This document shows positions 1 to 64,000 of a stretch of 64,000 nt of DNA, one piece after another. The notes under the pieces were generated by a model. It saw only the letters and a program-made list of their open reading frames with translations, ran no database searches and had not been told where the DNA came from. Origin of the DNA: Brevundimonas lutea (lineage in GTDB: Bacteria; Pseudomonadota; Alphaproteobacteria; Caulobacterales; Caulobacteraceae). Position 1 is the first letter of the stretch. Each line of letters opens with the position of its first letter. The position numbers and the translations under genes are program-made. The DNA lies in NCBI RefSeq assembly GCF_003704105.1, contig NZ_QUOQ01000003.1:496001-560000 (forward strand), read 5' to 3'.

Positions 1-903
1 CTTGCCGGCAATGGCGCGGAAGTTGTTGGGGTCGGCGGCGATCAGTTCGTTGTAGAGGGCCAGGGCCTCGTCTCGGCGTCCGTCACGCTCAAGCAGTTCG
101 CCGACCGCAACGCGGAACACGCGGCCGCCGGCGCCGTCCAGCGACACGGCGCGCAATTCCTCCAGCGCTTCGTCAGGACGCCCGCGCAGTTCCAGCAGGC
201 GGGCGCGGAAATAGCGACCGAAGGCGACCGACGCGGCGTCGCCTTCGGTGCCCACGGGTTGCAGGGCGGTGGTCCAGTCGCCGGCGGCCGCCGCCACCCA
301 GGGTGCGATAATGCGACCGGCGTAGGCGTGCGGCTGGGCGATCGGGCGGGCCTTGAGCGCGGCGTTGGCGCGGCGGGCGTCGCCGCCAAAGGCGCCCCGC
401 ACCGCCCGGACCAAATGCGCCGCCTCGACCGTCACCGGACTGCCGTCGGCCTCCGGCGGAATCCGCGCCGCCAGGTCGAGATCGCCGACCAGAAGGGACG
501 AAATAAAGGCCCGGTCGCGGAGGCGCCCCTGTTCGGGACTGAGTTCGTAGGCGTCGGCCAGATATTCGGCACCCACCCCGGGATCACCGATGGCGCTGGC
601 CACCTTGCCGGCCAGGAACAAGCCGTAGACCGAGCGGCCCTGAGCATCTCGGGGAGCCGGGCGCGGGTCGTAGGGTTCGGTCGGTTCGGCCTCGGCGAGC
701 CGGGCTGACGCCTCGGCTTCCTCCTCCGGCGCGGTGTCGTCGATCAGCGGTCGGGGCGGCACGGGCTCCAGAGAGCGAAGATCCACCGGCGGCCCGAGCA
801 CCGACTGGTCAGATGGCGCCTGCGGTCCGGCTTCCTGAGCCAAAGCCGGAGCCGCCGACAGGGCGAGGAGGATGGCGGAGGTGGCGAGGAGATGACGCGG
901 CAT
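1..903 (-). CDS. Secreted tetratricopeptide-type protein (3' end outside window)
   Basis: The reading frame opens with ATG at 903 and stays open to the window edge, so only about 301 N-terminal residues are visible. It begins with a clear Sec signal peptide (MPRHLLATSAILLALSAAPA, cleavage near ALA-QE), followed by a Pro/Glu-rich linker. The rest is Ala/Leu-rich helical sequence with TPR-like spacing, such as LFLAGKVASAIGDPGVGAEY and RDEALALYNELIAADPNN. It is probably a periplasmic TPR scaffold protein. The exact family cannot be named from the visible part. It is transcribed away from the restriction gene on the other strand. Confidence 0.75.
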   Translation of the reverse strand, partial: MPRHLLATSAILLALSAAPALAQEAGPQAPSDQSVLGPPVDLRSLEPVPPRPLIDDTAPEEEAEASARLAEAEPTEPYDPRPAPRDAQGRSVYGLFLAGKVASAIGDPGVGAEYLADAYELSPEQGRLRDRAFISSLLVGDLDLAARIPPEADGSPVTVEAAHLVRAVRGAFGGDARRANAALKARPIAQPHAYAGRIIAPWVAAAAGDWTTALQPVGTEGDAASVAFGRYFRARLLELRGRPDEALEELRAVSLDGAGGRVFRVAVGELLERDGRRDEALALYNELIAADPNNFRAIAGK

Positions 904-1029
904 TTCCAACTCATCGCCGCTTAGCGGTCCGCGAGCAAGCGCCGCAACGCGACCAGCGCGTCGCACACGCCGAACTTGCACAACCCGAAGACACTTGTCA
1001 TGGTTGTACGTAGTGGGGGAGAACGCGTC

Positions 1030-4000
1030 ATGGATGTCGAAGCCTTCATCGAACGATGGCGACGCTGCGACAATGGGTCCGAGCGCGGCAATGCGGCGAT
1101 GTACCTCCGGGAGATGATGGACGCACTGGGCCTGCCGCCACCCGAACCGTCCTCGGATGCCGACTACCGTTTCGAGCGATCTGTGCCGCGACGCTTGTCC
1201 GATCGGCCCGGCCCGGGAGGCTTCATCGATCTCTACAAGGACGGATGCTTCGTGCTGGAAGCCAAGCAGTCACGCATCGTCCGCGACGGGCCGCTGTCTC
1301 GCGAAGATAGGGAAGCTCTCGCCTGTCCGTCACGAAGCCGCCGAGCCGGTTGGGACAACCTGATGCAGAGCGCCCGCACCCAGGCGCTCGGATATGTCCA
1401 GGCTCTGTCGCCCGATCGTCGGACACCGCCGTTCATCCTGTTGTGCGATGTGGCGAACGTTTTCGAGGTTTGGGCGGACTTCACGGGGACCGGACGCGGC
1501 TACGACCCCTTTCCTGACCGCGCGACCTATCGGATCGCCCATGAAGACCTGTCGGATCCCGACATTCAGACGCGATTGCGAGCGATCTGGACCGACCCGG
1601 CTTCGCTGAATCCCGCCGCGAAGGCCGCAGCAGTCACGCGAAACATCATGGACGATCTGGCGGGAATTTCCCGTCGGCTGGAGCAACGCGGCTATGCCGC
1701 CGAGGACGTCGCGCATTTCCTGATGCGCTGCTGCTTCACCGCCTTCTGTGGTGATATCGGTCTGTTTCCCAAGGCCGGGCTGATCGCGCTGCTGCAGGAC
1801 TGCCACGACCATCCACGAAAGTTCGTGCCGCAGATCGAAGATTTCTGGCGGCGGCTCGACGCCCCGTCGCTCGCAGATCGGTTCAACGCCCACTTCGATG
1901 AGCCGCTGCCCTATGTGAACGGGGGGCTCTTTTCGGAGAACCGGGCCTTTCCCCTTTCGGCCGACGATATCCGGTTACTGATCGAAGCCTCGGCGCGCGA
2001 CTGGCGGAAGGTCGATCCGGCGATCTTCGGCGCCTTGCTGGAGCATGCCCTGGAGCCCGCCGAACGCCGGCGGCTGGGCGCTCACTATACGCCCCGCGTC
2101 TATGTCGAACGCCTGGTCGAACTGACGATCATGGAGCCGTTGCGGGCCCGGTGGAACGAGGTCATGGCGGGAATCGAGCAGGCGCGCGAGGATGACAACG
2201 TCCCGGCCGCCGTGAAACTGGCCAAGGCGTTCCGCGCCGAGCTGGCCGCCGTCCGCGTTCTGGACCCCGCCTGTGGCACCGGAAATTTTCTTTATGTCGC
2301 CATGGATCGGATGCAGCGACTGGAAGCGGAGGTTCTGGACGTGCTGCAGAACCTGGGGGAACCCGGCGATCTGTTGCTGGATGGCGTCCATCCCGCGAAT
2401 TTCCTCGGGCTGGAAATCAATCCGCGGGCCGTCGTTATCGCCCAGATGGTTCTGTGGATCGGCTTCTATCAGAACCACTTTCGTACGCGGTCGGGGCGTC
2501 CCCGCGAGCCGATCCTTCAGAGGCTGACCTCGATCCAGGAAAACGACGCCATTGTCGATGCGGACAGGCCGGGCCGAAGACCTGACTGGCCAGACGCTGA
2601 ATTCATCATCGGCAATCCTCCGTTCACGGGCGGCAAGGATCTGCGTCGCAGGCTGGGCGCCGCCTATGTTTCGCAGCTGGCGGATACATGGCCCGAGATC
2701 GGGCGGAGTGCGGACGTCGCCATGTATTTCTGGGCGCGGGCGGCCGAGCTGACGGCCCGGCCGGGAAGCCGAGTGAGGCGGTTCGGCTTCGTCACCACCA
2801 ACTCGATCGTGCAGCCGTTCCAGCGCGGGGTCGTGAACCACTGGCTGAGCGGATCGCCTCCGGTCAGCATCCTGCACGCCGTGCCGGACCACGCCTGGGT
2901 GACGGGAGAGACCGACAGCGCCGCAGTGCGCATCGCCATGACCGTCGTCGCGGCCGGCCGCCACGCCGGCGTCCTCCAAGCCGTTGAGCCCGGTGATGAT
3001 CGGCAGCCGGAAGTGTTGAAGAGACTGCGCACGGGCCAGATCAACGCCGACCTCACCATCGGTGTTGACCTCACCCGATGCATGACCCTGGCCGCGAACC
3101 GCGCGGTGTGCTCGCCGGGCGTCAAGCTGCATGGCGAGGGATTCCTGGTTGAGCGCGCACGCATCGGTGATCTGGGCGTGGGACGGCGGCATAGACTGGA
3201 CCGACGCATTCGAACCTACCGCAACGGCCGCGACCTGAACGGTCGGTCGCGCGGGCTCCTGGCGCTGGACATGGGTGGGCTGGACCACGCCGACGTGCGC
3301 GACCGCTATCCCGAGGTCTACCAGCACCTGGCCGAGACCGTGCGGGACGAACGCCGGCGACAGGCCGACAGCTCGCCCACACCCGACGCCCAGGCCTATG
3401 CGACGGCCTGGTGGCTGTTCGGCAAGCCCAGGGATCGCCTGCGCCGCGCTCTCGAGGGGCTGCCCCGCTACATCGCCACACCGGAGACAAGCCGGCATCG
3501 GCTGTTCCACCTGCTGAACGGCGACATCTTGCCGGACAACAGCGTCATCGTGATCGCCGACGACGACGCGGCCACCTTCGCCGTCCTGTCCAGCCGCCAT
3601 CATGCGGCGTGGGCGCTGGCCTCGGGCGGTCGGATGGGAAAGGGGAACGACCCGCGCTACACCAAGAGCCGGTGTTTCGACACCTTCCCCTTCCCCGCCC
3701 TCTCCGAGACGACGGCGCTGAGGTTGCGCGCGGCGGGCGAGGCGCTGGACAGCTGGAGACGCCGGATCGCCGCCGAGCGGCCGGACATCACGCTCACCAC
3801 CGCCTACAATCTTCTGGAGGCCGGGCGCGCCGGGCGTCCCCTCAGCCTGGAGGAGCGCGCGCTGCGTGACGCGATCCAGATCACCCTGCTGGCGGACCTG
3901 CACGACGAGATCGATCGGGCCACGGCAGAGGCCTATGGCTGGAGCCCCGCCATGGACGCGACGGCGGTCATCGCGGCGCTGGCGGCGCTGAACGCCGAGC

Positions 4001-4350
4001 GGGTGGACGAGGAACGGCGCGGCCTCATCCGCTGGCGGCGGCCGGCGATCCAGACAGCGGCGTCTCGCGGGCGCCCGGTTTCTGCGCAGCCCGAACTCAC
4101 CCCAGGTCACGGATCGTCACGGTCTGGCGTCCTGATCCCGTTTCCGACGTCACCCATCGAACAGCCCCTGGCGATCGAGGCGGTCATCCGTGCGGCGGAG
4201 ACGCCGCTGGACGCCATCGCTGTCTCACGACGGTTCAGGCGCAGTCGGCAGATCGAGAGCCGGGTCGGCGTGGTGTTGGGAACGCTGCACCGTTACAGCC
4301 GCATCCACCGTCTGGACGACGGCCGGTATCAGAGCCGGGCGACGATCTAG
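1030..4350 (+). CDS. MmeI-like Type IIL/IIG restriction-modification enzyme (fused endonuclease and adenine methyltransferase)
   Basis: One polypeptide of 1106 residues appears to carry both cleavage and methylation. Near residue 67 there is a D-X9-E-X-K motif (D67, E77, K79, in FIDLYKDGCFVLEAK), the spacing and position known for the MmeI nuclease. Methyltransferase motif I (LDPACGTGNFLY) starts at about residue 411 and motif IV (GNPPF) at about 529, in the gamma N6-adenine order. The C-terminal part should hold target recognition, then a winged-helix-like tail. The ATG at 1030 is chosen over the in-frame ATG at 976 because GGGGGAG lies 8 bases upstream. No separate S, R or M gene flanks it. 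Its stop lies one base from the convergent GH3 stop. Codon use looks slightly less GC-rich than its neighbours, which suggests transfer. A DISARM-type methylase is the main alternative, but no drm genes are present. Confidence 0.85.
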   Translation: MDVEAFIERWRRCDNGSERGNAAMYLREMMDALGLPPPEPSSDADYRFERSVPRRLSDRPGPGGFIDLYKDGCFVLEAKQSRIVRDGPLSREDREALACPSRSRRAGWDNLMQSARTQALGYVQALSPDRRTPPFILLCDVANVFEVWADFTGTGRGYDPFPDRATYRIAHEDLSDPDIQTRLRAIWTDPASLNPAAKAAAVTRNIMDDLAGISRRLEQRGYAAEDVAHFLMRCCFTAFCGDIGLFPKAGLIALLQDCHDHPRKFVPQIEDFWRRLDAPSLADRFNAHFDEPLPYVNGGLFSENRAFPLSADDIRLLIEASARDWRKVDPAIFGALLEHALEPAERRRLGAHYTPRVYVERLVELTIMEPLRARWNEVMAGIEQAREDDNVPAAVKLAKAFRAELAAVRVLDPACGTGNFLYVAMDRMQRLEAEVLDVLQNLGEPGDLLLDGVHPANFLGLEINPRAVVIAQMVLWIGFYQNHFRTRSGRPREPILQRLTSIQENDAIVDADRPGRRPDWPDAEFIIGNPPFTGGKDLRRRLGAAYVSQLADTWPEIGRSADVAMYFWARAAELTARPGSRVRRFGFVTTNSIVQPFQRGVVNHWLSGSPPVSILHAVPDHAWVTGETDSAAVRIAMTVVAAGRHAGVLQAVEPGDDRQPEVLKRLRTGQINADLTIGVDLTRCMTLAANRAVCSPGVKLHGEGFLVERARIGDLGVGRRHRLDRRIRTYRNGRDLNGRSRGLLALDMGGLDHADVRDRYPEVYQHLAETVRDERRRQADSSPTPDAQAYATAWWLFGKPRDRLRRALEGLPRYIATPETSRHRLFHLLNGDILPDNSVIVIADDDAATFAVLSSRHHAAWALASGGRMGKGNDPRYTKSRCFDTFPFPALSETTALRLRAAGEALDSWRRRIAAERPDITLTTAYNLLEAGRAGRPLSLEERALRDAIQITLLADLHDEIDRATAEAYGWSPAMDATAVIAALAALNAERVDEERRGLIRWRRPAIQTAASRGRPVSAQPELTPGHGSSRSGVLIPFPTSPIEQPLAIEAVIRAAETPLDAIAVSRRFRRSRQIESRVGVVLGTLHRYSRIHRLDDGRYQSRATI

Positions 4351-4351
4351 G

Positions 4352-6532
4352 TCACGCGGCAAGAAGCTCGAATGTCACCGGCTCGCCCGCCATCGAATGC
4401 GGGGCGATCCAAATGTCGAAACGGCCGGGCTCGGCGGCGTGGCCGCCGTCTGCGGTGGTGAAGGCGAGATCGGCGCGGGTCAGGGTGAATCGCGCCTCGA
4501 TCGTTTCGCCGGCCTTGATGGCGATTTTCTGGAACCGCTTCAGCTCGCGCACCGGCCGGACGCGGGAGGCGACGCGGTCGTGGACGTACAGCTGGACCAC
4601 CTCCTCGACATCGCGGTCCCCGGTGTTGGTCACCGCGCAGGTGACGATCAGGGTGTCGTTCCAGCCGAGACGAAGGGCGGACAGCTGTGGCGAGGCGTAA
4701 TCGAGCGTCGAATAGGTCAGGCCGAAGCCGAAGGGATAGAGGGCCGACTGGGGATGCTCTCGCCAGCGCGCCTTGAACTCCCACGGCTTGCCGGGAAGCT
4801 CGGGGCGGCCGGTGCGCATATGGTTGTAGAACAGGGGCTGCTGGCCAGAATCGCGGGGGAAGCTGACCGGCAGACGGCCCGATGGGCTGGCGTCGCCGAA
4901 CAGAACGTCGGCCACGGCGTGTCCGGTTTCGGCCCCAAGAAACCAGGTGACCAGGATGGCCTCGGCCTCGGCCACCGCGCCTTGCAGGGCCAGGGCGCGA
5001 CCATTGCGTAGCAGCACCACCACGGGCGTGCCGGTCGCCGCCACCGCCTCAGCCAGGGTCTGTTGGGCCGGCGGGACGACGATCTGGGTGCGCGACTGGG
5101 CCTCGCCGGAGAAGCGCTCGGGCTCGCCGATAGCGAGGAGAACGACATCGGCCGTCCTGGCAGCCGCGACGGCCGCCTCGACACCGCCGTCGATGGCGTC
5201 CTCGAACCCGCAACCCTCGACCACCGCAAGCGACCCGGCGTCGCGGAGGGCGGCGCGCAAGCCCTCCTCGAGCGTCACGGCGCGATCACGTTCGCCAAAC
5301 AGGTTCCAGCAGCCTTCCAGATTGTCGCGGTCCGAGGCGAAGGGGCCGATGAGGGCGATCTTCTGGGACCGGGTCAGCGGCAGCAGCTCGTGTTCATTCC
5401 TGAGCATGACGATCGAGCGGCGGGCGGCGTCGCGGGCCAGGGCGGTGTGGGCCTCCAGCCAGGAGCGGTCCTCGTCGCGCGCGCCGTCCAGGCAGCGATA
5501 GGGATCGTCGAACAGGCCGATCCGCGCCTTGACCGACAGCACGCGGCGCACCGCCTCGTCCAGCACCGCCATCGGGACCGAGCCGTCCTCGATGGCGACG
5601 GGCAGGCCCCGGGCGTAGACGTCGGACTGCATGCTCATGTCGAGGCCGGCGGTCAGGGACCGACGCGCGGCGTCGACCTCATCCTCGGCATAGCCGTGAG
5701 CCATCAGCTCCATGTCAGCGGTGTAGTCCGACACCACCAGACCGTCGAAATTCCACTCGCCGCGCAGCAGGTCGGTCAGCAGCCAGCGGTTGGCCGAGGC
5801 CGGCACGCCGCTGATGTCGTTGAAGGCGCTCATCACCGTGATCGCGCCGGCGTCGAAGGCGGCCTTGAACGGCGGCAGGTGAATGTCGCGCAGCGCCGCC
5901 TCGGAAATATCGACGCTGTTGTAGTCCATGCCGCCCAGAACGGCGCCGTAGGCCGCGAAATGCTTGGGTGTCGCCAACAGCGAGTCGGGCGCGGTCAGAC
6001 CGGCGTCGCCCTGGAACCCCCGCACCCGCGCGGCGGCGAAGGCGGAGGCCAGCACAGTGTCCTCGCCCGAAGTCTCGGCCACCCGGCCCCAGCGCTGGTC
6101 CCGGGCGATGTCGACCATGGGGGCGTAGGTCCAGTGTATCCCGGCGGCGGTGGCCTCGATGGCCGTGGCGCGCGCGGTGCGCTCGGCCAGGTCAGGCTCG
6201 AAGCTCGCGGCCTCGCCCAGCGGGATCGGGAACACCGTCCGCATGCCGTGGATCACATCGGCGCCGAACAGCAGCGGGATGCCGAGGCGGCTCTCCTCCA
6301 CGGCCACCCGCTGGGTCTCGCGCGCCAGGGCGGCGCCGACGCCGTTGAACAGGGCGCCGACCCGGCCGGCTCGCACCTCTTCCATGGTGGCTGCGGCGTC
6401 GCGGGCCACGGCCTCGGGGTTCACATCGGGCGCAAAGGGGCGCACGGCGTCGGCGAAGACGCCCAGCTGTCCGACCTTCTCCTCGACCGTCATCCGGGCG
6501 ATCAGATCCTCGATCCGGGGATCATGACCCAT
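4352..6532 (-). CDS. bglX: Glycoside hydrolase family 3 beta-glucosidase, cytoplasmic
   Basis: This 726-residue enzyme should release glucose from the non-reducing end of beta-glucosides. The GH3 N-terminal domain holds the KHF motif (residues 190-192) and the nucleophile Asp269 in GLVVSDY. The alpha/beta sandwich and the C-terminal fibronectin-III-like domain follow, so the length is normal for a three-domain BglX-type protein. Unlike E. coli BglX it has no signal peptide, so it probably acts on imported oligosaccharides. It follows ribokinase after a 101-base gap containing a LacI-type operator (6605-6618), which suggests its own sugar-controlled promoter. The symbol is by family resemblance; substrate linkage is not known. 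Confidence 0.88.
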   Translation of the reverse strand: MGHDPRIEDLIARMTVEEKVGQLGVFADAVRPFAPDVNPEAVARDAAATMEEVRAGRVGALFNGVGAALARETQRVAVEESRLGIPLLFGADVIHGMRTVFPIPLGEAASFEPDLAERTARATAIEATAAGIHWTYAPMVDIARDQRWGRVAETSGEDTVLASAFAAARVRGFQGDAGLTAPDSLLATPKHFAAYGAVLGGMDYNSVDISEAALRDIHLPPFKAAFDAGAITVMSAFNDISGVPASANRWLLTDLLRGEWNFDGLVVSDYTADMELMAHGYAEDEVDAARRSLTAGLDMSMQSDVYARGLPVAIEDGSVPMAVLDEAVRRVLSVKARIGLFDDPYRCLDGARDEDRSWLEAHTALARDAARRSIVMLRNEHELLPLTRSQKIALIGPFASDRDNLEGCWNLFGERDRAVTLEEGLRAALRDAGSLAVVEGCGFEDAIDGGVEAAVAAARTADVVLLAIGEPERFSGEAQSRTQIVVPPAQQTLAEAVAATGTPVVVLLRNGRALALQGAVAEAEAILVTWFLGAETGHAVADVLFGDASPSGRLPVSFPRDSGQQPLFYNHMRTGRPELPGKPWEFKARWREHPQSALYPFGFGLTYSTLDYASPQLSALRLGWNDTLIVTCAVTNTGDRDVEEVVQLYVHDRVASRVRPVRELKRFQKIAIKAGETIEARFTLTRADLAFTTADGGHAAEPGRFDIWIAPHSMAGEPVTFELLAA

Positions 6533-6604
6533 CCGCTACTCCAATCACGCGCGCCAATTCCGGGGAAGCGGGGGTGATATCGCGGCGACGCCGGGATGGC
6601 GAGC

Positions 6605-6618
6605 CGTAACCGCTTACA
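6605..6618. promoter_or_regulatory. Candidate LacI-family operator upstream of the GH3 gene
   Basis: The 14 bases CGTAACCGCTTACA form a near-palindrome of the pattern TGTAAnCGnTTACA with a central CG, typical of LacI-family operators. It lies 73 bases upstream of the GH3 start in the only sizeable gap of this gene run. A very similar site (40656-40669) precedes the lacI gene of the sugar locus. The link between the two is inference. Confidence 0.55.
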
Positions 6619-6633
6619 TTTCGCCGGGTCAGG

Positions 6634-7491
6634 TCACGAGCGCGTCAGAACGGCCTCGAGCTCTGCGCGCGTGGGCAACGAAGGCTGGGCGCCGGCGCGC
6701 GACGCGGCCAGCGCGCCGGCGGCGCAGGCGAAGGCGAGGGCCCGATCGTGCGGCTGGTCCTCCAGCAGGGCCACGGCCAGGGCGCCGACAAAGGCGTCGC
6801 CGGCGCCGGTGGTGTCGACGACCTGAACGCGAGGCGGGGTCGCAACGGCGATCCGCTCGCCGGCCCGCCACAGCTCCGCGCCGCGCGCGCCCAGCGTGAG
6901 GGCGACCAGCCCGCCTGACCGGCGCAGCGCCTCGCCGTAGAAGGCCGCCTCAGTCTCATTGACGACGATGACGTCGGCACGGTCCAGCAGGCTTTGCGGG
7001 ACCTCGGCGGCGGGGGCGAGATTGAGGACGACGAGGCCATGGGTACGCTGGGCGCCGGCGGCGACCGTGTCGATCGGCAGCTCCAGCTGGGCGATCAGGG
7101 CGCCGTCGATGCGCGGAGGGAGGTCGGCGGGGGTGACGGCCATGTTGGCGCCGGGGCAGACGACGATCTGGTTCTCGCCCTCCGCCGAGACAGCGATCAG
7201 GGCGACGCCGGTCGGATGCCCCCCGTCGGCCCGGCATGACGCGAGATCGACCCCGTCTCCGCGGAGCAGCGCCAGCGCCTCGTCGGCCATGCTGTCCCCA
7301 CCAACCCGACCGATCAGAGACACCTCCGCCCCCAACCGTCGCGCCGCCAGGGCCTGATTGGCGCCCTTGCCGCCGGGGTGGCGGGCCAGGGTCGCGCCGG
7401 TCACGGTTTCGCCCGGTGAGGGCAGGATGCGCCCGCTGGCCACGAAATCGAGATTGACAGAGCCGACGACCGTGATGCGCGGCGCGGTCAC
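6634..7491 (-). CDS. rbsK: Ribokinase (PfkB family sugar kinase)
   Basis: The 285-residue protein should phosphorylate ribose at O5 using ATP. It shows the PfkB signatures: the substrate-binding HPGGKGANQA (residues 38-47) and the anion-hole/catalytic TTGAGDAF near residue 226, with VNLDFV at the N-terminus as in RbsK. The start is GTG at 7491, overlapping the nucleoside hydrolase stop by 4 bases (GTGA), so the two are translationally coupled. The pairing makes sense because nucleoside hydrolases release ribose. No ribose transporter is in the window. Confidence 0.88.
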   Translation of the reverse strand: MTAPRITVVGSVNLDFVASGRILPSPGETVTGATLARHPGGKGANQALAARRLGAEVSLIGRVGGDSMADEALALLRGDGVDLASCRADGGHPTGVALIAVSAEGENQIVVCPGANMAVTPADLPPRIDGALIAQLELPIDTVAAGAQRTHGLVVLNLAPAAEVPQSLLDRADVIVVNETEAAFYGEALRRSGGLVALTLGARGAELWRAGERIAVATPPRVQVVDTTGAGDAFVGALAVALLEDQPHDRALAFACAAGALAASRAGAQPSLPTRAELEAVLTRS

Positions 7492-8426
7492 GGCAGGCGC
7501 TCCAGAGACGTCGCCAGAAGGTCGAACACGCGCTGGGCGTCCGCCGCGACGGCCCAGCGGGTCGACGGCGCCTCGCCCTGCCCCAGCCGGAACTCGACGG
7601 CCGTGGCGCCAAGCGTCAGGGGCGACGTCGTCTCCACGGCGATGCGGGCGGGCCGGAGCTCGAACAACTCAGGACGAATCAGCCAGGCGATGGGACAGGG
7701 GTCGTGCATCGGCGCCCCGGCCCGGCCGACGGCGGCGCGCTCGATCCGGGCCGAGAAGTCGAGCAGATCGGCCGTGGCCGCGGCCGCGTCGCCCGAGGTG
7801 GCGCGAATCATCTCGATCCGCTCCGGCGTGGCCAGGACGGCGTGAGTCACGTCCAGACCGAAGACGATCACCTCGGCCCCCGACCCCAGCACCACGGCGG
7901 CGGCGTGGGGGTCGGCGAAGATGTTGTACTCGGCCGAGGCGGTGATGTTGCCGCCTGCCGAGCGCGCCCCGCCCATGACCGCGATCCGGCCCAGGCGCCC
8001 CGCCAGACGCGGCTCCAGCCGCATGGCCAGGGCGACATTGGTCATGGGCCCGAGGATGGCGAGATCGACCGACCCTTCCGGCCGGGCCATGACCAGATCG
8101 ATCAGGGCCTGGACCGCGTGGCCGGGCGCGGGCGGCCTCGCCGGCTCGGCGACCGCCCAGTCGCCCAGGCCCGACGCGCCGTGGAACTCGCCGGCTTCCA
8201 CGGGCGCGCGGACCAAGGGCCGGTCGCAGCCGGCGTGGACGGGGATGTCGCCCCTGCCCGCCCGCTCGACGATCAGCCGGGCGTTCCTCGTGGTCAGGTC
8301 CAGGCCGACGTTGCCGGCCACCGTGGTGACCGCCAGCACATCAAGCTCGGGAGCGCCGAGCGCCAGGAACAGGGCCACGGCGTCGTCGACGCCGGGATCG
8401 CAATCGATGATCAGGGATCGGCTCAT
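7488..8426 (-). CDS. Inosine-uridine-type nucleoside hydrolase
   Basis: The protein (312 residues from this start) should hydrolyse the N-glycosidic bond of ribonucleosides to base plus ribose. The calcium-binding Asp cluster DCDPGVDDAVAL lies right after the start (MSRSLII), the family hallmark; NVALAMRLEP and the downstream His/Asp segments also fit. The frame is open to 8501, but that longer start would overlap pdxH and puts 25 atypical residues before the conserved strand, so ATG 8426 is preferred. It is coupled to ribokinase by a 4-base overlap, which suggests a nucleoside salvage pair. Confidence 0.88.
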   Translation of the reverse strand: MSRSLIIDCDPGVDDAVALFLALGAPELDVLAVTTVAGNVGLDLTTRNARLIVERAGRGDIPVHAGCDRPLVRAPVEAGEFHGASGLGDWAVAEPARPPAPGHAVQALIDLVMARPEGSVDLAILGPMTNVALAMRLEPRLAGRLGRIAVMGGARSAGGNITASAEYNIFADPHAAAVVLGSGAEVIVFGLDVTHAVLATPERIEMIRATSGDAAAATADLLDFSARIERAAVGRAGAPMHDPCPIAWLIRPELFELRPARIAVETTSPLTLGATAVEFRLGQGEAPSTRWAVAADAQRVFDLLATSLERLP

Positions 8427-8481
8427 TCCGCCATCATCCGGGGCTTCGGAGGGCATGTGAAGCCGGATCGGGAAAGACGGA

Positions 8482-9147
8482 TCAGGGCTGGAGCCGCTCA
8501 CGACGCCAGCCTTCGCCCTCGCGGGTGAATCTCAGCCGGTCGTGCAGGCGAAACGGACGATCGCGCCAGAACTCGATCGCCTCGGGGACCAGGCGCCAGC
8601 CGGTCCAGCGTTCCGGGCGGGGCGGGTTCTCCTGCCCGTCGAACCTCTGTTCAGCCTCGGCGACGCGCGCCTGCAGCGCCGCCCGGCTGTCGATGGGCCG
8701 AGACTGGTCCGAGGCCCAGGCGCCGATGCGGCTTTCGCGGGCCCGACTGGCGAAATAGGCGTCGGCCTCGGCGGCGGTGACCGGCTCGATCCGGCCGCGC
8801 ACCCGCACCTGGCGACGCAGGGATTTCCAGTGGAACAGCAGGGCGGCCCGGGGCTGGGCCTCCAGCTGACGACCCTTGGCGCTCTCGCGGTTCGAATAGA
8901 AGGTGAAGCCGTCCGGGCCGACGTCCTTGAGCAGCACCATGCGGCAATCGGGCATCCCCTCCCTGTCCACCGTGGCCAGCGCCATGGCGTTGGAGTCGTT
9001 GGGCTCCGAAGCGCGGGCCTCGGCCAGCCAGTCGCCGAAGACGGCGATGGGATCGGTCGCCTGAAAGAGGCTCTCATCGGCGTTGGCGGCCAGCTGGGCG
9101 GCGTAGTCCTCGGCGGTGGGACTGGGCGGGATCAGGTCGGAGCGCAT
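8482..9147 (-). CDS. pdxH: Pyridoxamine/pyridoxine 5'-phosphate oxidase
   Basis: This FMN enzyme makes pyridoxal 5'-phosphate, the last step of vitamin B6 synthesis and salvage. The 221-residue length is typical. Signatures include [21 protein letters not shown] (FMN and phosphate contacts), [16 protein letters not shown] and the C-terminal [16 protein letters not shown]. An AAGGG Shine-Dalgarno lies 6 bases before ATG 9147. It begins 9 bases after the mntP stop, so it may share the riboswitch-led transcript. Confidence 0.95.
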
Positions 9148-9156
9148 GGCTAACCC

Positions 9157-9756
9157 TTAAAGCAGCGGCGGTCCCGCCGTCAGGTGGCTGTGCAGGATGA
9201 TCGCGCCGATGGCGATCAGCACCAGGCCGCCGGCCAGCTCGGCCCGGCTGCCCAGGCGCTCGCCGGCCGTCTTGCCGATCAGCACCCCGAGCGTCGCCAT
9301 GATCGCCGTGACCAGGCCAATCATCACCGCCGCCAGCACGATGTTGACGTCCACGAAGGCCAGGCTGACCCCGACAGCCGCCGCGTCAATACTGGTGGCC
9401 AGGGCCGTCAGGGCCATGCCGCCCCAGCCGCGCCTCACCACCGGCTCGGCGGTGTCGGCTTCCGGTGCGGGCGGGGCGCGCAGCTCGCGAATGGCGCGGA
9501 TGGCCATATGACCGCCGACCGCGACCAGCAGACCGAAGGCGATCCAGTGATCGACCTCGACAACGAGACCCTGAAGCACACGGCCCAGCGCCCAGCCGAT
9601 CACTGGGGTCAGGGCCTCCATCGCCCCGAACATCAGGCCTATGCCGATGGCCGAGGTCAGGGTGATGCGACGCAGGCGCGCGCCCTTGGCGGTGGCGGCG
9701 GCGAAGGCGTCGACGGACAGTCCGGCCGCGAGGGCCAGCAGGGCGATGGGGGTCAT
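9157..9756 (-). CDS. mntP: Manganese efflux pump MntP
   Basis: This is a small inner-membrane Mn2+ exporter of 199 residues. Two repeats of three transmembrane helices are visible, each with conserved acidic residues (LSVDAFAAATAKG in the first, TSIDAAAVGVSLAF in the second), as in MntP. ATG 9756 is chosen because it directly precedes the first conserved helix (MTPIALLALAAGLSVDAF). The frame extends further upstream only through the riboswitch leader. Expression is probably raised by manganese through that leader. Confidence 0.93.
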   Translation of the reverse strand: MTPIALLALAAGLSVDAFAAATAKGARLRRITLTSAIGIGLMFGAMEALTPVIGWALGRVLQGLVVEVDHWIAFGLLVAVGGHMAIRAIRELRAPPAPEADTAEPVVRRGWGGMALTALATSIDAAAVGVSLAFVDVNIVLAAVMIGLVTAIMATLGVLIGKTAGERLGSRAELAGGLVLIAIGAIILHSHLTAGPPLL

Positions 9757-9819
9757 GGAAGCGGTTGCTCGGGGCCGGTGACGAACGGACGGACTCCGCG
9801 CCCCGGGCCGATCAGCGAG

Positions 9820-9970
9820 GCGCATCGTCCGTCGGTCTCGCCTGACGCCGCCCCATCCCGTGCAAGAGACTTCGCGGTGTCCGCCACGGCCACGTCCGGC
9901 GTCGAGACGCCTCGCGAGCATGTTGACCGTGGCCCGCCCGAACGCCGGACGGCGGCTACTCCCCGAAGGA
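9820..9970 (-). promoter_or_regulatory. yybP-ykoY manganese riboswitch in the mntP leader
   Basis: Read on the minus strand, the leader holds the conserved blocks of this riboswitch class in order: GGGGAGTAGCC (about 9954-9964), GTCAACATGCTCG (9915-9927) and GGCGAGACC (9834-9842). They closely match the E. coli mntP leader pattern. Known members bind Mn2+ and switch the downstream exporter on. About 64 bases separate the last block from the mntP start, room for an expression platform. The outer limits are approximate. Confidence 0.9.
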
Positions 9971-10068
9971 GGAAGATGGTGCTTACGGCGCCGGTCTCGC
10001 GGAAACAACCGCGACGCGGGCGCGGTCTTTTTCGGCCGGGCTCCGTTAGGCTTAACCGGCTCTTGACC

Positions 10069-10857
10069 ATGTCAGGCGTCACAGTGGCGACGATGTTCGC
10101 CCCCCGCCCCCGCCTCGGTCCGATCGACACCGCCCGCGCCTGCCTGGGGCTAGCCGTCGGCGCGCCCGTCGATGTCGAAGGACTGACCGGCGCCTTTCGC
10201 AGGGCCGCCCTGGCGGCGCATCCCGACCGACCGAGCGGCGACGCCGAGCGCTTTCGCGCCGTCGTCGAGGCCTATCGCCTGCTGAAGACGGTGGCGGTGG
10301 CCGGTGAGATACCGCATGAAACTCCGAAGGCCCCGGCGGCTCCAATCCGACGCCCGGCGCCGATGACCACCGGCGTTTTGCGCGCCAGGATCGAGATCGA
10401 CCCCCTCACCGCCGTGCGCGGCGGTCTGGCCGCGCTGAGTGTCGGCGGTCGGGCGCGCCAGGCCCGGGTTCCGGCCGGGGTGCGCGAGGGAGATCGGTTG
10501 AGGCTGATGCTGAAGGGCGGCGAAGTCGTGCTGGCCACGGTCCACCTCGCGACGGCCGAGGCCCTGAGGGTCGAGGGGGCCGATCTCTGTCAGGACGTCC
10601 CGATCCATCCGCGCAAGCTGGCCGAGGGCGGTCGCTTCACCGTCGAGACCCACGCCGGGCCGCGCGACCTGTGGCTGGCGCGGATCAGGCCGGCCCCGCT
10701 GCGCTACGTGCTGACCGACCTCGGCCTGCCGTCGCTGAACGGGCGGCCGGCCGGCCGGCTGGTGATCCGCCTGATCCCCTCGGCCGCCGAACCCACCCCC
10801 GCCGAAGCCATGCTGGACCGGTTCGAGGCCGACTGGGCCGCGCCCCTGGCGGCGTGA
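10069..10857 (+). CDS. J-domain (DnaJ-like) protein
   Basis: A truncated J-domain with the diagnostic HPD motif (LAAHPDRPSGDAERF) and the following helix (VVEAYRLLK) lies in residues 20-75. A C-terminal beta-rich region resembling DnaJ substrate-binding domains follows (RVPAGVREGDRLRLMLKGGE). There is no Cys-rich zinc region. It probably acts as a cochaperone for DnaK. ATG 10069 gives 262 residues; ATG 10093 (MFAPRPRLGPIDTARACLG) is equally possible. A near-consensus CtrA box (TTAA-N7-TTGA, 10052-10066) abuts the start. Confidence 0.75.
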   Translation: MSGVTVATMFAPRPRLGPIDTARACLGLAVGAPVDVEGLTGAFRRAALAAHPDRPSGDAERFRAVVEAYRLLKTVAVAGEIPHETPKAPAAPIRRPAPMTTGVLRARIEIDPLTAVRGGLAALSVGGRARQARVPAGVREGDRLRLMLKGGEVVLATVHLATAEALRVEGADLCQDVPIHPRKLAEGGRFTVETHAGPRDLWLARIRPAPLRYVLTDLGLPSLNGRPAGRLVIRLIPSAAEPTPAEAMLDRFEADWAAPLAA

Positions 10858-10898
10858 CCCCCTAGCCAGCCGGACCATCGTCGGCCACTAGAGGGGCG

Positions 10899-11984
10899 AT
10901 GTCGCACAACAGCTTCGGCCATCTGTTTCGCGTGACGACCTGGGGCGAGAGCCACGGGCCGGCGATCGGCTGCGTGGTCGACGGCTGTCCGCCGGGGATC
11001 GCCCTGACCGAGGCTGACATCCAGCCGTGGCTCGATCGCAGGAAACCCGGCGGCAGCCGCTTCGTCACCCAGAGGCGCGAGAGCGACACCGTGCGCATCC
11101 TGTCCGGCGTGTTCGACGATGGGGCCGGACCGGTGACGACGGGCACGCCCATCGCGCTGGAGATTCAGAACGAGGACGCGCGATCCAAGGACTATGGCGA
11201 GATCGCGCGCGCCTACCGGCCAGGCCACGCCGACTATGTCTATCAAGCCAAGTACGGGGTCAGGGATCACCGCGGCGGCGGCCGCTCGTCGGCGCGCGAG
11301 ACCGCCTGTCGCGTCGCGGCAGGCGCGGTGGCGCGCAAGGTGCTGGGCGAGGCGGTGCGCATTCGGGCCGGGATCGTCCAGATCGGGCCGCACCGGATCG
11401 CGCCGGACGCCTTGGATTTCGACGTCGTGGACGACAACGCCCTGTTCGCCGCCTCGGCCGATGTCGTGCCCGCATGGGAGGCCTATCTGGACGCGGTCAG
11501 GAAGGCCGGATCGTCCATCGGGGCCGTGGTGGCGCTGGAGGTCACCGGCGTCCCCGTCGGCTGGGGCGCGCCGGTCTATGGCAAGCTGGATGCCGAGCTG
11601 GCCGCCGCCCTGATGTCGATCAACGCCGCCAAGGGGGTGGAGATCGGCGCCGGCTTCGACGCGGCCGAGCTGTCGGGCGAGGCCAACGCCGACGAGATGC
11701 GGCTGGGCGAGGATGGCCAGCCCGTCTTCCTGTCGAACCACGCCGGCGGCGTGCTGGGCGGCATTTCGACGGGCCAACCGGTCACCGCCCGCGTCGCCTT
11801 CAAGCCCACCTCTTCCATCCTGACCCCTCGCCGGACGATCACCCGCGACGGCGAGGAGATGGAGATCCTCACAAAGGGCCGCCACGACCCCTGCGTCGCC
11901 CTGCGCGCCGTGCCGGTGGTCGAGGCCATGGCCGCCTGCGTCCTGGCCGACGCGATGCTGAGACACCGGGGGCAGGTGGGGTGA
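10899..11984 (+). CDS. aroC: Chorismate synthase
   Basis: It catalyses the last shikimate-pathway step, converting EPSP to chorismate with reduced FMN. The 361-residue length and the signatures [18 protein letters not shown] near the N-terminus, RPGHADY and [14 protein letters not shown] are those of AroC. It is followed closely by the peroxiredoxin gene and is probably cotranscribed with it. Confidence 0.97.
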
Positions 11985-11995
11985 CAGGAAACGAC

Positions 11996-12463
11996 ATGAC
12001 CCAGCCGACCGAAAATCACCCTGCCCCGCCCTTCGACCTGCCCACCGACGGCGGGGGGCGCGTGTCGCTGGCCGATCTCGCCGGCAAGGCGGTGGTGCTG
12101 TTCTTCTATCCCAAGGCCGACACGCCGGGCTGCACCACCGAGAACCAGGACTTCACCGCTCTGGCGGACGATTTCGCCAGGGCGGGCGCGGTGCTGGTCG
12201 GGGTGTCGCGCGATGCGGTCAAAAAGCTGGACCGGTTCAAGGCCAAGCACGACCTGACGGTCATCCTGGCCTCCGACGAGGACGGCCAGGTGTGCGAGGC
12301 CTATGGGACCTGGATCGAGAAGAAACTCTATGGCCGGACCTACATGGGCGTGGCGCGCGCCACCTTCCTGATCGACGGCGCGGGCGTGGTCCGGCGCGTC
12401 TGGCGCGGGGTGAAGGTCAAGGGGCATGCCGCCGAGGTGCTGGAGGCGGCGCGAGGCCTGTGA
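11996..12463 (+). CDS. bcp: Thioredoxin-dependent peroxiredoxin, Bcp/PrxQ type, atypical
   Basis: This 155-residue thiol peroxidase reduces hydroperoxides. The thioredoxin-fold signature FFYPKADTPGCTTEN places the peroxidatic Cys at residue 46. The resolving Cys usually found five residues later in PrxQ is replaced by Gln51. The only other obvious Cys is in QVCEAYG. It may therefore work as a one-Cys enzyme or use the distant Cys. ATG 11996 lies 12 bases after the aroC stop. Confidence 0.9.
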   Translation: MTQPTENHPAPPFDLPTDGGGRVSLADLAGKAVVLFFYPKADTPGCTTENQDFTALADDFARAGAVLVGVSRDAVKKLDRFKAKHDLTVILASDEDGQVCEAYGTWIEKKLYGRTYMGVARATFLIDGAGVVRRVWRGVKVKGHAAEVLEAARGL

Positions 12464-12601
12464 CCCCGCGCTCGCGGACTCCCGGTCGCAGCCGGCGCTT
12501 GCGTGATCGGCCACGCCGGGCCTAACTGATCGCCGCACTGCCTGGGGGCGGGGGCGAAAGACGGCAAACGGCAAACGCCGTGACAGACGAAAGGCCTGAC
12601 C

Positions 12602-13186
12602 ATGTTCAACAAGAAGCCCGACGGCTACGGCGACCCGCGGCCCTCGACCGGCCCGTCCGGTGGTCTGGGCATCCCGCCGGCCCCCGAGGATCGGCCCGAG
12701 CCCCGCGCCGACGCCCGCCCGGACCCGCGCCCCGAGCCCCAGCGCCAGGCGCCGCGCTCGACCAACCTGTCCACCCTGTCGGGCGGCGTGAACTATGAAG
12801 GCAACATAACCGGCGGCGGCGATCTGCAGATCGACGGCAATCTCAAGGGCGACGTGAAGGTCAACCGCCTGATTATCGGCGAGACCGGCGCGGTCGAGGG
12901 CTCTGTGTCCGCCGAAACGGTCGAGGTGCGCGGCCGTGTGTCAGGCTCGGTCGCCGGCAAGACGGTCAAGCTGTACGCCAGCGCCCACGTCGACGGCGAC
13001 ATCACCCAGGAAACCCTGCAGATCGATCAGGGCGCCTGGTTCCAGGGCCGCTGTTCCAAGGCCAAGACCGCACCGGTCGAGCGCTATCAGCCCCAGCCGG
13101 TCGCCGACAAACCCGCCGACAAGCCCACCCCCGCCGGGGCCGACAAGCCCGCGTCTGTCGCGGCCCCCGCGACGGCCAAGGCCTGA
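12602..13186 (+). CDS. bacA: Bactofilin, polymer-forming cytoskeletal protein
   Basis: The 194-residue protein has a Pro-rich N-terminus, a central right-handed beta-helix domain (about residues 60-150, repeats such as GGGDLQIDGNLKGDVKVNRL and VEVRGRVSGSVAGKTVKLYA) and a Pro/Ala/Lys-rich tail. This is the DUF583/bactofilin architecture. Bactofilins self-assemble without nucleotide and in Caulobacter place the stalk cell-wall synthase. GAAAGG lies 7 bases before the ATG. No peptidase or stalk gene is beside it, so the symbol is by resemblance. Confidence 0.88.
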   Translation: MFNKKPDGYGDPRPSTGPSGGLGIPPAPEDRPEPRADARPDPRPEPQRQAPRSTNLSTLSGGVNYEGNITGGGDLQIDGNLKGDVKVNRLIIGETGAVEGSVSAETVEVRGRVSGSVAGKTVKLYASAHVDGDITQETLQIDQGAWFQGRCSKAKTAPVERYQPQPVADKPADKPTPAGADKPASVAAPATAKA

Positions 13187-13231
13187 GCCTCAGCCTGACA
13201 TCGCCACCGGCCCCTTCCTTGCATTCCCGCG

Positions 13232-13240
13232 GGAAGGAGG
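13232..13240 (+). promoter_or_regulatory. Strong Shine-Dalgarno that fixes a TTG start
   Basis: GGAAGGAGG sits 5 bases before the TTG at 13246. It lies inside the longer open frame that begins with another TTG at 13219, so translation most likely begins at 13246. Confidence 0.7.
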
Positions 13241-13245
13241 CCGGC

Positions 13246-14547
13246 TTGGCGCATCACAGCTCGATCACAGACGGCGATGCCCCCGCGTGGTGGGAGCAGG
13301 CGGCGACCGTCTTCATCCTGTTCATGCTGTCGGGCGCCCTGATCGGGCCGCTGTTCGCGCCCGATCCGCCGGACGAGACGCCGATGCTGCGGCTGTTCTG
13401 GTTGCCGGTCTATGCGATGACGCTGGGTCTGCTGCTGTGGCGCATCCGGCGTCTGCCCCGGGCCTGGCCCGCGCTGTTGGCCATCGGGATCATGATCCTG
13501 ATCGCCTTCGCCTCGAAATGGTGGTCGATCGATCCGGAGGTGACCCAGCGGCGGGTCATCGCCTTCGCCCTGTCGTCGCTGTTCGCCATCTATCTGGCCA
13601 TCGGCTATCCGGGCCGACGCCTGCCCGGCATTCTGATGGACGCCAGTCTGGTGATGGCGGTGTGCAGCCTGATCGCCGTCTTCGCCTATCCCACCATGGG
13701 GGTGCACCACGGGGTCAATGACGGGCTGTGGCGCGGCATCTGGTACGAGAAGAACCAGATGGGCCTGGTCATGGTCTCGGGCGCCGTGGCGGCGGCGGCG
13801 GTGCTGGCCAGCTGGCCCGAGCGACGACGCCGGGCGTGGATCACCCTGGCGCTGTGCACCCTGCTGGTGGTCGCGACCCAGTCCAAGACCTCGCTGCTGT
13901 GCCTGGTGGCCGGCCTGGGCGTGGTCGGGGGCGTCTGGGTCATGACGCGGGGCGGCGCGGCGGTGGGGGTGGCGGCGATCTGGATCGCCGTGGTGTCCTC
14001 GGCTTTGCTGCTGATCATCCTGACCCAGGAACCGGCGGCGATCCTGACCGCGCTGGGCAAGGACCCCAGCCTGACCGGCCGCACCGACATCTGGGACGCG
14101 GTGATGTCCTACGTCTCCCAGCGACCGTGGACGGGCTACGGCTACAGCGCCTTCTGGGAGGTGGATTCCAAGCCCGCGGACTTCATCCGGCTGCAGACCG
14201 GCTGGCCGGTGCCGTCGGCCCACAACGGCTGGCTGGACCTGCTGGTCCAGGTCGGCTGGCCGGCGACCATCTTCGTCGGGCTGATCGTGGCGGTTGTGAC
14301 GGTCAGCGCCGTTCTGGGCCTGTTCGGGCGCGGCCGGGCCGAGGGCGCCTATGGGCTGGCCATCCTGATGGTGTTCATCATCCTGAGCCTGTCCGAGAGC
14401 GTGGTGATGCGGCACCAGAGCCTGCCGTGGAGCCTGTTCCTGGTGGTGATGACCCGCGCCTGGATGGTCGGCCGCGAGCCGGTGGCCAGGGCCGCCATCA
14501 GCCGCCATCGGGTGCGCGAGGCGTTGCGACGGCCCGCGGTCGCCTGA
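13246..14547 (+). CDS. O-antigen ligase / Wzy-type polymerase family membrane protein
   Basis: The 433-residue protein has about ten to twelve hydrophobic segments and the Wzy_C signature region: QSKTSLLCLVAGLGV, LTGRTDIWDAV, PWTGYGYSAFWEV and the periplasmic-loop AHNGWLDLLVQVGWPA. Such proteins ligate or polymerise lipid-linked glycans at the periplasmic face of the inner membrane. The TTG start at 13246 is chosen for the excellent Shine-Dalgarno before it. No other polysaccharide genes adjoin it, so its substrate cannot be told. Confidence 0.83.
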   Translation: MAHHSSITDGDAPAWWEQAATVFILFMLSGALIGPLFAPDPPDETPMLRLFWLPVYAMTLGLLLWRIRRLPRAWPALLAIGIMILIAFASKWWSIDPEVTQRRVIAFALSSLFAIYLAIGYPGRRLPGILMDASLVMAVCSLIAVFAYPTMGVHHGVNDGLWRGIWYEKNQMGLVMVSGAVAAAAVLASWPERRRRAWITLALCTLLVVATQSKTSLLCLVAGLGVVGGVWVMTRGGAAVGVAAIWIAVVSSALLLIILTQEPAAILTALGKDPSLTGRTDIWDAVMSYVSQRPWTGYGYSAFWEVDSKPADFIRLQTGWPVPSAHNGWLDLLVQVGWPATIFVGLIVAVVTVSAVLGLFGRGRAEGAYGLAILMVFIILSLSESVVMRHQSLPWSLFLVVMTRAWMVGREPVARAAISRHRVREALRRPAVA

Positions 14548-14649
14548 AACCGGCGGGATCGCCGCGACGGCCGGCGGGCGCCCTTCCCCCCCGCGCCGGA
14601 CGGGGTTAAGGCCAAGCCCTTCCCTCCCCCGCCGACCGACTCGTTTCCC

Positions 14650-16122
14650 ATGCATGACATCAAGGCCATCCGCGACAATCCCGACGCCTATGTCGCCGGC
14701 TGGTCCGCGCGTGGGGTGGAGGACGCCCGGGCGACCGTCGACCGTATCCTGGAGCTGGACCAGGCCCTCCGCGCCGCCCAGACGCGGGGGCAGGAGGCGC
14801 TGGCGGCCCGCAACGCCGCCTCCAAGGCCATCGGCGCCGCCATGAGCAGGAAGGACATGGCCGAGGCCGACCGGCTGAAGGCCGAGGTCGCCGAGCTGAA
14901 GGCCGTGATCGACGCCGCCTCGGCCGAGGAGGAGGCCAAGGGGCGCGAGCTGCGCGACCTGCTGGCCGGTCTCAAGAACCTGGCCGCCGACGACGTGCCG
15001 GACGGCGCGGACGAAGACGGCAATGTCGAGGTCTCGGCCTGGGGCGAACCCCGCAAGACGGGCCCGGCCAAGGATCACGCCGACCTGGGCGAGGCCCTGG
15101 GCCTGCTCGACTTCGAGGCGGCGGCCAAGATGTCCGGCGCCCGTTTCGCCGTGCTCAAGGGCGGCCTGGCCCGGCTGGAACGCGCCATCGGCCAGTTCAT
15201 GCTGGACATGCAGACCGCCGAGCACGGCTATCAGGAAGTGGCCCCGCCCTATCTGGTCCGCGACGAGGCGATGTTCGGCACGGGGCAATTGCCGAAGTTT
15301 GAGGAGGATTTGTTCAAGACCTCCGAAATCGATCGCTGGATCTGGGACACACTCGTCGGCTCGGACGCCGTGTTCGACGCAGTCTGCGGTGATTGGCATC
15401 CCGACTATGAGACGGCCATCCAGACGAAGGGGCAGGCCGCGATCTTTGTGCGCAGACGCTTTGAAGAGGCATTCGAAACGCTCCGCAACAATGAGGCGCT
15501 TGTCAAAGCGAGCTCTCGCTATCTCATCCCCACCGCCGAGGTCTCCCTGACCAACCTCGTGCGCGAGACCATCCTGTCGGACGACGACCTCGCCCAGCCG
15601 ATCCGCTACACCGCCCTGACCCCCTGTTTTCGGGCCGAGGCCGGGTCGGCGGGGCGGGATACGCGCGGCCTGATCCGCCAGCACCAGTTCTCCAAGGTCG
15701 AGCTGGTCTCCATCACCCGGCCCGAAGATTCCGAAGCCGAGCACGAACGCATGACCGGCTGCGCCGAGGCGGTGCTGAAGGCGCTGGACCTGCCGTTCCG
15801 CCGCATGCTCCTGTGCAAGGGCGACATGGGCTTTTCGGCGCGAAAGACCTTCGACCTGGAGGTCTGGCTGCCCAGCCAGGGCACCTTCCGCGAGATCAGC
15901 TCCTGCTCCAACTGCGGCGACTTCCAGGCCCGCCGCATGGACGCGCGCTTCAAGCGCGCGGGCGAGAAGAAGACCGAATACGTCCACACCCTGAACGGCT
16001 CCGGCCTCGCCGTCGGACGGACGCTGGTGGCCATCATGGAAAACTATCAGGACGAGGGCGGGCTGATCGCCGTACCCGAGGCGCTGAAGCCGTACATGGG
16101 GGGCCTGACGCATGTGGGTTGA
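14650..16122 (+). CDS. serS: Seryl-tRNA synthetase with an unusual internal insert
   Basis: This class II synthetase charges tRNA-Ser (and tRNA-Sec where present). The N-terminal coiled-coil arm spans about residues 30-105. Motif 2 ([20 protein letters not shown]) and motif 3 ([20 protein letters not shown]) are intact, as is [16 protein letters not shown]. Between LFKT (224) and RYLIPTAEV (290) lie about 65 residues where E. coli SerS has about a dozen. The DNA there (about 15322-15516) is visibly less GC-rich, with AGA, TTT and GAA codons rare in its surroundings. The frame is intact. Total length, 490 residues, exceeds the usual 420-430. Confidence 0.93.
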
Positions 16123-16131
16123 AGCATCGAA

Positions 16132-16280
16132 CCCTTCTCCCCTCGGGGGAGAAGGTGGGGCGCGGAGCGCCTCGGATGAGGGGGCTCTATCCGCGCACAT
16201 CGCCCTCGACCGACCCTGCCTCCGCCAGCCCCCTCATCCGTCTGGCTTCGCCAGCCACCTTCTCCCCCGAGGGGAGAAGG
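16132..16280. repeat. Large intergenic inverted repeat (REP/BIME-like), copy A
   Basis: Two arms of about 55 bases face each other (16132-16187 and 16227-16280). Each has an outer hairpin of the form CTTCTCCCCTCGGGGGAGAAG and an inner part with GGATGAGGGGGCT. A related copy is at 33398-33546. It lies between serS and surE, and could act as a terminator or transcript-stabilising structure. Confidence 0.85.
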
Positions 16281-16287
16281 ACGCCTG

Positions 16288-17073
16288 ATGCGCATCCTCC
16301 TCACCAACGACGACGGCGTCGAGGCCGAGGGTCTGGCGTCGCTCGAACGCATAGCCCGCACCCTGTCGGACGACGTCTGGATCTGCGCGCCTCAGGTCGA
16401 GCAGTCGGGCAAGGGCCGGGGCCTGACCCTGACCGAGCCGCTGCGCATCAATCAGCTGGACGACAAGCGGTTCGCCGTCACCGGCACGCCGACCGACTGC
16501 GTCATCCTGGCGGTCAACGACATCATGGCCGACCACAGGCCCGATCTGGTGCTGTCGGGCGTCAATCGCGGCCACAACGTCGGCGAGGACGTCAGCTATT
16601 CCGGAACGGTGGCCGGTGCGCTTCAGGGCATGGCCTTCGGCATCCGCTCCATCGCGCTGAGCCAGAGCCTGGAGCGGTTCCACGACGAGGTGGTCGCCCA
16701 CTGGGAGACGTCCGAACAGTTCGGCCCGCCGATCATCTCGCGCCTGCTGGAGCAGAAATGGGCCCCCGGCGTGGTGATGAACATCAACTTCCCCAACCGT
16801 CCGCCGGAGGCCGTGGATCAGGTCGAGGTGACGCGTCAGGGCTTCCGCGACGTGGGCGAGCTGCACGCCGTGCGCCGCGACGATCTGCGCGGCCGGCCCT
16901 ATTACTGGATGAGCTTTCGCGGCAAGGCCCAGGAGCATGCCGAGGGCACCGACCTGCGCGCCATCGAGCAGGGCCGCATCTCGGTCACCCCGCTGCACAT
17001 CGACCTGACCCACATGCCCAGCGTCAACGACCTGAAGCGCGTCCTGGGCGGCGCCCCGCCCAAGGAGCTGTGA
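16288..17073 (+). CDS. surE: 5'/3'-nucleotidase SurE
   Basis: This metal-dependent phosphatase removes phosphate from nucleoside monophosphates and is linked to stationary-phase survival. The N-terminal MRILLTNDDGVEAEGL carries the catalytic Asp pair; LSGVNRGHNVGEDVSYSGTV is the second SurE signature. The 261-residue length is standard. It sits directly before pcm, the classic surE-pcm pairing, with 7 bases between them. Confidence 0.96.
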   Translation: MRILLTNDDGVEAEGLASLERIARTLSDDVWICAPQVEQSGKGRGLTLTEPLRINQLDDKRFAVTGTPTDCVILAVNDIMADHRPDLVLSGVNRGHNVGEDVSYSGTVAGALQGMAFGIRSIALSQSLERFHDEVVAHWETSEQFGPPIISRLLEQKWAPGVVMNINFPNRPPEAVDQVEVTRQGFRDVGELHAVRRDDLRGRPYYWMSFRGKAQEHAEGTDLRAIEQGRISVTPLHIDLTHMPSVNDLKRVLGGAPPKEL

Positions 17074-17080
17074 GCCGCCG

Positions 17081-17722
17081 GTGACCAACGCCGATCGTCA
17101 GGCCCGGCTGATCCTCTCCCTGCGCCAGCAGGGGGTGACCGATCCGCGCGTGCTCAAGGCGATGGAGTCGATCGACCGGGCGGTGTTCGTGCACGAGCGG
17201 TTCCTGGACCAGGCCTGGGAGGACCAGGCCCTGCCCATCGACTGCGCCCAGACCATCAGCCAGCCCTATATCGTCGGCCTGATGACCCAGGCCCTGGATG
17301 TAAAGCCTCGCCACCGGGTGCTCGAGATCGGCACCGGCTCGGGCTACCAGTGCGCGGTGCTGAGCCGCCTGGCCCGCTACGTCTATTCGGTCGAGCGCTA
17401 CAAGAGCCTGCTCAAGGAGGCCGAGGGCAAGCTGAAGACGCTCAGGATCGACAATGTCATCACGAGACATGGGGACGGCGGCCTGGGCTGGCCGGAACAG
17501 GCGCCCTTCGACCGCATCATGGTCACCGCCGCCGCCCCCGGCGAGCCCACCGACCTGTTGCGCCAGCTCAAGCCCGGTGGCGTTCTGGTCGCCCCGGTCG
17601 GCAAGACCTCGGTCCAGATGCTGAACCGCTACACGGCGGAAGAGGACGGCAGCTTCCGCCGCGAGAGCCTGATCGAGGTCCGCTTCGTCCCCCTGGTCGA
17701 GGGCGCGGCCAAGGAACAGTAA
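17081..17722 (+). CDS. pcm: Protein-L-isoaspartate O-methyltransferase
   Basis: It methylates isoaspartyl residues in damaged proteins with SAM, starting their repair. SAM motif I is LEIGTGSGYQCAVLSRL; QTISQPYIVGLMTQAL is the substrate-site signature. The start is GTG 17081, with AAGGAG at a slightly long spacing inside the end of surE. The 213-residue length is normal. It is the last gene of the plus-strand run and is followed by a palindromic repeat. Confidence 0.95.
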   Translation: MTNADRQARLILSLRQQGVTDPRVLKAMESIDRAVFVHERFLDQAWEDQALPIDCAQTISQPYIVGLMTQALDVKPRHRVLEIGTGSGYQCAVLSRLARYVYSVERYKSLLKEAEGKLKTLRIDNVITRHGDGGLGWPEQAPFDRIMVTAAAPGEPTDLLRQLKPGGVLVAPVGKTSVQMLNRYTAEEDGSFRRESLIEVRFVPLVEGAAKEQ

Positions 17723-17723
17723 C

Positions 17724-17804
17724 CCTCCTCCCCGTGCGCTAAGCGGATGGGGAGGTGGCGCGGCGCAGCCGTGACGGAGGGGCGCGACGGCGCAGCCGGC
17801 GCTG
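17724..17804. repeat. Intergenic palindromic repeat of a second family
   Basis: It begins with a hairpin of CCTCCCC-type arms (CTCCTCCCC, then GGGGAGG about 20 bases on) and continues with GGTGGCGCGGCGCAGCCGTG and ACGGAGGGG. It fills the gap between convergent pcm and the SpoU gene. The layout matches short dispersed repeats seen in Caulobacterales genomes, recalled rather than searched. Confidence 0.6.
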
Positions 17805-18605
17805 CTACCCCGCCCGCAGCCGGCTGAGGGCCACGGCGCCGGCGGTGGCGACGTTGAGGCTGTCGAAGCCGCCGTGCATGGGGATGGCGACGGTGCGGCA
17901 GCGGGCCAGCACCTCGGCCGACAGGCCCGGCCCCTCGGCGCCCAGGATCAGGGCGCGGCGGCCGCCGGGCCGCAGCGCGTGGATGGGCGTCTCGCCGCCG
18001 GGGCTGAGCGCCAATAGCTCGAACCGGGCGGCCTCCAGCGCGTCCAGAATTTCGTTGATCGGCCTGCCGGTCGACAGCGGCAGCCTGAGCGCGGCCCCGA
18101 CCGAGACCCTGACCGCCTTGCGATAGAAGGGGTCCGAGCAGAGGTTGTCCAGCAGGACGCCATGCGCTCCGAAGGCGGCGGCGTTGCGCAGGATGCCGCC
18201 CAGGTTGTCGTGGTTCGACACCCCCGCCGCGACCACCACCACCGCGTCCTCGCCCGCCCCGGCCAGCAAGTCTCCGGGCGCCAGGTCGGCGGGCCTGTCG
18301 GCCATGGCCAGGATGCCGCGATGGATGGGGAAGCCGACCACGGCGTCCATCACCGCCTGCTCGGCCGCGAACACCGGCGCGGCGTCCGGCATCCGCGCCA
18401 GCACGTCGCCCAAGGCCTCGATCCGGTGCGCGGCGATCAGGGCCGACAGCGGCCGGGCGCGGGACGCCGGCGACAGCAGCGTCTCCAGCACCACCCGCCC
18501 CTCGATCACCACCCGCCCGCGCCGCCCGACCAGGTCACGCTCGCGGATATCCAGATAGTCGGCGATGCGTGGATCGGCCGGATCGGTGACGGGAATGATG
18601 GGCAC
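17805..18605 (-). CDS. SpoU/TrmH-family RNA 2'-O-methyltransferase
   Basis: The protein (266 residues from this start) should methylate a ribose 2'-OH in rRNA or tRNA. The SPOUT-fold signatures are present: NHDNLGGILRNAAAFGAHGV (motif 1), LILGAEGPGLS (motif 2) and IPMHGGFDSLNVATAGAVAL (motif 3), forming the trefoil knot. The target base is not known. GTG 18605 with AGAGAG about 7 bases upstream is chosen; GTG 18623 or 18620 would add a few residues. Confidence 0.88.
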   Translation of the reverse strand: MPIIPVTDPADPRIADYLDIRERDLVGRRGRVVIEGRVVLETLLSPASRARPLSALIAAHRIEALGDVLARMPDAAPVFAAEQAVMDAVVGFPIHRGILAMADRPADLAPGDLLAGAGEDAVVVVAAGVSNHDNLGGILRNAAAFGAHGVLLDNLCSDPFYRKAVRVSVGAALRLPLSTGRPINEILDALEAARFELLALSPGGETPIHALRPGGRRALILGAEGPGLSAEVLARCRTVAIPMHGGFDSLNVATAGAVALSRLRAG

Positions 18606-18692
18606 GACCGCTCTCTTCACCACTCGTTAACCATGATCGGGCACTCACAGGCTGTCTTCTTCGAGGACACCCACCATCACCAACTGATTCTC

Positions 18693-18720
18693 AGCCCGGC
18701 CGTCGCGCCGGGCTTTTTTT
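18693..18720 (+). terminator. Strong intrinsic terminator on the plus strand
   Basis: A 7-bp stem (AGCCCGG / CCGGGCT) is followed by seven T on the plus strand. Read on the minus strand it has no T tract. Both flanking genes run on the minus strand, so it ends a plus-strand transcript that is not accounted for. Confidence 0.8.
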
Positions 18721-18736
18721 CGGCCCGGCGGCAGGG

Positions 18737-19114
18737 TCAGAGGGTCAGGGTGCACCGCTCGTGGATGGTCGGGCGGGAGACGACGACGCGCGACAGGCCC
18801 GGCCAGTCGCCCTTCAGCCGTTCGACGAACCACAGGCACAGGTTCTCCAGCGTCGGCAGCTCCAGCCCCGGATGATCGTTCAGCAGGCCGTGGTCCAGCT
18901 CGGCCGCCGCAGCCCGCAGCTCGCGGTCCAGCCGGCCCAGGTCCGCGACCCAGCCGTTGGCGTCCAGCCGCTCGCCCCGGACCGACACCTCCACCTGGAA
19001 GGAATGGCCGTGCATGCGGCGATAGGGGCTGCCGTCGGGCTCGTCGGGAAAGTGGTGCGCCGCGTCGAAGGTGGCGGCCTTGGTGATCTCGAACACAGGT
19101 GCGGTCATGGTCAT
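18737..19114 (-). CDS. queD: QueD-family 6-carboxy-tetrahydropterin synthase, variant active site
   Basis: In queuosine synthesis QueD turns dihydroneopterin triphosphate into 6-carboxy-tetrahydropterin. The zinc ligands are visible as AAHHF (residues 18-22) and HGHSF (35-39), with the C-terminal RPTIHERCTL also fitting the family. The catalytic Cys of the canonical C-x3-HGH motif is absent: Tyr31 occupies that place (SPYRRMHGH). The position directly after queC and queE strongly supports the role. ATG 19114 is used; ATG 19108 is also possible. Confidence 0.87.
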   Translation of the reverse strand: MTMTAPVFEITKAATFDAAHHFPDEPDGSPYRRMHGHSFQVEVSVRGERLDANGWVADLGRLDRELRAAAAELDHGLLNDHPGLELPTLENLCLWFVERLKGDWPGLSRVVVSRPTIHERCTLTL

Positions 19115-19122
19115 TTGGGGCG

Positions 19123-19755
19123 TCAGCGGACGCCGATCAGCTTGTGGGTCTGGATGCTCAGCCGCCAGCGCGGATGAGCGAGGCAATAGTCGAGCGCGGC
19201 GGCGGTGTTGGCGGCGATGTCCGGGCCGTCCATCGGCTGCAGCCAGAAGCGCTCGAAATCGAGCTGTTCGAACCGCTCGGGCATGGCCTTGGTCTGCGGA
19301 TAGACCAGCTTCAGCTCCTGGCCCCGGGTCTGGACCACGGGCGCATCGGCCTTGGGACTGACGCAGATCCAGTCGATGCCGTCGGGCGCTGCGATCGTGC
19401 CGTTGGTCTCCACCGCGATCTCGAAACCGCGCGCCTTCAAGGCCGTGATCAGAGCGGCGTCCAGTTGCAGCAGGGGCTCGCCGCCGGTGCAGACCACCAA
19501 ACGCGGGCTCCCCTCCCCGCCCCGCCACAGGCCGGCGACCCGTTCGGCCAGACTGTCCGCATCGGCGAACCGACCGCCGTCCGGCCCAAACCCGACGAAA
19601 TCCGTGTCGCAGAAGTCGCAGACCGCCGTGGCCCGGTCCTGCTCGCGGCCGCTCCACAGGTTGCAGCCGGAAAAGCGCAGGAACACGGCCGGCCGGCCCG
19701 CCTGGCCGCCTTCGCCCTGAACGGTCAGGAAGATTTCCTTGACGGCATAGCTCAT
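19123..19755 (-). CDS. queE: 7-carboxy-7-deazaguanine synthase (radical SAM)
   Basis: This 210-residue radical SAM enzyme contracts the pterin ring to give 7-carboxy-7-deazaguanine. The [4Fe-4S] cysteines are C31, C46 and C49, a C-X14-C-X2-C spacing known for one QueE subtype rather than the usual CX3CX2[11 protein letters not shown] is the GGE motif for SAM. The first residues, [16 protein letters not shown], match QueE. ATG 19755 overlaps the queC stop by 4 bases. Confidence 0.94.
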
Positions 19756-20471
19756 CGCCCGGCCGCCCATTGCTCGTAACCCGCCGCCCGCAGTTCGCAG
19801 GCTGGACAGGTTCCGCATCCGGCGCCCCACGAGTGAGCCGTGCGGTCGCCGAGGTAGCAGGTGTGGCTTTCGTCGACGATCAGCCGCACCAGCGCCTCGC
19901 CGCCGATCCGCTCGGCCAGGGCCCAGGTCTCGGCCTTGGTCAACCGCATCAGGGGGGTCTCGACCACGATCGGCCGGTCCAACCCCAGGGCCAGGGCCCG
20001 CTGCATCGCCTCGATGGTCTCGGCGCGGCAGTCGGGATAGCCGGAGTAGTCGGTCTCGCACATGCCGCCGACCAGGGTGGTGATCCCCCGCCGGTCGCCC
20101 AGCGCCGCCGCCGCCGTCAGGAAGATCAGGTTGCGCCCGGGCACGAAGGTGGTCGGCAGCCCCCGCGCGTCCATCTCGATGGCCCGGTCGGCGGTCAGGG
20201 CGCTGTCGGCGATGCGGCCATAGCCGGTCAGATCGACCACATGGTCCGAACCCAGGCGGTCCGCCCAGTGCGGCAGGGCCCGCGCCATGCCGTCCCGCAC
20301 CGCCAGTCGGGCCTGCATCTCCACCGCGTGGCGCTGGCCGTAGTCGAAGCCGACCGTCTCGACCCGCGCGAACCGCTCCAGCGCCCAGGCCAGGCAGGTG
20401 GCGCTGTCCTGGCCCCCGGAGAACAGGACCAGGGCGGCGGTTTCGGATGGGTTCGGTTCGACGTGGCTCAT
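19752..20471 (-). CDS. queC: 7-cyano-7-deazaguanine (preQ0) synthase
   Basis: It makes preQ0 from 7-carboxy-7-deazaguanine, ammonia and ATP. The PP-loop SGGQDS is at residues 18-23, and the C-terminal zinc site is visible in [18 protein letters not shown] and the following PAC. The 239-residue length is standard. It is the first gene of the queC-queE-queD set, whose product feeds tRNA queuosine. No preQ1 riboswitch was recognised upstream. Confidence 0.95.
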
Positions 20472-20578
20472 GACGACCCTGCGGTCGGCCGGATGGCCGC
20501 GCGCATGCGGAAGGACTGGACAGGTTCACTTAAGGTGCGGGCTCATACACCAAGCGGACCCGGGCGCCTAATCAGGGC

Positions 20579-20593
20579 TTAACCGATCCTCAA
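20579..20593. promoter_or_regulatory. Possible CtrA box upstream of the CBS/kinase-like gene
   Basis: TTAA-CCGATCC-TCAA differs by one base from the CtrA consensus TTAA-N7-TTAA of Caulobacterales. It lies about 29 bases before the GTG start at 20622. Weak evidence on its own. Confidence 0.3.
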
Positions 20594-20621
20594 GCCCTGG
20601 CCTCTAGGTGAGCATAAGTGG

Positions 20622-22238
20622 GTGGGTAAGAGTGTGGCTGAAATGCCGACCATTGAGTGCTGCGTCGAGAAGGTTGAGCCGGTCGCGCCGGATGTCGAGG
20701 GCGCGCAACTGCTGGCGCGCTTCAAGGCTGACCCCTCGCTACTGGCCATCCCCGTCGTGGATCAGGATCGGCCGCTGGGTCTGATCACCCGCGACGCCTT
20801 TCTGATGACGCTGGCGGGTCCCTTTGGTCACAGCCTTTGCCGGGCGCGGCGCGCGGTGGACCTGATGGATTCTGAGGCGCCCATATTCGACGCCGGGCTG
20901 ACCCTCGAAAGCTTGCCTGCCTCGATCCTCGAAGGTTCGGCCGACGCCCTGCAGGCGGCCTTTATCGTGACCCGCGGCGGCCGATATGTGGGCGTTGGGA
21001 CCGGTCTCGGTCTGGTTCGGGCGAACAACGCGCGACTGAGGGTCGATGTCGTGGCCGCCAAGGCCGAGCTGGCGCGCGTCACCGACGACTGCGAAATCCG
21101 GCGCGCCGCCGCCGAGGCGAAATCCGACTTCCTCCAGCGCCTGGGTCGCGGTCTGCGCACGCCCCTGAACGGCGTCGGCGCGGTGGCCGAGATGCTGAGC
21201 CGTCAGCCCATCGGGGACAGCGCCCAGGCCCATGTGCAGACGATAATCGAGTCCGCCGACGCCACCTTGCGCATCCTTCAGGACGCCATCGACCTGGCGC
21301 GCGCCGAGGCCGGAGACCTGCCCATCACGGCCGAGCCCTGCGCTCTCCGGCCTCTGGTCGATGACCTTCAAGCTGAACTCGTTGGAAAAGCCCGCGCTGC
21401 GGACGTGTCTCTGATGCTCAGCTACGAGGGGGACACCGAACTTGCGGCCCGCATCGACGGCGAGCGGCTGAAACAGGTGCTGCGCGCCCTCATCGTCAAC
21501 GCCGTCGACCACGCTCGTCATGGCCTGGTCGAAGCCAGTCTCAGCGCCGCCTGTCGGCAGGACACCGTGACGCTGAAAATTCAGGTCCGCGACGACGGCG
21601 GCGAGACGGATCGCACAGACCTGGCCTTCGAGACCGCCCCCGACGAGGCCGGACTCGGGCTGGCCATCTGCCGCCGGATCGTGGACGCCTTGGGTGGGGT
21701 CCTGAAGGTCAGCAGAAACCGCGGCCGCGGCGCGACGTTCGGCTTTGCTCTCAAGGCCCCGCGAGCGGTGATCGTGGATGCCGAAACCACCGGCAATGTC
21801 GCCAGCCTGCCCGAGGTCGAGCTGGCCGCGTCGCCGCACGTCCTGATCGTCGACGACAACGCCACCAATCGCGTCGTGGCCCAGGCGCTGTGCGAGATGT
21901 TCGGCTGCACCTGCGAGACGGCCGAGGACGGGCTGCAGGCGCTCGAGGCCGTGCGGTCGCGCCATTTCGACGTTGTTCTGATGGACATCAAGATGCCGCG
22001 CATGGACGGTGTCGAGGCCACCGCGGCCATTCGCGCCCTCGCCGCGCCGGCCGGTCAGACCCCCATTATCGCGCTGACCGCCAACGCCGACCCTGACGAC
22101 GCGCGTCGCTACCTGGAGGTCGGCATGGCGGCCGTGGTGGAGAAGCCCATCAAGCCCGAGCGGCTTCGGCTGGCCATGAACACGGCCCTCGTCGCAAGCG
22201 AACCGGGCGTCGAGACCCAGGTCACGAAGGTCGCCTGA
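20622..22238 (+). CDS. CBS-domain hybrid sensor protein with a degenerate histidine-kinase H box, plus receiver
   Basis: Order of domains: a CBS-pair-like region (about residues 20-135), a coiled helix, a HisKA-like dimerisation helix, a GHKL ATPase domain (N box VNAVDHA, then GLGLAICRRIVDALGG) and a C-terminal receiver with VLIVDDNATNR, phospho-acceptor LMDIKMPRMDG and the KP loop VEKPI. The canonical SHELRTPLN phospho-acceptor box reads GRGLRTPLN, so the His is replaced by Arg176 (codon at 21147-21149). It therefore cannot autophosphorylate in the usual way and may be a pseudokinase, like DivL in principle. Starts at GTG 20634 or ATG 20643 are also possible. Confidence 0.85.
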   Translation: MGKSVAEMPTIECCVEKVEPVAPDVEGAQLLARFKADPSLLAIPVVDQDRPLGLITRDAFLMTLAGPFGHSLCRARRAVDLMDSEAPIFDAGLTLESLPASILEGSADALQAAFIVTRGGRYVGVGTGLGLVRANNARLRVDVVAAKAELARVTDDCEIRRAAAEAKSDFLQRLGRGLRTPLNGVGAVAEMLSRQPIGDSAQAHVQTIIESADATLRILQDAIDLARAEAGDLPITAEPCALRPLVDDLQAELVGKARAADVSLMLSYEGDTELAARIDGERLKQVLRALIVNAVDHARHGLVEASLSAACRQDTVTLKIQVRDDGGETDRTDLAFETAPDEAGLGLAICRRIVDALGGVLKVSRNRGRGATFGFALKAPRAVIVDAETTGNVASLPEVELAASPHVLIVDDNATNRVVAQALCEMFGCTCETAEDGLQALEAVRSRHFDVVLMDIKMPRMDGVEATAAIRALAAPAGQTPIIALTANADPDDARRYLEVGMAAVVEKPIKPERLRLAMNTALVASEPGVETQVTKVA

Positions 22239-22275
22239 TCTTTCACGCTCAGTCGTGATGGTCTAGGCGGCGAGC

Positions 22276-22719
22276 ATGATCGAGACCCTGTTGCCGCAAC
22301 TGGCCACCGCCGCACCCCATACGGCGGCCCTGGGCCTCGTCTACGAACGTCTGGCCGACGACGGCACGGTGGTGCTGAAAGGACCCTACAGCGAGGCGTT
22401 CATCGGCGATCCGCGAACCGGCGTGCTCGCCGGCGGCTATGTCACCGCCCTCCTCGATCATGTCGGCGGCCTGTCGGTCTGGACCGCGCTCAAGGGCTAT
22501 GCGCCGATCGCTACCCTGGACATGCGCGTCGATTACATGCGCGCCGCCGAACCGCCGCGTGATCTGATCGGCCAGGCGCGGTGCTACCGACTGACCCGTT
22601 CGATAGCCTTCGTGCGGGGTCTGGCCCACGACGGGGATGCCGATGACCCCGTGGCCACCATGCAGGCCGCCTACATCCTGACCGCCGCCCGGCCCGAGCG
22701 TGAAAAGGTCGGCGCATGA
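22276..22719 (+). CDS. PaaI-type hotdog-fold thioesterase, first of a pair
   Basis: The 147-residue protein has the hotdog pattern of acyl-CoA thioesterases: a segment around GGYVTALLDHVGGLSVWTAL (central helix with catalytic acid) and LDMRVDYMRAAEP (strand with substrate contacts). Its substrate is unknown, probably a small acyl- or aryl-CoA. Its last bases overlap the next thioesterase gene (ATGA), so the two may form a complex. Confidence 0.78.
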   Translation: MIETLLPQLATAAPHTAALGLVYERLADDGTVVLKGPYSEAFIGDPRTGVLAGGYVTALLDHVGGLSVWTALKGYAPIATLDMRVDYMRAAEPPRDLIGQARCYRLTRSIAFVRGLAHDGDADDPVATMQAAYILTAARPEREKVGA

Positions 22720-23102
22720 GCGTTCTCGACCACATCCCGTATGCCCGCTTCCTGGGGCTCCGCGCGGAGACGGTCGACGGCGAGGCCGTGATCGTCATGC
22801 CGTATCAGCCGTCCCTGATAGGAAACCCGATGCTGCCCGCGCTCCACGGCGGAGCCACGGCGGCGATGATGGAACTGGCGGCCGTCGAGCGCCTGGCTCG
22901 GGATCTGGAGCAAGCGGACATTCCCAAGCCGATCAATCTCACGGTCGCCTATCTGAGGTCGGCGCGTGACCGCGACACCTACGCTCATGCCCGGATCAGC
23001 CGCGCGGGACGTCGGGTCGCCAATGTCCTGGTCGAGGCCTGGCAGGATGATCGCGCCGCGCCGATCGCCGCCCTGACGGCGCATTTTTTACTACCCGTTT
23101 AA
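22716..23102 (+). CDS. PaaI-type hotdog-fold thioesterase, second of a pair
   Basis: The 128-residue protein shares the same fold signature: LPALHGGATAAMMELAAVER followed by PINLTVAYLRSARDRDTYAH. The HGG segment and central helix match PaaI/YbgC-like thioesterases. ATG 22716 overlaps the upstream stop by 4 bases, which argues for coupled synthesis. The AT-rich gap after its stop separates it from the next small genes. Confidence 0.8.
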   Translation: MSVLDHIPYARFLGLRAETVDGEAVIVMPYQPSLIGNPMLPALHGGATAAMMELAAVERLARDLEQADIPKPINLTVAYLRSARDRDTYAHARISRAGRRVANVLVEAWQDDRAAPIAALTAHFLLPV

Positions 23103-23172
23103 ATAGTATTTGTTTGACGCTTTCGCGCTTTAGCGCTCATCTTCCTGTGTCGAGTCATCAGGGAGACTTTCA

Positions 23173-23541
23173 GTGACCACATCCGCCGCAGAAGCCGTCG
23201 CCGTTAAACTGTTCGCCGCCGAAGCCGCCCTGGATTTAGCGCTGACCGAAGCGGCTGGACTTGCGGCGATGCTGCCTCAAGCACGCTCTGCCGCCTATAT
23301 CGCGGCCACCACGGGCCAGGCGGCCTTTGATGGTGTCGCCGGATGCGTGTCGGCCCTCACCGAGGCCCGAGCGCGACTGGTGGCTACCCATCGCTCGCTG
23401 GCGGCTCTCGCCAGGATGCGAGGTCTCGACGCTCTGGCCGCCGGTCCGCTGGACAAGCCGGAGGACGATACGCCGCCTCGGCCGAGTCACCTGTCCCATT
23501 CAAGAACAGTGCATGATAAACAGACTATGAATCCTGCTTAG
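23173..23541 (+). CDS. Small protein of unknown function, paralogue 1 (AAGPLDKP motif)
   Basis: I do not recognise a named family. The 122-residue protein is Ala-rich and helical, with no signal peptide or membrane segment. It ends in MRGLDALAAGPLDKPEDD and a polar tail. It aligns along most of its length with the next gene (shared FAAEAALD/YASEAAID, ALTEARA/ALGQAREA, AAGPLDKP). GGGAGA lies 6 bases before the GTG start. The upstream gap is AT-rich for this genome and probably holds the promoter. Confidence 0.65.
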   Translation: MTTSAAEAVAVKLFAAEAALDLALTEAAGLAAMLPQARSAAYIAATTGQAAFDGVAGCVSALTEARARLVATHRSLAALARMRGLDALAAGPLDKPEDDTPPRPSHLSHSRTVHDKQTMNPA

Positions 23542-23583
23542 CTTGTGTTAATTCCTTGTTCACCATTTACTGGAGGGTATCTG

Positions 23584-23940
23584 ATGGACAAGGCTGAAAT
23601 CATCGCTGGGGTCGCTACCGAGCTATATGCCAGCGAGGCCGCGATCGACGCCGCCATCGCTCAGGCGACCACCCTGGTTCAGGCGCTCGTCGCCTCGCGC
23701 GCGCCGCTGAACGCTTCGGCCGTGGCCGGTTCGCGGTCGCAGGCCAAGATGCTGGAATCCCTCGCGGCGCTCGGTCAGGCTCGTGAAGCCATGATCGGCG
23801 CTCACCAGGAGCTTGCCCGCGACCACCGCCGCATGGGCTGGGGCGTCTACGCTGCCGGTCCGCTGGACAAGCCCGATTACGAAGACGGACGCGCCGGCAG
23901 CGGCGGCAAGCAGACGGGCTTCCTGACCGTCGCGGCTTAA
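23584..23940 (+). CDS. Small protein of unknown function, paralogue 2 (AAGPLDKP motif)
   Basis: A 118-residue Ala-rich helical protein, clearly related to the preceding one: same N-terminal helix spacing and the same GWGVYAAGPLDKPDYED ending. ATG 23584 is set by TGGAGGG shortly upstream, rather than the in-frame start at 23545. The two genes are 42 bases apart and probably cotranscribed. The conserved C-terminal motif suggests a binding or export determinant, but function is unknown. Confidence 0.7.
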   Translation: MDKAEIIAGVATELYASEAAIDAAIAQATTLVQALVASRAPLNASAVAGSRSQAKMLESLAALGQAREAMIGAHQELARDHRRMGWGVYAAGPLDKPDYEDGRAGSGGKQTGFLTVAA

Positions 23941-24027
23941 TTCGGCGTAAGGTTCCGGGCCGGTCATTCCGGTCCGAAGCAAAATCGTGCATGATCGCCC
24001 CCGGGTCTCGAGACTCGGGGGCGCTTC

Positions 24028-24456
24028 ATGTTCGACACCCTGTACTCGCAGATCGGCGGCCTGCTCATGGTCGGCGTCTGCGTCTTCGCCCTATGGCAGG
24101 GCGATCAACCCGAGCGGGTGGGTGCGGGGGCATACCTGCTAGCCTGGATGCTCAGTCTGGTCCTCCAGGACGATGTCCAGCTTAACGACTGGCAGCCGCT
24201 CCTCCTTATCCTGGATCTGGTTGTCCTCGGCGTTTTCGTCGGCCTCGGCTGGAAGTCCCGCAAGACCTGGCCGATCTGGGCGGCGGGTTTTCAGCTGATA
24301 GGCCTGATGAGCTACCTTGTGCCGCTGATTGATCGACGACTGCCGGCCTGGTCTTACATCACCGTGGTCAATATCGCCGCTTACGGCGTCCTGATCTCTC
24401 TGGCGGTCGGAACGTTCTGGGCGTGGCAGGAACGCCGCGCTCTCGAGATGAAATAG
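24028..24456 (+). CDS. Small integral membrane protein, unknown function
   Basis: The 142 residues hold about four hydrophobic helices (LLMVGVCVFALW, LLLILDLVVLGVFVGLGW, WAAGFQLIGLMSYLVPL, VVNIAAYGVLISLAVGTFWA). No catalytic motif is seen. The IS1595 element inserted immediately after its TAG stop; the TSD copy begins 2 bases past the stop. The coding sequence is intact, but any original 3' context was changed. Confidence 0.65.
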   Translation: MFDTLYSQIGGLLMVGVCVFALWQGDQPERVGAGAYLLAWMLSLVLQDDVQLNDWQPLLLILDLVVLGVFVGLGWKSRKTWPIWAAGFQLIGLMSYLVPLIDRRLPAWSYITVVNIAAYGVLISLAVGTFWAWQERRALEMK

Positions 24457-24457
24457 G

Positions 24458-24465
24458 TCGATATT
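24458..24465 (+). repeat. Target-site duplication, left copy
   Basis: TCGATATT directly precedes the left end of the IS1595 element and recurs at 27047-27054 after its right end. Eight bases is the usual duplication for IS1595-family transposition. Confidence 0.85.
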
Positions 24466-24488
24466 CCTAACTATGCACTTGACATACC
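24466..24488 (+). repeat. Left terminal inverted repeat of the IS1595 element
   Basis: It pairs with 27024-27046 at 22 of 23 positions. The inner part also forms a local hairpin (GCACTTG/CAAGTGC, 24475-24494) that contains a TTGACA hexamer, a possible -35 box. Confidence 0.85.
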
Positions 24489-24528
24489 AAGTGCGGGAGA
24501 TAGGAATATGGCCGACAGGCCGGCACAA

Positions 24529-25305
24529 TCATCTCAGAAATTTGGAAAGTTCCTGAATCGCGAAAGCGCAGTTCGTGCGAAGCGATTTAAGCGTTTCCAA
24601 TACCCCAGTGTCCCCAAGGGGGCCTTCACCGAACAATACCGTCAGGCCATCCTTGAGATCGCCTGTGTATATCAGTGGCCCGAGCTCGCTGCTCAGGAAT
24701 GTCGTTTTATTCGTGATGACGAAACGGGCAACGCCCTGTTCCGGGCCGGAGATTACACGATTCCCGCCCCCTCGGATGTCTCTGAAAACAATGGTTCGCT
24801 CGTTCGTCAGCGAGACACTTATCCTGGTCGGAAGAAGCAACTGGTGCTTATCCGTAATATCAAGTCGGTGAAGGTCGTAGAGGGCGAGTTTCCCGCCGGG
24901 AAAGGGCTCCAATTCACCGAAGATATAATCGAGCACCTTCCGGTTGGGTCGGTTGCATTCGGGCTGTCCGTTGACGGAGCCTTCCGCCGATGGCCGATCC
25001 CTGAAGAAGGGGAACTTAATCCGATCCGACCACGACCCGTTGTTGTCCTGGACCATCACCCAATAGGCGTGGTCCAGAGAGACGCGGAGATTGTGAACCG
25101 CATCACCGAGTATGAGCGCTGTGCGTTCCGGGAGAGGCAGCCCCAAGCGGGACTGCCTGAACTTCCCCGTCTTTGGGTCGAATTCACCCCGCATGGCTTT
25201 GAGGTTCGCCCGGATGTAAGCTGCAAAAGCCTCTTCAAGCTTGTCGATGTGATGGTCGGCCCGTTCTATTTTCAGAATGGGTCCGCGCATTCGGAGATCG
25301 CTCAT
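24529..25305 (-). CDS. IS passenger: hypothetical protein of unknown function
   Basis: The protein (258 residues from ATG 25305) is not a transposase. It contains LGDAVHNLRVSLDHAYWVMV, a helical motif I have seen in many uncharacterised bacterial proteins, and otherwise mixed alpha/beta sequence without signal peptide or clear catalytic residues. The frame is open to 25362, but residues before MSDLRMRGP look unstructured. The start ATG overlaps, on the opposite strand, the start of a 42-residue ORF (shared CATG). An overlapping plus-strand frame is treated as a shadow. Confidence 0.65.
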   Translation of the reverse strand: MSDLRMRGPILKIERADHHIDKLEEAFAAYIRANLKAMRGEFDPKTGKFRQSRLGLPLPERTALILGDAVHNLRVSLDHAYWVMVQDNNGSWSDRIKFPFFRDRPSAEGSVNGQPECNRPNRKVLDYIFGELEPFPGGKLALYDLHRLDITDKHQLLLPTRISVSLTNERTIVFRDIRGGGNRVISGPEQGVARFVITNKTTFLSSELGPLIYTGDLKDGLTVLFGEGPLGDTGVLETLKSLRTNCAFAIQELSKFLR

Positions 25306-25432
25306 GGTCGATGATCCCACAGCCGAGCGCCGCGACGAGGTGGTGAAGCGGATGCTCGCCACCTCGCCAAAGCCGAAGAAGGCGAAAGACGAGAAAGGGC
25401 GCGAGCCGAAGCCCGCGCTGAAGGTGAAGTGA
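25304..25432 (+). CDS. IS passenger: tiny basic protein, 42 residues
   Basis: The product starts MVDDPTAERRDEVVKRMLAT and ends in a Lys/Pro-rich tail. GGAG lies 7 bases before the ATG, a good ribosome site. Its ATG shares the CATG with the divergent hypothetical gene, so the two cannot be initiated independently without overlap. Short proteins with RDEVV-RML followed by a basic tail are familiar from alphaproteobacterial accessory DNA, a recollection rather than a search result. Confidence 0.4.
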   Translation: MVDDPTAERRDEVVKRMLATSPKPKKAKDEKGREPKPALKVK

Positions 25433-25504
25433 TGGCTCGGTTCCGTGCGCGCCTCGCTCTGTGGTTCGCATATCGGATTTGCCGGACCCCTGTAGATTTG
25501 AGGT

Positions 25505-25822
25505 CTAGGTGGTCCGACGACCCATCAAAAAGCTGAAATCGCCGTCTCTCAGCTTTCCTTTCACGGCGTGACCGCGCTTCGTTGAGATGTTGACGACCAG
25601 CAAGAGGTCTTGCGTGGCATCGAAGTCGGGCGTGGCCGATACGATCGCGGCCGCGATATCGGAGGACGTGCTGTCTGACTCGATCAGATAGAGCGATGTC
25701 GCTTCGCTCCAGTATTTCGACTTCGACTGCGCCACGATAGCGGCAGTGAGGTCTGCGTAGCAGCGGTCATATCGGGCGTCGGTATCGTAGTCGATCCGGT
25801 AGGCAACGACGAAGATGGACAT
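25505..25822 (-). CDS. IS passenger: Cas2/VapD/SinR-like small protein
   Basis: The 105-residue protein reads as a single ferredoxin-like beta-alpha-beta-beta-alpha-beta domain: MSIFVVAYRIDYD (strand 1 with Asp residues), a helix around CYADLTAAIVA, ATSLYLIESDS (strand), SSDIAAAIVSAT (helix) and DLLLVVNIST (strand). This resembles the SinR-family and Cas2/VapD fold group. Whether it has RNase activity is unknown. No Cas1 or repeat array is near, so it is not a CRISPR component. A palindrome, ATAAGG-N4-CCTTAT, immediately precedes the start and may be an operator. Confidence 0.6.
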   Translation of the reverse strand: MSIFVVAYRIDYDTDARYDRCYADLTAAIVAQSKSKYWSEATSLYLIESDSTSSDIAAAIVSATPDFDATQDLLLVVNISTKRGHAVKGKLRDGDFSFLMGRRTT

Positions 25823-25932
25823 ATAAGGCGTTCCTTATGGAAGGCCGTAAGGCGTTGACCGAATCCGTCACTCCGAGCATAAGGGAGTTGTCTTTGACGA
25901 CTGCGGCCGCTGCCCTACAGCGGTTGCGAAGA

Positions 25933-25963
25933 AGCCCGGTCAGCGGTTGCACGCTGCCGGGCT
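25933..25963 (-). terminator. Stem-loop terminator after the transposase
   Basis: Arms AGCCCGG-CAGCG and CGCTG-CCGGGCT close a 6-base loop, with one bulged base. On the minus strand the stem is followed by TCTTCGC; on the plus strand by TTGCCCTT. It lies 95 bases beyond the transposase stop. Confidence 0.6.
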
Positions 25964-26057
25964 TTGCCCTTCTAGGGCGATTCTCAACCTTTCGGAAACC
26001 CTTGTTTCTTGCGCTTTCGCGCGAGCCTCGCAGCGGCGAACTTAAACGAAGGCTTCG

Positions 26058-26999
26058 TTAGTCCGCCGATATGTCAGGCGCTTCCCGACCGTGCCGACGA
26101 GGGCCGGTGCGCATGGCGTCTGAGAAGCCCAGCTTGGCGCGGGTGTTGTGGCGGAAGCCGAACTCGGTGACATAGCGGTTCAGGTGCTTCTCGGCGCAGT
26201 GCTGATAGACGCCGCGCATCCCCTTCTTGAACACGCCGAAGAAGCCTTCCGCGCTGTTCGTGTTCACGTCGCCCCGGGCGTATTCGCCAGCGGTGTGACG
26301 GACGGTTTCATGGGCGGCGAACACATCGGCCGCGCCGACATAGAGGCGGCTTTCGTCGGTGTGGAGGCGCGAGGCGGCGTCCACGTTCTCTAAGACGAGG
26401 CGCGAGACAGTGGCCTTGTCCGCCACGGCGACGTGAAAGACCTTGGCGCGGCCACCGCGCTCGACCAGGGCGACCACGGGGCGGCTGTTGCGACGCTTGG
26501 GATTGCCCTTGAGGAAGGGCTGACCCGACGTGCGAAGGGTCGGGGAGACAGCGGGCTTGCCGTAGTAGGTCTCGTCAGCTTCCACCACCTTACCCTCGCC
26601 GCCTAGCGGGGCGTTGTCGGTGTCGATCATGGCTTCACGGATACGGTGCGCCATGAACCAAGCGGTGCGGTAGGAGCCGAGGCCGAGTTCGCGCTGGAGC
26701 TGGAGGGCGCTGATACCCTTCTTGCTGGCACACATCAGATGGGTGGCCAGCAGCCACTTGTTCAGGGGAACCTTGCTGTCCTCATAGACGGTGCCGATGG
26801 TCGCGGTGAACGGCTTCTCACAAGCCTTGCACTTGTAGAGACCGGGGCGGTGCGACTTGCCCTTTAGCAGGGTGGACGCACCGTCACCGACCACGCCGCA
26901 ATGCGGGCACACCCGACCATCGGGCCAACGCAGCTTCTCAAAGTGAGCGCGGGCCTTGTCGGCGTCGTGGAAGATCGGATCGGAAAGAGCGGCGGTCAT
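26058..26999 (-). CDS. IS1595-family (ISXO2-like) transposase
   Basis: The 313-residue protein catalyses movement of the element. An N-terminal zinc ribbon is visible (CPHCG and CKACEKPF, about residues 32-62). The helix region KWLLATHLMCASKKGISALQ follows, then the catalytic core with acidic residues in VVEADETYYGK and LHTDESRLY and the family-typical NSAEGFFGVFKKG (Asn/Glu). The reading frame is complete, so the copy may be active. ATG 26999 lies 25 bases inside the right inverted repeat. Confidence 0.92.
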   Translation of the reverse strand: MTAALSDPIFHDADKARAHFEKLRWPDGRVCPHCGVVGDGASTLLKGKSHRPGLYKCKACEKPFTATIGTVYEDSKVPLNKWLLATHLMCASKKGISALQLQRELGLGSYRTAWFMAHRIREAMIDTDNAPLGGEGKVVEADETYYGKPAVSPTLRTSGQPFLKGNPKRRNSRPVVALVERGGRAKVFHVAVADKATVSRLVLENVDAASRLHTDESRLYVGAADVFAAHETVRHTAGEYARGDVNTNSAEGFFGVFKKGMRGVYQHCAEKHLNRYVTEFGFRHNTRAKLGFSDAMRTGPRRHGREAPDISAD

Positions 27000-27023
27000 G
27001 CATCTTGATACCGAATCCCATCC

Positions 27024-27046
27024 GGTATGTAAAGTGCATAGTTAGG
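27024..27046 (-). repeat. Right terminal inverted repeat of the IS1595 element
   Basis: Complementary to 24466-24488 with a single mismatch. It ends in TTAGG, next to the right copy of the 8-base target duplication. Confidence 0.85.
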
Positions 27047-27054
27047 TCGATATT
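27047..27054 (+). repeat. Target-site duplication, right copy
   Basis: TCGATATT, identical to 24458-24465. The reconstructed empty site reads TAGG-TCGATATT-CCTA, an imperfect palindrome about 25 bases upstream of the S24 repressor start. Confidence 0.85.
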
Positions 27055-27084
27055 CCTATCCGTTGCCGTTAGTCTCAGCGAATC

Positions 27085-27705
27085 ATGCCGCTGAGCCACA
27101 CCGAGATCTGGACTGCCCTGGACGCCCTCGCGGAGCGGCGGGGCCTGTCGGCGTCGGGACTGGCCAAGGCTGCGGGGCTGGATGCGACCAGCTTCAATCC
27201 CTCCAAACGCGGCAATGAAGGCCGTCCTCGGTGGCCCTCGACCGAAAGCCTGATGCGGGTGCTGCAGGCGACCGGCCTGTCGCTGGGCGAGTTCGCCGGC
27301 CTGGCCGGAGATGCGCCGACGCCCGACAACAGCATCCCCCTTCTCGGCATGGCGCGGGCCGGGGCCGGCGGCGCCTTCGATCCGCAAGGGTATGGGACCG
27401 AAACCGACCGGACCGATCTGCCGGTCGCCACCCCGACCATGATCTCGATCCGGGTTACCGGCGACTCCATGTCGCCGCTGTATCGCGAGGGCGACCGGGT
27501 GGTGGTGGACCGAGCCGTCACGGATGTGCGCAAGGGCGACCGCGTGGTCGTTCAGACGACCGACGGCGAGGTCATGGTCAAGGAGTATGCGGGCGGCGGC
27601 TCGGCGCGGGCGCATCTGAACTCGCTGAACCCCGATCACCCGCCGCGCGTCCTGGCGCGGCGCGACATCGACTGGATGTCGCGGGTGCTGTGGGTGTCCC
27701 AATAG
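27085..27705 (+). CDS. CI/LexA-like S24-family repressor with N-terminal helix-turn-helix
   Basis: The 206-residue protein has an XRE-like DNA-binding region (LSASGLAKAAGLDATSFNPS, about residues 21-40) and a C-terminal S24 peptidase fold. Catalytic Ser128 lies in TGDSMSPLYREGD and Lys166 in VMVKEY. A plausible Ala92-Gly93 self-cleavage bond lies in ARAGAGG; the spacing resembles LexA. It is probably a damage- or stress-responsive repressor. The IS1595 element now lies just 38 bases upstream of its start and may have replaced its promoter or operator. Confidence 0.87.
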   Translation: MPLSHTEIWTALDALAERRGLSASGLAKAAGLDATSFNPSKRGNEGRPRWPSTESLMRVLQATGLSLGEFAGLAGDAPTPDNSIPLLGMARAGAGGAFDPQGYGTETDRTDLPVATPTMISIRVTGDSMSPLYREGDRVVVDRAVTDVRKGDRVVVQTTDGEVMVKEYAGGGSARAHLNSLNPDHPPRVLARRDIDWMSRVLWVSQ

Positions 27706-27737
27706 CGAAAGGGCCGCCCCCGTTCGGAGAGCGGCCC
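27701..27737 (-). terminator. Stem-loop between convergent S24 and SH3 genes
   Basis: Arms GGGCCGC (27711-27717) and GCGGCCC (27731-27737). Read on the minus strand the stem is followed by TTTCGCTATT, a weak T tract, so it probably ends the SH3-protein transcript. Confidence 0.5.
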
Positions 27738-27756
27738 CGTCGCGATCAGGTCGCGA

Positions 27757-28284
27757 TCAGTAGCTGAGGTAGTTGGCGTTGACCCAGCCGCCGTTCGACA
27801 GCTGCACCCAGTCGCCTTGCGAACTCACCGCCTGGACGCTCTGGCCGGCGTAGAGGCTGCCGACCTGACCATAGTTGGTCCCGGGGCCAGAGCGAACGCG
27901 CAGGGTGGTCGTGGCGCGGTAGCTGTTCGAGGCGGCCTGGCCATAGGCGGGCTCGCCGTAATAGGCCGCCTGCTGGGCCGCGCGCTGACGCTGCTGGCGG
28001 CAGCCGACATAGGAACCGGCAGCGGCGCCCAGGGCCGCGCCGCCGATGGCGCCGGCCTCGCGTTCGTGACGCGAGATGCGGCTGCCCAGAAGGCCGCCGA
28101 GGATGGCCCCGCCGATAGCGCCGACCTGCTGGCGACCGCCGGGGGCGTCGCAGCTGATGATGCCGTTCCCCAGGCCGCCACGCGGCTGGTACGACTGGGC
28201 CGAGGCGGGCACGGCCACGGCGGCGAGAGCGGCGCTCATGGCCACGGCGAGGGCGGCCCTGGAGCGGAAAGTGCGGTTCGACAT
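27757..28284 (-). CDS. Secreted SH3-domain protein with glycine zipper
   Basis: A 175-residue envelope protein: signal peptide (to about VPASA-QS), a glycine-zipper segment (VGAIGGAILGGLLGSRI, then GAIGGAALGAAAGSYVG) and a bacterial SH3 domain in the last 60 residues (TLRVRSGPGTNYGQVGSL, GDWVQLSNGGWVNANYL). SH3 domains of this type bind peptidoglycan or peptides. AAAGGAG ends 6 bases before ATG 28284, so that ATG is preferred over the one two codons upstream. Confidence 0.85.
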   Translation of the reverse strand: MSNRTFRSRAALAVAMSAALAAVAVPASAQSYQPRGGLGNGIISCDAPGGRQQVGAIGGAILGGLLGSRISRHEREAGAIGGAALGAAAGSYVGCRQQRQRAAQQAAYYGEPAYGQAASNSYRATTTLRVRSGPGTNYGQVGSLYAGQSVQAVSSQGDWVQLSNGGWVNANYLSY

Positions 28285-28373
28285 GGTCATCTCCTTTGTT
28301 CGACGAGTGTCGATGGAGACGACCCTAGCGACCCGAGTCTGAAGCCGTCCGGACCTCTGCGGTCAGACGACGT

Positions 28374-31300
28374 TCATCGCAGCACGACCCGCCGGACGTC
28401 GGCCGGGATCACCAGTCGGGCCCCGTCCCAGCCCAAGGCGCGGCCGCCTGCCGTGGCGCGGGGCGGCGTCGCGTCGGCGGGCCATTCCAGCACATAGCCA
28501 TTGGGCGGACGCGCCTCGCCGTCGAAGGTCAGGACCATCCCCTCCCCTTCCCGGCGCAGGTGATAGGAAAGTCGGCCGTAGGGGGTGTAGAGGCCGGTGA
28601 CGCCCACGCCCTCGTCCGACGTCATCCAGTCCAGCGGCAGACCGGCGGCCAGGATCAACGCGCCCTGCCGGTCATAGGCGAACAGGTCGAGCGCCGAGCG
28701 GATATAGTCCGAACTGATCCAAGCGTGGGGCATGTCGCCGATGAAGCGCGGCTCGCGCGGGTCGCGCCCGACCACCTCGGCCCATCCGTTCCAGGCCTCG
28801 GGTCGCCGGTCGGCGAAGAAGAAGTCCAGCGCCCGCATGGCCCGCTCGCGCTGACCCAGCCGGATCAAGGCGCCGACGTTGCGCAGCTCATAGGGGGTAT
28901 AGTCGCGCCACCCCTGCCGCCGCTCCTGTCGGGCGGTGAAATTGTCCCAGTAGCGTTCAAAGGTGCCGGCCAGCAGGTCGGGCGGCAGCCGCTCCAGTTC
29001 GCCGACGGGCGACAGGGCGATGGTGGTGGAGGTGGCGTCGAAGTCGCCCCGATCCGCCGCACCGGCGATCCAGTCGATGTCATGGTGCTCGGCCGTCGCC
29101 CGGATTGAGGCGAAGATGTCGGCCGCGAACTGGTCCCGCGCCGCCGCGATCTCGGCCGCGGCCTGGGTCTCGCCCAGGGTCTCGGCGATGAAGACCGCAT
29201 CCTTGTAGCCCAGCAGCCCCCAGAAATCGTCCCAGTAGGAATAGGCCGGACGATCCGAATAGCCCTCGTGACTGATGGTCGGCGGCAACAGGCCGTACAG
29301 GTGGCGGCGCTCCGGCGTCTGGTTCTCGGGCGTCCGCTCCGAGGCCCGCAGCTGGTCCATGTAGCGGATGGCGCCCAGCACCCCCGGCCAAACCGAGCGC
29401 AGGCGCTCGACGTCGCCGTCAAAACGGTAGGTCTCGGCCGCCAGGAAGATGTATTCGCCGTGGCTGTCGTTCTCCGGCACCGGGTCCGAACCCCGGTCGT
29501 CGGCGCAGCACGGCACCTTGCCGTCGTCGAACAGGAAGGGCGTGAACCACTCCAGAAAGTCGGCGGACAGGCTAACCCAGCCCAGGCGGTTCAGCCCTTC
29601 CGCCATCATCGCCCCGTCACGAATCCAGGCGCGGTTATAGCTGCGCGTGCCCGGCTGCAGGATAGGCCCCTGCCGCGACATCAGCATGTGGGCCAGGGAC
29701 GAGCGCACCGTGTCGTCGATGCGCTGGCCCTCTGGCGGGGTGATCAGATCGACGCGGTCCAGCTTGGCCTTCCAGTCGGCGGTCAAGCGCTGCTCGACCT
29801 GGTCCCACGCCGCCTCGACCGATCCGGTTACCGGCAGGGCCGGCGCGGCGCCGGACAGGGGCGTGACCAGAACAACGGTGCGCGTCTCGCCGGGCGCCAG
29901 GGTCACGTCATGAATCAGGGCGCCCGCCGGCAGGTCGGTGCGGTCCGAAGTGACGTGCCGGGTCGCCGGGTCCAGTCGCCGGCCGGCCATAAGCAGGCTG
30001 TCGGGATCGGCGCCTTCGTCGAAGGTCGCCATGGCCACGGCGTCGGGCGCAACCAGGGGCCGAACGCGGATGGTGTCGCTCAGCACCAGCTCGCCGCCGG
30101 TCCAGTCGATCTGTTCGATCGGGCCGACGCCGCCCGGTACGGTCAGGAACTGCACCGGCCCGTTCACCTGATACGGCCGTGCGGCCAGCGCCAGCGTCAG
30201 GGTCTGCGCGCGCGGCGAGGTGTTGATAAGCTGATAGCGGGTCCACAGGCGCGCGGCCTCCGGCTCGCCCTCGGCCAGGGCCGTGGTGCGAAGAGTCCAT
30301 TCCTCATGTCGCCACTCGACCCAGGGGATCGGCAGATAGTCCTCGACCAGACCCTGGCTGATTTCGACATCGGCCCAGGTGACCAGGGTCCCGTTGTCCA
30401 CCACGAAGGGCTCGATTGACGGCCCGCCGCGCCGCAGCTCGACCGCGCCGTCCTCGCCGATCAGGCCGCTTTCGCCGCCGCCGTCGACCCCGACCAGCGT
30501 CCAGTACGGCTGCTCACCGTGGAAGCCTCGCGGATACAGACCACGGCGCGTCTCTTCGGCCACCGCGCTGACGAAGGTCGTGGCCGTCTCGCCGAACGAC
30601 AAGGGTTCGATCTCCAGTTCGGTCAGGCCATAGGCGGTCTCGGCCGGAGCGTTAAGTCGTTGCCCCGCGCCCACCTGACCGACCACGGCGGGCGGCGGCT
30701 CCGGCGCCAGCAGGTCCAGCCGCAGCCAGCGCGCCGAGCTCTCGGGCAATCGCACCCAGTCCACGCCGCCATTGGCGTTCTCGACCAGCGCCAGTTCACG
30801 CCAGTCCTGGCCATCCGATGAGGCGCTGATCCGATAGCGCGTCGCCGCCAGCCGCTCGGCCCACCGCAGGGTCAGGCCCCCGAACTCGCGCTCATAACCC
30901 AGGTCCAGGGTCAGGCTTTGCTCGCCCGCGCCTTCGGACCGCCAGACCGTGGCGCGGTCGCCATCGACCAGGCGATCGACCGTGTTCAGCCCGTCGCTGC
31001 TGCTGGCCGTGATCACCGGCAGGGGCGGCACGTCCGGCTCAGGCGGCAGTTCGCGCAGGACAAGGTCGTCCACTTCGATATGGCCGCGACCGCCCTCGCC
31101 GGCGGTGATGACGAACTCCATCCGGGCCGCGCCACGGAAGGTGCGATCCGGGTCCGGTCCCCAGGCCCAGATGATCTGCCGCCGCTTGATCGTCACCTGG
31201 GTCCAGCCGTCCGGCGCCGTCCACCGTCGGATCTGACGCCAATGGACATTGTCGCCCGAGGCGTCGGCGAACTTGATTTCCAGTGTGTTCGGATCGGTGT

Positions 31301-31583
31301 CGCCGCGCACCCAGAAGCTGATCTCGAAATTCTCGGGAACGTCGAGGTCGATGGCGCGCGCGACGAAGGCGTAGCCGGATCGACCGTTGAAGTCGTAATC
31401 CATGCGCATGGCCTGCCCGCCCTCCCGCCCCGCCACCTGGCCGGCCCGTGAGGTCACATCGGTCGAGGCGTCCGCCTCCCAGGCCAGCGGCGCGTCGAAA
31501 TCGTCAAGCACCGTGGTCTGGGCGAAAGCCGGCGCGGCGATCAGGGCGAACAGGGCGATCAGGAGGGCACGCAACATGGGCAT
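28374..31583 (-). CDS. Very large secreted glycosidase-like protein with carbohydrate-binding and discoidin domains
   Basis: 1069 residues. A signal peptide (LLIALFALIAAPAFAQ) precedes a galactose-binding-like beta-sandwich (about 22-180) and an F5/8 type C (discoidin/CBM32-like) domain (about 190-310, with LTLDLGYEREFGGLTLRWAE). A beta-sandwich region follows, then a C-terminal (alpha/alpha)6 six-hairpin domain with YNRAWIRDGAMMAEGLNRLG and NDSHGEYIFLAAETYRFDGD. The RAWIRDGA segment recalls GH15/GH63-type enzymes. It is the last gene of the sugar locus, 17 bases after a permease, so it should act on the same glycan. The exact GH family was not recognised. Confidence 0.75.
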   Translation of the reverse strand: MPMLRALLIALFALIAAPAFAQTTVLDDFDAPLAWEADASTDVTSRAGQVAGREGGQAMRMDYDFNGRSGYAFVARAIDLDVPENFEISFWVRGDTDPNTLEIKFADASGDNVHWRQIRRWTAPDGWTQVTIKRRQIIWAWGPDPDRTFRGAARMEFVITAGEGGRGHIEVDDLVLRELPPEPDVPPLPVITASSSDGLNTVDRLVDGDRATVWRSEGAGEQSLTLDLGYEREFGGLTLRWAERLAATRYRISASSDGQDWRELALVENANGGVDWVRLPESSARWLRLDLLAPEPPPAVVGQVGAGQRLNAPAETAYGLTELEIEPLSFGETATTFVSAVAEETRRGLYPRGFHGEQPYWTLVGVDGGGESGLIGEDGAVELRRGGPSIEPFVVDNGTLVTWADVEISQGLVEDYLPIPWVEWRHEEWTLRTTALAEGEPEAARLWTRYQLINTSPRAQTLTLALAARPYQVNGPVQFLTVPGGVGPIEQIDWTGGELVLSDTIRVRPLVAPDAVAMATFDEGADPDSLLMAGRRLDPATRHVTSDRTDLPAGALIHDVTLAPGETRTVVLVTPLSGAAPALPVTGSVEAAWDQVEQRLTADWKAKLDRVDLITPPEGQRIDDTVRSSLAHMLMSRQGPILQPGTRSYNRAWIRDGAMMAEGLNRLGWVSLSADFLEWFTPFLFDDGKVPCCADDRGSDPVPENDSHGEYIFLAAETYRFDGDVERLRSVWPGVLGAIRYMDQLRASERTPENQTPERRHLYGLLPPTISHEGYSDRPAYSYWDDFWGLLGYKDAVFIAETLGETQAAAEIAAARDQFAADIFASIRATAEHHDIDWIAGAADRGDFDATSTTIALSPVGELERLPPDLLAGTFERYWDNFTARQERRQGWRDYTPYELRNVGALIRLGQRERAMRALDFFFADRRPEAWNGWAEVVGRDPREPRFIGDMPHAWISSDYIRSALDLFAYDRQGALILAAGLPLDWMTSDEGVGVTGLYTPYGRLSYHLRREGEGMVLTFDGEARPPNGYVLEWPADATPPRATAGGRALGWDGARLVIPADVRRVVLR

Positions 31584-31600
31584 CTCACGCAGACGTCGGA

Positions 31601-32425
31601 TCACCCCTTCACGCTGCCCGCGAGCATGCCGCGGATGTAGTAGCGTTGCAGGGCGAGGAAGAGGATCAGCACCGGCGCCACGGTGATGACGGCGCCGGCC
31701 ATCATCATCTCGATGTCCTGGACGTGCTCGCGCGACAGGGCCGCCAGCGCCACCGGCAGGGTGTAGTTCGACTGATCGGTCAGGATGATCAGCGGCCACA
31801 GGAAGTCGTTCCAGCTGCCCAGGAAGATGAACAGGCCCAGGGTGACGATAATCGGCTGCAGCGCCGGCAGGACAACGCGGCGGAAGATCTGGCCCTCGGT
31901 GGCGCCGTCGACGCGGGCGGCTTCCAGCATCTCGTCGGGGATCGACAGGCAGTACTGGCGCACCAGGAAGATGCCGAAGATCGACGCCAGCCACGGCACC
32001 AGCGCCCCGGCGTAGGTGTTGACCAGCCCCATCTGTTTCAGAAGCAGGAACAGCGGCAGGGTGCCGATCTGCGCCGGGATCACCAGTATGCCGACAAGGG
32101 CCTGGAACAGCCGGTCCCGCCCCTTAAATCGCAATTTGGCGAAGGCGTAGCCGGCCGGAACCGAAAAGCTGAGCGCCAGGATCGTCGCCAGGCTGGCCAA
32201 CAGCACGCTGTTCCACAGATAGCGTCCCATGCCCTGATTGGCGAACAGGTCGCGGTAGTGCTCCAGCGTCGGCGACGACGGCAGCAGCGGCGGCGGAAAC
32301 ACGGCGGCCTCGCCGGTCTGCATCAGGCTGACCGACACCATCCAGGCCAGCGGAAACAGCACCAGCAGGCTGATCAGCGCGACGCCGAGGTTCAGGAGGA
32401 CGGTGGACGGCTTGAGGCGGGTCAT
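31601..32425 (-). CDS. Sugar ABC transporter permease, MalG type
   Basis: A 274-residue inner-membrane permease with about six helices. The EAA loop that contacts the ATPase is visible (EAARVDGATEGQIFRRVVLP). The start ATG 32425 overlaps the stop of the other permease by 4 bases (ATGA). It should form a heterodimer with that protein for oligosaccharide uptake. Confidence 0.9.
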   Translation of the reverse strand: MTRLKPSTVLLNLGVALISLLVLFPLAWMVSVSLMQTGEAAVFPPPLLPSSPTLEHYRDLFANQGMGRYLWNSVLLASLATILALSFSVPAGYAFAKLRFKGRDRLFQALVGILVIPAQIGTLPLFLLLKQMGLVNTYAGALVPWLASIFGIFLVRQYCLSIPDEMLEAARVDGATEGQIFRRVVLPALQPIIVTLGLFIFLGSWNDFLWPLIILTDQSNYTLPVALAALSREHVQDIEMMMAGAVITVAPVLILFLALQRYYIRGMLAGSVKG

Positions 32426-33393
32426 GTCTCGCTCCCCGCCAGGCGACGCGACACCCACAGCTGGACCAGGGTCACGGCCAGGATGCAGAGGAACAGGATG
32501 AAGGCCACGGCCGAGGCGGAGCCGAGGTTCCACCATTTGAAGCCCTCTTCGTACATGAAGTAGAGCACGGTCACGGTCGACTGCGCCGGCCCGCCCTGGG
32601 TCATCACATAGGGCTCGGCGAACAGCTGGAAGAAGGCCGCCACGGTGATGATCGAGACCAGCAGCACGGTCGGGGCGATGGCTGGCAGGGTGACGTGCCG
32701 GAACTGCTTCCAGCGCCCGGCCCCGTCGATCCGCGCGGCCTCATAGAGCTCGTCAGGCACGGTCTGGAGCACGGCCAGGAAGATCAGCATGTTGTAGCCG
32801 AAGGTCTTCCACACCACGAACATCAGGATGGCGGGGATGGAGCTCTCGGGCTGGCCCAGCCAGTCGACGGCGGGCAGGCCGATGCTGTCCAGGCCCCAGT
32901 TGATCACGCCATAGCGGGTGTGCAGCAGGTATCGCCACACCACGGCGGTGGCGACCAGGGTGGTGACGTAGGGGGCGAACAGCATCACCCGCCAGATCGG
33001 CCGCCATTTCACCGTGCGGGCGTTTAGGATCACCGCCGCGCCGAGCGCCGCCGCGATGGTCAGCGGCACGCCCAGCACGGCGAACCAGGCGGTGTTGCGC
33101 ATCGCCGTCCAGAACAGCGGATTGGACAGCAGCCGCTCGTAGTTCTGCAAACCGACGAAGCGCAGATTGGCGAGGTCGGCCAGGGCGTAGATGTCGAAAT
33201 CGGTCAGGCTCAGCAGCAGGGCCGAGACCACGGGAATGACGAAGAAGATGGCGATGGCGATCAGGGCCGGCGCCAGGAAACCCCATGCCGCCCGCTCACG
33301 CCGCCCGATGCCGCCGCGCCGCTTTGTGGGCGTCTTGGCGGGCAGGCGCTCCGAATGCACCGGATCCGGCGGCGTCTGGGCGACCATGGTCAT
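32422..33393 (-). CDS. Sugar ABC transporter permease, MalF type
   Basis: A 323-residue permease with a cytoplasmic Arg-rich N-terminus, six or more helices and the EAA loop YEAARIDGAGRWKQFRHVTL. It precedes and overlaps the MalG-type gene. A large palindromic repeat (33398-33546) separates it from the binding-protein gene, which could lower expression of the permeases relative to the binding protein. Confidence 0.9.
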   Translation of the reverse strand: MTMVAQTPPDPVHSERLPAKTPTKRRGGIGRRERAAWGFLAPALIAIAIFFVIPVVSALLLSLTDFDIYALADLANLRFVGLQNYERLLSNPLFWTAMRNTAWFAVLGVPLTIAAALGAAVILNARTVKWRPIWRVMLFAPYVTTLVATAVVWRYLLHTRYGVINWGLDSIGLPAVDWLGQPESSIPAILMFVVWKTFGYNMLIFLAVLQTVPDELYEAARIDGAGRWKQFRHVTLPAIAPTVLLVSIITVAAFFQLFAEPYVMTQGGPAQSTVTVLYFMYEEGFKWWNLGSASAVAFILFLCILAVTLVQLWVSRRLAGSET

Positions 33394-33397
33394 GATC

Positions 33398-33546
33398 CTT
33401 CTCCCCTCGGGGGAGAAGGTGGGGCGCGAAGCGCCTCGGATGAGGGGGCTGCCGGCGACAGGACAAACGGATGCATGGAGCGCGCGGACGCATCCCCCTC
33501 AACCGTCATGCTGCGCATGCCACCTTCTCCCCCGAGGGGCGAAGGG
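33398..33546. repeat. Large intergenic inverted repeat (REP/BIME-like), copy B
   Basis: Arms 33398-33450 and 33491-33545 match copy A at 16132-16280 in their outer hairpins (CTTCTCCCCTCGGGGGAGAAG) and GGATGAGGGGGCT block. The spacer between the arms differs. It sits between solute-binding-protein and permease genes inside a probable operon. Confidence 0.85.
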
Positions 33547-33559
33547 TCACGAAACATTG

Positions 33560-34834
33560 TCATACCGCCCTCCCCCGCTCCATCATCCAGCGGCGCTTCT
33601 CCAGCAGGCGGTCGGCGCGGCGGTCGATCTCGGCGGCGGCGGTCTCGGGGGTGTATTCGCCCCGCAGCATGCGCTCGGCGACGATCTGCATCTCGGTGAC
33701 GATCCGCTCCCACTCCGGCGCCTTGGGCACGGCGCGGGCGCGCTCCAGCTGGCCGGCGAAGGGCTGGACATAGGGGTCGTCGGCCAGGGCGGGCACGTCC
33801 CAGGCGCTGACCCGCGCCGGCAGGCTGCCGGTGATCTCCTGGAACCGGACCTGGACCTGGGGGTCGGACAGATAGCGAACCAGCCTCCAGGCGGCGTCCT
33901 GATGCGGCGAGCTGTTGAACACCGCCAGGCTGGACCCGCCCGGCGCAGAAGCGCCCAGGCCCGTCGGACCCGGCACCCCGGTGGTGGCCCAGTCGTCCTG
34001 CACATCCTCGGGCAGGCGCGTGTTGAAGTCGCCGATGGTCCAGGGGCCCGAGAAATAGAAGCTGAACCAGCCGCGCGCGAACTCGGTCCAGGTGTTCGAG
34101 ATCTGGGTCGAGGACGCCAGCGGAGCCAGGCCCTCGTCGAACAGGCTCTTGTAGAAGGCGAGGGCCGCGATGAAGCCGGGGTTGGAAAAGTTGCCGCGCG
34201 TGGCGTCCTCGGCCAGCAGCGGCTCCTCGGTCTGAAGACCGAAGGTCAGCAGCTGCTCGAACTCATTGACCGGCATCAGGATGGCGTAGGAGCCGTCGGG
34301 CGCGACGCGCTTGACCGCGTGCATGGCCTGTTTCCACTCGGCCCAGGTCGGCGGCATGGCGTCATAGCCCGCCTGGGCCAGCAGGTCGGTGCGATAGAAG
34401 ATCAGCCGGGTGTCGACATACCAGGGCGTGGCCATGATCCGGTCGCCGATCCGGTTAGTATCCAGCACGGCGTCGAACTGGTTGGTCAGCAGGTCGGCAG
34501 CTGCCGCCGGGGTCGGCGACAGAGCGCCGATGGCGGTCAGCTCCGACACCCAGGTGTTGCCGATCTGGCCGACGTCCGGCAGCGAATCGCCGGCGTAGGC
34601 GGTCAGCAGCTTCTCGTGCGCCGCCGTCCACGGCAGGGGCTGGACCTCGACCCGGATGCCGGGATTGAGCCGCTCGAACTCGGGGATCAGCTGGGGGACA
34701 TTGGTCCCTTCGTTGCCCATGGCCCAGAAGCGCAGGGTGGTGACCCCCGCCTCGCCTCGACCGCAGCCGGAAAGCGCCGCCGCACCGCCCGCGAGCAGCC
34801 CCAGCGCCCCCCGGCGATGCGGCGTCAGGTCCAT
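33560..34834 (-). CDS. Extracellular solute-binding lipoprotein of a sugar ABC transporter
   Basis: The 424-residue protein starts with a signal and lipobox (GLLAGGAAALSGCGRG, Cys about residue 24). It has the family-1 binding-protein pattern: TLRFWAMGNEGTNVPQLIPE, a PDVGQIGNTW segment, and later ASAPGGSSLAVF and DAAWRLVRYLSDPQVQ. It should capture the oligosaccharide in the periplasm for the two permeases. Its ATG overlaps the GH144-like gene stop by one base. Confidence 0.9.
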   Translation of the reverse strand: MDLTPHRRGALGLLAGGAAALSGCGRGEAGVTTLRFWAMGNEGTNVPQLIPEFERLNPGIRVEVQPLPWTAAHEKLLTAYAGDSLPDVGQIGNTWVSELTAIGALSPTPAAAADLLTNQFDAVLDTNRIGDRIMATPWYVDTRLIFYRTDLLAQAGYDAMPPTWAEWKQAMHAVKRVAPDGSYAILMPVNEFEQLLTFGLQTEEPLLAEDATRGNFSNPGFIAALAFYKSLFDEGLAPLASSTQISNTWTEFARGWFSFYFSGPWTIGDFNTRLPEDVQDDWATTGVPGPTGLGASAPGGSSLAVFNSSPHQDAAWRLVRYLSDPQVQVRFQEITGSLPARVSAWDVPALADDPYVQPFAGQLERARAVPKAPEWERIVTEMQIVAERMLRGEYTPETAAAEIDRRADRLLEKRRWMMERGRAV

Positions 34835-36279
34835 CAGGCGGCCTGATCCAGCCAGCCGCCGGTGAAGCCGGCCCGCTCAAGGCCCCGACGCAGGTTGGGC
34901 TCGCCGCGCATGCGCTCCCAGACCAGACCCGTAAGGTGGTTCTCGGTCATGATGACGATCGGCCCCTGATCGATGCCGAGGTAGTCGTCCGCGACCCAGC
35001 CCACGCCCGGCTGAATGGCGCCGTGCAACAGGTCGCGGCTGGTCTCGGTGAGGGTCGGGTTGAACGAGTCCAGGAAGCCGTAGCGAGTGTAGATCGCCTC
35101 GCCATATCGGGCCTTCATGGCCTTGAGGCACGGGATGACGATCTCGGGCGCGAAGGGCATGGAGCCGATTGCCGCCGTGGGCGCCAGGGTGCCGTCGTCG
35201 CGCTCACCCGGCCCGCGCGCGGAATAGCTGAAGAACTGGCGCTCGCGCCCATCGATGGTCTGGACGAAGTCGCCCGGCCCGTCGCAGGCGGTCAGGCCCC
35301 AGACCTCGTTGGAATAGCCGGCCAGCCCGTTCGGATTGTCGGCGGCGTACTTCTGCTGGGCGAAGGCGGCGCGGCGGCTGTTCTCGAAATAGTCGAAGCC
35401 CCGGGCCCGCATATAGGGGTCCATGATGCCCCGGAAATCGACCCACATGTGGCTGTATTGATGACCGAAAAGGGGGGCGAAATGCAGGTGCGGCTGACCC
35501 CAGCGGTCGGTCCAGCTAAGCCGGTCATAGGTCGAGGTCCAGGTGGTCCAGGCCTCCGGGCCAACCGGGTGGGTCGGGCTGCCGAGCGCCATCAGGATGA
35601 CGATCATCGCCTCGTTGTAGCCTTCCCACTTGGCCGGGATGAAGCCGTTCTCCGGCCGCCAGCCCATGGAGATGTAGGAGTCGCCATAGACCTGCATGAA
35701 CGGCCATTCGACCCGGTCGTAGATGGCCTGGGCCAGCCGGCGGACCTCGGCCTCGCGCGGATCTTCGCGGTCGAACCAGCGCGCCGCGAACAGGGCCCCG
35801 CCCAGGAACAGGCTGGTGTCGACGCTGGACAGTTCGGTGTTCCGGAAGCGGTGGCCCGTCTCCATGTCCAGGAAGTGATAGAAGAAGCCTTTGTGGCCGG
35901 TCATGCCGGCCTGGGCGTCGCCCTGGGGCGCGTCGTGGAAGAAGCGCAGGGTGTTGAGCGTGCGGGTCAGGGCCTCCTCGCGGCCCATCCAGCCGCGCTC
36001 GACCGCGATCGGCCACACGGTCAGGGCCGAGCCCACGGCGGCCACGGAACAGAAACTCTCGGTCGGCCAGCGATCGGGCGTCAGGCCGGTCTCGATCGGA
36101 GTGACATCGCGGAACCAGTCGAAGGTGCGGCGCTGCAGCTCGGCGACGTCGGGATCGACGGCGGCGGAGGCATTGGGAGAGGTCGCGCCGGTCATGTCGC
36201 CGGCGCAGGCCGAGAGACCCGAGGAAAGCGCGAGGCCCCAAGCCCCGAGAACGAACTGACGACGATGAAACTGCAACAA
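34834..36279 (-). CDS. Glucoamylase-family (GH144-like) glycoside hydrolase, exported
   Basis: The protein (481 residues from this start) has a Tat/lipoprotein-like leader (HRRQFVLGAWGLALSSGLSAC, quoted without its first residues) and then a full (alpha/alpha)6 domain of the glucoamylase-like family (PF10091 type). Hallmarks are RRTFDWFRDVTPIETGLTPD, GHKGFFYHFLDMETGHR, SSVDTSLFLGG and FGHQYSHMWVDFRG. Characterised GH144 members are endo-beta-1,2-glucanases; assigning that substrate here is inference. The TTG at 36279 with AAAGG 6 bases upstream is chosen. The frame continues upstream to 36387, but that falls inside the receptor terminator. Confidence 0.78.
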   Translation of the reverse strand: MLQFHRRQFVLGAWGLALSSGLSACAGDMTGATSPNASAAVDPDVAELQRRTFDWFRDVTPIETGLTPDRWPTESFCSVAAVGSALTVWPIAVERGWMGREEALTRTLNTLRFFHDAPQGDAQAGMTGHKGFFYHFLDMETGHRFRNTELSSVDTSLFLGGALFAARWFDREDPREAEVRRLAQAIYDRVEWPFMQVYGDSYISMGWRPENGFIPAKWEGYNEAMIVILMALGSPTHPVGPEAWTTWTSTYDRLSWTDRWGQPHLHFAPLFGHQYSHMWVDFRGIMDPYMRARGFDYFENSRRAAFAQQKYAADNPNGLAGYSNEVWGLTACDGPGDFVQTIDGRERQFFSYSARGPGERDDGTLAPTAAIGSMPFAPEIVIPCLKAMKARYGEAIYTRYGFLDSFNPTLTETSRDLLHGAIQPGVGWVADDYLGIDQGPIVIMTENHLTGLVWERMRGEPNLRRGLERAGFTGGWLDQAA

Positions 36280-36360
36280 ACCGGACCTTTCGGCAGACAC
36301 GACAGGCGAGGCGGCGAACGCCCCGGAAACTCTCCCCTCCCCGGCAGAGCTTTGACCTAA

Positions 36361-36405
36361 CAAGAAAACAAAAGGGCCGCCCCGCACGAATGCGCGAGGC
36401 GGCCC
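36361..36405 (-). terminator. Strong intrinsic terminator after the TonB receptor gene
   Basis: Arms GGGCCGCC (36374-36381) and GGCGGCCC (36398-36405), followed on the minus strand by TTTTGTTTTCTTG. It separates the receptor from the hydrolase/ABC genes, so the latter need their own promoter in 36290-36360. Confidence 0.88.
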
Positions 36406-36419
36406 AGGCTCAGGAGACT

Positions 36420-39400
36420 CTAGAAGCGGTAGCGCGCCCCGATCTGGAACTGCCGCGTCGGGAACAACACGCCGTTGGGCATGCCGAAGCGGGGGTTCGG
36501 ATTGTCGGCCGACCCGGTGCCGCCGTCGTAGGCGGTGAAGTTGTCGAAGTTGAACACGTTGATGGCATCCACGTAGACCGACAATTCCGAGCCGCCCCAG
36601 ACTTCGAAGTTCTTGGTGAGGCGCAGGTCAAGGTTACGATAGGCCCACGCGTCGGGGATCAAGAACGTGTACTGGTCCGGACGGCCAGCATAAGGGCGGA
36701 AATAGAACTGGCTCCCCGTTCCATCGAAGACATCAAACGGCGTGCCAGATCCAAGGGTCAGGATGCCCGACAACTGGAAATCGAGCGGCAGATCGACGAT
36801 GCCGTTGGCGACAATCCGATGACGCTCATCGTTTGCTGAAGGACGCTCGGGAGACGTTTCAATGGAGAAGCAGTCGAAGCAGAAGTTATCGTTACCGCCA
36901 TTCTGCGTGGAGTCAGAATATGTATAGGCGATATTGACGCCCCAGCCAGAGTCCTGCGTGTAGGGCTTATCGAGCTTGACGTAGAGCGCCTTGAACTCGC
37001 GCTCTTTATTGTGGTCCGAAACCAGATAGGAGCGATAGGGGTTCGCCCCGCTCGGGCCGCAGAAGCCGCCGCTGTCGCCGAAGCCGCCGCCGTCGTTGCC
37101 GAACTGAGGTTCGCGACAACGATTCAGGTACTGCCAGGTGAACTCATTCTCTGTCTTGCCGTAGGCAAGGGTGAACTCGGTCTGCCACTCGCCAAGACGC
37201 TGACGAACACCGAGGTTGAACTGATCGGTACGGGGCGGTTCGAATTCGTTCTTGAGCAGGAACACCTCACCGCGAGCCGGCACGGCCTGCAGCAGCGCAT
37301 CAAGGCCGTCGACCGTCAGGTAGGACGGATCCCACGCGAACGGATCGTCGGCCGCTCCGGTCGCCTCACCGGGAGCGCCGCCCCCATTGGTGGTGAAAAA
37401 GGCTTCCTTGCGGAAGTCGAACGGCTTGACCAGTTCGTCGAACGAAAAGTTGAACTGGACCCGATCGTAGTAGCGTCCGGCGCCGCCGAAGATCACCGTG
37501 CTGCGATCGCCGAAGACGTCGTAAGAGAAGCCGATCCGCGGCTGCCATGCGTTGGCGAATGGATCGCGATTGTCGCCTGTGCCGAAGTATTCCGTGCGAT
37601 CGAACCAGCTGGGAACGTACCCAGCCGCCTTACCGCCGTCGGTCGACGCGATCCATTGGTCCAGGCCATCAATCACCGCCTGCGGCGTGACGTAATCCTG
37701 GTTGTTGGCGTTGTCCTCGTAGTCCCACCGCAGACCGAGGTTCAGCTCCAGCTTATCGGTGACCTGCCAGTCATCCTGGATGTAGAAGCCATAGACGTTG
37801 TTCGTCAGATCGACCGTCGGGAAGGCCTCGCCCAACGAAACGCGATAGGGAATATCGGCGCTGCCCGTAATCTCAGGCCGGCCATCAAGGTCGAAATAGA
37901 ACGTCGGATTTCGTCCGAATTCCTTGATGACCTGATAGTCCTGCTTGGAGAATTTCACGCCCATCTTGATCGTGTGATAGCCGTTGAACTCGATGTCGTT
38001 GAAGGTCAGGTCATTGCGGATCGTGATCGTTTCATCGACGATGTCCTGGCGACTGTCAGCGCCGCCGATGTTCAGGACACGGCGACCGCCGAACGGGTTG
38101 AACTGAAATCCCGGCTCTTCGGCGTCCTCGTCCTGTTCGAACACATTGATCAGCTGACCGAAGTCGGAGAAGTTCACGGCGCTGGGATTGTAGTTGTACT
38201 CACGCCAATCGACGCCCAACTCGTTGAGCCAGCCTTCACCCTGAATTTGATACCGAAAGTTCGCCGCCTTGGTGGTCTGGTTCAGCTGGCTGCGGCGTTC
38301 AACTGTATCAACTCCGCCAATGCCGCGTGTGTCGAATTCATCGCGATAGGTGACGCTGAGGTCCATAAGGTGGCCTTCCATCGGCTGGAAGCTCAGCTTT
38401 CCGAAATACAGGTCTTCTTCGAACGGTACGGCGAACGTCCCGAGGAACTCATCGAAGCGCGCCAGGGTGTCGGGATCCGTGACGCCCGGAATGACGGTAG
38501 CCGCGCGGGCCTCGTCCTTGCGCTCATACGTCACCAGGAAATGCAGGCGGTCGGGGATGATCGGCCCGGCCAACAGGCCGCCATATTGCCTGACTTCCAA
38601 CGGGGCCTGCTCGTCGCCGCGCCGTTTGGCGAAGACGTCCTGCTCGATAAAGCTCTCGTCGCGATAGGCGCCGAAGATTTCGCCCTCGAAATCGTTGGTG
38701 CCCGAGCGGGTGACGGCGGTGATGATCGCAGACGACGCCTGCTCGTATTCGGCCTTGAAGTTCTGGGTGACGATGCGGAACTCGCCGATCGCCGCCTGGG
38801 GGAACGGGTTGCCGCGGCTGTCGTCCTGACCGGCGATGCCGCCGTCGATGATGTTCGACTTCTGACTGGCGCCGTCGATGAAGGCGTTGACCGATTCTGC
38901 CCGCTGGCCGCCGGCGGTGATCGTCTGTTCGGACTCGTTCTGTGAAACTCGCACGCCCGGCGCCAGGGCCGCGAAGTTCAGGAAGTTGCGGTTGATCTGC
39001 GGCAGGGTGTTGATCTGCTGCTGGGTGACGTTGGTGGCGATTTCCGGGGTGCGGACCTCGGCCAGGCGACGGCCGACGACGACAATCTCGTCCAGTTCGG
39101 TGGCTTCATCCGATCCAGGAACGGCCGCCACGTCGGTCGTGGTGCTGACGTCCAGATCGACGTAGCCGACCTGGCCCACGCCGACGATGACGGTGTCGGT
39201 GGCCGACTGCCCGTCGGCCGTGGTGACGGTCAGCTCATAGGTGCCGGGACGGAGACCCGAGACCACATAGGCGCCCGTCTCATTGGTCGTGCCGCGATAG
39301 GTGAAGCCGCTGTTGACGTCGCGCGCCACAACGGTGGCGCCGGCCTCGGCCGCTCCGCCATCGGTGATCGCCCCCCGCAGGGTCGAGGTGGACACCTGCG

Positions 39401-39500
39401 CCGACGCGCCGGTGGCCGCCATCATGGATACGGCGATGGCCAGGGCGGACGCGCCCGCCACCCACGCCGGACGCCTCGCGTCGCTCTTGTTCCTATGCAT
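36420..39500 (-). CDS. TonB-dependent outer-membrane receptor, oar/CarboxypepD-reg type
   Basis: 1026 residues. A signal peptide to about TGASA-QV is followed by a carboxypeptidase-regulatory-like Ig domain (RGAITDGGAAEAGATVVARD, residues about 40-120). A plug domain then begins near DEIVVVGRRLAEV, and a beta-barrel ends in the terminal aromatic residue (RQFQIGARYRF). Such receptors import oligosaccharides in Caulobacterales using TonB/ExbBD energy. Its ATG overlaps the lacI stop by 8 bases, so it is probably made from the lacI transcript as well as any internal promoter. A strong terminator follows. Confidence 0.92.
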   Translation of the reverse strand: MHRNKSDARRPAWVAGASALAIAVSMMAATGASAQVSTSTLRGAITDGGAAEAGATVVARDVNSGFTYRGTTNETGAYVVSGLRPGTYELTVTTADGQSATDTVIVGVGQVGYVDLDVSTTTDVAAVPGSDEATELDEIVVVGRRLAEVRTPEIATNVTQQQINTLPQINRNFLNFAALAPGVRVSQNESEQTITAGGQRAESVNAFIDGASQKSNIIDGGIAGQDDSRGNPFPQAAIGEFRIVTQNFKAEYEQASSAIITAVTRSGTNDFEGEIFGAYRDESFIEQDVFAKRRGDEQAPLEVRQYGGLLAGPIIPDRLHFLVTYERKDEARAATVIPGVTDPDTLARFDEFLGTFAVPFEEDLYFGKLSFQPMEGHLMDLSVTYRDEFDTRGIGGVDTVERRSQLNQTTKAANFRYQIQGEGWLNELGVDWREYNYNPSAVNFSDFGQLINVFEQDEDAEEPGFQFNPFGGRRVLNIGGADSRQDIVDETITIRNDLTFNDIEFNGYHTIKMGVKFSKQDYQVIKEFGRNPTFYFDLDGRPEITGSADIPYRVSLGEAFPTVDLTNNVYGFYIQDDWQVTDKLELNLGLRWDYEDNANNQDYVTPQAVIDGLDQWIASTDGGKAAGYVPSWFDRTEYFGTGDNRDPFANAWQPRIGFSYDVFGDRSTVIFGGAGRYYDRVQFNFSFDELVKPFDFRKEAFFTTNGGGAPGEATGAADDPFAWDPSYLTVDGLDALLQAVPARGEVFLLKNEFEPPRTDQFNLGVRQRLGEWQTEFTLAYGKTENEFTWQYLNRCREPQFGNDGGGFGDSGGFCGPSGANPYRSYLVSDHNKEREFKALYVKLDKPYTQDSGWGVNIAYTYSDSTQNGGNDNFCFDCFSIETSPERPSANDERHRIVANGIVDLPLDFQLSGILTLGSGTPFDVFDGTGSQFYFRPYAGRPDQYTFLIPDAWAYRNLDLRLTKNFEVWGGSELSVYVDAINVFNFDNFTAYDGGTGSADNPNPRFGMPNGVLFPTRQFQIGARYRF

Positions 39501-40602
39501 CTTGCCTCTCCTGCGAAAACGACGCCGGGCTCTGCCCTTCGCCCTGACGATGATTGAAAGTGGATTGCCGCACGACCAGCAGGGGTCGCACGATCTCGAC
39601 CTCGGGGTCGGCCGGGGCCGCCGCGCGTCGTGACTGGATGGCGCCGGCCAGGCGGGCCAGGGCCCGTTCGCCCAGCTCGGCGATGCTGATCCGCATGGTG
39701 GTCAGGGCGGGGCGCAGCAATGCGGCCATCGGCACGTCGTCGAACCCGCCCAGAGCGATATCCTCTGGCAGGCGCAGACCCGCCTCGCGGATGGCCAGGA
39801 GCGCGCCGATGGCCATGGTGTCGTTGGCTGCGAACACCGCGTCCGGACGCGCGCGCCGCTCCAGCAGGGCGTGCATGGCGCGATAGCCCGATGCCTGGGT
39901 GAAGTCTCCGGTCTCGACCATCGGCGGCTGGCCGGCCTCGGCGACGGCCGCCGCATAGCCGGCCATGCGGGCCTCGGCCTCGCTGTGACCGCTGGGTCCG
40001 CGAATATGGGCCACCCGGCGGGCGCCCCCCTCGACCAGATGCGCCGTCATGGCGCGGGCGCCGCCGGCGTTGTCGATCCCGATACCGGCGACATCGCCAC
40101 GACCGCCGTCGCCGCTGAGCGCCACCACCGGGACGCTGCGCGCCATGCCTCCGGCCACGGAGGCCGGGTCCAGGTGCGGCGACATGATGATGATTCCATC
40201 GACCCGCCCGCGCATGGAGCCGAGCGCCGCTTCGACCTCGGCCTCGTCGTCGTGGGAGCTGGACACCAGCAGATGCAGCCCACGCTCGCGCGCCGCGCGA
40301 TCCAGGCCGCGGATCAGTTCGGAGAAGAATTCGCCGTGCAGGTCGGGCAGGATCACGCCGACCGTGTCGGTCCGGCGCATGGACAGGCTGCGCGCCCCGC
40401 TGTGCGGCACATAGGACAGCTCGCGCACCGCCTCCATGACGCGATCCCGCGTCTCCAGCGCAACCGGCCCCGCGCCGTTCAGCACGCGCGACACCGAGGC
40501 GACCGACACGGCCGCGCGGCTCGCCACATCTCTGATGGTCGCCGGTTTCAGCGGACGCCCCCCGGACGGCGAAGTGGTGACACTGTGGTCGCCAAGGCCC
40601 AT
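39493..40602 (-). CDS. LacI-family transcriptional regulator
   Basis: The 369-residue protein has the N-terminal LacI helix-turn-helix and hinge (ATIRDVASRAAVSVASVS, then RVLNG, about residues 21-45) and a periplasmic-binding-protein-like effector domain (VGVILPDLHGEFFSELIRGL, DAVFAANDTMAIGALLAIRE). It should repress the sugar locus until an oligosaccharide-derived ligand binds. A matching operator lies 54 bases upstream of its start, so it probably controls itself and the overlapping receptor gene. Confidence 0.93.
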   Translation of the reverse strand: MGLGDHSVTTSPSGGRPLKPATIRDVASRAAVSVASVSRVLNGAGPVALETRDRVMEAVRELSYVPHSGARSLSMRRTDTVGVILPDLHGEFFSELIRGLDRAARERGLHLLVSSSHDDEAEVEAALGSMRGRVDGIIIMSPHLDPASVAGGMARSVPVVALSGDGGRGDVAGIGIDNAGGARAMTAHLVEGGARRVAHIRGPSGHSEAEARMAGYAAAVAEAGQPPMVETGDFTQASGYRAMHALLERRARPDAVFAANDTMAIGALLAIREAGLRLPEDIALGGFDDVPMAALLRPALTTMRISIAELGERALARLAGAIQSRRAAAPADPEVEIVRPLLVVRQSTFNHRQGEGQSPASFSQERQDA

Positions 40603-40655
40603 ACCTCCCTCACCGCTCGGTCACGGCCGGCTTGTCGCCAGTCCGTCCGGGTCGA

Positions 40656-40669
40656 TGTAATCGGTTACA
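40656..40669. promoter_or_regulatory. LacI-family operator upstream of the regulator gene
   Basis: TGTAATCGGTTACA is an almost perfect palindrome with a central CG, the form bound by many LacI-family proteins. It is in the gap between divergent lacI and the HWE kinase gene. A close match lies at 6605-6618. Confidence 0.7.
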
Positions 40670-40859
40670 TGCCATGCTCTTTCGGCGGGTCGCAAGCGGG
40701 TCGGGGCCGAAAACCGGCGGAATTACGGCCTGACAGCGCTGACCTCATCCATTCTCGGGCGCCACCGCGACCTCGGCGCCACACTGAATGGCCTGGCTGA
40801 AAAATGTCCGGGAGCGGAATCAGCCGATATGCGTTGTCCGGCGTCACAGAGGGGGAATC

Positions 40860-42374
40860 GTGCGGCACCTCGGCGAAGAATTGAACGTGGGCCAGGCCTT
40901 CGACGCCTCGCCCAATGCCTATATCGTGCTGACGCCCGATCTTCGGATCGCGGGGATGAACCGCGCCTATCTGGATGTTACGGGCAGGGATCGCGACGAC
41001 CTGATCGGTCGCGACATGTTCGAGGCGTTTGACGGCGGCGGCGGCGATGCCGGGGCCGAGAGCGTGCGTCAGCTTCGCGCCTCGATGGAGCGGGTGCTCG
41101 AGACCGGGGAGCGCGACCATCTGGCGCTTATTGAGTATCGGGTCGAGATGGGCCCCGGCGGGGAGCAGGAGCGCCGGTTCTGGAGCGCCACCCACGCGCC
41201 GATCACAGACGACGCCGGCCGGATCCGCTTTATCCTTCAGCACACCAGCGACGTCACAGATCTTGCGCGGTTGGGTGACACAACCACGCCCGAGCCCCCC
41301 CGCAACGGGACGGCCATCGACGCCATCGTGGGCGGACGGGTTCTGGAGCGCGCGAAGAAGGTGCAGGCCCAGGCCGAGGCTCTGGCCGACGAGCGCGTGC
41401 GACTGATCTCACTGTTCACCCAGGCCCCGGGCTTCATGGCCGTTCTGGGCGGACCGGATCATGTCTTCGAGATGGTCAATCCGGCCTATCGCCGGCTGGT
41501 CGGCGACCGCGACGTTGTCGGCCTGCCGATCCGCGACGCCCTGCCGGAGCTGGAGAACCAACCCTTCTACGAGTTGCTGGACAATGTGTTCGTCACTGGC
41601 GAGCCGTTCGAGGGCCGCGAGATGAAGGTCGAACTTCAGCACACGCCGCAGGGATCGCCCGAGAGCCTGTTTCTCAACTTTGTCTATCAGCCGATCCGCG
41701 ATGCCGCGGGCAAGGTCGTGGGCATCTTCGTGCAGGGCCACGACGCGACTCAGACCGTTGAGGCGTCCCGGCATCAGAAGCTGATGATCGACGAGCTGAA
41801 TCACCGGGTGAAGAACACGCTGGCCACGGTTCAATCGATCGCGGTGCAGACCGCGCGCAGCCACCCCGACCCCATCGAGTTCGCCCGCAGCTTCCAGGCG
41901 CGGATCGTCGCCCTGTCCCACACCCACAATCTGCTGACGCGCAGCCACTGGCAGGGGTCCGACATTCGCAGCGTCTTTGACCACGAGGCCAGCGCCCATG
42001 GGCCGTCAAGGGTCTCGCTGAACGGGCCTCACGTCGAACTTCGACCCGCCGCGGCGCTGTCGCTCGGAATGATCGCGCACGAACTGGCGACGAATTCGGT
42101 CAAGTACGGCGCCCTCAGCAGCGGTGAGGGGCGGGTCGATGTGGACTGGCGGTTCGATCCGCGCGATGGCCGGATCACCCTGACCTGGCGCGAGGTTGGC
42201 GGTCCCGCGGTTCAGGAGCCGGAGCGCCTGGGCTTCGGCAGCCGACTGATCCAGCGCAATGCGCGGCACGATCTGGCGGGCGAGGCCAGGCTGCGCTATC
42301 CGCCGGAGGGCTTCGTCGCCGAGATCGCCTTTCCTCAGGACCACGACGCGCCGAATCTGGAGCTCGCCCGATGA
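40860..42374 (+). CDS. PAS-PAS sensor histidine kinase of the HWE family
   Basis: The 504-residue cytoplasmic kinase has two PAS domains (about residues 10-125 and 175-305) and an HWE-type kinase core. The phospho-acceptor His is in IDELNHRVKNTLATVQS, the characteristic Trp segment is RSHWQG and the ATP-binding N box is HELATNSVKYGAL. HWE kinases are common in alphaproteobacteria and often sense light or redox; no LOV Cys motif is evident here. GTG 40860 is chosen for GAGGGGG just upstream. It overlaps the next gene (ATGA) and should phosphorylate its receiver. Confidence 0.9.
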   Translation: MRHLGEELNVGQAFDASPNAYIVLTPDLRIAGMNRAYLDVTGRDRDDLIGRDMFEAFDGGGGDAGAESVRQLRASMERVLETGERDHLALIEYRVEMGPGGEQERRFWSATHAPITDDAGRIRFILQHTSDVTDLARLGDTTTPEPPRNGTAIDAIVGGRVLERAKKVQAQAEALADERVRLISLFTQAPGFMAVLGGPDHVFEMVNPAYRRLVGDRDVVGLPIRDALPELENQPFYELLDNVFVTGEPFEGREMKVELQHTPQGSPESLFLNFVYQPIRDAAGKVVGIFVQGHDATQTVEASRHQKLMIDELNHRVKNTLATVQSIAVQTARSHPDPIEFARSFQARIVALSHTHNLLTRSHWQGSDIRSVFDHEASAHGPSRVSLNGPHVELRPAAALSLGMIAHELATNSVKYGALSSGEGRVDVDWRFDPRDGRITLTWREVGGPAVQEPERLGFGSRLIQRNARHDLAGEARLRYPPEGFVAEIAFPQDHDAPNLELAR

Positions 42375-42748
42375 CTGACACCCTGGAAGGCCGCCGCGTT
42401 CTCGTCGTCGAGGATGAGTCGCTGGTCGCCATGTTGCTGGAGACCATCCTTGAGGACATGGGCGCCACTCCGGTGGGGCCCGCCTCGACAGTCGAGGAAG
42501 GTGTGGCCGCCGCCACCGGCGAGCCCGATCTCGACGCCGCCCTTCTGGACGTGAACGTCGCCGGCAAGCCAGTCTTCCCGGTCGCCGAGGCGCTGAGCGC
42601 GCGAGGCGTGCCTTTCGTGTTTTCGACGGGCTATGGCGAAGGCGGTCTGCCGGATGAGTGGCGCGGTCGCCCCGTGCTGCAGAAGCCCTTCACCGAGCAG
42701 GCGGTCCGCGACGCCTTGCAGAGTGTCCTAAGCGATCAGTCAGCTTAG
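42371..42748 (+). CDS. Single-domain response regulator, partner of the HWE kinase
   Basis: A 125-residue stand-alone receiver. The acidic pocket is VLVVEDESL, the phospho-acceptor Asp is in AALLDVNVAG, and FSTGYGEGG and the Lys in LQKPF complete the active site. There is no output domain, so it passes phosphate on or acts by protein contact. The ATG overlaps the kinase stop by 4 bases. Confidence 0.92.
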   Translation: MTDTLEGRRVLVVEDESLVAMLLETILEDMGATPVGPASTVEEGVAAATGEPDLDAALLDVNVAGKPVFPVAEALSARGVPFVFSTGYGEGGLPDEWRGRPVLQKPFTEQAVRDALQSVLSDQSA

Positions 42749-42800
42749 GTTCATGTCCGGAGGCGGAGCCTTTCCGTATCATCCAGACGTGAGACTTGCC

Positions 42801-43280
42801 ATGCGCCCTCTCCTCCTCGCCGCCGCCCTGTCCAGCCTGGCCGCCGGCGCCGCCCAGGCCCAGCCACCCGAGGTCGTGGTCACTCTGTCCCCCAGGCTGG
42901 CGGAGCGCGCCGAGAAGGACCTTGGGGTCCGGGAGGTGGAGCAGCAGGCCGTCGAACTGGTCCAGACCGTGCGCGAACAGCTGGGACGCACCGGTGCGCT
43001 GCAGGGGACCACGGTCCGGCTGGTGCTGTCAGACCTGAAGCCCAATCGACCGACGTTTCAGCAGCTGACCGACCGGCCCGGTCTATCCCTCCACGAGAGC
43101 CGCTCGATCGGCGGCGCCGCCATCGAGGGCGAGGTGATCGCCGCAGACGGCAGCGTGCAACCTATCCAGTACGACTATTTCTCGCCCAGCATCGAGTGGG
43201 TGATCGGGGCCTCGACCTGGCACGACGCCGATCGCGCCTTCGACGGGTTCGCGCGCCGCCTGGCCGACGGACGGCTCTAG
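42801..43280 (+). CDS. Exported protein of unknown function
   Basis: The 159-residue product has a signal peptide (MRPLLLAAALSSLAAGAAQA) and a mature alpha/beta domain with no motif I recognise (VRLVLSDLKPNRPTFQQLTD, PIQYDYFSPSIEWVIGASTW). A GTG at 42789 would add four residues and is equally plausible. It follows the receiver gene after 52 bases and converges with proC with a 4-base overlap. Confidence 0.6.
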   Translation: MRPLLLAAALSSLAAGAAQAQPPEVVVTLSPRLAERAEKDLGVREVEQQAVELVQTVREQLGRTGALQGTTVRLVLSDLKPNRPTFQQLTDRPGLSLHESRSIGGAAIEGEVIAADGSVQPIQYDYFSPSIEWVIGASTWHDADRAFDGFARRLADGRL

Positions 43281-44062
43281 CCGCCGGCCAGTTCCCGCGC
43301 CTTGGCCAGCGCCGCCGCGACCGCGGCGTTGACGGCGCCGGGCATGCCGGCCTGCTCCATGGCGTCGAGGCCAGCTTGGGTCGTTCCGCCCGGCGAGGCG
43401 ACCTCCCCGATCAGCGTCTCGAGGTCGCGGTCGTCGGCCTCCATGACGGCCGATCCCGACATCAGGGTGGCGCGCGCCAGACCGGTGGCGATGTCCGGGG
43501 CCAGGCCGGCGCGCTCGCCAGCTTCGGCCAGCGCCTTGGCGAAGGCGAACACATAACCCTGCCCCGAGCCCGAGATCGCCGTGGCGATGTCGATGTCGGC
43601 CTCGTCCTCCAGCCGGACCAGCGACGAGACGGAGCCCAGGACGGCGTCGACCGTGTCCGCCACCCCATCGGCCTGCGACCACCAGGCGGCGGCGCCGCGA
43701 CCCACGCCGATCCCGGTGGTCGGCATCACCCGCACAATCCGCCAGCCCGGCAGGGCCTTGGCGATATCGGCGGCGCGGACTCCGGCCATCAGGGAAATCA
43801 GCGTCCCCGCCGGCTTGCCGCTGAGCGCCTCGACCGCTTCGCGCCAAACCTTGGGCTTGACCGCCAGGACGACAGTGTCCGCTGCGGCTTCCGAGGCGGA
43901 GTCGACGACTTCCGCGCCTGCCTTGCGCGCGCGGTCCGCGTCGGGCGTCGGGTGGCTTTCCGCGACGATGAGGCGGGCGGGATCGATGCCTTTCGACAGC
44001 CAGCCGCGCACCAAGGCGCCGCCCAGGCGTCCGCATCCGATCAGGAGAGTTGTTGGAAACAT
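43277..44062 (-). CDS. proC: Pyrroline-5-carboxylate reductase
   Basis: It performs the last step of proline synthesis with NAD(P)H. The N-terminal Rossmann motif is LLIGCGRLGGALVRGWL and the C-terminal signature is EVASPGGTTQAGLDAMEQAG. The 261-residue length is typical. It is followed by YbjN, UbiK and FtsH genes upstream on the same strand. Confidence 0.95.
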   Translation of the reverse strand: MFPTTLLIGCGRLGGALVRGWLSKGIDPARLIVAESHPTPDADRARKAGAEVVDSASEAAADTVVLAVKPKVWREAVEALSGKPAGTLISLMAGVRAADIAKALPGWRIVRVMPTTGIGVGRGAAAWWSQADGVADTVDAVLGSVSSLVRLEDEADIDIATAISGSGQGYVFAFAKALAEAGERAGLAPDIATGLARATLMSGSAVMEADDRDLETLIGEVASPGGTTQAGLDAMEQAGMPGAVNAAVAAALAKARELAGG

Positions 44063-44115
44063 GTGCGGGGGTCTAACGCGATCGGCGCGTCAGATCGACC
44101 ACCCCCGAGCGAAAT

Positions 44116-44616
44116 TCAGGCGTTGCCGCGGGTCTCAAACAGGCAGGCCTCGATGGCGTCACTTGCGCTGGCGGCGCCGCGCAGCATGAAGTCGAAGGCG
44201 GGATAGAAGCGGTCGACGGCGTCCACCGCCGCATCAATCATGGAGGCCGCCTGGGCCAGGGTAGGCCGCTCGCCGTGCGGCAGGGCCAGGGCGTGGCGGA
44301 AGACAATCTCGCCGTCCTCGGCCCAGACCTCGAAATGCCCCATCCAGACGCGCTGGTTGATCATCGAGGCCAGGTCGCAAGCGCCGAGCCGAGATGCCTG
44401 CGTCGCCTGTAGGTCCAGCGAGCAGCACAGCTGCAGGCAGTCACCTTCCGGCCTCCAGGCGAACCACAGCTCGTAGTCCTTCCAGTCACCGGCCAGGGCG
44501 AAGGCCAGGTCGCCGTCCTCGGTCCGGTCGAAGGGTAGGTTTTCCGCCGTCAGGACGTGTTCGACGACCTCCAGCGGGTCCATCGGCAGATCCAGCTCGT
44601 CGTGGGCGGTGTTCAT
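44116..44616 (-). CDS. YbjN-domain protein
   Basis: The 166-residue protein matches the YbjN/type III secretion chaperone-like fold: an N-terminal PLEVVEHVLTAENLPFDRTE, a central ELWFAWRPEGDCLQLCCSLD and a C-terminal helix around AASMIDAAVDAVDRFYPAF. E. coli YbjN affects motility and stress responses; the molecular role here is unknown. The neighbourhood (proC-ybjN-ubiK) is conserved in Caulobacterales as far as I recall. Confidence 0.8.
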   Translation of the reverse strand: MNTAHDELDLPMDPLEVVEHVLTAENLPFDRTEDGDLAFALAGDWKDYELWFAWRPEGDCLQLCCSLDLQATQASRLGACDLASMINQRVWMGHFEVWAEDGEIVFRHALALPHGERPTLAQAASMIDAAVDAVDRFYPAFDFMLRGAASASDAIEACLFETRGNA

Positions 44617-44683
44617 CGGTAAGCGCTCTCCGGGCGCGACTCACGCCCTGTGAGGAGACGGTAGGCGTGTTCGCGGATTCGGC

Positions 44684-44971
44684 TCAACCGCCTGCGTCCT
44701 GAGGGGGAACGTCCATTGTGGACGCTCGCGCGCGGGGCGATCGAACCGGGGTCTTCGCCGATTTCAGTTCGGCGATCTCGGCGCGCAAGGCGGCGATCTC
44801 AGCCTTCAGCGCCTCGAACTCGTCGCGGCGGATCAGGTCCAGTTCGGCGGCCATGCGATCGGTTTGGGCCCGCCAGGCTGATTTGGCCTCCTCCCCCGCC
44901 GCCTGTGCCAGACCCATGGCGCCGGTGGTCAGTTTGGAGACTTCGTCGAGAAAGGGATTGCGGGTCTGCAT
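44684..44971 (-). CDS. ubiK: UbiK-family (BMFP) accessory factor
   Basis: This 95-residue protein helps ubiquinone biosynthesis and has membrane-fusing coiled-coil character. It has the conserved start MQTRNPFLDEVSKLTTGAMG and the coiled coil RDEFEALKAEIAALRAEIAE. ATG 44971 is set by AAAGGA 6 bases upstream; the frame is open for 13 further codons, which overlap a hairpin. A perfect 13-bp hairpin lies upstream. Confidence 0.85.
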   Translation of the reverse strand: MQTRNPFLDEVSKLTTGAMGLAQAAGEEAKSAWRAQTDRMAAELDLIRRDEFEALKAEIAALRAEIAELKSAKTPVRSPRARASTMDVPPQDAGG

Positions 44972-44993
44972 GGACAGTCCTTTCGGAACGCGA

Positions 44994-45024
44994 GTCGCCC
45001 CGACCCACATAGGGTCGGGGCGAC
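44994..45024. repeat. Perfect 13-bp inverted repeat between ftsH and ubiK
   Basis: Arms GTCGCCCCGACCC and GGGTCGGGGCGAC enclose a 5-base loop. Neither strand has a T tract after it, so a classical intrinsic terminator is not supported. It could be a Rho-independent stop of a T-poor type or an RNA-stabilising hairpin. Confidence 0.6.
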
Positions 45025-45083
45025 GTGGTTAATGACCTCTTACCGCGAAGGCCGGCATGGCGTCCAAGGGGCGAGGCCGAGCG

Positions 45084-47009
<1,926 letters not shown>

Positions 47010-47064
47010 CGCGGTCCTCTGTCAGGCGACGCGGCCAGGATCGGCGCGACGCGGTCGTTTCAGT

Positions 47065-48330
47065 TTAGCGAGATAGAGAGTCCGGGGCCATTTCGCCAAT
47101 GGCCGGAGCCTCCAGATCGCTCGCCTGCGACGTTCCGCCCACGGCCCTTGTGTAGCGACCCGGGACCAAACAGCGCACGCGCGCAAGGCGTCCTGCAAGA
47201 ACCGGACGCTCGAGCCCGTCCCCGATCAGGACGGGCAACGTGGGACGCGCGGCAGACGGCAGCGTGCGGACCCAGGCGCGGTCCTGGGCCGAGAGATGGG
47301 CCGCCTTGCCGGCGAGCGGCGTGACCGACAGGTCTGATCGCTCGGCGAGAAGCTCGTAACGGCCGTCCCAGACGACCCGGTCTCCGGCGAGCAAGGTCGC
47401 GGTCGCAATGCCGCCGCGACCGGCCACCCGGCTGAGGATCAGCCCCTCGGACGTCGCCTCGATGCGGGCTCCGGCCAAGGTCGCGACGACACCGCCGCCT
47501 GCGCCCAACTGCGACAGAATGCCCGCCAATCGATCTCCGCGCGGCGTCTTCTCCCCTCCCCCGACCGAGACCGCGGCGGCGGCCAGATCGGCGGTGCCCA
47601 CATGGCGCGGCAAACGGACGATTCCCGCAAAGGCTTCAGTTTCGCTGGCCAGAGACCGAGGGCCCGATGGCGCCGGCGCGGCCTCCACCTCGCCGCGTCC
47701 CGCCAGGTCGAGCCGCGCCCGAGCACGGGCGCTGGCGGGATCGACGTTGGCCGGGTCATCAATCCAGCGAAGCCGGCGGTCTCGCAGCCAACCGCGCAAC
47801 CGCTCACGCCGGATGCCCAGCAAGGGCCGCAACAGCATCACGTCGCGCCCCTCGGGCCATACCGGAGCCGGCGACCATTCCGAAAGACGGCCCAGGGTCG
47901 AACCGCGCGCGCGCATCCAGTCCGCCTCGGCGATGTCGTCGGCGGTATGGGCCATCATCAGCACGGTCGCGCCTGCCTCCCGCGCCGCCCCGGCCAGGAG
48001 CGCATGCCTGGCGTGGCGCGCCTTGGCGGAAATGCCCGTGCGGGGCTTTTCACCCCGCCATTCCAGCGCGCGCCAGTCGAGGCCCAGACGGCACGCGGCT
48101 TCGCCGGCAAAGGCGGTCCAGGCGCTGCTTTGGGAATGGAGCCCGTGATCGACGGTGAACGCCACGATCCGGCGGCCACGTGCTCTGGCCCAGCCGGCCG
48201 TCAGGTGGAGCAGCGCCATGGAATCGCCGCCGCCGGACAGGGCCAGGGCCACCGGTCGATCGCTCCCCGCCAAGCGGGCGTCGAGGCGCGCGGCGACCCC
48301 GGCCGCCAGCGGATCAACGGTTAGTCGCAC
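47065..48330 (-). CDS. tilS: tRNA(Ile)-lysidine synthase
   Basis: It converts C34 of tRNA-Ile(CAU) to lysidine, allowing AUA decoding. The PP-loop is SGGGDS (residues 32-37), followed by FTVDHGLHSQS and VLMMAHTADDIAE, all TilS signatures. The 421-residue length includes a C-terminal domain. The start is GTG 48330, overlapping the cpoB stop by 10 bases. The HTADDIAE segment carries Ile where many TilS have Gln-x-E; otherwise it is ordinary. Confidence 0.93.
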   Translation of the reverse strand: MRLTVDPLAAGVAARLDARLAGSDRPVALALSGGGDSMALLHLTAGWARARGRRIVAFTVDHGLHSQSSAWTAFAGEAACRLGLDWRALEWRGEKPRTGISAKARHARHALLAGAAREAGATVLMMAHTADDIAEADWMRARGSTLGRLSEWSPAPVWPEGRDVMLLRPLLGIRRERLRGWLRDRRLRWIDDPANVDPASARARARLDLAGRGEVEAAPAPSGPRSLASETEAFAGIVRLPRHVGTADLAAAAVSVGGGEKTPRGDRLAGILSQLGAGGGVVATLAGARIEATSEGLILSRVAGRGGIATATLLAGDRVVWDGRYELLAERSDLSVTPLAGKAAHLSAQDRAWVRTLPSAARPTLPVLIGDGLERPVLAGRLARVRCLVPGRYTRAVGGTSQASDLEAPAIGEMAPDSLSR

Positions 48331-49193
48331 TCCGCCCGGTCGGACACCTGGCCGGCGCGGCTGCGCTGGGCGGTGGTGGCGTCCTCGGCGTAACGGCGGC
48401 CGAATTCGGTCAGGGCCTGACAGGCCTGCGGCGCCCGGTCCGACGCCTCCAGCGCGGTCGCCAGCTTGATCACCGCATCGGCCGCCCAGCGTGTCTGCGG
48501 CCAGCCTCTCAGCGAGGTGGCGTAGGCCTGGACCGCGCCCTCGGCGTCCTCGGCCTGCCAGCGGGCGTCGCCAAGGCGGTAATTGGCCTCAGCCGCCTGA
48601 TCTTCTTCCGGCCAGGTGATGACGAAGGTCTCCCAGGCGCGCAGCGCCCGCGCCGCGTCGCCGGACGCGGTCAGCCGCTGGGCCGCGGCAAAGTCGTCCT
48701 CGGCATTGCCGCTGGCCGAGTTGGGCTCGATCGGCGCGTTCAGCTCGGCCTGGGCCTTGAGCGCGGCTTCGAGACGGGTCAGCCGCTCGTCCGCGTTCGT
48801 CAACAGTCCCCGCATCGCCTCGTTGTCACGCTGGGACTCGTCCAGGGCGAAGGTCAGCCGCTCATTGTCGGCGTTGACCCGCTGCATCGTCGCCTCGATG
48901 TCTCGCAGCCGGCGATCCAGGCCGTCGACGCGGGCCTGAAGGGTGATCACTTCGGGATCGGTCTGGATCAGCACGGGATCGCCGGCCGCGTTTCTCTGCG
49001 TCACCGCGCGTTCCAGCCGCCGGACATTGCGATCCAGCTGATCGAGGCGACGCGGCGTCCACTCGATGGCGGGCGGCGGCGGCATCTGCTGGGCGACGAC
49101 GGCCCCGGCGGACAGGGCAACGCCGACCGCCGCCAGGAGAGCGGCGCGGCGACGGCGGCGGGAGGACAGCAGCGAGGCGGGATCGATCTTCAT
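48321..49193 (-). CDS. cpoB: Cell division coordinator CpoB (YbgF)
   Basis: This periplasmic protein links Tol-Pal to septal wall synthesis. The 290 residues comprise an Arg-rich start and signal segment (to about GAVVAQQ), a coiled coil (about 55-140, LDQLDRNVRRLERAV, RLRDIEATMQRVNADNERL) and C-terminal TPRs (DDFAAAQRLTASGDAARALR, EANYRLGDARW). ATG 49193 is preferred to the longer frame at 49229. A DUF3667 gene separates it from pal. Confidence 0.9.
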   Translation of the reverse strand: MKIDPASLLSSRRRRRAALLAAVGVALSAGAVVAQQMPPPPAIEWTPRRLDQLDRNVRRLERAVTQRNAAGDPVLIQTDPEVITLQARVDGLDRRLRDIEATMQRVNADNERLTFALDESQRDNEAMRGLLTNADERLTRLEAALKAQAELNAPIEPNSASGNAEDDFAAAQRLTASGDAARALRAWETFVITWPEEDQAAEANYRLGDARWQAEDAEGAVQAYATSLRGWPQTRWAADAVIKLATALEASDRAPQACQALTEFGRRYAEDATTAQRSRAGQVSDRAECD

Positions 49194-49233
49194 GGTCTCA
49201 GAACTCCCATCGAATCGGGGCCGCCGCAAGGCG

Positions 49234-50244
49234 TCAGACCCCTAGTCCCAACAAGAGAATGGCGGTGATGAACAGGCCCAGAACGATGCTGCAGAAGACC
49301 AGCAGGAACACCGTCCGCCACAGGGCCGAGAACACCGACAGCGAATAGGCCCCCTTCAACTGCGCGAACATGTGGGCGGGCGCGATGAACCAGCTGGCCA
49401 TCATAGCCGTGCCGCCCAGCCAGCCGTTGATTCGCCACAGGATGAAGACGGCCATCGACAGCATGGCCATGAACGTCAGGGAGTAGAGCACGAAGACGCC
49501 GTGGTCGTAGAGCGTCCAGCCCCGTCTCCACAGGAACAGCAGCGCCACAAACGGCACCGAAAGGGGCACCAGCAGAAAGGCGAACTTGTACAGGGTCTGC
49601 TGGAGTTTGTAGATCGCCAGGTCCGGATTCCCCAGTTTCTTCATCATCTTGTAGCCGACGGTCTTCTCGAAATGGCCGCTGGTGTCCGAGGCGCGCATCT
49701 GGTCCATCAGTTGGGCCTGCCAGCTGTCCGGTTGCAGACCGTCCTTGCGGGGGCCGACGGCGACGGCCGCCGCGCCTTCCGCTTCTCCAGCCGACTTCAT
49801 CCCGGCGATGAATTCCCGCTCGACATCGGCGGCGACCTCGGCCGACACGCCCTGATTCAGGGTCACCGGCGGCGCAAAGCTCAGCCCGAAGAACATCAGG
49901 AAGATGGTGAACAGAAAGATCGCCAACGGCGACACATAGCGGGCCCGCTTTCCGTGCACCCACTCACGGGTGAGACGTCCGGGGTTGAGCACCAGCAGCG
50001 GCAGGGTGCGCCACACCCGCCCATCGAAATGCATCACGCCGTGCAGCAACTCCTCGACCAGATGCAGCAGCGAGCGGTGCACGTGGGTCGGCTGACCGCA
50101 GTTCGAACAGAAGTTGCCCTCGACCGCATGACCGCAGTCGCTGCAGAGACCGTGACCGGCCTCGCCCGCCGCGCCTGCCGGTCGCTCCAGGGCTCCCGCC
50201 GCCAGCCCCGCCGTCACCGCCGCGCCCGCGCCTTCGATCTCCAT
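49234..50244 (-). CDS. DUF3667 membrane protein with zinc ribbon
   Basis: The 336-residue protein has an N-terminal zinc ribbon (CSDCGHAVEGNFCSNCGQ), then a conserved segment (HFDGRVWRTLPLLVLNPGRL, TREWVHGKRARYVSPL) and about five transmembrane helices. This is the DUF3667 layout; function is unknown. It lies inside the tol-pal region, between pal (after a strong terminator) and cpoB, so it probably has its own promoter and cotranscribes with cpoB. Confidence 0.85.
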   Translation of the reverse strand: MEIEGAGAAVTAGLAAGALERPAGAAGEAGHGLCSDCGHAVEGNFCSNCGQPTHVHRSLLHLVEELLHGVMHFDGRVWRTLPLLVLNPGRLTREWVHGKRARYVSPLAIFLFTIFLMFFGLSFAPPVTLNQGVSAEVAADVEREFIAGMKSAGEAEGAAAVAVGPRKDGLQPDSWQAQLMDQMRASDTSGHFEKTVGYKMMKKLGNPDLAIYKLQQTLYKFAFLLVPLSVPFVALLFLWRRGWTLYDHGVFVLYSLTFMAMLSMAVFILWRINGWLGGTAMMASWFIAPAHMFAQLKGAYSLSVFSALWRTVFLLVFCSIVLGLFITAILLLGLGV

Positions 50245-50301
50245 GCCGACTCCCCCGAGCGCTGCTGTTCCGCAATCCGAATGTCACAGGCCGCGCGCAC
50301 G

Positions 50302-50331
50302 AAAAAGGGGCCGCGTGCGAGACGCGGCCCC
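50302..50331 (-). terminator. Strong intrinsic terminator after pal
   Basis: Arms GGGGCCGCGT and ACGCGGCCCC (10 bp perfect) with a 5-base loop, followed on the minus strand by TTTTTCG. It ends the tolQRAB-pal transcript before the DUF3667 gene. Confidence 0.9.
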
Positions 50332-50351
50332 TGATTTCGGCTCGGTCGACC

Positions 50352-50909
50352 TTACTGAGGCGCGCCGGACACGATGGCGGTGTGGGCGTTGCGGTTGCGG
50401 GCCCAGGCGTCCTCGCCGCCGCCCGTCGCGATCGGACGCTCCTTGCCATAGGAGATGGTGTTGATCCGGTTCGGCGCGACGCCGCGCTCGACGAGATACT
50501 GGCGCACGGCCTCGGCGCGGCGGGCGCCCAGGGCGAGGTTGTACTCACGCGTGCCGCGTTCGTCGGCGTTGCCCTCTATCCGCACCGCGACGTTGGGGTA
50601 GCGCTGCAGCCACTGGGCCTGGGTCGCCAGGCGCTGGCCGGCCTCGGGGCTGACCTGATAGCTGTCCAGCTCGAAATAGATGCGGTCGCCGGCGGTGGCC
50701 ACGAAGTCGCGAACCGAGCCCGGTTGCGCGGGACCCATGGGGTCGGCGGTCACGGGGCCGGAGGGCGCCGTCGGGCCTGTCGGCTGGGTCGACGGCGGCG
50801 GCGTCACCACGCCATCGTCGGCCTCGGGACGGGAGCGGGTGCAGGCGGACATGGCCAGAACCGCGACGCCGACGGTGGTCAGGGCGAAAATCTTGGAGCG
50901 GGTGATCAT
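50352..50909 (-). CDS. pal: Peptidoglycan-associated lipoprotein Pal
   Basis: The 185-residue outer-membrane lipoprotein has a lipobox (VAVLAMSACTRS), a Pro/Thr-rich linker and an OmpA-like domain (IYFELDSYQVSPEAG, IEGNADERGTREYNLALGAR, RRAEAVRQYLVERGV) that binds meso-DAP of peptidoglycan. It works with TolB, TolA, TolQ and TolR in outer-membrane constriction. Confidence 0.97.
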   Translation of the reverse strand: MITRSKIFALTTVGVAVLAMSACTRSRPEADDGVVTPPPSTQPTGPTAPSGPVTADPMGPAQPGSVRDFVATAGDRIYFELDSYQVSPEAGQRLATQAQWLQRYPNVAVRIEGNADERGTREYNLALGARRAEAVRQYLVERGVAPNRINTISYGKERPIATGGGEDAWARNRNAHTAIVSGAPQ

Positions 50910-51029
50910 CTTGGTGACTCTCCAGTCAGGAAGCTTGGCTGTAGATGCTCGATATCAGGCCGCCGGCGGGCCGCCAGTCCCGATAACGCAGTCTTGACCG
51001 TTTCGGCTCCGTCCGTGATCGAACACAGG

Positions 51030-52403
51030 TCAGCTGGGGCAGGAATCCGGGCTCTGGCCCAGACCCAGATTGGCCGGGGGCGGGTCCAGCAGCGGCGACC
51101 AGCTGGGGTCGCCGGCCGAGCCGGCATACGCCGCCTGGCCTACGACGCGTCCGGTGACATCCACGGTCCAGAGCCGGGTTCCCCCACCGCGCTCCTGACG
51201 CGCGAACATGATGTAGCGGCCATTAGGGGCCCACGACGGACCCTCCTCGAAATAGCTGGACGACAGGATGCGCTCGCCGCCGCCGCCGGAGTCCATCACC
51301 CCGATGTGGAAACGGCCGCCCTGCTGCTTGGTGAAGGCGATCAGATTGCCGCTGGGGCTCCAGGCCGGGGCGGTGTAGCTGCCGCCACCGCGCGAGATCG
51401 GCCGCTGGCCCGAGCCGTCGGAGCGCATCACATAGAGCCTCGCCGTGCCGGAGCGATCCGAGGTGAAGACCAGTTGGGAGCCGTCCGGGCTGAACGACGG
51501 CGAGGTGTCGATGCCGGGGTCCGAGGTCAGGCGCGAGAGCTGACGCGAGCGCAGGTCCATCACATAGACGTCGGTGTTGCCGCCGCGAATGATGGAAAAG
51601 GCGATCTTGGATCCGTCGGGCGAGAAGCGCGGCGCCAGCAATTGGCCCTCGAACTCGCCCAGGCTCTCGCGCCGGCCGGTGTTCAGGTTCAGCAGATAGA
51701 TGCGCGAATAGTCCGGTCCCAGCGCCACATAGGTGATCTCGTTCGAATTCGACGAGAAGCGGGGCGTCAGGATCAGCTCGTTGGAATCCTGGCTCAGCGG
51801 CGTCGGGCTGTAGCCGTCCTGATCCATGATCGCCAGGCGGCTGGTGCGGTCCTCGCCCTCCCCGCCCTCGATGGTGAAGACCACGCGGGTGTCGAAATAG
51901 CCGGGCTCGCCGGTCAGGCGCTGATAGACGACATCGGAAATCTTGTGCGCGACCCGGCGCCAGTTCTCCCCCGTGGCGGTGAAGCTGAAGCCGACCAGCT
52001 GGCACTGGCGATAGGGATCATAGAGGCGGAACCCCACCCGCGTACGCCCATCCGGCCCCTGCTCGGCCGAGCCGTAAAGCACTGCCTGGGCGCCGATGTT
52101 GGTCCACAGGGGGAAGTTCGGCTGGTTCTGAACCGTCAGGCCGGTCTCGATGAAGCTGGCCGGATTGATCGGCTCGAAAAAGCCGGAGCGGCGCAGGTTG
52201 CCCGAGATCACCTCGGAGATCTGCGACCCGTTCGGCCCCGAGAACGGCGCGATGGCGATCTGGTAAGGGCGCAGCACGCCTTCGGAGATCTCGACCTCGA
52301 CTGGCGGCCCTGAGGTCGCTGGCGGCGGCGGTGTCTGAGCCTGAGCGATCAGCGGCGTCAGCGACGCAACGGCGACGCCGGCGAGCAGTCGGTTCAGGCG
52401 CAT
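51030..52403 (-). CDS. tolB: Tol-Pal system protein TolB
   Basis: The 457-residue periplasmic protein has a signal peptide (ending PLIAQAQ), an N-terminal alpha/beta domain ([20 protein letters not shown]) and a C-terminal six-bladed propeller with repeated PxFSPDGSxxxF blades ([42 protein letters not shown]). GGGAGA lies before the ATG. It docks Pal and TolA. Confidence 0.97.
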
Positions 52404-52582
52404 GAATATCTCCCGATGGAAAGCGAGGTCGAAACGGTCTTATCGCCAGACGGCTCCCCGAAGGCCAGCCTAGACCTTGCGGGTCATTGGGGCGACTTTG
52501 GGGTGAACTCGATGACTGCTGCGGATCCCGGGCGGCATGCCACATGTGCCGATCCGCACGGAGCGCAGCGGTCAAATCTTCG

Positions 52583-53398
52583 TCAACGATTGGCGCAAGC
52601 GCGCTCAGTGTTGAAAGTTGGTCGGTATGCGCCGCCGGGGAAGTCTGACGGCACATTGAAGGGCGCCGTGCGGCGCAACGCCCGGATCGCCTCGTCGGCG
52701 GCAGCGCGGTAAACCCCGTCGGATCGCGGTGACACCAGCGTCGGACCCGACGTGATTCTTCCGGTAGGCGAAAGGGTCACATCCATCACGATCCGAAGTT
52801 CGTTCCCGCCCGGCACATCACAGGTCGGGCCGATGTTCCAGTTGGGGTAAACCTGATTGAAGATCGCAGTGATCTGCGCCCCCGTCGCCCGCGCCGCCTG
52901 CCCGGCCCCCCGATCGCCGGTCGCCTCGCGCGGCGGGGCCTTGCGGGGCGGCCCGGCGAGGGAGCCGAGGTCGAGACCGGGATCCTCGCGCGGCGCGGCC
53001 TTGCGGGGCGGCGTCTCCTGGCGAGGCGGCGTGGGGCGAGGCTGGGGCCGCGGTGGGGTCGGACGCGCCTTCTCGGCCGGTCGCGGCGTGGGTGTCGGCG
53101 CGGGCGCGGTCTTGCGCGCGGGGGTGGGCGTGGGGCGCGGCGCGGGGGTCGGCTCCGGCGGCGTGGGTTCGGGCGGCGTCGGGGCCGGGTCGGGCACGGT
53201 TTCGGCCTCGACCACCTCGTCAGCCGGATTGTCGGCGGGCGCGGCGGCGATCTCGACATCCGAGACGATCGACACCGGCACGGAGGAAATCTTCAGCTCC
53301 TGGCGCTCGTCTTCCGACGGCCATGACAACAGGGCGAGCCCGATCAGGGCGCCGTGCAGCGCGATCGATCCCGCCGTGGCCAGGCCCCGCTTCGCCAT
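52583..53398 (-). CDS. tolA: Tol-Pal system protein TolA
   Basis: The 271-residue protein has one N-terminal transmembrane helix (GSIALHGALIGLALLSW), a long Pro/Thr/Arg-rich periplasmic linker (about residues 65-175) in place of the usual Ala/Lys helix, and a TonB-C-like domain (LRIVMDVTLSPTGRITSG, YRAAADEAIRALRRTAPF). It spans from TolQR to Pal/TolB. A Pro-rich linker is common in alphaproteobacterial TolA. tolR ends 3 bases upstream. Confidence 0.9.
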   Translation of the reverse strand: MAKRGLATAGSIALHGALIGLALLSWPSEDERQELKISSVPVSIVSDVEIAAAPADNPADEVVEAETVPDPAPTPPEPTPPEPTPAPRPTPTPARKTAPAPTPTPRPAEKARPTPPRPQPRPTPPRQETPPRKAAPREDPGLDLGSLAGPPRKAPPREATGDRGAGQAARATGAQITAIFNQVYPNWNIGPTCDVPGGNELRIVMDVTLSPTGRITSGPTLVSPRSDGVYRAAADEAIRALRRTAPFNVPSDFPGGAYRPTFNTERACANR

Positions 53399-53401
53399 GG
53401 A

Positions 53402-53881
53402 TCAGCCGGTCGCTCCGCGCAGACCGCCTTCGCCCGTCGGGGCCGTGTCGGTGACCAGGTTCATCTTGGTGAAGCCCGCCGCCGAGAGCCGCGCCATCAC
53501 CCGCGCCACCGCCTGATAGGGCGCGGCCCCGTCGGCGCGCACGAACACCGGCCGGTCGGTGGCGTTGTCGCCGCCGTCGGCCGAAACACGGCCGATTAGG
53601 TCGTCGTAGCTGGTCTCGCTCTCGCCGACGAAGATGGTGCCGATCCGGTCGATCGAGACGCTGATCGGCTCATTGTCCGTCTCGATGGCGGACGCGTCCG
53701 TCTGAGGCAGCTCGACCGGCACGCCGACGGTCAGCAGCGGCGCCGAGATCATGAAGATGATCAGCAGCACCAGCATCACATCGACCAGCGGCGTGACATT
53801 GATCTCGCTGAGCGGCCGCTTCTTGGGACGTCTGCGGCCGCGCACATGGCCGCCGCCCGCGGCCCCGCCTCCGAGCGCCAT
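53402..53881 (-). CDS. tolR: Tol-Pal proton channel subunit TolR
   Basis: The 159-residue protein has a cytoplasmic basic start ([20 protein letters not shown]) and a single transmembrane helix with the proton-carrying Asp ([20 protein letters not shown]), then the ExbD/TolR periplasmic domain. It couples proton flow through TolQR to TolA movement. It lies 3 bases from tolQ and tolA on either side. Confidence 0.96.
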
Positions 53882-53884
53882 GGC

Positions 53885-54640
53885 CTAGTAGCTCCGGTTC
53901 AGCTGGAAGTCGGATGGCGGCGGGGGCGGAGGCGGCGCCGCGTTCGGGCTGCCCAGACGCCGCGCCACGGCGGATTGAAGGTCGTCGGCGAAGCTCTCGA
54001 GCCGGCCCGTGAACTTGCCCGCGTCGATCGAGAACTTGTTGTAGGCCATATAGGCCGGGATCGCCGCCGCCAGACCGATGGCCGTGGCGAACAGGGCCTC
54101 GGCGATGGCCGGCGCCACGGTCGTCAGATTGGTGTTGCCGGCCGAGGCGATGGCGGAAAAGGCGTTCATGATGCCCCACACCGTGCCGAACAGGCCGATG
54201 AAGGGCGAGGCGGTGGCGACCACCGACAGAACGCCCAGACCGTTCTCGATGCGTTGGCTTTCGCGCGCGATCAGGGCGTCCAGCGAGCGATCGATGCGCG
54301 AGATCAGCAGGTTCGACTGCGTGTCGGTCAGGGGCCCTCGCGCCCGGGTCTCCTTCCACTCCGACAGCGCCAGCACCAGCATGCGCGGCAAGGGGTGCGC
54401 CGGATCCGGCCCGGCCTGGGCCGCGATCTCCTCCAGCGACCGTCCCGAACCGATGGCGCGTTCGAACTCGTTGGCTTCCCGGTTCAAGCCGAAGAACCGC
54501 ACCGACTTGTCCAAGATCACCGCCCAGGACCACAGGGAGGCGATGACCAGGCCGATCATCACCAGCTTCACGACGATATCGGCCGTCATGAACAGGGTGA
54601 TCGGGTTCAGCAGCGAATGGGCGGCGGCGGGTTCGACCAT
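53885..54640 (-). CDS. tolQ: Tol-Pal proton channel subunit TolQ
   Basis: The 251-residue MotA/TolQ/ExbB protein has three transmembrane segments: [40 protein letters not shown] and [20 protein letters not shown]. The [13 protein letters not shown] motif is diagnostic. It is the first tol gene of the tolQRAB-pal run; 127 bases separate it from ybgC. Confidence 0.97.
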
Positions 54641-54767
54641 CGGGGCCTCGTCAGGGAGAACGGGAATCGCGGGGCTAGCGGGACTGTGAGACCGGCCGCC
54701 CGTGGCGATAGTAGGGCGGGGAGGCCGCCGGTGGGTTAACCACGCCCCAGCTTCGCCGCAAGCCCGG

Positions 54768-55214
54768 TCACGTCTCCGTCAGCCATGGCTTGACCGCCGC
54801 GACCAAAGCCCGCGTCGGCCGTCGCGGACGGCCGTCCAGATGGATGCAGACGGCGGTGACCTCGGCGCGGCACAGCGCTTCCCCGCCGCGCTCGATGACC
54901 TGGTCGATCAGCAGGCGCGGTCCCTTGATGGCGCGATAACGGGTCCGCACGATCAGGGCGTCGTCGATCCGGGCGGGCTTCAGATAGGTCAGGTTCAGCG
55001 TCGCCAGCACGAAGGCCATCGGCTGATCGCCGGCCAGTAGCTCAGCGTGGCCGATACCGACGGCCCTCAGGAAATCCGAACGCCCGCGCTCGAAGAACCG
55101 CACATAGCTGCCGTGATAGACCAGGCCGGTGAAGTCGGTGTCCTCGTAATAGACCCGGACCGGCAGCAGATGGTCCTGGCCGTCGAACCCTCCAGCGGTC
55201 GGCTGATCGCTCAA
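54768..55214 (-). CDS. ybgC: Tol-Pal-associated acyl-CoA thioesterase YbgC
   Basis: The 148-residue hotdog thioesterase has the YbgC signature VYYEDTDFTGLVYHGSYVRF with the catalytic Asp, and FVLATLNLTYLKPARIDDAL. It hydrolyses acyl-CoAs and may act in phospholipid turnover near the Tol complex. The start is TTG 55214, overlapping the upstream gene's stop (TTGA) with GGGAG 7 bases before. Confidence 0.9.
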   Translation of the reverse strand: MSDQPTAGGFDGQDHLLPVRVYYEDTDFTGLVYHGSYVRFFERGRSDFLRAVGIGHAELLAGDQPMAFVLATLNLTYLKPARIDDALIVRTRYRAIKGPRLLIDQVIERGGEALCRAEVTAVCIHLDGRPRRPTRALVAAVKPWLTET

Positions 55215-55597
55215 GACGCCGCTCCCGCCGCGTTCTTGGGCGGCGCCGGGAAACTGGGGCAGTCGCTGCGCACCATGGCGTTGAACTCGTCCGGCAAAGG
55301 GTCGTTGGCCAACAGCATGCGGTTCGGGCGCGACACGAAACCCTGCGCCTCCCGCTGTCCTCTCACGCCGACATAGCCGCACAAGGTTCGGCCTGCCCCG
55401 GCCTCCAGCAGTCGAACCTCGGCGCGCGGCCCCAGCTGCTCACGCGCCTGACGCAGCACCCGCGTCGAACCCGCCTCGCCTATCGGCCCCACGGCGTCAT
55501 CCGAGGCGACCCGCCAAAGCACCAGCCCGCCCAGCATCAGCACCGCCGCGCCCAGCACGGCGATCATCCGCTCGGTCCGAATGCGTCGCGCGCTCAT
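55211..55597 (-). CDS. Small membrane-anchored protein of unknown function
   Basis: The 128-residue protein has one N-terminal transmembrane helix (MIAVLGAAVLMLGGLVLWRV) and a soluble domain facing the periplasm with two Cys (TLCGYVG and SDCPSF) that could form a disulphide. No family is recognised. It sits between ruvB and ybgC, overlapping ybgC by 4 bases. ATG 55597 follows a GAGGGAG. Confidence 0.65.
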   Translation of the reverse strand: MSARRIRTERMIAVLGAAVLMLGGLVLWRVASDDAVGPIGEAGSTRVLRQAREQLGPRAEVRLLEAGAGRTLCGYVGVRGQREAQGFVSRPNRMLLANDPLPDEFNAMVRSDCPSFPAPPKNAAGAAS

Positions 55598-55656
55598 GGC
55601 TCCCTCGTCGGATGTCCGCCGAGGCAGCATGCCGGGCTTCGCCGATCCGCGAAACC

Positions 55657-56691
55657 CTACTTTCCAGCGAAAAGATCGCCGTCTCGCGCCGGTTGAGGCG
55701 GGGCGGTCAGGCCCAGGTGTTCGTAGGCCCGGGCACAGGCCATGCGGCCGCGCGGGGTGCGCTGGATGAAGCCTTGTTGCAGCAGATAGGGCTCGATCAC
55801 GTCCTCGACGGCGTCGCGGGCCTCGGCGATCGCCGCCGCCAGGGTGTCCATGCCCACTGGCCCGCCGCCATAGTTCTCGATCAGGGCCTTGAGGAAGCGG
55901 CGGTCGTTGGCGTCCAGACCGGCCTCGTCGATCTCCAGCCGGCTCAGCGCGCGGGCGGCGACCACGCGGTCGATCACGGCCGCGCCTTCCGCGTCGGCGA
56001 AATCGCGCACCCGGCGAAGCAGGCGGCCGGCCACGCGCGGCGTTCCCCGCGAGCGCCCGGCGATCTCGGTCGCGCCCTCGTCATTGATCGCCGCGCCCAT
56101 CTTGCGCGCCGTGCCGGTGATGACCCGCACCAGCTCCTCGGCCGAATAGAACTCCAGCCTCAGGGGAATGCCGAACCGGTCCCTCAATGGCGTGGCCAAC
56201 AGGCCCGCCCGCGTCGTCGCCCCGACCAGGGTGAAGGGCGCCAGGTCGATCCGCACCGACCGCGCCGACGGCCCCTCGCCGATGATCAGGTCCAGCACAT
56301 GGTCCTCCATGGCCGGATAGAGGATCTCCTCCACCGCCGGGGCCAGCCGGTGAATCTCGTCGATGAACAGGACGTCGCGCGGCTCCAGATTGGTCAGGAT
56401 CGCCGCCAGGTCGCCGGCCTTGGCCAGGATCGGCCCGGACGTGGCCCGAAACCCGACGCCCAGCTCACGCGCCACGATCTGGGCCAGGGTCGTCTTGCCC
56501 AGTCCCGGCGGTCCGAACAGCAGCACATGGTCCAGCGCCTCGCCCCGCCCGCGCGCGGCCTCGATGAATACCTTGAGATTGGCCTTGGCCTGCGGCTGGC
56601 CGACGAAATCGGCCAGGGTCTGGGGCCTCAACGCGCGGTCATAAGTCTCGCCCGGAGCCGATTCGCCGGAGACGATGCGGTCGTCGGTCAT
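55657..56691 (-). CDS. ruvB: Holliday junction branch-migration helicase RuvB
   Basis: This AAA+ motor drives branch migration with RuvA. Walker A is GPPGLGKT (residues 60-67), Walker B/DEIHR is [10 protein letters not shown], and the C-terminal winged helix ends GLTAPPQP. The 344-residue length is standard. It follows ruvA after 10 bases. Confidence 0.98.
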
Positions 56692-56701
56692 GCCGTCGCC
56701 C

Positions 56702-57319
56702 TCACCGCCCCAGCTCCTGCAAGCCGGCGCGGATCACGGCCGAGAGGTCGGCGTCGTCGCCGAGCCTCATCAGCGCATGATCCACCGCCCGGCGAGCATT
56801 GGCTTCCGGCACGCCCAGCCCCAGCAGCGCCGACACCGCCTCGCCCGTGATGCTGGGCGCCGGGGGCGCGACCTCGGTGTGGACGCCCGGCGCGGTCGGC
56901 GAGAACGTCCCGTCGCCGATGGGCTTGTCCTTCAGTTCGGTGACGATGCGCAGCGCCAGTTTCGGCCCCACGCCGTTGGCGCGGCCGACCGCCGCCTTGT
57001 CCTCGCGCGCCACGGCCTGGGCCAGCTCGCCGGGCGGCAGCACGTCCAGCACGCTCAGCGCCGCCTTCGGGCCCACGCCCTGAATGGCCAGAAGCTGGGT
57101 GAAGGCGCGGCGCTCGTCGCGGGTCAGGAAGCCGTACAGGCGCGGGCCGTTGTCCTGGCTCCACTGGCTCTCGACATGCAGGGTGGCCTCGTCGCCCGGC
57201 GCCGGCAGTCGCTGCAACGTGCGCGCCCCGCACACCACCACATAGCCGACGCCGCCGCAGTCGATCAGGCAGTCGCCCTCCCCCACCTCGACCAGCACCC
57301 CGCGCAACCGCCCGATCAT
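56702..57319 (-). CDS. ruvA: Holliday junction DNA-binding protein RuvA
   Basis: The 205-residue protein binds four-way junctions and loads RuvB. The N-terminal OB domain ([20 protein letters not shown]), helix-hairpin-helix regions ([40 protein letters not shown]) and C-terminal RuvB-binding domain are visible. It overlaps the ruvC stop by 4 bases. Confidence 0.98.
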
Positions 57320-57831
57320 GCCGCCATGCCCCGGGAGCGCCGCAAATTCGCATGGGTGATCGCCACGGCCAGGGCGTCAGCGGCGTCCGCCGTCACCTCT
57401 CCGGCTTGGGGCAGCAGCCTGCGCACCATGAAGGCGATCTGGCTCTTGTCGGCGTGACCGGCCCCGACCACGGCCTTCTTGATCAGATTGGGCGCATATT
57501 CCGCCACGCTGAGCCCGCACTTCGCCGGGGCCAGCATCACCGCCGCCCGGGCGTGGCCCAGTTTCAGGGTCGAGGACGGGTTCATGTTGACGAACACTTC
57601 CTCCACCGCCGCCTCGTCGCAGGCATGGGCGACGCAGATCTCAGCCAGCGCCTCCATCAGATGCAGCAGCCGCTGGGCGAAGGGGGCGCGCTCGTCCGGC
57701 GCCACCACCCCGTGCGCGATCCAGCGCAGACGCGAGCCCTCGCAGGCGATCACACCCCAGCCGGTGCGCCTCAGGCCGGGGTCGAGGCCGAGGATGCGGC
57801 TCGCCCCGCTTGGAATCAGAGTGTTCGCCAT
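57316..57831 (-). CDS. ruvC: Crossover junction endodeoxyribonuclease RuvC
   Basis: The 171-residue resolvase cuts Holliday junctions. Catalytic acids are Asp17 in [14 protein letters not shown], the Glu in [12 protein letters not shown], and the Asp pair in [19 protein letters not shown] 57831 is chosen over 57867, whose extra residues are not RuvC-like. ruvC-ruvA-ruvB is in standard order. Confidence 0.97.
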
Positions 57832-57875
57832 CCGTTCCCTTCTGCCCCAAAGAGGGTTAGCGAACAATGACCGGC

Positions 57876-58586
57876 TCAGTCGTCGCGCGGCGCCAGGGTG
57901 TAGCCGGTGACCGAGGGGATGGCGGCCAGCCGATCGGCCAGACGCTGCAGATCGCCGTCGCCCGCGACCTTCAGCTTCCAGGTATGGCTGACGATCCGGC
58001 CATCATCGGCCAGGGCCATGCGGGTGGCGGTCGGATGGGGATCCAGCTCGCATAGAGCCTCACGAACCTCGGCCAGGGGCGAGTCGCCTTCACGCGACCA
58101 GCTCGCCTCCGCGTCAATCACCTGTCGGGCGGGCAGCCGCACGCTGATCAGCCGCAGGCCGACCAGAATCAGGGCCGTCACCACCGTCCCCAAGGCGCCC
58201 AGCGCGTACATCCCGGCCCCGAACAGAATACCGAGCGACGACGTCACCCAGACGCTCGCCGCCGTGGTCAGCCCGTGGATCGAAAACCCGGTGCGGAAGA
58301 TCACGCCGGCGCACAGGAAGCCGATGCCGGTCAGGATACCGTGCGCCATGCGCGTCGGATCAGTGACGATGTTCTCGTCCGGCAGGGCGCGAAAGGCCCA
58401 GTCCGCCTGACTCATCGCCGCCTGCATCAACAGGGCCGAGGCCAGGCAAACCAGGATGTGGGTGCGAAAGCCAGCCGCCCGGCCGCGCCATTCCCGCTCC
58501 AGGCCGATCAAGCCGCCGGCGATGATGGCGCCGATCATCGGCCACAGCTCAGGCAGGGTCAGGGTGTTCAGGTCATTGCCGGTCAT
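57876..58586 (-). CDS. MgtC/SapB-family membrane protein
   Basis: The 236-residue protein has four or five transmembrane helices and the MgtC signature GGLIGLEREWRGRAAGFRTH, followed by ILTGIGFLCAGVIFRTGFSIHGLTTAA in the next conserved block (split here: GFLCAGVIF and GLTTAASVWVTS). A C-terminal ACT-like cytosolic domain follows. MgtC proteins are linked to Mg2+-limited growth and regulation of ATP synthase; the precise role here is unknown. ATG 58586 is used. Confidence 0.85.
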   Translation of the reverse strand: MTGNDLNTLTLPELWPMIGAIIAGGLIGLEREWRGRAAGFRTHILVCLASALLMQAAMSQADWAFRALPDENIVTDPTRMAHGILTGIGFLCAGVIFRTGFSIHGLTTAASVWVTSSLGILFGAGMYALGALGTVVTALILVGLRLISVRLPARQVIDAEASWSREGDSPLAEVREALCELDPHPTATRMALADDGRIVSHTWKLKVAGDGDLQRLADRLAAIPSVTGYTLAPRDD

Positions 58587-58675
58587 CGCCACGGCAACGG
58601 TTGGCCGTATGCGGATGTTCCGGCCGCCACCCGGCGTCGATTGTCGCACGGCGCGCGACGAGGCACAGTGCGGGC

Positions 58676-59371
58676 ATGGCGCGTCCGATCCACTCGCTGA
58701 GCCTGACTATCGCCGCCCTGGTCGCCCTGACCGCCTGCGATCGAGCGCCTGCGCCGACCGAACCCGCGCCTCCCGCCGTTGGCGCCGTCGCCTCACCGGA
58801 CACGCCCCAGGCAGGTTTCACGGCGCGCTGCCTGGAAACCGCGACCCAATCCGACCGGAACGCCGCTCGCGCGGCTTGCGACGCCCGATGGTCAGACGTC
58901 GAGGCGGCCCGCCCTCTCGCTCGCTCCCTGCTGGCGTTGTTTCGCGGCGGCGACGCGCCGGGCGTCGATCCCAATACGATCTCGGCGCGGATGAGCCAGA
59001 TCGACTGGAACGCGCCCCGCGCCGAGGATGCGGTGCGCAGCGGCATGCTGGGCGATCTGTCCATCGATGTTCTCGCCAGCCCGCGCGGCCGACTTCGCGT
59101 CCGTTCGTCCGGCGCAAATCTGGATGTGGTCGAGGCTCTCCGCGCCGAGGGCGCGGGTGTCACCCCGGTGGCCTGCCACGGCGGCGCCGAGCCCGCCTCC
59201 GTCTATCGCGTGGAGCGCCGCGACCACACAGCCTTCGCCATCACCGTGGCGCGGCCGCCGCAAGGCCGGGGTTTCAATCGCCTGACGGTGGACGCCGACG
59301 GGAGGATCCCCATCCTGGCGCGGTTGCGCGCCGAGGAGCCCGACCTGGACTGGACCGCCGAGGACTGCTGA
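58676..59371 (+). CDS. Lipoprotein of unknown function
   Basis: The 231-residue product has a lipoprotein signal (LSLTIAALVALTACDRA) and a Pro-rich linker. The mature domain contains several Cys (TARCLETAT, RAACDARW, PVACHGG, TAEDC) that could form disulphides. No family was recognised. It stands alone between mgtC-like and yebC and converges with yebC. Confidence 0.65.
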   Translation: MARPIHSLSLTIAALVALTACDRAPAPTEPAPPAVGAVASPDTPQAGFTARCLETATQSDRNAARAACDARWSDVEAARPLARSLLALFRGGDAPGVDPNTISARMSQIDWNAPRAEDAVRSGMLGDLSIDVLASPRGRLRVRSSGANLDVVEALRAEGAGVTPVACHGGAEPASVYRVERRDHTAFAITVARPPQGRGFNRLTVDADGRIPILARLRAEEPDLDWTAEDC

Positions 59372-59377
59372 GCGCGA

Positions 59378-60151
59378 TCAGCCCGCGTACTTGGCCGCGT
59401 CCTCGTCCGAGACGTCCTCATTGGAGTAGACCGACGACACGTCGTCTTCGGCGTCCAGCGCGTCGAGCAGCTTGAACAGGGTGCCGACGGCGTCGCCGGT
59501 CACCGGAACGTCCGACTGCGGCTTCCACACGATGGCTGTGGACTTGGGATCGCCCAGAACCTTGGACATGGCCTCGGCCACCTCGTTCAGGTCCTCGAAG
59601 GCGGTCCAGATCGTGTGACCCGGCGCGTCTTCGTAGATGTCCGGTTTTTCCAGATCGCTCTCGACGTCCTGGGCGCCCGCCTCGATGGCGGCCTCCATGA
59701 TGGCGTCCTCGCTGCCCGCTTCGGCGGGATAGATGATCTTGCCGACACGGTCCCACATGAAGGCGACTGAGTTCATCTCGCCCAGCTGCCCGCCGTTCTT
59801 GGAGAAGGCGGCGCGGATGTTGGATCCGGCGCGATTGCGGTTGTCGGTCAGGGCCTCGACGATGATGCCGACGCCGCCGGGGCCACGCCCCTCGTAGCGG
59901 ATTTCCTCCATCGTATCGGCGTCGCCCGAAGTCGCCTTATTGATGGCCCGCTGGATGACGTCCTTGGGCAAGCTCTCGGCCTTGGCGTTGTTGACCGCCA
60001 GGCGCAGGCGCGGGTTCATCGCCGGGTCGGGCATGCCCGACTTCGCCGCCACGGTGATGTCGCGCGACAGCTTGGAGAACAGCTTGGAGCGCGCGGCGTC
60101 GGCGCGACCCTTGCGGTGCATGATGTTCTTGAACTTGGAATGGCCAGCCAT
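59378..60151 (-). CDS. yebC: YebC/PmpR-family regulator or translation factor
   Basis: The 257-residue protein has the family start [20 protein letters not shown] and the conserved [20 protein letters not shown]. YebC-family proteins were annotated as transcription regulators, and recent work supports a role in translating polyproline stretches. In many proteobacteria it precedes ruvC, as it nearly does here. Confidence 0.95.
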
Positions 60152-60283
60152 GGAATCCCGCGGACGTCTAGGAGTGTCGGTGGGCGCGGGGTCTAGCGCA
60201 GCCTCGGCGGCCTGTCACCACGGGGCCGGAACCGCCGCGCTTGCCGGGGATTTCAGGAGGCGATGCAATCGCGAGGAACCGCC

Positions 60284-60469
60284 ATGGGCGCCGAAGAAGC
60301 TCTGTACGACGACGACGATCTGGACGAGGCCGACATCGTCGAGTGGTACGAGGCGCGGCCGATGACGGTGTCGACGGCCGTGGCCACCGGTTCGATCATC
60401 GGCGCCTTCGCGCTCGGCGTCCTCACGGCCGTCGGCGCGCTCGCCCTGATGGGCCATTTCGACGATTGA
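60284..60469 (+). CDS. Small single-pass membrane protein
   Basis: A 61-residue protein with an acidic N-terminus (EEALYDDDDLDEADIVEWYE) and one transmembrane helix (AVATGSIIGAFALGVLTAVG). GAGGAA lies 5 bases before ATG 60284. Function is unknown; the size and layout resemble small membrane regulators. Confidence 0.6.
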   Translation: MGAEEALYDDDDLDEADIVEWYEARPMTVSTAVATGSIIGAFALGVLTAVGALALMGHFDD

Positions 60470-60514
60470 TGAGACGAGGCGCGCCGACCCCGGGTCCGGC
60501 GCGCCTGTTCCAGC

Positions 60515-60739
60515 TCAGATCTGCGGGTCGTTCGTCTCGGGCTGCTGACCCTGGACGGCGGTGTTGCGCTCCACACCCTCGTCGGTGTCGATCTCGTCAT
60601 CGAAGTCTTCAACGCCGGGATCACGCTGTGCCTGTAGCTCACGCTCACCCAAGCCCAGCCCCTGTTCGCGGGCTTGGGTGGTTTTGATCTCATCAGTCTC
60701 GAATTGGGGGGTTTCGGCGTCTCGGGGAGTGTCGGTCAT
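60515..60739 (-). CDS. Small acidic protein, probably disordered
   Basis: The 74-residue product is rich in Asp, Glu, Gln and Thr (ETPQFETDEIKTTQAREQGL, DFDDEIDTDEGVERNT) with no hydrophobic core. It has the look of stress-related disordered proteins, but no family is recognised. It converges with the gene at 60284-60469. Confidence 0.5.
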   Translation of the reverse strand: MTDTPRDAETPQFETDEIKTTQAREQGLGLGERELQAQRDPGVEDFDDEIDTDEGVERNTAVQGQQPETNDPQI

Positions 60740-60894
60740 GGGGTTTATCCTGGCGCCCCGCGCCCAATGCGCGTCGGCTCCGGTGCAACCGGCGGCGCCT
60801 TTGGCGGTTCCATGTCGCCTCTTCGCCCTCGCCTACACACCCGTGCCGCCATGCCGCGTTGCGGCGCACGCAGGGGCCTTCTAGGGTCCGGAGC

Positions 60895-61449
60895 ATGAAG
60901 CGTTTCGCGCCCCTCGCCCTGCTGCTGCTGGCCTCCGCCTGTTCGGAAGCGCCGCGGCCGGCCGATCAGACCCCGGCCGCCGAAACCGCCGCTCCCGAGG
61001 CCGCGACCACGCGGGTCGCCCTGGCTCTGGACCAGGAAGGGCTGCGCGCCGTGAATGTCGAGAGCGGATCGACGGTCCTGGTGGCCTTCGACCAGCCCGA
61101 GGCCCAGACGGTCGCCCTGGTCAGCCGCGCGCTGGGCGATGATCCGGCCGAGATCGGGGTCAACAGCGACTGCGGCGCGGGGCCGCTGAACTTCGCCAGC
61201 TGGGACGACGGCCTGACGTTATGGAGCCATGAGGGCCGCTTCGTCGGCTGGGCGGTGAACCGCGAAGGCCCGACCACCATGGGCGGCATCGGCGTCGGCT
61301 CCAGCCGCGCCCAGATCGACGAGAGCCTGGTCGCCGAGTTCAGCCACGGCTCCATGGGCAAGCAGTTCAAGTCCGGAAATCTGCACGGCGTCCTGCACGA
61401 TGGCCGCGTGGCCCACATGTGGGCCGGGGTCAGCTGTAACTTCGGCTGA
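60895..61449 (+). CDS. Lipoprotein of unknown function
   Basis: A 184-residue protein with a lipobox (FAPLALLLLASACSEAP) and an Ala/Pro/Thr linker. The folded domain shows WDDGLTLWSHEGRFVGWAVN and GGIGVGSSRAQIDESLVAEF, a pattern often seen in small periplasmic proteins whose domain repeats 'G-G-I-G-S' turns. The family is not identified. It has two Cys in the mature part (NSDCGAG, GVSCNFG). Confidence 0.65.
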   Translation: MKRFAPLALLLLASACSEAPRPADQTPAAETAAPEAATTRVALALDQEGLRAVNVESGSTVLVAFDQPEAQTVALVSRALGDDPAEIGVNSDCGAGPLNFASWDDGLTLWSHEGRFVGWAVNREGPTTMGGIGVGSSRAQIDESLVAEFSHGSMGKQFKSGNLHGVLHDGRVAHMWAGVSCNFG

Positions 61450-61522
61450 GGCGACTGTCCCGATCCGGGCGGCCCAGCCCTTGCTTCAGAACGCTTGAAC
61501 AAAGCCTCAGGAGCGGCCAACC

Positions 61523-62680
61523 GTGGCCTTCACCGCCCTAACGACCCGAAATGAACCGCCGCCGATCGCGCGCGGCGGATGGCTGGACGCGCTGCGCTTC
61601 ATCGTCGCGGCGCTGATCATCCTGCATCATTTCCAGGGCGCGGGGCCGATCGCCCTGGCCGAGGGTCTGCACCCGGCGTTCGAACACTCCGGCTTTCTGC
61701 TGACCAACTTCTTCATCATCGATTCCGGCTACGTCCTGATGCGGGTCTACGGCCGCTCGGTCGGGGCCGGGCGGATGTCCCATTTTGACTTCTTCCTGAA
61801 GCGCGCCCTCAGGGTCTGGCCGGCCCACCTGATCATGGGGCTCAGCCTGATCGTCCTGGTCGGCGCGGCGACCCTGGCCGGCCAACCGCCTCGGAATCCC
61901 GAGTGGTTCCAGTGGGATCAGCTGCCTGCCCAGCTCGCCCTGGTCCAGTCGTTCGGCGTGCATGGAGGATTGGGCTGGAACGCGCCGTCCTGGTCGATTT
62001 CCGGGTTGATCGGCTGCTATCTCCTGTTCCCGTTCATCCTGCGCGGCGTGACGAAGCTGGGTCCCTGGACCGCCCTGATCGGCATGATCGCGTTGTATCT
62101 CGCCATCAATCAGCTGTGCTGGACCTTCCTCGGCTATCCCGTGTGGCAGATGCCGATGCACTACGGCTTCATCCGCATCCTGCCGCTGTTCGTGCTGGGC
62201 ATGACCCTGGCATGGTTCGCTCAGAAGGTCTGGATAAACCCGCGTGTTGCCGGCTGGGTCGGCGTCGCCGCGGCGGCGGGCTTCTTCGCGCTCCAGGCCT
62301 TCGACAAGCACGCTCTGCTTTCGCTGGTCTGCATCAGCCTGATCATCCTGGCCGCCGGCGCGGTGCCGGTGCGGCGACCGTCCAAGCTGGTCGAGCGCGC
62401 CGCGCTGGTGTCCTTCTCCATGTTCATCACCAATGAGGTGGTGCGCATCTGGTGGTTCGGCTTCGGCAACATCGCCATCGACCGGCTGAACCTGTCCGAG
62501 AGCGTGCAGTGGGCCATCTGGGGCGCGGGGGTGCTGGCCGCCTTCGCCTTCGCCTGGGCTTATCACCACCTGATCGACGCTCCGATGCAGGACCGGATCA
62601 AGGCCTGGCTCAAGTCTCGCGCGCTGCGCCGCGGGCGGATCGCCCGGATCACCCAGCCGGTCGTGTCGCTGGAGGGATGA
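61523..62680 (+). CDS. Acyltransferase family 3 membrane protein
   Basis: The 385-residue protein has about ten transmembrane helices. The conserved N-terminal signature LDALRFIVAALIILHHFQG includes the catalytic His, and FLKRALRVWPAHLIM is the Arg-containing second motif. Such proteins O-acylate surface sugars or lipids. The start is GTG 61523 with AGGAG upstream. No partner genes lie near, so the acceptor is unknown. Confidence 0.9.
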   Translation: MAFTALTTRNEPPPIARGGWLDALRFIVAALIILHHFQGAGPIALAEGLHPAFEHSGFLLTNFFIIDSGYVLMRVYGRSVGAGRMSHFDFFLKRALRVWPAHLIMGLSLIVLVGAATLAGQPPRNPEWFQWDQLPAQLALVQSFGVHGGLGWNAPSWSISGLIGCYLLFPFILRGVTKLGPWTALIGMIALYLAINQLCWTFLGYPVWQMPMHYGFIRILPLFVLGMTLAWFAQKVWINPRVAGWVGVAAAAGFFALQAFDKHALLSLVCISLIILAAGAVPVRRPSKLVERAALVSFSMFITNEVVRIWWFGFGNIAIDRLNLSESVQWAIWGAGVLAAFAFAWAYHHLIDAPMQDRIKAWLKSRALRRGRIARITQPVVSLEG

Positions 62681-62736
62681 GCCGGAACCGCCAAGCTGTG
62701 CCGGCGTTCCTGAGCCACACTGTTCAGGAGGGTCTC

Positions 62737-62934
62737 ATGGTCTCGAAACACAAGCGTGACGCGGTCTTCGCCGTCGCCATCCTCACCGTGGCGCTGGGCG
62801 CCTCGGCCTGCGGCCGCACCATGGAGCAACGGGCCGCCACCGGCGCGCTCGGTGGCGCCGTGGTCGGTGGTCCGGTCGGCGCGGCCGTCGGCGGCGCGGC
62901 CGGCGCGGTGGTCGGCAAGGCCCGCGGCGAGTAA
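62737..62934 (+). CDS. Small glycine-zipper lipoprotein
   Basis: The 65-residue product has a signal ending in a lipobox (VALGASACGRT) and then a Gly/Ala zipper (GALGGAVVGGPVGAAVGGAA). Glycine zippers insert into or span membranes. CAGGAGGG precedes the ATG closely. It resembles the OsmB/YMGG-like class in outline. The ATG lies 56 bases after the acyltransferase stop. Confidence 0.72.
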   Translation: MVSKHKRDAVFAVAILTVALGASACGRTMEQRAATGALGGAVVGGPVGAAVGGAAGAVVGKARGE

Positions 62935-63065
62935 CCCCCAACAGCCCGCGATCTTGATCGCGAGCTCGGAAAGCCCTAAGTCAAGGCCGCTCGGGCGACC
63001 CTCGGTCACCGGGCGGCCTCCGCACATCCGTCAAACATCGGCGCACGCTGCGCCAGCAAGGACCC

Positions 63066-63425
63066 ATGAGAGACCTCAAGCAAACCGGCTTCACTGATCG
63101 CCTGTCCGCCCAAGCCGAGGCCAAGAAGGCCCTGCTCGCGAAGTTCAAGCCGAAGCCAACGGTCACGGATCCGGAATTCGACAAACTTGCTGAAAAGCGC
63201 GCGGCTGAAAAGGAAGAGCTCCGTCGCCAGCACGAGCTCGCTAAGGCTGAGCAGCGCCGCGAGAAGGCCGAATCCGAAGCCGCCAAAATGGCTGTCCAAC
63301 AGGCTGCTCAGGACGCCATCGAAGCCGAGAAGCGCGCCGCTCGCAAGGAGCGCAAGCAGCTCACCAAGGAAGAACAGAAGGCCAAGCGCGACGCCCGCTA
63401 CGCCGCCCGCAAGGCGCGCCGCTAG
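63066..63425 (+). CDS. DUF6481-family highly charged helical protein
   Basis: The 119-residue protein starts MRDLKQTGFTDRLSAQAEAK and is a nearly continuous Lys/Glu/Ala-rich helix (KRAAEKEELRRQHELAKAEQ) ending KARR. This is the DUF6481 pattern, a family of unknown function seen in alphaproteobacteria. Its basic tail could bind nucleic acid. It converges with ogt 3 bases away. Confidence 0.82.
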   Translation: MRDLKQTGFTDRLSAQAEAKKALLAKFKPKPTVTDPEFDKLAEKRAAEKEELRRQHELAKAEQRREKAESEAAKMAVQQAAQDAIEAEKRAARKERKQLTKEEQKAKRDARYAARKARR

Positions 63426-63428
63426 GGT

Positions 63429-63977
63429 TCAGGCCGCCACGCGCCGCTCCGCCCATCGGCGCTCGTGGTCGAGCAGCCAGCGCTTGCGTTCGACTCCGCC
63501 GGCATAGCCGGTGAGCGCCCCAGACTTGCCGATGACCCGGTGACAGGGAACGATGATGCCTACGGGGTTCGAGCCGTTGGCCAGACCGACCGCCCGCACC
63601 GCCGTCGGCCGGCCGATGCGGGCCGCCAACCCGGCGTAGCTGTCGGTCTCGCCCACCCGGATCTCGGTGAGGGCGCGCCAGACGGACCGCTGGAAGTCCG
63701 TTCCGCCCGTGGCCCAGTGAACCGTCGACAAGGCCCCGGCCTCGCCGGCGAAGTATCGCTCCAGCACCACTACAATTTCAGCGGGCGGCGCACCGGCGAC
63801 CAGCGGCGTCGCGCCGTAGTGCAGCCGCATCAGCCGCCGCGTGCGGGACTCAAAATCGGCGAAGTCCAGGGCGCGAACCACGCCGGCCTCGTCGGTGACC
63901 AGCAACATGGCCCCCAGCGGCCCGTCGAGGCGGGTCAGGATCAGGGTTTCAGGCGTGTCATCATGCCGCGCGGTCAT
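63429..63977 (-). CDS. ogt: Methylated-DNA-protein-cysteine S-methyltransferase
   Basis: The 182-residue suicide enzyme repairs O6-alkylguanine. The acceptor Cys145 lies in IIVPCHRVIG, with the upstream helix (DFQRSVWRALTEIRVGETDS) and the Asn hinge GLANGSNPVG. There is no Ada-type N-terminal zinc domain, so it is a stand-alone Ogt. Only 23 bases of its upstream region are in the window. Confidence 0.95.
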   Translation of the reverse strand: MTARHDDTPETLILTRLDGPLGAMLLVTDEAGVVRALDFADFESRTRRLMRLHYGATPLVAGAPPAEIVVVLERYFAGEAGALSTVHWATGGTDFQRSVWRALTEIRVGETDSYAGLAARIGRPTAVRAVGLANGSNPVGIIVPCHRVIGKSGALTGYAGGVERKRWLLDHERRWAERRVAA

Positions 63978-64000
63978 GGCGGGTCTCCGGGAAAATTGTC

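Follow-up and report, generated by a model that had tools for sequence, protein, structure and literature searches.

Why should a mobile element that carries passenger genes lie exactly within a palindrome upstream of a LexA-like repressor gene in Brevundimonas lutea, and does this position reflect a habit of target choice in the family to which it belongs? The element is of the IS1595 type and occupies positions 24466-27046 (2581 bp) of the window, the term used here for the whole 64-kb stretch of DNA that was analysed. Insertion sequences (ISs) with passenger genes are termed transporter ISs, and IS1595 elements with passengers are already known (PMC3129680, available in part), MTnSag1 and tISCpe8 being IS1595-family examples (PMC5704250, also in part). 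The reading that we favor, with a probability of roughly 0.7, is that the transposase of this passenger-bearing transposon selects by sequence the pattern GG-N8-CC, a predicted operator of RogA, which represses gene transfer agents (GTAs), virus-like particles that transfer DNA, and that the palindrome is rebuilt at both junctions upon insertion.

Structure of the element

The preliminary description of this locus, made from the letters alone, had proposed 23-bp inverted repeats with one mismatch, an exact 8-bp duplication and an intact IS1595-type transposase, all of which are borne out. The features of the ends and junctions are as follows.

24454..24469, no strand: left junction palindrome TAGG-TCGATATT-CCTA; host GG, 8-bp duplication and element CC, with GG-N8-CC rebuilt
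24458..24465, no strand: left copy of the target-site duplication (TCGATATT), exact match to the right copy
24466..24488, + strand: cargo-side terminal inverted repeat, 22/23 matching
24514..24523, + strand: subterminal motif GACAGGCCGG, found by eye, recurring in related elements
26058..26999, - strand: IS1595-family transposase, 313 aa (PF12762, NF033547)
27024..27046, - strand: transposase-side terminal inverted repeat, 22/23 matching
27043..27058, no strand: right junction palindrome, also TAGG-TCGATATT-CCTA, lying 5' of the S24 gene, with GG-N8-CC rebuilt
27047..27054, no strand: right copy of the target-site duplication, exact match to the left copy

The terminal inverted repeats, CCTAACTATGCACTTGACATACC and CCTAACTATGCACTTTACATACC, match at 22 of 23 positions, the target duplication TCGATATT is exact at 24458-24465 and 27047-27054, and both junctions share the 16-bp direct repeat TAGGTCGATATTCCTA. 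The intact transposase matches PF12762 (Pfam, E 1.6e-29) and NF033547 (NCBIfam, E 5.4e-55) and, with PF12760 also matched, is a DDE transposase of the IS1595/ISXO2 type with a zinc ribbon. An 8-bp target duplication is the size typical of the IS1595 family, and the element is a member of that family by transposase type, inverted ends and duplication. The subterminal motif GACAGGCCGG, scored by eye, is exact in eight of 13 elements and has one mismatch in two more. A single copy of the element was found in the host genome.

A conserved palindrome at the empty site

The insertion lies between two host genes.

24028..24456, + strand: host gene to the left of the element, 142 aa, likewise adjacent in the G077, G066, G071 and G119 insertions
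27085..27705, + strand: S24/LexA-like repressor gene, probable rogA (PF00717, E 6.2e-19)

The target, in its empty state, is a conserved GG-N8-CC palindrome located about 40 bp upstream of the S24/LexA-like gene, and the eight duplicated bases are exactly its core. The DNA of the S24 gene has a match in 127 of the 131 genus genomes, and the comparison of empty sites in relatives that had been suggested at the outset finds the palindrome kept, as [AG]GG-N8-CC[TC] at -40 to -75, in 27 of the 29 other S24 loci of the genus, which are element-free. A looser rule, GG-N8-CC, is satisfied in 28 of the 29, against a background of 0.066 per 110 bp; the extra locus (L056) is probably a chance match adjoining the start. 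Within the 64-kb window, AGG-N8-CCT with an AT-rich core occurs at the two junctions only. In the window and in G077, G066, G071, and G061, a few dozen bases separate the element from the S24 start, on the upstream side, and a one-ended copy in G119 has the same left neighbor gene as the window insertion.

A scan of the window genome for TAGGNNNATATTCCTA, allowing at most two mismatches, returned two exact places (the junctions), one intergenic place with one mismatch and three places with two mismatches; the last mean little, because a backward control gave five rows against the seven of the scan itself. The one-mismatch place lies 66 bp upstream of a gene with a DnaA-type HTH, followed by a DUF6456-type frame. 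Among such HTH (gafY-like) loci of the genus, taken as the best 30 of 60 genomes matched, 29 of 30 carry GG-N8-CC with an AT-rich core at most 160 bp upstream, where 0.015 per stretch would be expected. Two of these loci (L256 and L258) have an element at the gafY-like site, and the palindrome is present in 27 of the 28 that are element-free.

Identity of the host genes

In Caulobacter, RogA (CCNA_00080, 213 residues) is a LexA-like repressor with an S24 domain that binds the gafYZ promoter at the inverted repeat GGAA-N4-TTCC (Gozzi 2022; PMC9632790, available in part), a site with the same GG-8-CC spacing as the element targets, and it represses gafYZ, whose products activate the GTA cluster (Tran and Le, 2024; PMC11150451, in part). 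In the available text of the former report, CCNA_02002 is the only other RogA ChIP peak besides gafYZ; RogA is not found at the GTA promoter and is not reported at its own gene (PMC9632790). The window S24 protein has 206 aa, with PF00717 above the cut-off and HTH_31 below its own; the host genome encodes just one other S24 protein, which reads as LexA. On the basis of domain, genome count and motif, the window S24 gene is probably rogA, the GTA repressor, and we infer that the window palindrome is a predicted RogA operator. The window site matches GGAA-N4-TTCC in one half only (GGTC...TTCC), and for site A (GGTCGATATTCC) and the gafY-like site (GGAATATAATCC) the GG-N8-CC spacing matches the published RogA repeat and the half-sites do so partly. 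Given that gafYZ and CCNA_02002 are the only Caulobacter sites of RogA in the text available, RogA may not be what binds the S24 and terminase sites.

The gafY-like pair of the host matches PF08299 (2.5e-05) and PF20057 (4.2e-05), both below the Pfam cut-off, and one relative (L037) lies above the PF08299 cut-off. The gafY-like gene of the host genome has an empty GG-N8-CC site. The order of genes in GTA clusters is terminase, portal, capsid, connector, tail, and NlpC/P60. The GTA-like cluster of the host (L230) shows this order; Pfam identifies its terminase, portal, capsid, connector, baseplate hub, and NlpC/P60 genes, and a tape-measure match falls below the cut-off.

Target choice in related elements

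Element DNA is matched by 56 of 200 relatives, many over short stretches only, and the first ten two-ended elements with an 8-bp duplication, the window element included, all lie in GG-N8-CC. An end-pattern scan of 398 genomes of the order gave matches in 12 only and was less useful than a search by transposase. A search with a transposase alignment yielded 347 confirmed relatives. The best 80 were retained, and in 67 of them both ends could be defined together with an exact duplication; the other 13, which lacked an exact 8-bp duplication combined with at least 15/22 matching end bases, were left out. After eight elements duplicating other records were dropped, the 67 survey elements, the window element and 10 further elements form a set of 78, in which near-identical pairs are still present. 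Single-ended copies, such as that of G119 at the S24 site and a decayed one elsewhere in G060, are outside this set.

The target is GG-N8-CC in 55 of the 78 elements, with the symmetrised consensus AGG-AWWATWWT-CCT, the GG and CC on either side being dictated by the class definition itself. The GG-N8-CC label is clustered on the transposase tree (11 changes against a shuffled mean of 20; 0/500 shuffles as low), and one well-supported group of 12 elements has other targets throughout. It had been suggested from the window that the element may prefer targets resembling its own ends, and such resemblance does go with the choice of site: GG-N8-CC is the target of 41 of 45 elements with CC at both ends and of five of six with CC at one end, against three of 19 with GG at both ends. 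Resemblance is not required, however, because nine of the 27 elements with CC at neither end, the GG-ended ones included, also use GG-N8-CC, which rules out pure end mimicry as the sole rule. That target choice should consist of nothing more than likeness to the ends is hence quite improbable, and it is also at odds with the concentration of these insertions at three types of gene.

This concentration is marked. Among the GG-N8-CC elements, 39 of 55 lie near rogA-like (10), gafY-like (19) or terminase (10) genes, compared with 0/23 for elements with other targets (Fisher p 2.2e-9, kinship ignored). Elements at rogA-like (S24) genes are all on the 5' side, 33-137 bp from the start, as are those at gafY-like (DnaA-type) genes, 58-227 bp from the start, with L018 counted as the nineteenth. 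At the terminase sites, the start of a large-subunit gene lies within 1.2 kb of each of the ten elements; these neighbors were grouped by BLAST, with Pfam on one of ten, and an element with a similar flank (L160) was left out of the count. Both orientations occur, with the transposase end toward the gene in four of 10 rogA-like and 10 of 19 gafY-like insertions, counted by hand. Targeting of a regulatory palindrome by this family of elements, as judged from such comparisons of sequence, is well supported.

A few old insertions inherited together with their host genes could produce a similar picture. Site labels are indeed clustered on the transposase tree (0/200 shuffles as low), and the set retains its near-identical pairs. 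The same tree nonetheless involves 18 changes between sites, with strong branches forcing at least four, six and five per site, and therefore indicates repeated insertions; furthermore, orientations are mixed, the duplicated bases differ at orthologous sites, and within the genus the site is unoccupied in most relatives. Common descent as the whole account is very improbable on these grounds.

A more serious contender, to which we give somewhat less than even odds, is that the transposase has a preference for AT-rich AGG-N8-CCT palindromes in their own right, without any functional tie to GTAs, and that GTA-control genes are targeted because they are among the carriers of the best conserved palindromes. 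The 16 GG-N8-CC insertions of the 55 that lie at other genes, for example at three Bosea loci that adjoin a lyase-like gene, agree with this account, while the 39 at three gene types of one circuit do not follow from it as readily. The junctions themselves also weigh against it. GG-N8-CC is rebuilt at both junctions in 34 of those 39 elements, at one in three and at neither in two, suggesting a fit to a working operator. The palindrome is restored on each side because most elements have CC at both ends, so that host GG is joined to element CC, and the reverse.

Alternatively, RogA bound to its operator, or another palindrome-binding protein, could recruit the transposase. The targets coincide with palindromes that are conserved in empty sites and that have the published RogA spacing (PMC9632790, in part), as such guidance would produce. 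We consider it unlikely all the same, since GG-N8-CC is used at other genes too, Caulobacter RogA is not seen at the GTA promoter in the available text of that report (PMC9632790), and the preference for A/T beside GG and CC is also strong, as direct reading by the transposase would give. The idea that the palindrome is one that binds a protein, put forward in the preliminary description, fares well in that the palindrome is kept in element-free genomes and is found again at rogA-, gafY-, and terminase-type genes, with the binding itself being a prediction.

The predicted transposase promoter

The transposase-side end also carries a predicted promoter.

27005..27010, - strand: predicted transposase -10 (TATCAA)
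27028..27033, - strand: predicted transposase -35 (TTTACA), inside the terminal repeat

Because the -35 sits in the terminal repeat, the rebuilt palindrome lies directly upstream of the predicted transposase promoter. A TTGACA-like box (5 or 6 of 6) is present in the transposase-side end of 78/78 elements, exactly so in 48, and is followed by a -10-like hexamer scoring at least 4/6 in 45 of the 78, compared with 16% in shuffled sequences. At the cargo-side end, 62 of the 78 also have a TTGACA-like box (exact in 13), and the -35-like box in the terminal repeat may be conserved for transposase binding instead of promoter function.

Passenger genes

Three passengers are located between the cargo-side end and the transposase.

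24529..25305, - strand: passenger gene, 258 aa, likely HEPN-fold
25304..25432, + strand: 42-aa basic passenger ORF, conserved family in related elements
25505..25822, - strand: 105-aa passenger ORF, previously described as Cas2/SinR-like; relatives in the G071 and G027 elements; phrog_18921

Of the passengers initially described, the hypothetical gene and the 42-residue ORF prove to be real, and the Cas2/SinR label of the third finds no support in profiles. The 258-aa gene, with 49 protein matches, and the 42-aa ORF are arranged head to head, their start codons overlapping within one CATG. The catalytic motif of HEPN proteins is RX4-6H, and R[ND]x[hydrophobic]xH is present in 26 of 40 partner proteins of the 42-residue family, where 0.69 would be expected; the 258-aa protein of the window, which contains RVSLDH with an H that is not conserved in its family, is likely a HEPN-fold protein. 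A Foldseek search with its model gave no match below E 0.001.

The 42-residue family is conserved and present in 67 of the 78 elements, 13 of these matches being by construction, because the family model was built from those 13 elements. Across the 131 genus genomes it has 15 strong matches, two weak ones (E 0.008 and 0.0099, one of them interrupted by a stop) having been set aside, and 14 of the 15 adjoin an IS1595 transposase, which bears out the expectation that ends and passengers recur as a unit; the remaining one (G208) has no transposase within the 2.6 kb examined. Passengers at this locus in the absence of the transposase were not seen in the 110 bp upstream of 29 repressor genes (46 bp in one). 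With passengers unrelated to transposition between its ends and recurring with them, the element fits the definition of a transporter IS.

The 105-aa ORF has relatives in the G071 (54%) and G027 (36%) elements and matches phrog_18921, a PHROG of unknown function (E 7.6e-10). Its identity as a Cas2/SinR protein has no Pfam, NCBIfam or PADLOC support. A single-sequence model (pLDDT 46) is too poor for fold comparison, a protein search returned one match among five candidates, the query itself, and none of 52 pattern matches in a genome scan was confirmed.

Relation to known systems

Tn7 at attTn7 and other site-specific transposons use one conserved chromosomal address at which insertion does little harm. 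The window element likewise lies at one conserved and presumably low-harm address; its family differs in having a single IS1595-type DDE transposase and in inserting in both orientations, and its address is an operator-like palindrome upstream of regulators, whereas Tn7 inserts downstream of a housekeeping gene. Among IS1595-family transporter ISs, for which Siguier 2009 is reportedly the reference, the window element shares with MTnSag1 and tISCpe8, as far as the available descriptions of these go, the IS1595 DDE transposase, inverted ends of about 25 bp, the target duplication and the presence of passengers. It differs from them in its target, a regulatory palindrome of GTA-type genes rebuilt at both ends, and in its cargo, HEPN-like and small proteins, as opposed to other cargo such as lincomycin resistance.

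With the RogA-GafYZ system of the Caulobacter GTA, the host loci have in common a LexA-like S24 repressor, a putative pair of DnaA-type HTH and DUF6456-type genes, and GG-8-CC palindromes (PMC9632790; PMC11150451). In the available text of these reports, by contrast, no transposon is described at the Caulobacter promoters, and the S24 promoter site has no reported RogA peak. Literature searches combining IS1595 or transposons with GTAs found no publication on a link among the matches listed, with most subscription journals outside their scope, and neither did searches for IS1595 target sites or palindromes, operator target specificity, or IS1595 with HEPN. Within the available part of PMC9208149, too, a link between the element and GTA switches was not found; LypABC is the subject of another paper (PMC13236601, in part). 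The transposase family is ordinary; the address is extraordinary.

A proposed model for insertion at GTA switches

In the model that follows from the favored reading, namely direct selection of GG-N8-CC by the transposase, the enzyme would read the RogA-type operator sequence, insert there and leave the operators working. RogA would still bind the rebuilt sites, and the host gene would therefore stay regulated, making the insertion cheap. The predicted transposase promoter would be placed just inside a RogA site, an arrangement that would tie transposition to the GTA switch, by repression or by activation. More speculatively, an element of 2-3 kb might be packaged in GTA particles and reach related cells with the same sites, and the HEPN-like protein and its small partner might act as an addiction or defense pair. 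Coupling to RogA and travel in GTA particles are predictions of this model. Its fullest form, an Alphaproteobacterial transposon lineage that has GTA control points as its address, uses RogA as a transposition switch through rebuilt operators, hitchhikes in GTA particles and is held by an exchangeable pair of HEPN and small proteins, is offered tentatively and is, taken as a whole, rather doubtful.

If GTA switches are indeed recurrently occupied in this way, mobile elements would be following, and might even be exploiting, a DNA-transfer system that has been domesticated. By rebuilding a host operator with its ends, an element would neatly combine harmless insertion with the use of a borrowed regulator. 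The GG-N8-CC pattern yields candidate RogA-type sites in many genomes, and the availability of element-bearing and element-free relatives makes the question directly testable. The shared small protein, with its ever-changing HEPN-like partners, is a further module of interest.

Subterminal Motif and Passenger Genes

Close to the cargo-side end of the element, the terminus away from the transposase, lies a short motif that recurs in related elements:

24514–24523, subterminal motif GACAGGCCGG, near the cargo-side end

Among the 13 elements read by eye, the motif is exact near this end in 8 and carries one mismatch in a further 2. Its reading frame differs among some of the related elements, and for this reason GACAGGCCGG is perhaps a signal acting at the level of DNA.

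Some elements also carry a further small ORF of about 72–79 aa reading inward from the cargo-side end (locus L032, at 3310–3549, and loci L033 and L034), with weak similarity to one another. The elements of L031 (genome G077) and L033 (G066) have another small passenger ORF in common, 73% identical and occupying the place of the 105-aa ORF of the window. The family of the 42-aa basic passenger ORF is found in three same-genus elements with GG-ended termini (L043, L045, and L046), at unrelated insertion sites. At L145 (G208), a strong match to this ORF was found with the transposase absent from the 2.6 kb read, perhaps reflecting either a short contig or a broken element.

Insertion Addresses

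Two genes flank the element in L032 (G117) and L035 (G027): on one side the gafY-like gene, a common insertion address encoding a DnaA-type HTH protein, and on the other a response-regulator gene that starts 236–238 bp from the element and resembles ctrA. In Bosea, three related elements (L162, L165, and L171) occupy the GG-N8-CC target palindrome and all adjoin the same lyase-like gene, a further recurrent address.
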